From: Pilasporangium apinafurcum
Taxonomy: Eukaryota > Oomycota > Peronosporomycetes > Pythiales > Pythiaceae
Length of the DNA: 31,837 nucleotides
Direction: 5' to 3'
Assembly: GCA_001600495.1 (NCBI GenBank)
Contig: BCKE01000041.1
Location: forward strand, 1-31,837
Shown here: piece by piece, positions 1 through 31,837 of the stretch
Numbering within the stretch: the stretch's first letter is position 1
Layout of the letters: each line of letters opens with the position of its first letter
Made by a program: the position numbers and the translations under genes
Notes under the pieces: generated by a model
Told to the model about the DNA's origin: nothing
Seen by the model: the letters and a program-made list of their open reading frames with translations, nothing else
Database searches by the model: none

Positions 1-192
1 GCATTCAACGGGAGCTTAGATGTAGTGGTAGCGAACTAAGTCCTCCATCTAATTCACTTTTCAATTTGCCATCAAGTTGCCACCTCCGCCCACCAACGTC
101 CTTGAAGTTCTTCGTATTTCGACCAATCATAACTCTTACAATATACTTTGAGCCAATCATCGTATCGGAAGCCAAGTAATTGTCACAAAAAC
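1..192 (+). repeat. Probable tRNA-derived SINE, copy 1 (5' end may be cut by the window edge)
   Basis: The first ~125 bases are nearly identical to 806-930, and weaker similarity continues to about 187/992. The head has a degenerate pol III A-box-like stretch (TTAGATGTAGTGG at 16-28). The B-box is decayed in this copy but intact in the related copy near 1589. The tail holds two CCAAT-type motifs. No open frame in the repeat is credible. The SINE reading is an inference from the two box motifs; the repeat itself is seen directly. Confidence 0.6.
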
Positions 193-604
193 TATCTTGT
201 TTACCTAGAGCCTTGCTCCTCACCCTCTGTCCTTGTCCTCGTATCTCGTCCTCACTTGCCTTTTCTGGTGCTACCAATAATTATGGACACGCTACACTAA
301 CAGCACTTTTTGGCGATACTGAAAGAGAAAATGGCACGAGACCTTTTGTAAGGATTGAAGACTTTTTATATCTTGACGTCCCTAGTTCGAATCACACAAG
401 TTCATATCAAGCTACATATCTGATATTGTTATGATTTCTACATTTACGAAAACGTAATTACCAGTTTACAGAAACATAATTATGAGGTAATCATTGCATG
501 TTTATGTGTAAGAAAGAATGGTTGATTCTTAGGCCAATAAGAAATGAATGGTTAAGAAAGAAAGAGAGTAGTGCAAGCTAAAACAATAATTTCCCTTTTT
601 GTAA

Positions 605-674
605 CACATGCCTGACCTCGCACGCAAGGGTCAAGCGCGGCGTCGGCATGTGCCTCACCTTGCGTTCGAGGTCA
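605..674. repeat. GC-rich overlapping inverted repeats (foldback)
   Basis: Two interleaved inverted repeats lie in otherwise AT-rich DNA. CACATGCC (605-612) pairs with GGCATGTG (645-652). The 17-base arm at 613-629, starting TGACCTCG, pairs with 658-674, ending CGAGGTCA, with one mismatch. The two pairings cannot form fully together, so the segment can fold in alternative ways. It has no recognised family. Confidence 0.6.
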
Positions 675-805
675 GACGACATTACATACCTTAAAGATAT
701 TTCAATACATTAAGAGGGAAAATAGTCAGAAATACATAGTTGCATATAAATACATGTGTAAAGGAAGAAAGTAGAAAGATGATCGTAATCAGATTAGGAA
801 AACAT

Positions 806-993
806 GCATTCAACGGGAGCTTAGATGTAGTGCTAGCGAACTAAGTCCTCCATCTAATTCACTTTTCATTTTGCCATCAAGTNGCCACCTCCGCCCACCA
901 ACGTCCTTGAAGTTCTTCGTATTTCGGCCAATCAGAATCCGTCAAATCGACTTTTGTCCAATCAGCGTCTCGGAAACCAAGTAATCGTCACAC
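806..993 (+). repeat. Probable tRNA-derived SINE, copy 2
   Basis: This is a direct repeat of positions 1-187. The head (806-930) is nearly identical to copy 1, and the tail has diverged more but keeps two CCAATCAG-type motifs. It contains one ambiguous base (883). The flank left of GCATTC does not match copy 3, so GCATTC may mark the family's 5' end or a subfamily extension. Confidence 0.65.
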
Positions 994-1437
994 TTTTCAA
1001 TTTACCTTCGAACACTCAAGCATCCTTACACCTTTCTAATAAACACACACATTTTTTCAGAAAGTATCAAGTAGAAGCGCTCGGCGAGTGTAACAATTTA
1101 TCAAAGTTTGAAGCGCTGATTGATTTTGGTTGCTGAGAAAATTCAAAACTGTCCTATATCGTGCCGAAGACTGTCAATAGTGAAAAGAAATATTTGTTCA
1201 CATTCTATGAACAATAGCATTTACATTTGTCATGCCTTTTTTGTTTCATAAAGGGCAAATACCTTCAGTCTCACTATCCTGGAAATCTGCATTTGAAGTG
1301 ACGGCCACTTTAATTTCAATGGTAGCTTTGAGTGCATGCTGCAGAAGTGCACTTACCTGAACGAAAATTTACACACCACTACTGCTCATAAATTTTTGAT
1401 AGCTATGAAGTTGTATGTGTTTTGCACTTACTTATTA

Positions 1438-1820
1438 AGGGTGATATTATTTACACGGGGTAGCAAAATAATAATACAATATTTAAACGGTTGCATGTTA
1501 GACACCAATGGATGAAGAATCAGTTTAAGTAAAAGATAGGCATACACATAAAAGAGGCTTAGATGTAGTCGAAACGAACTAAGTCCTCGTTCGAATCCAT
1601 TTTTCATTTTGCCATCAAGTAAATACTTTCCTTCAAGATCCACAGTACTCCAAGTAAAGCAAAGCTTCAGTTAATCAAGAACCTCTGTCCCAAGTTTTCC
1701 GCCAATTACTACTCTCTGTCCAAGTTTTCGTTCAATCAGTGTACACCATTGCTACAAATAATTTTTTTCTATTCCGTGTTAATAACAAATTTTGCTACCC
1801 CGTGTAAATAACAGCACCCT
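1438..1820. mobile_element. 383-bp inverted-repeat (MITE-like) element
   Basis: A 32-bp inverted repeat with two mismatches bounds this stretch. The left arm is 1438-1469, starting AGGGTGAT and containing TTTACACGGGGTAGCAAAAT. The right arm is 1789-1820, ending ACAGCACCCT. There is no transposase frame inside, so it looks like a non-autonomous DNA element. I could not find a convincing target-site duplication. A SINE-like copy (1554-1745) occupies most of its interior. Confidence 0.65.
1554..1745 (+). repeat. Probable tRNA-derived SINE, copy 3, with intact B-box
   Basis: The head GCTTAGATGTAGTCG matches copies 1 and 2. It is followed by a textbook pol III B-box GTTCGAATCC at 1589-1598 and then the shared TTTTCATTTTGCCATCAAGT. 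The tail contains an internal near-duplication built on CTCTGTCC-AAGTTTTC-CAAT (about 1682-1740). It lies inside the inverted-repeat element 1438-1820 and is the best evidence that this repeat family is tRNA-derived. Confidence 0.6.
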
Positions 1821-1837
1821 TTTTTTATTTTCCCCAC

Positions 1838-1907
1838 TTTTAATTGGCCAAAAAATTTTGTCGCTTTTTAGCTGCCATGTAACTTGCTGCCAATCTTGAG
1901 AACCACT
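1838..1907. repeat. Solo terminal end of the 28354-28750 element family
   Basis: About 70 bases match the right end of the element at 28354-28750 with few differences: TTTTAATTGGCC, then GTCGCTTTTTAGCTGCCA, then ACTTGCTGCCAATCTTGAGA, ending CCACT. The matching left end is not found upstream. This is therefore a truncated copy, abutting the right end of the 1438-1820 element. Confidence 0.75.
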
Positions 1908-1991
1908 ATTATATATGAAAGGTAATGAGGTTCAACCACAGGATGAACTGTGTATTCCCTGCTCATCTCAGGAATCATGCTTTACACAGAT

Positions 1992-4669
1992 CTATTTACA
2001 TCCCAACCATGCTTCATACGAAGGATTGCATGGCACTCCCAGTCCCCGCTCAATCTCTTTACGCCGCATTTCAATGGCTTGGATGTTCCCGTCACACGTG
2101 ATGGGCATCATACGCGGGTTGAAACACATACCTGTTCGATTTCCGGCCATTACACAATGGCGATACATGGTTCCATTGCACATGGCCATGTTCGGTCCTG
2201 ATGGTTCATCATGAAACCAGTCCAGTGGCCAGGGTGTGGGGTCACACACGGATTCGTGAAATTTTGCAAAGGCCTTGAGTGTCGCTTTTGTCGCGATTTT
2301 GTCGGTTCGGTTTGCAGCCAAGCATGTCGCTTCTGGAACCCCATAGATCGGATTCGCTTGGCACAATCCATTCTGCAGATCGCATCCTGTCTCGAGAAAA
2401 CCATTGCAGCACATAGCACCGCGGCCAGCAAAGACAAGAGATTTGAGGTTCTTGATCGGTGTCATATCTGGAATGTTGTCCACATATGGCAGGAACCCGA
2501 ATTCAAGGCGTTCCAAGTTGTGCAAATCGTCAAAGGGTTGTAATTCCTCAAGCTGCACTAGCATTGCCAACGTGAGTGAGCGGAGATTCTTGAGACCGTT
2601 GAAGGACGGAAAATGCTTCAGGGAGGGGTGAACGGCAAGATGAATAAATGTGAGCCACTCCATTTGCTCGAACAGGTCATCAGGCAAATACTCGAGAGCA
2701 GAAACCAATGCTTTCCCTTCAATATGGCTAACATGATCACCACAGATAAAGATTATTACCCCGCCACGAGAGGTGCAAACTCTGTTGAATACGTACAGAT
2801 ATTCAAGCTTGGTGAACTCCTTGAACCAGGACGGAAGTGTTGTTGTGTGAGTATAGAGGAGTGACCTGATCATACAGAATGATGAAATTAATACTTTCGA
2901 AGCGAGTTGTACAGCTCGGAATTGGGAAAGAACAAGCTTACATATGCTTTAAATTCTTGCAACGACGAAGCTCTTCAGGATACACTGGAAGCTGCCGATT
3001 GACCAATCGAAGAGTTTGAAGGTATCCCGGCATTGAAAGATAGCGGACTTTGTCCGTCATGTTTTTTGGCTGGAGCCAATCTGCATATAATTTTATATGG
3101 CTGTCTTCATCGATCAGAGCAATGCAAGGACATTGGGAAAGATCACCATCTTTTCGGATAGTCCATCGGAAAGCTTGAATAGCACATTCAGGATGAGGCG
3201 CACATGCATCGCGAGAAGTGCGAATGCTTTCCTCAACAAATACCACCATCATCATTGAGAATAGAACGAACACGAGAGCGATTGGATGCTTTCGTGGGTA
3301 TGGATTCGATTTATACTTGCTGGGTTGATGGACGATGTCGACAATATGACTGAAGCGATGACAGAGCGCAAGGTTTGTCCCCACCCTCGTGAAGAACGCC
3401 AACGCCGACGAGATACGCAGAGAGTTGAGTGCCTTGGTGATAATCTCCACTTCAACTGGGTCGGAATTAACACGAGCAGACCGCTCAGACGCCCCCCAGT
3501 AGAACACTTCTTCTTTGAGCTTGAAGAGCGCTCGATCAAAGGTAAAGTTTTTGAGGCAATAAATGACGAGAATCATGGGGTAAATGATTGCAATCAGCAT
3601 ATCAAACCTAGAATACCACAATTAGCGCATGATAAGTTACATGGGCGGAGAAAACGCATATGAGTACGTACGTAGTATCGATGAGTGCCACAGTCAGTCC
3701 CGACGCTTCTTTTGGCAGATAAATCAAGATGGCGCAGGTGAGAGAGTTCAACGTGACGATAGCTGTAAAGATCCCGACGAGAAAGAGCGGAGATCCTGCT
3801 TCGAGGATCTGCACAAGTAGGACGACTTGAACGGCAAGATCAACCAACTTGATACTCACATTCTACAGAACACTCAAAAACCGTTGGTGTTAAGGACTAC
3901 ATGTAGCAAACTGAAAAGTACTCACCGCGAATTTTCTCGTCAAGGTGTCCTTCTGGGTGAGATTGACCACCGCCTTTGCGGTTTTTTGCTTCATGGAACC
4001 TCTTCTTTCGTCTTTCGCCGCCTCCTCCACTGCTTTCTTAAAGTTTTTGCTAAAGGTTGTCACTTTTGACTGGAAAGAAGAACTTCTAGTCCGCGACGCC
4101 GCCTGGTGAATCTGTTTATGCCAGTAGGTCATTTTGAAGATGACGTACAGATAACCAATCACGACAATAGCAAGCCCGATGACACCAAGCCACAAAATCG
4201 ACGACGGTGGCTCAATTAGTAGCCAAAACGAGCCTTCATCGTACCTTTCTGTTTGCATAATGTGATTGATCGTCTCGTTGGGTGAAACGGTAAGAATGAT
4301 GAGCCAAATCGTCCAAGAGATACAGACTAGCACAGCCAGAAGAAGTGCGAGCGAGAGACGACGTATCCCAATACCGCTCAAAATGCTCTTGCGTCTTTGT
4401 GCACTTGGCGATGAGACCATTGTTCCACCCCATGCAGTTGTAGAGCTCAGTTTGGATTGATCATGCTCACATGATGGAGGCTCAGCCGTTCGTTCTTGAT
4501 TCTCATCCTCCAATGGAGAGTCCATCGCTCCGTTATCATCTTCAACTGCTTGTTTCACCGCTGATAATGTTGGTGAGGTGAGTTGCTGTTTTTGATGCAT
4601 GAATATGGACAAAAATCCTTTGGAATGGGAGCTCGGCACATTCTCCTTGCTATCATCTGATTCCTTCAT
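1992..4669 (-). CDS. WLGC-type multi-pass membrane LRR protein (4 exons)
   Basis: Exons on the minus strand are 4669-3926, 3862-3672, 3607-2942 and 2865-1992, giving 824 residues. The introns are 76, 64 and 63 nt and all start with GT and end with AG. The N-terminal ~100 residues are polar and rich in Ser and acidic residues, so probably cytosolic. About six hydrophobic segments follow (near residues 106-128, 157-179, 253-271, 275-298, 313-332, 420-438). A set of LRRs comes next; the third splice joins LKHM to SLLYTH and restores an LRR consensus. The Cys-rich C-terminus contains NGTMYRHC and CFNPRMMP and ends in WLGCK, as in the oomycete WLGC-domain proteins. The function of that family is unknown to me; surface sensing is an inference. 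ATG 4669 follows an in-frame GTG that I did not use. Confidence 0.85.
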
Positions 4670-4998
4670 CACCGGTGGTTGCTAGGATGTTCTAGTAGGA
4701 TTCAAGGTCGAGGAAATGATGAATGCGGTTCAGTGCTTGAATTAAATTTCAAGAGTGAACATTGCACGTAGTGCTTTTGTTGGTCACCTCATGTTACTCA
4801 TCGCTAAGTGGAATTTCTGGTTGTCAGTTTTGGCCCAATTTTAGCCGATTAGATGAGACTCTCCACACCATATATAGCCATCAAAACTCGGAACCTTCTC
4901 AATATAACATAAAAAAACAGGTGTAGATTTTGTAGATTGATAACGGTATGACTGTGGACACTCATATGCCCCAGATTACTAAGGACGCTCCTCATGGC
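4670..4998. promoter_or_regulatory. Upstream region of the WLGC gene, no gene
   Basis: This AT-rich stretch lies between the start codon of the WLGC gene and the Fanzor-relic element. A TATATAG occurs near 4871, but it reads toward the relic and I cannot tie it to a transcript. I recognise no oomycete-type initiator. Confidence 0.3.
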
Positions 4999-5725
4999 TT
5001 TACACCGTTGAAGATTTCAAACGCCCAGGACGTTCTAAAAAAACAATGTTCGGGCATCTCAGTCCAGTGTAAATTATGGTTCTATGCTGTCGACGCAACA
5101 GCACTGTCTGCTGGCGGCAGTCGTGTCTGATGGCTCAGATACTTTGGTCGCTCTCCTCCTTCCAGAGCCTGTCTTGTGAGGCGAGCTATGTTGATTGAAG
5201 AGTTGACATCTCGGTTCCACAGCCTATGACACTGTTGGCATAGCAATAGACCGTGTACAAGTCGGAGTTGTCTGTCTTCGTCAGCCTTTTTGGTGTTAGG
5301 GTCCAGCCTGACACGAAACTTCTCGTACTTGGCACCCTCGACTTGGCAGTGAGAGCACTGACATCTGGTCTTGACAATTTTGTAGTACGATAGGTCGGAG
5401 GTCGATCCTCGAACTCCATCCAACTATAGTCCCATGTTAGATTTTTATTTCCGACGGATTTATGCACCACCGGGGGTCTTGGCTACCAGAAAGTACCTGG
5501 CCGACCACTTGGCGTTGCGTTGGTGTTCGGTGTGCTGCCACATGTAGTAGAGCTTGGTTACTCCTCGAGCCACTGATAGTCAGCACCACTTGGTGGAGAC
5601 AGGGTCTTTCGTCCTGGGAATGAGAGTGTACGAGAAATAATGCCTTATATGGTATCAGTTCAAGGGTCAACATCAACAACCAGGGGCCAGGTCCCCTGGG
5701 CGTTTGAAATCTTCAACGATGTAAA
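4999..5725. mobile_element. TIR-bounded element carrying a Fanzor relic
   Basis: A 31-bp inverted repeat with one mismatch frames a degraded Fanzor. The left arm is 4999-5029, containing CCGTTGAAGATTTCAAACGC. The right arm is 5695-5725 and reads the same from the other side. Both arms run outside-to-inside from TTTACA to CCCAGG, as expected of transposon termini. The element is 727 bp. I see no target-site duplication and no separate DDE transposase, so it is probably an internally deleted, non-autonomous copy. Confidence 0.65.
5082..5650 (-). pseudogene. Degraded Fanzor (TnpB-like RNA-guided nuclease) C-terminus
   Basis: Reading minus, one frame from about 5650 to the stop at 5082 encodes a recognisable Fanzor/TnpB C-terminus interrupted by several stops (near 5595 and 5405-5460). 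The open last part (5423-5082) has a four-Cys zinc finger, CQCSHC then LLLCQQC. The RuvC-III signature NRDVNSSINIARL follows, then GGERPKYLS, a tail resembling that of long Fanzors. Upstream pieces such as YYMWQHTEHQRNAKW are in the same frame. RuvC-I and the N-terminal half are absent. The frame lies inside the 31-bp TIRs, with its stop 52 bp from the left arm. It is dead as a protein; whether any guide-RNA function survives is unknown. Confidence 0.72.
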
Positions 5726-6107
5726 ATACTTGTTCTTTGCTGTTACCAACCTGAGGGTGCGTGAATAGCTTCTCAACCATTGGAAATGACGTGCATCTGA
5801 GTAATAAGATGAATTTTTATTTCTGGTTGCACAGAATGATGTCGATGATGACCATACCACCCTGAGGATGAACAGCAAACATGCTGATAAAAATAATCAC
5901 ATTTTTCAATGGATGCTGCTCTTACTCAGAGTGGGAGAGAGCAAGACCAATATGACCTTTATAAACGAATCACCTCTCTAATAAATGTTTATGATATATG
6001 CATGTCATATTAATATATCAATTTCAGATACCTCTATTAGCTAATAATGGTGTAACATGAGTTCTATATTGTGTTGAAGAGCTCCTCCATTCGAACCCCA
6101 TACGATA
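5726..6107. other. Intergenic, AT-rich, no gene
   Basis: I see no supported gene here. The last part (about 5960-6060) is very AT-rich, with ATATGCATGTCATATTAATA-like sequence, and lies just upstream of the seven-helix gene, so it probably contains its promoter and 5' UTR. Confidence 0.3.
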
Positions 6108-7160
6108 ATGATGGAAATGCTAACGCAGATCTGCGTCTTTGGCGCGGGTCATTGCTTCTACACACAATCGGCGGCAGCCAGCTCCGCATACTGCTATGCT
6201 GCCGCGCTGGCATATACGGTGTCGGTCAGCATCCAGCGCGGCCGACTAGGGGAACATGGGCATGCGACACATCTCATTCCTGTGAAGCGCATGCGTTGGT
6301 TTCCAACATTCCTGGCATTTTCCTACCTCTCGCGCATCGTCTGGCTCGTGCTGAGCAATATGCACATCTTTGAGTGGGTGTTAGGCACGAAGCCGAATTA
6401 TGAGTACCAGCATATGATCATTGACGTGCCCATTTTGCCCACCGACATCGATATTTACGTGCTCGGTGTAACATCGTTTGGGAAACTTGCGACATTGCTC
6501 TACTTCTCGGCGTTCACGCTGCTACTGCGTTTTTGGGAGGACGTGCTGCATCAGGCACAACACGCTGAGAAACCAATGGGAAGGATCGCAGCGAATCAAT
6601 CAGTGATCGCGGAATACACGCGCGACACACAGCATCAGAGTCGGTCAAGGAAGCTATTTGTGGTCGCCAACGTGTGGATTTATCTCGTGGAATTCGCACT
6701 CTTGGTGTTGAAAACATTGTTCCCAGGACAAAATAGTGTGTTGTTCCAGATCGACTATGGTGTCGTGGCGCTTTTCTTCTTCCTGTTGGCGGTGATGCTG
6801 GCTCGATGCGCATACCAACTGCGACAGGTGCTGATGAAAATTGAATTTTCAGCGTTGGCGCTTAGCATCGCGTCACGGATCACATGGCTTGGTGTGGTGT
6901 GCTTCACAGTGTTTTTGTTGCGTAGCGTACTCCTGGTGATCTCGACGCCCGCCATTGAAGTCTTTGATCCGCATTTGTCGAATCCGTGGATTTTCTACAC
7001 GATTCCTGAGATTTTACCGGGTTTCCTCGTGATTTTTATGATGAATGTAAAAAAGAAGACCAAGGGAAGTGGCATGGACGTAGGTGAAGACACGCCACTT
7101 TTGCATCGACGCCTCTCTGATGATATGCCACGCTTTCATGGACAGGAGCTGCATATTTAA
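6108..7160 (+). CDS. Seven-transmembrane THH1/TOM1/TOM3-like protein
   Basis: This is an intronless 350-residue frame. The upstream in-frame TGA at 6075 makes ATG 6108 the first usable start; Met codons at 6111 and 6117 are alternatives. I count seven hydrophobic spans: about residues 25-42, 63-83, 117-143, 184-206, 220-245, 259-284 and 298-318. The last ends with FYTIPEILPGFLVIFMM, like the final helix of the plant THH1/TOM1/TOM3 family, whose members are endomembrane or tonoplast proteins. The polar C-terminal tail contains DTPLLHRR, reminiscent of acidic-dileucine sorting signals. The family call rests on topology and the last helix, so a more general GPCR-like seven-helix protein remains possible. 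Confidence 0.7.
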   Translation: MMEMLTQICVFGAGHCFYTQSAAASSAYCYAAALAYTVSVSIQRGRLGEHGHATHLIPVKRMRWFPTFLAFSYLSRIVWLVLSNMHIFEWVLGTKPNYEYQHMIIDVPILPTDIDIYVLGVTSFGKLATLLYFSAFTLLLRFWEDVLHQAQHAEKPMGRIAANQSVIAEYTRDTQHQSRSRKLFVVANVWIYLVEFALLVLKTLFPGQNSVLFQIDYGVVALFFFLLAVMLARCAYQLRQVLMKIEFSALALSIASRITWLGVVCFTVFLLRSVLLVISTPAIEVFDPHLSNPWIFYTIPEILPGFLVIFMMNVKKKTKGSGMDVGEDTPLLHRRLSDDMPRFHGQELHI

Positions 7161-7610
7161 AGTCTAGTGGATGATGTTGCTTCTAATCGATGCGCTTTGT
7201 TGTATTGTTTTCTATTGTTATGTGCATCTTCTTTTGGTAGGGTGATGTGCCTTGTTGCTGAGCTAAATCCACTCCATAGCGATTGATCCAACGAAGATTC
7301 ATGATTAAACTTGTTTGTCCATAAGAAATTTGATCAGTCCAATGTGAGACCATCGTGAAGGTAATAATATCTGTACTTATGTTTTCCACACATCCGGAGT
7401 AAACCTCAGTTATTCAACATCATGGCCATCATTCACCTATACGATGGCTAAAAAAATCCTGCTGGAGACATCATTTACTCTATTATCCTGTTCACGAAAA
7501 ATGCTCACAGAACGGCAACAACTTTAGCTACTGACTCGGGATGTATTGAAGAGCAAGTACGCACCAAATGTCAGCGGAGTGACATGAATGGCATATCGTG
7601 ACAGACAAGG
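7161..7610. other. Intergenic, no gene
   Basis: This is the 3' flank of the seven-helix gene. No frame here has recognisable protein features or splice continuity. Confidence 0.3.
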
Positions 7611-8225
7611 TTGGCATCCGCTCAGCGAAGTAAAATGCGGTTACTAGCTTTATCACATGATCACCATGGCTACAAAGGTTTCAAGAATCTATGCAGAGCC
7701 TCGACGTGTTGGTTACAACTGGGATTGGGCTCAGATTCTGTACTATGTACATCTTTTTGTGCAATCAAGAGGCACTCAGTCTATACTCAAGTCAAGAAGG
7801 TATGGCCGTTTGATGAGCTGAACACATGTAGGCGATCTGACTTGAGTGCTTCCTACTTGTCGACAAATATCTCAACTAAATGCGATCGAGATGCGTTAGT
7901 CCTTTGTTTTCAGAGATCGCGACACAAGGTGGAGCAATGGTTTCTCGAGAACAAATCTGAAGCGAATTCTAGGCGAATGTGTGGTGACTTTCTACAAACT
8001 AGTTTACCTGCTACATTCATCAAACACGTTCAGCACGATCACAACACGCACAGGTTCACAGTGGATATGTGGGACACTTTCTCAGCCTCCAACGTGTTAT
8101 AACCGCATGGCATAGTCAATTGTGATGGTAACACGTATGAAGTATTGACACTATCTGAAAATGAATGGGTCATTGCAGTAACAAGCGGATGGAGCGTGTT
8201 TCCTGCTGCGGTAACAGCCAAGTAA
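7611..8225 (+). pseudogene. Possible decayed frame of unknown function
   Basis: A 163-codon open frame ends at TAA 8100-8102, yet the same frame stays open and protein-like for another 40 codons (VNCDGNTYEVLTLSENEWVI and onward) to TAA 8223-8225. The first ATG is at 7635; nothing supports it as a real start. I recognise no domain. It could be a transposon or gene fragment with one nonsense change, or a chance open frame. No neighbour suggests a role. Confidence 0.25.
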
Positions 8226-8770
8226 AGACTTTACAAGCTTAACATCAACAACAGTGCTGTATAATGACCGTAGTACTTAATAATAACAAATCAGCTATGA
8301 GAGCATGAACATTCGCAGTTAGTTTATTGGCAAAAGACGAAAATACCCCCAGGTTCCGGTAGCTCTGGTGCTCCACGTTCGGGTGAGAGCTGTTTTATCT
8401 CTCGGGAAGCAGATGAATTCCATTCAATATGCAACGCATGATATTAATGGATACGTGCCGATTGTATTGTTTTTGCCTTATAAGGATCAAGTGCGGTTGA
8501 AAGACTGCGAGCATTTGGGGCAAAAATAGGTACCTTTTGTCGACTACCAAAAAGAATGAATGTACCACTCCCAAGTGGGTTTTAGCCAAATGGACCACTT
8601 ACAATCAACCAAAACCCAATTATACACTATTAAATGATATTTCATGACCACCATTGCACTCGAAATAGTCAGTGCGAGGTAATTGAAGTCACTTCGCTCA
8701 CAGACGACACTATTTGACGATATTCCGTCTCTGCATCATACTGACAGAGCTCTGTTTACGCTGATGAAGA
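8226..8770. promoter_or_regulatory. Upstream region of the WW-domain gene
   Basis: This is AT-rich non-coding DNA leading into the ATG at 8771. I see no distinct initiator or repeat. The final 70 bases are more GC-balanced and probably form the 5' UTR. Confidence 0.3.
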
Positions 8771-11383
8771 ATGGGGCGACACAAGCATGCGGATGTGGAT
8801 GCGGTAGGCATCACTGTGGCCGATGAACGCGACACAAAAAAGCAGCAGCGGCGAAAGAAAAAGCGCTCGAGCGAGTACTCACACCTACGACTCCCCATGA
8901 GCTCTCCAGAACTACGAGCAGTGCCAGCAGAGCAGCACATCGAGGAGGAGATGAGTATAATGGACAACTGGGAACAATATACGGCACCTGATGGCAGGCC
9001 ATACTACTACAATGCGGTACATGCATTATATTTATTGACGCTTTATGTGGCCTGTTGTTTCTGATCATACGCTGTGGTGGGGTAGAAAACAAAAGAAAGC
9101 CGGTGGAAGCTCCCGAAAGCGCTGCGAGTAAAATCTGCAGAGGAATCAGCACTCAAATCGACATCAGAGATAAAAAAATCAACAGCATCCACTCCTGGTA
9201 TTACTACGCCTACAACTGATACTATCAGTACTAGTAACAGCGCGCGAAGTGGTCCTCAAAAGAGCGAAGTGTTTCAGCGTTTACAATCCTCTTTGGCAGG
9301 AAAGTTACAGCACTCGATACTGGCAGGCAGTGGAATGCCGGGACAACCGAGAAGTCTACCGAGAAGAAGTAGCAGTGGAACGGATGCGCCACCGTCGTCA
9401 GCTCCTGCTGTGCTACTGGGCGATTTGCTAGGTGGTGCAAATGGGAGATCGGAACAACCACAGGAAGAGGATGAATATGCCGCTGAAACAGCTAACATGA
9501 CTGCCGTGGAACGGCTACGGTTCCTGCGCCGAAAACGTCAAGAGGCAATGCTTGCGAAGGAGAAAAGTGTCCACACAGATGATTTTATGAGAGAATTTGA
9601 GCAGAACATGAAGAAAAATGAAACGAAATTTATCAAGAGCAACGAAGACAAGAAGCAGAAAATGCGGCATGAGGAGCTGGAGAAGCAAGAGCAGGAACGG
9701 AAACTCAGACAATTGGAAGAGCAACAGCAACAACGAGAGAAAGAAGAGAAGCAGGCGTGGGAAGAGCAAGAACGAAAGAGAGAGCGGGAACGGGAAGAAC
9801 AGCTAGCGCTGGAACGAAAGCGCGAAGAGCAGCGAAAGAAACAGCAAGCGTACGAAAAAGAATGCGAAAAGGAACGAAAGAAGCAAGAGGAATTGGAGCG
9901 CAAACAAGAGGAAGAGCGTCGGAAGAAAGTAGAGCTAGAGCAGCCAAGAAAGCACGAACGGGAGAAAGAAGATCAGGGACGACAAAAAGAACAAGAACAT
10001 CTGGAGAAGAGAGCACATGAATCAAAAGAGCAGCGTTATGATGGCATGCAAGTTGTTGAAGCAGAGGCTGCTAGTGAGCGTGAGAGTGAGGAAAGCAAGG
10101 AAAGCAAGGATATAAACCAAACTCAAGTTGTACGGACAGAGACTGTGGTGGTTTCAAAAGCAGAAGAGACCAAGCGAGAGCCTCACAAACATAAACACCG
10201 AAAACACCTCATTGATGTAGAAGACAATGCTGAGTTAGCTGAGTCGAAAGAAGACCAGGTGAATACCATTGATGGCGAGGAATCCACCTCAAAATTTCAG
10301 AGAAAACATACCAAACAGATTGTTCCTAAGGATAGCGTTGAAAAAAGCGAACAGATCGGACAAACAAAAGAAATCATGGGGTCTACATCAGACGATATTT
10401 TCGCCTCGGCGTCTCCAAACGAGACAAACGGGTTGAAACATGGTATTGAGGACGAAGAAAGGACGCAAAGGAAGAGAGAACGACGGGAAAGACGTCGACT
10501 TGAGAAATTAGAAGCCGCAATTGAAGCCCAACGACTAGATGATGGTGAGAAAGCCTCAGAAAGGGAGTCGAACAGCCGACATAGACGAAAATCTGGGGAG
10601 GACCATGAGCGTTCAGAACGACGACGTGATGGCGCAGAGGAAGAATACGAGAGCCAACACCAAAGGCATCATTACTACCAACACACAGACAGCTATTCAA
10701 CAGCATACCCATATCCACATCCACCAAGAGAACCATGCAGTTGTCATCCATATCCACCTATGATACCACCACCACCACCATCGTATTATTATTATCCATA
10801 TATACAAGCTCCTGCGCCTACACTATTACCAGCCTACTCATCGGTGCCAATGATGTTGCCGCCATCTTCAGGAGGCATAATGTCCAACACTGCCATGATC
10901 CCCTACGCTTCAGGTCCACCATCAGGTTATGGATACTCCTTTCCTGGACAAGCGCAACCACCGCCAGTAATGGTGCGTTGCAAAGGCTGTAAGGGTTTTG
11001 GAGTCGATCTTGTTGAGAAGAATGGATATTGTAAACATTGCAACCGTCTCCGTCTTGATTTCATTGTCTCATCGGCTCGTATGCGTCAACGGTGCGCAGT
11101 ATGCGGGGGGTGGGGGCTGGGATTAGTCCAAACCAATGGAAAATGCAACCATTGTACTAGACAAGTCTCGGATGCTACCAACTCATTGACGAAGAGTGCA
11201 CGTGAAGCAGCTGGAGCAAGAGTTGTGACTCCCCCAGCGGGAGGAGTTTTTGTTCTCGGAAACTCGCCACCGACTGGAACATCACATGCAGCATCAGTAC
11301 CTTCGACTACTAAGCGAAGTGAATTTCTGGACGACATTGAATGGGACCATTCGTCATCCGACGGGTCTGATTGGGATATGTGA
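8771..11383 (+). CDS. WW-domain, coiled-coil protein with twin Cys4 modules (2 exons)
   Basis: Exons are 8771-9016 and 9086-11383 (69-nt intron, GTACAT...TAG), giving 847 residues. The splice falls inside a WW domain. Exon 1 supplies W67 and GRPYYYNA, and exon 2 starts KTKESRWKLP, restoring the W-x21-W spacing (W67, W89) and P92. A Ser/Thr-rich linker follows, then a long charged Glu/Lys/Arg/Gln coiled coil (about residues 225-400), basic Ser/Arg patches, and a His/Pro/Tyr-rich segment with a run of prolines. The C-terminus has two copies of C-x2-C-x13-C-x2-C, at C714 (CKGCKGFG...NGYCKHC) and C752 (CAVCGGWG...NGKCNHC). WW domains bind proline motifs. The Cys4 pair probably binds zinc. A nuclear or RNA-processing role is only a guess. 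Confidence 0.8.
10710..10800 (+). repeat. Low-complexity coding repeat (CAY/CCA codons)
   Basis: A trinucleotide-biased stretch inside the WW-domain gene encodes His/Pro/Tyr-rich sequence, including CCACCACCACCACCA near 10768. It looks like a coding microsatellite and is likely to vary in length between strains. Confidence 0.5.
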
Positions 11384-13720
11384 TTAGTGAAACGCGCTTT
11401 GGATCTCACTGTAGAATGAGTGTGCACAAAGCGCAACCACTTTTTGTATTCGTTCCATGATGTTGAATAAGAAGCATAGATACAGACAACGACATTTCGA
11501 TCTGTAGGATCGAATATTAGAACATATATAGTTCGCTTTAGCATGCAGAACACCAGGAATTGCAAAAAGATGATTATATTTACGCTAACATTACTTTCCG
11601 ACATCCATGCGATATGTATCTGCGTAGTATGTTTGAGAAAATAATGCAGTGATCATTCAACACTCGAGCAGAATGTACCGAATTTGGCCTGGTATCGAAG
11701 AGTGAAGAGGCCATCAGGGTCATACAACATACAAGAAGTACTTTCACTGTATAGCACCAGCATTACTCAGTGGTATCCCCTGCTCGAGAGTGAGTCACCC
11801 TACAACAGTACACTTTCCAACTAGTGCATGTGATGGACGTGCGCATCATTCACCTTTCACAAAATTGGCGTTTGTCATCGTTCGAAAAGCATCGCAGCGC
11901 ACTCACTGGCGTTTCAGTCAGCGACAGCATCATCAAAGTGAGCATATGGCGACTAGCGAGATGGGTACATAGTGTGCTGACAAAAAGCCTAGCAATACAG
12001 CAAACGATTTGGCTGCAAGTACTCGAAGGATGCATCGCAATTACGGTCATCTTTTAGGTCCACATTGTCTTTGTTTCGAACTCCTTCGTGAGCACTCAAT
12101 ATTCGCCTCTGTACCATAATGGGGCGATTGGCTGAAACCAAGATCGTTGCTCAAAATGAAATACGGTGCCTGTAGGTAAGCTGTAAAAGGAAACCTCTCA
12201 TCCCTCATCACACCAAGCATCGACCAACATACAATTTTGATGCAACTTCATGGTTCTTAGTTTTGGTTTCAATTCCGTTAGAACAGAATATGGTGCCACA
12301 TTTCGACATCCGTTGGTAGCATGATGTCAGATGAAACACACGAATATGTTATCAAGGGCCTGACGCAAACTACTAGCAAGACATAGCCCGCTGAAAGGCT
12401 AATATTCGCTTGTGTTCACACTATAATTCACTGAAGATGTTTATATGGCTTCAATTAGTATCAGCTTGGATTGGCTATAACCATATCCAGTTCGAGAGAT
12501 ACGACCTGGTTAGGTCCATTTTGGTGTTTTCAGATTTTCACTGTTCTGTACTCATGTGGTTGTTGTGTAGGTCCGCCCTTGGGTTGATGACACGGAAACG
12601 GCAAATCTGTCTGTCTTCAAGAAACCACACAACGCAGGATAAATGTGCAATTTTACAAAAGTTTGGGCAGTTACATGACAGAAGAATGCGATGATATTAA
12701 CATCAAGAGCTAGTGTATTGAAGACAGCTGGCATATCAGTCAGTCCTGGCACTTGGACACCGTAAAAGCGCGGCACAGAGTGTCAACTGTGAGATTCAGC
12801 TGTACACAATGCGCTCGTTTCTGCAATATGATCTGTATGGCAAGCAAAATTGACACAGATTTAGCAGCTGTGGTGAACGCATGTTATTACTACCACCAAT
12901 CGAAGCTCTGTGGATGGTGGACCATCGACCATCCAAGTCAGATTGTTGTACATAGTGGACACGGATGCATCCGGTGAGGCGTTGCTTGAAGCATTACTGA
13001 CTCGATTGGGGTTTTTGCAGTGTGGCGAATGTCTGTTGGAACGAATATTTTCACTTTCAAAGCGACAATACATGTAAGGACGCGTACTCACTTGAGGACG
13101 GCAAAGACCAGTTCAGTACTCTCGACAATAAAAGAACAGTATAAATCATACCCCATGTTGACAGAAACGTGGCGGAAAACCCTTTTTTATTTCATTCCCT
13201 GTTCAATTGGATTGCCATGTGACTGTATTGGACGATACCCGGTATGTTCAGAGCACCTGCAGAAACAAATTCTATGGTCAGTCAAGGGCGGTATCGAGGA
13301 TGGGGGACCATGCATGATTCATGTTCATGCTCGCACTTTGTGTATGGAGCATGAAACTTTGCGCCAACCTCCTACCCACACTGCGTTTTTGTATGGCGAG
13401 AGGAGCATGTGCAACTCTACATTTTTCCTTGAACATCTTCAACACGAATTGCCCGCACTCTTGCTTCCATAATCACACTCCAAGGTTTTCTTTCTTTCGC
13501 AGGGAAAACAATCACACAACCACACGGCGACACAAAAATCACCCCTAGCGGCCGCATTGTTGTGCGCACGAAGTGTGCGGTTTTGTGTGCGGGCGGACGT
13601 GTTGTGGGTCCGCGCGGATTTCAGGGTGCAGGTTTGGCTGCGGACGAGAGGCAGACGACACGCGCCAGATCCAGACCAAGAGTCACTTGCACTTTGCACA
13701 GCAGGAATCACCACCGTCCG
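11384..13720. other. Long intergenic region without a supported gene
   Basis: About 2.3 kb has no frame showing recognisable domains or splice continuity. Short open frames (for example 11824-12057 and 12410-12694) have no features I trust. The last ~200 bases before 13721 are GC-rich and are probably the 5' UTR or promoter of the LRR pseudokinase. Decayed transposon or gene remnants cannot be excluded. Confidence 0.35.
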
Positions 13721-16700
13721 ATGGCTACTCCACATAGTGGGCGTAGACACGCGCGAACTCGCCGCGCATTGGGCACATTGACATGGTGGCTGTGTTTTAT
13801 GATGACTGCGTTCGTGTGGGTCATACAGATCCACACTGCAGTGGCGCACGAGCAGGTGTTAGAGGCATTGAGCGCGTCTACAACATGTACCACCGCAAAC
13901 ACATTGGTTGTAGGCGCCACAGATTCAGATGCCATCGCGTACGACGCGGAATGTGTGGCGCGCAATTTTCGCGTCACAAGTGTCGCGGACACGGAACTCA
14001 GTCTCAATCTATCGAATCTGAACCTCGTGGACGTTGAGAGTTACCCGCGCGTCTATCAATTGTACGTTGGATTGGTGTTGTGTACGGCGACTGGTGTACT
14101 GAATTCATGTTGCGAATACGTAAATGCATACGTAGAATTCTCAGTCACAATGACTTGGAAACGTTCGCTCCAGACGAGCCGGATAACGACATGGAAGAAT
14201 TGTAAGAGTGGATCGATGGCGCGGTTGTTGATCCTTATAGTTGTATTATATCAGACTGACCATCTCGTTGAATTCTTGGATATCACTAGATATTTGGCAA
14301 ACAACAACATCGTTGACATGACCACATTTGTGCTGCCATTACGCCTTATTTATCTGTGAGTCGTCTATGACGAAAGCTTTTGTTGCTCGGTCGCTAAAGT
14401 TTTGATGATTTTGGAATTTATGCCACAGAGATTTGAGCGACAATATGATCACCAAACTAGTTGATTCCATTCCCTGGCCAGAAGCAGGGCTCCTCCAGAC
14501 ACTTATTTTAGACAACAACTCGCTAAAGAGTATTGATAACAACGCCTTTGTGGACCTGCGATCGTTACAGGAGCTGTAAGTGGACATGAAATATTTTACA
14601 TCCTCTATTAATGAGTATGAACACTGATATTTGGCTTTTTCTCTATCAACGGCAGTTCCATTGTCAGCATAGGCATCTCTAGTTTAGATGACATTGTGTT
14701 TCCGGCGTCTTTGCGCACTCTGTGAGTAGTTCTTTCTCTTTGGCAATGCGTACCCAAACTCTAATGAGTAGGATGTTTGCATTTCCAGGAATGCAAGTAA
14801 TAATGACTTCACAAGCTCAGCAAACAATTTCTCCAATTTACCTGAAGCTATGCAACATCTGTATGTGAATTTGCTATAGATGGAATTATGGACATTGTTA
14901 CTAATCATTTGCTCACTTTCTGATGTAGGGATTTGAGTTCGAACCTTCTAACGTCGTTCCCAACCATTGTTTCTTCGATGGAGACACTGAAAGAATTGTA
15001 TGCATGTGAGATTGTGGACTATATCGCTCCACTGATGATCTAACTGACGAAGCCTTGTTGTATGCGTGATTCAACAGAAATTTGGCTTCAAATGGTATCA
15101 CAAAAGTGAAAGGTATCCAGTTCCCATCGACGCTCCAGACGCTGTAAGTAATTCAAGCGATCACTGATGGTAGTACTGTGCACCGTGCTCATATTTTGTT
15201 ATGGCCTTTCTTTAGAAATATGGCTGACAATCCTTTGAATATGGTCGAGATCTGTTCGACCGCCGTGTCGATCTTTCAAGCTTTAGAGACATTGATGCTA
15301 CCGTCTACACTTGTAGACGAATGCAGCAGCTCACATGCAACACTGGTGACAATACAGGGATACCCTATCTGCGTGCTTGAGGAGTCATATTGCGTCACAA
15401 GCACCTCCGATAGCAGCTCAACGTCGCAGGAATCATCGACATCGTCAAGTAGCGGTGCATCACCACTTGGTACGACTGATGAAGATACGGACTCAAGCTC
15501 AGTGTTTTCCAGCAAATCGGTAGTTGTGCTCGGTGGCAGCGGGTTCTTACTTGGTCTGATTGTATACGCTATGGCCATTCTCCTGTATCGAAAGCGACGT
15601 CGTGATGATGCAGTGGCGGCAGCAAGCAGAAACCGAGTCAAATCAAGAGGAAATATGTTATCTTTTGCACTAGAGCAGCATAGCCACACTGATGACGATG
15701 CAGACGCCGATATGAGAGGAAGTTGGGTATTTGAGAGCCCACAGCATGTCGTTGCGATACTAGAGGAGGGAAAGCGCAAAAAGCACAGCAAAATCGACGA
15801 TTTGTTGGTGTATGAGATACCCCCAGAAGAGATTAATCTGAAGGAGGTTTTGAACAATACGCTTAATACAGGGAAAAAGGCTCCGCGCATCATGCTCCTA
15901 GCCGAATACCAAGGTTTCCAAGTCGTGATCCATGCACTCTTACGACAAAAACGGCCCCGAAAACGTGAAGAGCGACACTTTTTGGAGCAAATCCGCCTCG
16001 CTACCACGTTAGAGCATTCATCGATTGTTCAGTTTATCGGTTTGACATATGGCGGTGGCTCTGGTCCGTTAACCCACAATTGGAGTCTTGGTGTTGTGTT
16101 TGAGTACATGCACAATGGTTCGATGGCATCCATGTTTCAAGCTGAGCGAAGCCGACGAGAAGGGAAGCTCTACTACCAACATCGAAGCACAATCGGGAGC
16201 TCAACTACAAACATCTTTAGCTGGTATCCTGCATTTTCCAGCGGCAGTATGACATCATCTGCGACTGGAAATGTTGACTGGCGATGTAAGTTGTCTATTG
16301 CATTAGACGTGGCTATGGGGCTGGTGTATTTGCACGCCTCCAACCTAGTGCATGGCTGTCTCTGTGCGAACAAGGTTTTGGTGAACATGAACGGTGAAGC
16401 GAAACTCAGTGCGTTGGATCTAAAACTTCCTTCTGAACACGACGACGAGGGCATGTCGATCCGCGAAAGTGCTAGAATGAAGATGCGACAGATTATCGGG
16501 GGGGTCAAGCCAGTACCGGCACCTGGCTACGGTAATCGCAATTCTTCATATATGGACGGCTCAACTCCCAGCATAATTGGCTTCAACCCAAACAACTCTG
16601 GCGGTTCAACAGGTAGTAACTTGTGGAAAGCACGCAAGGCTGATATATATGCGTTTGGACTATTTCTGTGGGAATTGGATACGATGATCTCGCTTGACAC

Positions 16701-17028
16701 GATGAAAGAATTGGCAATTGCTACGGCCGAAGCTGGCGAAGAGCACCACATGCTCAAATTTGCCGCGGATTGCCCACGTGAGATTCAATATCTTGCCCGC
16801 CGTTGTTGGAATCCGAACCTTGATGCCCGTCCAGACGCAATTGATGTCCAGGAGGAGCTGGTGCGTCTGCTGGAGGGACGGCTGACTGCAAGCTATCACG
16901 TGCTACCTCCGAACTGGACTCGACCAACCAATACTGGCAGCAATGTGAGCAGTTTTAATTCGTCTAACTTATCATCATCGAGCTTTTCGTCTACTTCTGC
17001 GTTGATTGAAGCAGAGACCGACATTTAA
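13721..17028 (+). CDS. LRR receptor-like pseudokinase (9 exons)
   Basis: Exons are 13721-14061, 14136-14201, 14290-14355, 14429-14575, 14656-14721, 14789-14860, 14929-14997, 15078-15143 and 15216-17028, giving 901 residues. Every intron (67-88 nt) is phase 2 and interrupts a Leu codon at the same place in the LRR, so each 66-72-nt exon is one repeat; exon 4 holds two. The N-terminus has a basic stretch and then a hydrophobic signal segment (WWLCFMMTAFVWVI). A Ser/Thr-rich stalk, one transmembrane helix (about residues 399-421) and a TKL-like kinase domain follow. The kinase has lost key residues: the beta3 Lys is His (VVIH, 15931), the HRD Asp is Cys (HGCLCANKVLVN, 16357), and DFG is DLK (16417). 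The subdomain IX Asp (KADIYAFGLFLWE) and the final Arg remain. It is likely a catalytically dead cell-surface receptor. Confidence 0.87.
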
Positions 17029-18169
17029 AGGAGAGATTTCAAGTGTTTAAATGTGCGTGCGTGAATGAGTAAGTGTATGAGGCACCATCCCGTGACGATC
17101 AATCGGAGGCGTTTGTGAACGGTAGGGTATGGTAGTATTTATTAACGGAATACGACAATGTACTCCATGTTTCTTGACGTAGAAAGCGTCGATACTATCG
17201 ATGTTTTAGTTTTGAAAGGACGAAGAAGCTGCACCAAGAAAACAATTATGATTCAGCATGGGTGAAAGAATACATGTAGTTTTTTTCGCAATGGAATCAG
17301 AAGCTATTCAACGCTTTCGACTCCCATACTGCCGAGATACAAGTGGTCATTGTCAAGATATTGAAGAAGTATTGAGTGTTCTCAAAAATGCACAAGTTGC
17401 ACTCGGTGGCATTCACCACATCATCTACGTATTTGGATCATTTCCATCCTCAAGAATGTGGTAGTGTGTCTTCGCTTCAGCAGAGAATAGGTTCACGGAG
17501 GCTTCATACTATCAAAATGCAAGGTAGGAAATCTTTCCCGCGAAGCAGATTATTAATTTAGGAGTATTATAAATTTAGACAGTGCTCATGAGGTGTCTTG
17601 TTGTTCTAACGACAACGGAGGGGTAAAAACAGCTGGTGTGGCCATCTGGTCACTTGTTTCTGCTACTCTCCCGTCGCGGGATGTGATTGGCACACGGAGG
17701 TTGAGGAATGGGGGATGGTTGCAGGTGCGATCGTGTGTGGAGTATTAGAGTGCCGATACAAGTAGGAGTAGAGGGAAAACCGTGCTGAATCCCTCTCGCC
17801 TTATTTACGACTGTGTGTGAATCAACACACCACAGGCACACAAAAACCACCATCCACTGCATTGTGTTAAAGAGAGAAAAAGAGATAGTCAGTGCTTGTG
17901 TACGGTACATAGTCACCTCAAAATCGCAAGGGATTGTGGACGGAGTGCGACCTTTACTGCAGTATACTGTACACATTGACAGTGCGGATCGTCGCTCCAT
18001 CCTTGTTTCCCCGTCCGCTCTTGTCTTTTTTAGTTACTGGAGGAAATTTCACAATTGGACGCGTGGACGCGGATCGAGTGTGCGAGCGTGCGGACACAGA
18101 AACACTCCAAAGGGAAACCACCCAACACATCCTCCGCCTCGTGCTCTTCCTTGAAGAAACTGCGACACC
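17029..18169. promoter_or_regulatory. Intergenic region upstream of the NT-C2 gene
   Basis: About 1.1 kb between two same-strand genes has no supported coding region. A small open frame at 17258-17464 has no recognisable features. The last ~200 bases are GC-richer and end in GACACCATGC, a good start context for the next gene. Confidence 0.35.
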
Positions 18170-21100
18170 ATGCGGCGCGCACCTTCCAGTCGAGAAACGA
18201 CGGTGCGGCATAGCGCCAACGGCAGCGGCAGCTCCTCTAATGGCACCGTGCTCGTCAACCTCGATGGTAATGCAGTCTAGCGATCTATCTATCGTATTTT
18301 GCTTATATGGCTCACGCACGTGTGTTTTGTAGTGTTTATCCAGCGCGCAACGATCGGCCGCGATATCAGCCCCGCAGATGAAGATTTGATCGTGCTTTTC
18401 CGCCGCAACAGCAAGGAGATCACGTCCGAGCCCACACGATGGCACTCGGACCATGTCGCGGTCTGGAATCAGCACGTGGCGATTCAAACGAGTCTGCTGC
18501 GCAACAAAGCCAAGGAAGGTGAATACCTTAAAAAAGAATACGAAGTTGTGCTGGTGGCGGTACGTCTGATCCATCAATTATCACCATCAAACATTGCCTT
18601 CTTGTTGTTTATTAATGAATTATGAAATGTTTCTTCGTTATGTGTATGCAGCTGCCGAGTCACTCGGCCGTGGCACTTTTCACCGTCGATTTCGCGGATT
18701 TATTACACACTACCACACCGATACGACAGAAAACGTATCGTATTTCGCCTGTGAAATGCCGTGATTTAGCTGCTACATTGGAATTTGAGATCGTCTGGGA
18801 TTATGTGACGCCACCAATGTCCTCTCCTCCCACTACGTCGTCATCTATTCCAAATTCCATCATGCTGATGAAACAACAGCAGCAGCAGCAGCAATTGCTA
18901 CAGCAGCGGCTTGGCAGCGGTGGCGGGTACAATAACATGGAAACGGCGTCCAATGTCTCATCTCGCCGCACGACAGCGAGTATGTGCTCGCAGGACAGCG
19001 AACGAGACTTTATGGACGATTTCTCTCACGGAAGTTGCTCAAGCTGCCGATCTTCTAAACGAAAATTGGAGCGGAAGGAGATGCAGATTTTGCAACTCGA
19101 GTCTTTTCTTAAGGAATCCCAGAAACGCATTGATTCACTTGTCTTCGAGACTGAAGAGCTGCTGGTGCGTGAGCAAGCTGAGACCGAGAATGCCGCTACC
19201 TACCGCGCGATGGCGCTACGGCTCCTACAGGAGCTAGAGATGGCGTTCCAGTTTTGTGCACAGCAGGTGTTGCAGAGTGAGCAGAACGCCGGAGACGACG
19301 CAAACTCGTCGTTGTTTATGTTCCTTCCTCAATTTGAGTTCATGGAACGCGTTAAGCAGTTCCATTATGAACTGGACCTAGTGACTGGGAATACAGAAGG
19401 AACTGCCGAACCGCGTAAATTGAAGAAGAACCCACAGGATCTAGTGGAGAGTTTCGATTTTCGGACGGAAATAGAGGCAGCAATGCAGCGCAATCAGCAT
19501 TTGCAGCGGCAAATTGAGTTCCTTAATCGATCCATGGGCTTTGATAACCCAGAGACAAGCGGGTTGGCGAGCAATATGGCGCAGTCCATGGACGGTTTAT
19601 ATCCAATATCAAATGCTAATGTGAACACGCAAAATAGCGCGTTCACCACGGGAGCTCCGCGATTGCATCGTACAGGCACCAACGCGTCCGAGTCCACAAA
19701 TGCATCCGATAATAGTCTGAATGACTCGATGGCGCAGAGCCGGGTGGCGCCGGTTCTCACAATGACCGAGCAGCTAAATAATCTCGAGCGAGAAAATTTT
19801 TTGCTCAAGGCTAAGTTGGAAAGTGCCCTCGTGGATTTGAAGCATTATCACGCCAGCCAGCAGATGAGCTCGGAAGCATCGGAGACCACGAGTTCTAGCA
19901 GTCGCGGTACGACCAGCGACGATCCTACTGGTGGTATCATTCGAACGGAGCTGGACCAGATCCGAGAAGACAGAATTCATTTGGAACAACACAAATCAGC
20001 ACTGGAACAGGAATTGGAAGCAGCTCGGGATGAAATCAAGACATTAAAACGTGAGCTAGATGAGAGCACAGCAACATCACTCGCAGTAGGAACAAAGTCT
20101 ACTGGTGCGGCTCCCGAATGGCTGAATGGAAGCTTCGTGGAAATGGGCAAATCCAAGAATGCGTTAGAAGAAAAAGTGAAACAGCTGACTCTGCTTGTGC
20201 GTCAAGGCGCCGAAGAGAATGCGAAATTACGTGCCGAAATGGAAATTCAAAAAGCGGTTACAGTAAATGGGTTAGATAGTGAGAGCGTCGAAAGTGATGA
20301 GCCCAAGATTGTGCGATTGGATGACGACGCTGGTGATAGTACGCAATTAATCAAGGAAGAAAAGGCAATGAAGCAAGTTGAGGAACTGAAAGAGCAATTA
20401 ACGAATCTGCAAGAAATTGTTAGTGCGCGTGATAACCAGTTGATAGTCAAAGAGCAAGAGCTGGTGCAGACAAAGGAGCAAGTAATGAAGAGCGAAGAGA
20501 AGGCACAAACACTGGAAATAGCTAAGAAGGTCCTGGAGCAAGAAATGTTGAATGCTGCGGAGAATCTCAAGAAAGCACACGAACAAACCGCCCAATTGGA
20601 AAAACAGGTCACTAACCTCCAGCAGCAATTGGAGTCGATGGAGCAGGCATCAAATGCTAACGCTTCATTTACAGCTGCATCTGCACCTAGTACTTCTTTG
20701 TCATTTTCCTCGTTGAGCTCATCATTTGTAGCCCCAAATGCATCCACTGAAAACCGAGACGAAGAACTGGCTGAATTGACGAAGCAACTCAAGCTCTCCA
20801 AGCAAGAGGTCATGCAACTGCGATACCGTAGTAATCAACTAGAGAGCGTAAATGAAAAGTTAGAAGAAGCGCTCAAGGAGAAACGAACATTGCAAGTCAA
20901 GCTGACAGCGTTGGAGGGTCAGCTATACGAACAACGCAATCGTACAATCAACGATAGTTTTTCTGCAAATATGGCAAACGAGCCAAAGGACTCGATGATG
21001 GTTGCAGAGCTACAACGACAACTGGACCAAAAGTCAGCTCAGCTGCTCATTAGCCAGCGTGAAGCTGAGATGATGCGTCGCGAGTTGACTGCTGGATCAG

Positions 21101-21879
21101 CTGGTGATGGTGCGGCAACCGGTGGCAGCAGTGGATCGACTCACGATATTGACGAGCTAAACGTCAAGGTGAAGAAATTTGAAGGCAATATTGCACAACT
21201 CATTGCACAGAATGAAGACCAAGCCAAACGGATTGATGCACTTGGTACACGCATCGCAAATACGATTAAAGAGCGAAATGAACTGGAGCAACTTCTAAAG
21301 GAAATGGTCCAGGAAATGGATGCAGTAGAACAATTGTATGGGAACCAGCATACTCCGAATCAGAACCAACGACCTGAAGAGGAAGAGAAAGCTCCAGCTC
21401 CAACGCCCGAGTCATTTGCACCTATCCAAGTAGACATTCTTGGCCCTCCTCCTGCTCGCAGTAACAGTACTGCTAGCACGGGGGGTACTGGAAGTGTGTT
21501 GGATCGATACGCAAACGTATTGAACGCCAATAATAACGTCTCGAATGATATTGGCAAACCCGCGCAGCATCCTGTTCAGGCGCGTCGGTCATCTGGAGCT
21601 GGGATTGTGACGAAGAGTAAAGTGGCGCACTTGATCAAGAACTTTTCATCCGATGGTGATGCATCCAACACCGACACTGGTGACGACGAGCCACTCAACA
21701 GCCCCAGTGCAAAGATCAAGAAGCCCATGAAAATGGATTTTCGACTGCGTAACACGTCATCCGCAAGCGCGCGGAGTTCGCGCACTAACAGTTCCTCCAG
21801 CGGGACTGTCGATACCATGGTGAACCGCTTCAAGCGCATGGGCTCCACCGCCAGTTCTACGAATTCAAATGTCTTTTGA
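18170..21879 (+). CDS. NT-C2 domain plus long coiled-coil protein (3 exons)
   Basis: Exons are 18170-18266, 18333-18559 and 18652-21879 (introns 66 and 92 nt), giving 1183 residues. The spliced N-terminus, about residues 27-165, fits an NT-C2 fold as in EEIG1/EHBP1 proteins. It has a beta-rich start VLVNLDVFIQ, HSDHVAVWNQHVAI in the middle, a late ALFTVDFADL strand, and ends ATLEFEIVWDYV. A polyglutamine run (18871-18905), a CSSCRSSKRK patch, and several long heptad-rich stretches follow to about residue 1010. The Ser-rich basic tail contains KSKVAHLIKNFSS. NT-C2 proteins typically tether coiled-coil scaffolds to membranes, actin or endosomes. That role is inferred for this protein; the domain call depends on the splicing shown. 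Confidence 0.83.
18871..18910 (+). repeat. CAG trinucleotide tract coding for polyglutamine
   Basis: An AACAGCAGCAGCAGCAGCA-type run within exon 3 of the NT-C2 gene encodes about eight to ten glutamines. It is a coding microsatellite likely to vary in length. Confidence 0.6.
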
Positions 21880-22268
21880 AGAAGCAATCAATGAATATGC
21901 TGTAGTACCAGCACAATCTAATCAAAATGGGCAGCGTGAAGTAATTAATTATTTGGTTTAAGCGTGAATTGGGCGATGATGGTGTATGTTTGTGAATGTG
22001 AGAGAGAAGTATGGTTTCGTCAATTGCACAAATTTGTCGTATCATGTTCTGCTCACCCAACTTCGTTCGAGGTTGACCAATTTGCCTCCATTATAACTAT
22101 GGTTCTATGACTGATAGATGGATAAAGGTTTTTTCTTTTGGTTTTGAAACGATTGTTGTTCTTTCGCGACCCTTGAGGATCCTACTTGCGCTTCCTCCCA
22201 CCTAGCAACACCATACTTCCATCAGTCTGTTCTAACTTAGAGTAGCTCCGTTCTATATCGACGTTAAC

Positions 22269-22836
22269 ATGGTAAGCAGCACAAGTTCTCTCTCATTCTT
22301 TGTCATTACCGCTTCTTAATTGGGTCTCCTCCCGCTGTAGATCCGCTTCTTTCTGCTGCAGAACCGTCAGGGCAAAACTCGCTTGTCGAAATGGTACATC
22401 CCTCCACCGGACGATCAAGACAAGGCGCGTCTAGAGGCAGAAATCCATCGTCTCGTGGTCGCACGCGACGCGAAACACACGAATTTCATTGAGTTCCGCT
22501 CCTACAAGCTCATCTACCGTCGCTACGCTGGACTGTTTTTCATTTTGGGTGTCGACCTCAACGCCAATGAGCTGCTCTGCCTAGAAACGATCCATTTGTT
22601 TGTAGAGTTGCTCGACCAGCAATTCTCCAATGTCTGTGAACTCGACATTGTCTTTAATTTTAACAAGGTACGCGCATATAAAATACATAATCGGATGGTC
22701 TTTGCTTGGATCTAAAATTTCTCCTTGTTTACAGGTTTATTCCATGTTGGACGAGTATATTCTCGGTGGTGAAGTCCAGGAAACCTCGAAGCGGGAGATG
22801 CTCGAGCGGATTCGTGAGCTAGAGAAGCTCGAATGA
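22269..22836 (+). CDS. AP2S1: AP-2 adaptor complex sigma subunit (3 exons)
   Basis: Exons are 22269-22271 (only the ATG), 22341-22667 and 22735-22836, giving 143 residues against 142 in animals. The product starts [20 protein letters not shown] and contains [20 protein letters not shown] and [20 protein letters not shown], the near-invariant sigma2 signatures. It forms the small core subunit of AP-2, which links cargo and clathrin at the plasma membrane; sigma2 with alpha binds acidic dileucine signals. The 69-nt first intron sits directly after the initiator codon. The sigma2 rather than sigma1 assignment rests on KHTNFIEFR and IYRRYAGL. Confidence 0.96.
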
Positions 22837-22942
22837 GTTCATTGTATATAGCATCAACGCAATATCAAATCAATCCAGGCCTAGTCTAAAATTCTGTCTT
22901 AACTATTTATCTGTCTACCAAACTATCAACCTATGCTCTCTT

Positions 22943-25033
22943 TCATGGCATTGAAGAGTCGTTTTCATTCTGGAGGAAGTTGTTTTCAACCAAAAAATGG
23001 ACGATCTGCAACAGTTTCTGCTGCTCGGCCATAATGTCTTTCTTGAGCAGCTTCCGCAGCAGCGATTTGTTCTCGGTCCGCCATTTTGCTTCAACTTTTT
23101 CGTTCTCACGCTTCGCCTCCTGCTCGACTCTCAGCTGTGGGTCGTGACTGAATGCGCACTGGTCACCCTTGCTGCACTTGCCCTTCTGTACCAGTGCACG
23201 GCACATGAAGGCCTTGCGGTCATGACTGAACTTGCAATTGTCCCCAAAGCGGCATTGGTTGTGGAGGAATTTTTTGCAGAGCACAGTGCGCTTCTGCTTT
23301 TTTGCTGGTGGCTCTTGACTGATCGAGGAGGTGGACGTCACTTCCTCCTCCACAGGCTCCTCAATCGCCATAGCACAGGCAGCTGATTCGTCATTCTGAA
23401 CCTGCACACTTTCCTCCTCCTCATCTTCGGCGTTACTGGCAGCGGCACTGCTTTCCTCTACTTCCCCCTCTTCTAATTCTTCGTCTTCATCCCTTGACAG
23501 CTTTCGTTTCTTTGTAACAGGTAGAGGCACAACAGACTGACGTGGTGCTGGAGAAGTTTTGTTTGCAGCGGCTGGCCACTTCCGACGGCGTTCAGCACGC
23601 CATTTCGCGATATCTTCAGGCGAATTCCCGACGAGTACCATGAACTTTTGACCCTCGACGTCGATTTCCTTGAGGCCATTACCGGCGTACTGTCCGTGAG
23701 CAGTCTGAAAATGCGCACCGACCACGCGTTTCGACGCTGAGAAATCGCAATCTGGAGCTGAACATGCCACGTGGGTCTTCATATGTGCATGAAATTGTGA
23801 TTCCATAACGAATGACTTCTCGCAAGGCTCACAAACCCAAGGCTTGGTTTCCGAGGACATAGGCCCAGGAGGTAGTGGAGGTAGAGGAGGGTGTGGTGAA
23901 GTAGGAGCGGAGCCAAGGACACCACCAGGGGACTGATAGAGATGTTGTTGCTGCTGAATATCTTCGTTCACTTCCCACGCGTAATCACCGCGCTCATCCT
24001 CCTGGTAGTCATCCTGAGAATTGTCGAATGACGGTGGAAGCGGCGGTGGATGATCACTTGGTAGTGGAGGATGGTGCTGATGGCGTGCAGCAGAATGCGC
24101 TGAGTACTGGGGCTGCTGTAGTGGTGGCTGTTGGTTCATTCGCTGATGTCCCAATGACCGGCCATTGCGTTGTTGGTTGTTGCTGGGTATCGTGCAATCT
24201 TGTATCCAATGGCCAGGCTGACCACATTTGTGGCAACAATACGTTGGAGGAGGAGGGCGTGATGAGTATGGCTGCTGGTGCAGGGTTGACGCTGGATACG
24301 ATTGATGCTGAAATTGTTGTGGTGGAGGAGCGTATGCTTGCTGCTGTGGCTGCGGATGATAATGCTGCTGGTAACCATTATTTATTGGACCTGAAAGAGG
24401 AAGTGGTGGCTGATAGTGTTGCTGAGGCTGGCTATTATACAAAGGTCCATCTGACTGGCCGACAGGAGCATACATTTGCTGGCGCTTGTGATTTGCTGCG
24501 TGGTAGTTGTTCGATGGAGGAGGGCGCGGTTGAGGAGCGTCATAATTGGGCTCCTTTGTGGATGGCAACGGTGGAGGAAGGGTTCCGCCATACGCTCCAC
24601 CTTGATTCGCTGAGAATTGCGGCTGTTGTCGCTGGTCTCTAATATACGGAGATCCTTGTCGTTGATATCCACTGTCTTCTTCATACTGGAAATGATTGCT
24701 TGATGGTTGATACGGATTTGCCGGTTGAGGAGGAGCGTACGCCTGCGCTGGTGGTTGATACGCTGGATTGAATGGTTGGTGATGACTTGCATTCGGATGA
24801 AATGGTGGTACAGATGACTGTCCATAGAATTCGTTGCTATTCCCATTGTAGCGGTACCCGTTGTTGTTGTTGTTATTGTTGCTACTACTGGCATTGCTGT
24901 AGTGCATTGACTGTTGCTGCGGAGGAGTGTGGAACCCTCGACCACCCATCCGTCCGCTGCGTCCACCGCCACGCCCTCTACCGCGTCCTCTTCCTCGTCC
25001 ACCACGCCCACCATTCCCGTGGAAGCGATCCAT
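22943..25033 (-). CDS. NUFIP1: NUFIP1-like protein with CCHC, C2H2 and CCCH zinc fingers
   Basis: This is an intronless 696-residue frame with its start ATG at 25033. In order it has an RG/GGR-rich N-terminus (residues 5-33), a long Gln/Pro/Tyr/His-rich disordered region, a CCHC zinc knuckle (C267-C270-H275-C280), a C2H2 finger (C401, C404, H417, H421) with a second Cys/His pair just after it, and the NUFIP1 core motif SPEDIAKWRAERRRKWP (about 471-487). An acidic stretch and two CCCH fingers follow (C586-x7-C-x5-C-x3-H, and C611-x8-C-x5-C-x3-H). NUFIP1/Rsa1 proteins help assemble box C/D snoRNPs in the nucleus. The RNA-binding modules fit that role. It is tail-to-tail with AP2S1, about 106 bp apart. 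Confidence 0.82.
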   Translation of the reverse strand: MDRFHGNGGRGGRGRGRGRGRGGGRSGRMGGRGFHTPPQQQSMHYSNASSSNNNNNNNGYRYNGNSNEFYGQSSVPPFHPNASHHQPFNPAYQPPAQAYAPPQPANPYQPSSNHFQYEEDSGYQRQGSPYIRDQRQQPQFSANQGGAYGGTLPPPLPSTKEPNYDAPQPRPPPSNNYHAANHKRQQMYAPVGQSDGPLYNSQPQQHYQPPLPLSGPINNGYQQHYHPQPQQQAYAPPPQQFQHQSYPASTLHQQPYSSRPPPPTYCCHKCGQPGHWIQDCTIPSNNQQRNGRSLGHQRMNQQPPLQQPQYSAHSAARHQHHPPLPSDHPPPLPPSFDNSQDDYQEDERGDYAWEVNEDIQQQQHLYQSPGGVLGSAPTSPHPPLPPLPPGPMSSETKPWVCEPCEKSFVMESQFHAHMKTHVACSAPDCDFSASKRVVGAHFQTAHGQYAGNGLKEIDVEGQKFMVLVGNSPEDIAKWRAERRRKWPAAANKTSPAPRQSVVPLPVTKKRKLSRDEDEELEEGEVEESSAAASNAEDEEEESVQVQNDESAACAMAIEEPVEEEVTSTSSISQEPPAKKQKRTVLCKKFLHNQCRFGDNCKFSHDRKAFMCRALVQKGKCSKGDQCAFSHDPQLRVEQEAKRENEKVEAKWRTENKSLLRKLLKKDIMAEQQKLLQIVHFLVENNFLQNENDSSMP

Positions 25034-25551
25034 GATGCTACCAGGTGATTAGATCGAGCTGCTTGGTGTGTTGGCTCCTGCAGAAACCTCCGTCAATGAT
25101 GTGCAGCTTGATGCGTCGCGTCCACCAAGAAACCCTCTTCCCAATAACTACTTACCAGAATAAAATTTCAAAAAAGGGTCAATTCTATATGGAGTAGCCA
25201 AAATAAGTGAAAAAGGTTGAACTATGCAGCTACCACTGATCAATGTGTGTAAAATCCCTAAATTAGAGCATTATTACTGCAAAAGGTTTCAGGGAATCTA
25301 CTCGCCCTGGATGTACAAATATTAGAGTTACGTAAGCTTGGACACTGTAAATTTCAAATATGAATCATACTTTGGCGCTAAATTAAGCAAACGAATTTAT
25401 TAATTTGTAGAATCGTAATTTATTGTTTTATTTCTTACAAAGTTAGATGGCATTGACTCTGTGTCCAAGTCATTGCGTACTTAACATCAAATCTAGGTTC
25501 GCTTGTCAAATTTACTGTTAATAGAGTAAAAATTATTTCAAATTACTTCAA
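25034..25551. promoter_or_regulatory. Upstream region of the NUFIP1-like gene, 3' flank of the ZSWIM7-like gene
   Basis: This AT-rich spacer of about 520 bases contains no gene. It must hold the NUFIP1-like promoter (reading minus) and the end of the ZSWIM7-like transcript. No clear initiator or repeat was recognised. Confidence 0.35.
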
Positions 25552-26138
25552 TTACTCATGGTCTGTGACTGGCTCCAACAGCGGACATAGCATCTTGGCA
25601 AACTCGAGATCTTTCACAGTTATAGTCGCGTATTGATTCGTCGCATCTGCTAGCAGGATGGCTACCATGTGCTTGCACTGTACAGTGTAATATCACAGTA
25701 ATCGCTCATTTCTTAAAATGACATATTTCTGATTCATCCATTCTCTTTACGTACCATAGCAGTAGGTTCTTGCACCGTAGTCTCATGGAAAGCACTGCAG
25801 GAGCAATAATGCTCAAAGCAATTGTAATAATTGGGACCGCTACCGCTCACCATACTCACATCAAATGGTTGTGACGGGGCGAATGTTTCCTCTTCACGTT
25901 GATGATGGTAGCGGTGAAGTGATTCGACACGGAAGAATGACCTTCTCGACGGAATTGCCGTGATTTTCTTAACTGCGCGACGCGCCACCAACTCACTCGC
26001 GGCTTGAAAGATCTGCAGTTCCTCCGCACCCAATGATGCCAACATCTGTCCATGCGCGTCATCTACCTGTCCGCTGTGATTATGCTTGATATCGTGCATT
26101 ACATGGCGGATCACACTTGCGCTAATAGGCGTCGCCAT
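25552..26138 (-). CDS. ZSWIM7: SWIM zinc-finger protein, ZSWIM7/SWS1-like (2 exons)
   Basis: Exons are 26138-25755 and 25677-25552 with a 77-nt intron (GTACGT...CAG), giving 169 residues. The intron splits the SWIM finger. Exon 1 ends YCSCSAFHETTVQEPTAM and exon 2 begins CKHMVAILLADA, giving C112-x-C114-x14-C129-x-H131. The length and the YCSCSAF...CKHMVAILL context match ZSWIM7/SWS1, which with a RAD51-paralogue-like partner (SWSAP1/Shu-type complex) promotes RAD51 filament formation in homologous recombination. The family function is established; its role here is inferred. The start ATG is 76 bp from the edge of the 64-bp palindrome, so the Fanzor insertion abuts its promoter. Confidence 0.87.
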
Positions 26139-26214
26139 TGTGGGATAAATGTACTCCAGAAGGCAAGGCTACTTAATCAAGCACCTAATAAGTACGGTTA
26201 CGCATCGCCATTGT

Positions 26215-26278
26215 TAGCCTTTATTCCCTATATGTTCTGTACCACGCGTGGTACAGAACATATAGGGAATAAAGGCTA
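26215..26278. repeat. Perfect 64-bp palindrome next to the Fanzor 3' end
   Basis: Two 32-base arms are exact reverse complements with no spacer, centred between 26246 and 26247 (CACGCGTG). The outer ends are TAGCCTTTATTCCC and GGGAATAAAGGCTA. Partial similarity of the arms continues a few bases beyond. It lies 43 bp past the Fanzor stop codon (reading minus), where TnpB/Fanzor guide RNAs and element right ends normally map, and 76 bp upstream of the ZSWIM7-like start codon. It could be an element terminus, an RNA hairpin, or an assembly or replication artefact. Confidence 0.9.
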
Positions 26279-26321
26279 CACATCCATTTCTGGAATCATA
26301 GCAATGAGATCGTTTATCACC

Positions 26322-27746
26322 TCAGTTTTTGATTTCGAGTACCAATTCATTCTTTTTCCTCGTGAACACCTCGAGTCTCCTCTTTTCCTTCACTTCGTCG
26401 ATGAATAGCCTCAAAATGTTTATTGCGGCGTTGATGTCACGGTCCCACAATGTGCGATGATATTCACTATTTTTGCAGTATCGCACATTATAAAGACCCT
26501 TACCGCCAATTTTTTCGTCAAGGATGGACCCCTTCATCTTCTTGTGACAAGCACAACACAGCTTGCTCGTCCTGAACTCGTCCACATCAACAACACGACA
26601 CCTGGAACCAATTTTCTTCCGTAGGGTCATTATGAGAACATTAATGTTGCCTTTAGCTGAGCTTGTGAAACTTGCATCTCCATATGCAATAACGGTTCGT
26701 TTATTACCATCTGTAAGGCTCTTGACTACCTTTTCGTACACTTGTTAACGACGGGTGTAGGCCGACAATCGTAGCCTCTTCATCTTCTTTGATGAATACA
26801 CGTCAAGAAGACGATCCAAATACACGAGACAAAATCTCACCCGTTTCAAATAGGAGNCAAGGNTCGCAANTTTTGCCGAANGANCNTTTTCATTGAANGT
26901 TTTGATGTNAGNCTCNGCATCAATCCACTCTTTCGTCAACTTTGTTCGTCTATGGTAGCCGCACTCTCTGTAGAAACGACCCTTCGACCAGTGGATGACT
27001 TCATGTTTCACGTTCTCTCCTTTCGGTTTTTGCAGCATAGTCATGCTTTCCTCTTTGTAGACAACAGCAGTGAAAATCTTCTTTCTTCCCGGGTCCAAAC
27101 CGATGATCCGGTCTTCAAGAGAAAATGTCTCTTTTTGCTCTCTCACGGGAAGCTTTGGATGAGTGACTGCCACACTAACTGACATACCGTCGGTCGAGAT
27201 GAAGTGCTCAAACTCCTTTCGCTGAGCTATGATCACAAGACCTATATTGAAGTACATGTGCCATAACTCAGCTTTGTCGACGTAAAGCTCGACAGGATCA
27301 CTCAAAGCCTTAGCAAGTTCCTTCAGGACGGTGGTGTTGATCTTGATGAAAATGGGTCTGAAGTGTTTCTGTGGAAGCAGCGACCAGACTCGGCAACCCT
27401 TCATTCCATCATCCACGTGAGCTTGTATGTCTTTCAACATTGTGCGGAGAAAGGGCATGTGACGTTCCGGTGATTTGTTCGAGTCGAGTGGCGGCGATTC
27501 GATCTCGTTTCTCACTCTATCCGATAATTCCTGCATCCAAACAATCTCCTCAGTAGGGATGGGATACTTCTTGAACCTGGAGTACGTGGGCATCAGGTTG
27601 GATAAGCTATACTGAGTTTGGGTGCTTCCATAGACCAGCAGTGAAATAGCACTCTTGATTATTTTGTCTTGGTGCTTTTCAAAATAATCCCTGTCGTGAA
27701 CGAGAGTTGCAAATATAGTGTGAGACGGTAGGTTCCGGAAGCGCAC
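26322..27746 (-). pseudogene. Fanzor (eukaryotic TnpB homologue) with one in-frame stop
   Basis: A single reading frame runs from 27746 to the TGA at 26322, broken only by one TAA at 26745-26747; downstream codons continue in the same frame. Numbering from 27746, a WED-like N-terminal half contains CRVWSLLPQKHFRP (118-131), then RuvC-I IIGLDPG with D218, VIAYGDASF (352-360), DEFRTSKLCCAC with E390, C397 and C400, and RuvC-III DRDINAAINI with D437. Fanzors are RNA-guided DNA nucleases related to TnpB and Cas12. The second zinc-finger pair has decayed: the expected CKNxxCH is CKNSEYH (Cys to Tyr at 429). About ten ambiguous bases lie at 26857-26916. The start is unclear: 27746 is GTG with a stop two codons upstream, so the true N-terminus is missing, spliced or frameshifted. 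Confidence 0.85.
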
Positions 27747-28140
27747 ATTTGGTCAGAACACTATTAACAGTTCAAAAAAAGATAGAGACCTCTGGACCAT
27801 CAAGTTAAATTGGTAGAAGGAATGCTTAGCAATAAGAATACATAGCTGTTTACAAATGGATAATCAGTAGGTAGTTCAAACCAGAAACACGATCACTTTC
27901 CAATTGCCCACGTACCTTACAATCTCTACACGTCAATATCGTTAGAACTATTTGTCGCCCTGCAGAAAGTGAAATAGCGGAAGAATCCTCAGAATCTACT
28001 CTTTTATGCCAAGTAGAGTGCTCGTTGCTAAATCCAGTAGAAACTAACACTGTAAAAGAGAATGTACTTCTGGTAGTACACTTGAGGAAAAAAGGTTAAA
28101 ACACTCTAATTGCTCACCATTGTCCGCCCTCATTCATCCA
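27747..28140. other. Upstream flank of the Fanzor frame, no gene
   Basis: This is AT-rich DNA 5' of the Fanzor frame. A possible splice acceptor (TTAATAG, near 27763 reading minus) could join a missing Fanzor 5' exon, but I found no convincing N-terminal coding sequence. No counterpart of the 64-bp palindrome is present here. Confidence 0.35.
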
Positions 28141-28150
28141 ACACTAATAC

Positions 28151-28215
28151 TGTAATGGGTCTCCATTACATAGCAGACCCAGCGGGTCTGAAAACGGATA
28201 AACCCGAACGGGTTT
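28151..28215. repeat. Three tandem perfect short hairpins
   Basis: Three consecutive perfect stem-loops sit within 65 bases: TGTAATGG-GTCT-CCATTACA (28151-28170), CAGACCC-AGC-GGGTCTG (28174-28190) and AAACCCG-AA-CGGGTTT (28200-28215). The loops are 4, 3 and 2 bases. They could be a structured RNA, a transposon terminus, or the 5' edge of an LTR (starting TG). No coding frame explains them. Confidence 0.7.
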
Positions 28216-28353
28216 GATAAAGTACGATTTCTTACTATGTGTGGGAAGGTGAACTTCTGCTAGGTGCGGTAGTTCATTGTTTACGGTTACGTTCGAATTG
28301 GACACTTGAACATCAGTCATTCATTTCACTCTAGGTAGCTTTATTAAAACAAT

Positions 28354-28750
28354 AGTGGTTCTCAAGATTGGCAGCAAGTTAGGTAGCAGCTAAATTGTGC
28401 TGAAAAAAGCATAGCAAATTAGATCTGATTGGTAGTTATTCATTTTCACTTTTAGCTGCTGCCTCTCCAATAGCTGCCACGAAAATCAGGCAATTAACGG
28501 AGGCTCGACAGCTAAAAAGATGGAAACCAAGAGTGCTAAGGAATCCAAATGCATTGACCCAAAGAGTCAAGACTACGAACACTGCAGCCATGAGAATGAC
28601 TCCCAAGAGATCCTCCCCGCTGTTCCTACAGAGAAACTGAAGAGAGCACGTCGTATAGGATGGAATTCTCAAAGTTAATCATTTTTAATTGGCCAAAAAA
28701 TGGTCGCTTTTTAGCTGCCACCTAACTTGCTGCCAATCTTGAGAACCACT
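28354..28750. mobile_element. 397-bp inverted-repeat DNA element
   Basis: A 40-bp terminal inverted repeat with one mismatch bounds the element. The left end starts AGTGGTTCTCAAGATTGGCA at 28354; the right end is its reverse complement, finishing at 28750. The flanks allow a TA duplication (TA immediately outside GTGG...CCAC) or AAT on both sides. The right end, extended to about 70 bp, recurs as a solo fragment at 1838-1907, so this is a family. The interior has short open frames on both strands (for example 28436-28672 minus) with no recognised transposase. It is probably non-autonomous. Confidence 0.8.
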
Positions 28751-29177
28751 AATAATTCAGTTCCTAATTTTCCTCCAAAAGAGTAAATTTCTTTCCTTTC
28801 CTCTTAATTGACGACGTCCGTCGCCAATCTATTGCGCTTCCTCACTGCACAACAGTATACTCCTGTAAAAGGGTTACCATTTTACATCTTGTGCACACTT
28901 GTAACAGTTCTTCGCCTGGCCTTGAGTTTCTGTGTTTTTCCGCATACGTGATCTCCAACCTTGAGTTGTCCCATCAGTATTTGTCGTATTTTGACGGCAG
29001 AAACAGTGCTGACAAACCTGAAATCTACTTTATTTTATCCAATAGGAGGCATCCACAAATTTGCTCTCACAACTAACTAATAACGGTTTCAATGTTGTAC
29101 AAGTGGGGAATAAAGGTTAAATACGTTCCAAGCTACACTATTTGTTGTGTAGGTTACGTCTCCTCAGTATTCCGTGA
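28751..29177. promoter_or_regulatory. Upstream region of the SANT/Myb-like gene
   Basis: This is AT-rich non-coding DNA. At 29106-29116 it shares the 11-mer GGGAATAAAGG with the arm of the 64-bp palindrome, probably by chance. No gene is supported. Confidence 0.3.
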
Positions 29178-31179
29178 ATGACTGCAGAGGAAACAATGGC
29201 AGCTCCGTCGCTGCGGCGGTCGAAACGCGAGCACACGGCGCGGTCGACGACGCCTCCACCAGCTACAGCAGTAGCCACAAATCCAAGTCCAGTTGTGGTG
29301 GCTGCTCCGCAACGACGGTCGGCTCGGAATGTCAAATCCACGTACGCCACCTGCAATAATACCAAGAACAACAATAGTGCTGCCGCCAGCAACATTCCGA
29401 CAAATAATACCAAGGTGGCTGCGAAAGATGAAGAGGCTATCACTACTACTACCGCTATTGGTAATTCAAAGAAGAGAGCAGATACACGCCATAGATCCAA
29501 GGCGTCCACATCCTCTACGACTGCCAATTCAGCTCCAGCGGTAGTGCCTTCTGATCCACCAACAGTTTCAGTCGAGAACAACAAGAGTACACAAGCTGAA
29601 GAGGTACAAGGATCCACCTCAACACTAGCTGCATCAATAGCATCGAATGCCAACAAGAAACGACGTCCAGTGGGCGGTCGAACGCATACGAGAGCGCATT
29701 ACGGCGGCGTACATCCATCTGGTGTGACGACAGTAATGGGGGACAGTAGCGGCACAGCTCGCACGCAGATGCGGAAAGTATTGGGGAAATACACTGCGCG
29801 GGAATGCACATTGCTATGTGAAGTCATTTTGGAGCAGATTAAGAAAAATTCCATTCGCTCTGGTGTGCTCGAAGCAGAAATTTCGCCTGGTAGTGTTCGA
29901 AACTGTGCTGATTACGCGTCTGTTTCATTACATCAACTTACATTTTGTTTTCTGTCTCTGTTTGATAGCACGTATCCGTTGGGATCGCATTTCGCAGAGT
30001 ATGGTGGATGTTCATCGACTGCAAATTAGCGCAAGAGATTGTCAGGAGCTGTGGAAGTTCCTCGCGTACGGTCAAACTCCCCCCAAAGACGACAATGGCG
30101 ACGACCAGTCACTATTACCTGATTCCGATGCGGACGCTTATGACGAAAATCTGGAGGTTCTGAATCAGAAATATCTAGGAAGTCGAAGTAAAACTAACAT
30201 GCTCGCGATGAAGACTGAAGAAGTTCAAGAAGGCGAAAATGTATCAGTGGCTGAGACAGACAAACCATCAATTCAAGAGAAAGTGAAGGAGGAAGTTGTC
30301 GATCCAACAGGCGGTCAACCTGCAACAATCGCTCCACAAAACGAGGCAAAAGCACACACCGGAGAATCCGTCACCGATTCAAGAGCTGCAATATCAGCTT
30401 CACCTCCTGCTGCTTCTACAGGTCTGCGACTCTATCCAATGTATGCTTTACCTGCAGGTATTCCAGACGAGTGGCAAACAAGGTCTTTCCAGCCAAAAGA
30501 CATGTTCCCACTCACGTTTGTGGCGGAAAAGTTTCTTCGGAAGAAAGCGAGTGGCGATATAACTGCTCCACCCAATAACAATGAACACAACAAGAACATG
30601 CCAGCAACAACATCAAAACGACCAGCAGATGCAACGCCGTCACATCCAAAAAAGGTCAAACAGCCCAAGAAAACGCACGTAACGCTATCGCCTACTGCCA
30701 ATCCGACATTGTCATCCATACAGACATCCTCTCTGGCCCAGCCTAGCACTAATGGACGGAATGTGTTTGTGCCATCATCCACACCACCGCCGGTGGCCGC
30801 CCCGCCACGTAGTGAGCTTGAGTTTTTCTGCCAGCTTTATGAAGAAAATCCATCGGCGATTCCATCGCAGGATCCCTCAGTAAACGTTCTTGATGCGCAT
30901 CCATCTACCGACACAGCCAATCATCCACAAGTGACCAAGTCTCCAGAAGAAATGTCACGTCTATTTACCACATGCTCACTTGAGATTCGGACCAAGTGCC
31001 AGCAATTGGCGTCTGACGACCTCGACCGGTACAACCGCGAGTGTTTGCGCAGACGACTTTGGGAGAAAGCAACGGCGATTCAACCGAGTAGTACAGCTAA
31101 CAGTCCACAGACCACACCGCTAGCCACAGCAGTTCAAAAGGTGGAAGTAGATCCAGTCGAAAATAAATCAAGTAGTTAG
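29178..31179 (+). CDS. SANT/Myb-like basic protein (2 exons)
   Basis: Exons are 29178-29889 and 29969-31179 (79-nt intron starting GTAGTG and ending ATAG), giving 640 residues. The intron contains in-frame codons, so the splice is inferred from domain continuity: TARECTLLCEVILEQIKKNS, then AEISPA joined to RIRWDRISQSM and ISARDCQELWKFLAYG. This resembles a SANT/Myb helix triplet with spaced Trp residues (about residues 213-285). The N-terminus is basic and low-complexity (SLRRSKREH, APQRRSARN), suggesting a nuclear protein. The rest is Ser/Pro/Thr-rich with KKVKQPKKTH as a likely nuclear signal. A later segment, LEFFCQLYEENP, and a helical CSLEIRTKCQQL tail are conserved-looking. A chromatin or transcription role is inferred. 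ATG 29196 is an alternative start. Confidence 0.72.
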
Positions 31180-31837
31180 CTGTGGTAGTGTAATGCAGTG
31201 TACATCTCGACAAAAGTAAATTTTCATACCGGAGTGATGACTGTACTTGGAAATGGGAACTCAATTCTTCTTTCGTAGTATAAGATTTAGCTGTTAAAGT
31301 AGTTGTACATTGCAAGGCGCCAACTTAATTGATTGAGATTATCCTAGAAATACAAAGACCAAGGTCAAACTGTGGCATCAATGGAAAGGATCTAAGAGCA
31401 TTCAATCGAGCTATCCTTTTACTTCGTTGTTCGCGAAAGAGTAGAATACCAAGTACATCCAAGCGTGCAGTGTAACCATTCGCAGGCAAGCAGATCGAGT
31501 ATTTGTTTAACGATGAGAACATACACGAACGGATTGAGTAACAGTGACGACCACAAATGCCCGTGAGACTTATGGGTATTTGACACACGAGGAGATGAAC
31601 AAATGAATGGACACACATGCTGGTGGGAAAGGTAGTAGTTAGCCAGTATTATCTCTTTACGTGCTCTACAAAGAGTGGTCACTTGGCAAAATCGAGTGGA
31701 TGGACAGTGATATGCAATATTAGAATACATGGGTTTTATAGTGGCTAACACATTTGTTGCAGGCTGTTGGAGATTCGGCTGATTAAGAGGAAAAAAAGCC
31801 TACCACACGTTTGCTTTTGCAGAGGAAGGATGTGTCT
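31180..31837. other. 3' flank to window edge, no gene recognised
   Basis: Open frames on the minus strand (31325-31751) overlap in different phases and have no recognisable domains or splice continuity. The region may contain the flank of a gene beyond the window. Confidence 0.3.

What the first reader, a model, noticed from the sequence alone, without database searches (positions are those of the whole stretch)
26322..27746. Fanzor RNA-guided nuclease one stop codon away from an open frame
The frame holds RuvC-I (GLDPG), the DEFRTSK motif and RuvC-III (DRDINAAINI) in one phase, interrupted only by TAA at 26745-26747. Only one stop means recent death, a consensus error, or a recoded stop. Fanzors are programmable eukaryotic RNA-guided DNA nucleases; few oomycete examples have been described in detail.
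Basis: partly seen in the sequence, partly recalled or inferred. Interest (0 to 1): 0.85.

Follow-up and report, generated by a model that had tools for sequence, protein, structure and literature searches.

The report
Fossil copy of a Fanzor transposon
This is a worn-out, shortened copy of a jumping gene that once encoded an RNA-guided DNA cutter, one of a large family of mostly broken copies in this small genome, so it is real but is not a nearly working enzyme.

Summary
The frame is real and is a Fanzor1 relative, on the minus strand (27746 to 26322), with one TAA at 26745-26747. "One stop away from an open frame" is misleading. The genome holds at least 150 C-terminal matches, the window's included. 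Long relatives encode 633 codons; this copy lacks about the first 175, the part in which solved Fanzor1s read the target-adjacent motif. It has also lost the fourth zinc-finger cysteine and holds ten unresolved bases. The same stop occurs in 5 of 46 copies, four of them one clade, so it is no evidence of recent death. None of 23 distinct long copies read is open. Copies form a star-like tree with weak residual selection. The carrier has TTTAACC...GGYTAA ends with long palindromes, perfect 32-bp arms at the 3' end here. Filled and unfilled sites point to insertion at TTAA, the motif that GtFz1 reads, though a clean TTAA duplication is not shown. No transposase with these ends was found. Best reading: a non-autonomous, TTAA-targeting Fanzor1 transposon family, now largely fossil. 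New member of a known kind; the palindromic ends and possible TTAA coupling are the interesting part.

The parts
26748..27746 (-). Middle part of a Fanzor1 frame (333 aa): WED-like segment with TDG motif (from 27194) and RuvC-I GLDPG (D codon 27095-27093)
26745..26747 (-). In-frame TAA; a stop stands at the same codon in 4 other copies of 46
26322..26744 (-). C-terminal part: alternative RuvC-II Glu (26579-26577), zinc finger with Tyr (26462-26460) where relatives have the fourth Cys, RuvC-III (D codon 26438-26436)
   Evidence: Pfam PF07282 E 2.8e-8
26857..26916 (.). Ten unresolved bases (N), 10 of the 11 in the window
26215..26278 (.). Perfect 64-bp palindrome (32-bp arms) at the 3' end of the element; candidate hairpin of a right-end RNA and/or transposase site
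26214..28100 (-). Short-type element, TTTAACC...GGCTAA, without the N-terminal coding part
26214..29121 (-). Longer unit with an outer 5' end (29121-29094). The outer part recurs in L014, L016, L020, L021 and L028; of these only L016 and L028 also have the stretch with the inner 5' end
28353..28751 (.). MITE-like insertion with 42-bp terminal inverted repeats inside the longer unit
   Evidence: unfilled site in L020 and L021

Best explanation
A decayed, N-terminally truncated copy of a Fanzor1 gene carried by a non-autonomous DNA transposon family that looks to have amplified in an old burst. The long form encoded a roughly 633-residue Fanzor1 between palindromic ends and inserted at TTAA. Inferred working of the ancestor: a transposase supplied in trans moved the element; an RNA from the 3' end (hairpin, TTAA, then flanking sequence as guide) led the Fanzor to the empty TTAA site, whose cleavage let the element be copied back. 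Shown: protein family, truncation, shared stop, palindromes, element ends, TTAA at filled sites. Inferred: RNA, TAM, transposase, copy-back. The window copy cannot do this itself.
For: Fanzor1: PF07282; SpuFz1 is the only PDB sequence reached by a profile at E up to 0.01, E 1.9e-5, TDG aligned; DPG and Ealt spacing. Family size: at least 150, 126 and 123 matches for three query pieces. Truncation: long copies run 633 codons; similarity of the short type starts at about residue 176 of the long frame, with stops upstream. Shared stop: 5 of 46 copies; 4 of 5 form one clade, support 89/93. Decay: tip branches median 0.053; dN/dS median 0.52 against 0.61-0.79 in the other five frames; 0 of 23 long copies open. 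Ends and target. TTAA is a known Fanzor1 TAM (GtFz1: passages of PMC10432273, and PMC11423790).
Against: dN/dS below the frame controls leaves room for some copies having worked until later. Only well-matching copies were read, so an intact full-length copy elsewhere is not excluded. A TTAA duplication is not clean: the window, L053, L055 and L060 have TTAA at 5' but CTAA at 3', and only 3 of 7 unfilled relatives of one site have a TTAA there. No transposase with these ends was found. The SpuFz1 alignment is weak (best stretch E 2.5e-4) and does not pair the two RuvC-I motifs. The fifth stop-bearing copy, L013, falls outside the clade.
Confidence: 0.85

Rival explanations
1. Recently killed, otherwise working Fanzor: a single new nonsense change in a gene that worked until lately.
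For: Only one stop between 27746 and 26322; catalytic D, E and D positions kept.
Against: A stop at that codon is in 5 of 46 copies; N-terminal part absent; zinc-finger Cys lost; tip branches near 5%.
Confidence: 0.04
2. Assembly or consensus error: the stop and Ns come from collapsed repeat copies.
For: 10 of the window's 11 Ns lie in one 60-base stretch inside this frame; 2 of the 20 loci also have clusters of 12 and 16 Ns.
Against: A stop at the same codon stands at four other places, three on other contigs and one further along this one; an error would not explain the missing N-terminal part.
Confidence: 0.07
3. Recoded or read-through stop in a working gene.
For: Family similarity resumes directly after the stop.
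Against: Copies hold TAA, TAG and TGA, stops at many codons, and frame-breaking indels in 16 of 23 long copies, as in decay; sense codon in 40 of 46 copies.
Confidence: 0.02
4. The carrier moves by a single-strand (HUH-type) route using its terminal hairpins, TTTAA being the target and the 3' YTAA part of the element.
For: Palindromes at both ends of long copies; TTTAA kept at 5' ends, and 3' ends read GGYTAA with C in 12 of 35; TTAA at 5' with CTAA at 3' in the window and three other loci.
Against: The outer ends are inverted copies of each other, as in cut-and-paste elements (82% over 22 nt in the window). No HUH enzyme was looked for, so its absence is not shown.
Confidence: 0.2

Closest known systems
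Spizellomyces punctatus Fanzor1 (SpuFz1, PDB 8gkh)
   Same: Profile match from the WED segment to the zinc finger, TDG motif, D-E-D layout
   Different: Low similarity; this copy lacks the N-terminal part and has a stop; SpuFz1 reads CATA
Guillardia theta Fanzor1 (GtFz1)
   Same: Its TAM, TTAA, is the tetranucleotide at this element's insertion sites. One sentence of the passage gives the two TAMs in the other order; the mutation data there and assign TTAA to GtFz1
   Different: No sequence comparison was obtained here; the TAM of this family is untested
Fanzor1 elements of ascoviruses and baculoviruses (SFav-1 and kin)
   Same: 4-bp TTAN target duplications; the SfAV element encodes only the Fanzor, and its terminal repeat and duplication are predicted parts of the right-end RNA
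   Different: 13-bp TIRs there; long near-perfect palindromes here
Fanzor1 families of Albugo laibachii listed by Bao and Jurka 2013
   Same: The paper's table lists two Fanzor1 families in that oomycete; its genome is put at about 37 Mb, 36.5 Mb here
   Different: Sequences not seen; identity with this family and the species of the window are untested

Membership tests
Fanzor1 | DPG motif at RuvC-I | tested here: met
   GLDPG in the window, though not in all relatives: L019 and L060 differ there; criterion from passages of PMC10711439
Fanzor1 | Alternative RuvC-II glutamate six residues before the first CxxC | tested here: met
   E-FRTSKL-CCAC
Fanzor1 | TDG motif in the WED domain | tested here: met
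   FISTDGMSVSV; aligned with SpuFz1 TDG
Fanzor1 | C4 zinc finger between RuvC-II and RuvC-III | tested here: met
   Met by relatives L028, L019 and L060; the window copy has Tyr in place of the fourth Cys, so this copy itself fails
Fanzor1 | Length around 600 or more with N-terminal REC/WED part | tested here: met
   Met by the long copies (633 codons, none of 23 open); the window copy itself fails
Fanzor1 | Right-end RNA and RNA-guided DNA cleavage | not testable with these tools
   No RNA data; the 3' hairpin is only predicted
piggyBac superfamily | TTAA target duplication (recalled) | tested here: inconclusive
   TTAA at both junctions of L022 and L058 and once in 3 of 7 unfilled relatives; CTAA-type 3' ends in 12 of 35
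piggyBac superfamily | Transposase of that superfamily in an element with these ends | tested here: inconclusive
   Three PF13843 places in the genome; none of these ends in the 801 and 1001 bases read around the upstream side of two; third place and downstream sides unread. Not filed here
Fanzor2 / IS607 | Serine recombinase partner and GG core | not tested
   No search was made; the TDG motif and element ends point elsewhere

The most novel reading that the evidence does not exclude
A Fanzor1 transposon lineage in which TTAA is both the insertion target and the target-adjacent motif, with self-complementary palindromic ends that serve at once as transposase sites and as the hairpin of the guide RNA, so that broken copies moved in trans could be kept going by a few working copies elsewhere.
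Probability: 0.25. Interest if true: 0.55.

Novelty: new member of a known kind. Interest (0 to 1): 0.35.

Why it matters
It turns a claimed near-intact Fanzor into a well-described fossil, and points to a family of more than a hundred copies with defined ends and filled and unfilled sites in which the link between insertion target, TAM and guide RNA can be tested. Truncated copies sit at many different sites, so the N-terminal part of the protein seems not to have been needed in cis for spread (inference).

Tried and rejected
Rejected: recent death, recoding and a copy-specific sequencing error (see rivals). A piggyBac partner was sought with PF13843: three places, no matching ends in 801 and 1001 bases on the upstream side of two. 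Close relatives of the C-terminal piece in viral contigs: two pattern matches, no relative. PDB search with the first 334 aa of L047: none; with the window's middle piece: none; with its C-terminal piece: only Cas12g at E 0.17-0.19. Literature searches: 'Fanzor oomycete' (9 papers), 'Fanzor Albugo', 'Fanzor piggyBac', 'Fanzor, omega RNA, TAM, eukaryotic, transposon' (25 of 39 listed), 'Fanzor TTAA', 'Fanzor, non-autonomous, copies, palindromic' (10 of 165 listed), and two on Albugo genomes. No listed title is about this family. Seen of papers: PMC3627910 abstract, passages and section 12; PMC10711439 passages and section 28; PMC10432273, PMC11423790 and PMC3130010 passages only; the rest listings. 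The species was not established.

Full report
What is there. The C-terminal stretch matches Pfam PF07282 with E 2.8e-8; the middle stretch has no Pfam match. Of the seven rows of alignment A1 (five relatives and the two window pieces), five match PF07282 at E up to 0.1; L028 is below the curated cut-off. A profile of A1 reaches one PDB sequence at E up to 0.01, Spizellomyces punctatus Fanzor1, E 1.9e-5 overall and 2.5e-4 for the best stretch; it pairs the TDG and DE(F/Y)xTS motifs but not the RuvC-I motifs. DPG, a glutamate six residues before the zinc finger, and TDG are the features that PMC10711439 gives for Fanzors and Fanzor1s; the window has all three. So Fanzor1 is right.

How broken it is. 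The window copy is not one change from a working gene. Long copies continue upstream in frame to a methionine followed by a basic stretch; in L047 the frame is 633 codons with two stops of its own. The window copy is of a short type: similarity to the long frame begins at about its residue 176, and sequence upstream is different and has stops. It thus lacks about the first 175 residues. In solved Fanzor1s, residues in the corresponding range contact the TAM (SpuFz1 R96, Q129, N133; GtFz1 S123, H126, Y130); the correspondence is inferred from position only. The fourth zinc-finger cysteine is tyrosine, and ten of the window's eleven Ns fall at 26857-26916.

The stop is shared. Of 48 distinct copies aligned, 46 have that codon: 5 have a stop (window, C14:545k, C41:51k, C10:288k, C50:199k), 40 a sense codon, 1 is ambiguous. 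Four of the five form a clade (89/93); the fifth, L013, lies elsewhere, so the label needs two changes on the tree. L013 shares the neighbouring residues, which suggests exchange between copies. The next codon is a stop in three other copies, and long copies share stops at several codons, so recurrence at hot codons may contribute. Either way the stop is no sign of recent death.

State of the family. At least 150 C-terminal matches were scored from 496 candidates, 126 for the middle part from 315 and 123 for the long N-terminal part from 298; the tool calls such counts lower bounds. Of 27 loci tried, 25 covered over 85% of the long frame, 23 of them distinct; 0 of 23 are open, each with 1-5 stops, 16 of 23 also with a frame-breaking indel. 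Over the core frame, 1 of 46 copies has neither stop nor frame-breaking deletion: L028, which is the reference row and itself short type (insertions were not counted there). Four of 46 have no internal stop. The tree is star-like, median tip 0.053, with 11 of 43 inner branches well supported. Pairwise dN/dS has median 0.52 over 1035 pairs of 46 copies; the same count in the five other frames gives 0.61-0.79, so only weak constraint remains. The copies were chosen as good matches to the window, which biases them towards well-kept ones.

The carrier. Element ends are TTTAACC(TTT)ATTCCCC... and ...GGGGAATAAAGGYTAA; a 5' terminal pattern with up to one mismatch occurs 140 times in the genome against 0 for the reversed control, and a 3' type pattern 62 times against 0. 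Long copies have a palindrome at the 5' end too. In the window the 3' palindrome has perfect 32-bp arms, and its RNA fold lies 12 standard deviations below shuffles. Among 35 distinct 3' ends, 17 have the standard length; 4 of 17 are perfect, and arms match within a copy better than between copies (0.917 against 0.888, 0 of 2000 shuffles as high), with two-sided changes at several pairs. This can come from selection on structure, from relatedness of copies, or from hairpin-templated repair.

Target. L022 and L058 lie at the same place of a host repeat. Both have TTAA at both junctions; of seven unfilled relatives of the site, three have a TTAA there and four do not. Against a clean duplication, 12 of 35 3' ends read C at the first base of TTAA, and the window, L053, L055 and L060 have TTAA at 5' and CTAA at 3'. 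TTAA targeting is likely; duplication is not settled. GtFz1 needs a TTAA TAM, and PMC10711439 reports that target duplications are predicted parts of Fanzor1 right-end RNAs. That makes TTAA as TAM an attractive, untested inference.

Surroundings. The window copy is a short element (28100 to 26214) within a longer unit (29121 to 26214). The outer part recurs in L014, L016, L020, L021 and L028; L016 and L028 also hold the stretch with the inner 5' end, while L014, L020 and L021 lack it. The unit carries a MITE-like insertion at 28353-28751, absent from the same site in L020 and L021.

Known or new. Bao and Jurka (PMC3627910; abstract, passages and one section read) describe Fanzor1 in several transposon superfamilies and list two families in Albugo laibachii; PMC10711439 notes elements reaching hundreds of copies. 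A high-copy, non-autonomous Fanzor1 family is thus a known kind. The searches named in Tried and rejected listed no title on one with these palindromic TTAA ends, but lists were partly capped and supplements were not read.

Noticed in passing
window 5085-5423 (minus): C-terminal fragment of a second Fanzor-like family (PF07282 E 2e-4, below cut-off); 137 matches in the genome, roughly in two tiers, one mostly at 59-99% and one at about 28-41% identity, so perhaps three such families in all.
   Followed up: partly
G000 C17:147950-148948, C94:12758-13753, C94:58675-59670, C53:32784-33782, C4:752228-753214, C34:91250-92245, C1:874632-875603, C4:688717-689703: Recurrent internal-deletion form: N-terminal 209-215 residues next to the C-terminal part, without RuvC-I, in open frames of 350-395 codons without stops at these eight places; other members of the form have stops. 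Perhaps only shorter and so less often hit, but a nuclease-dead form that keeps its frame deserves a look.
   Followed up: no
window 28353-28751: MITE-like element with 42-bp terminal inverted repeats; unfilled site in L020 and L021.
   Followed up: partly
G000 C5:658288-659460: piggyBac-like transposase gene in an open 546-codon frame, without this family's ends in the 801 bases read on its upstream side; possibly domesticated.
   Followed up: partly
L047-type and short-type elements: The same Fanzor body is joined to different 5' parts, and the shared stop occurs in both types (L002 and L064 long; L001, L003 and L013 short), which suggests exchange between copies.
   Followed up: no
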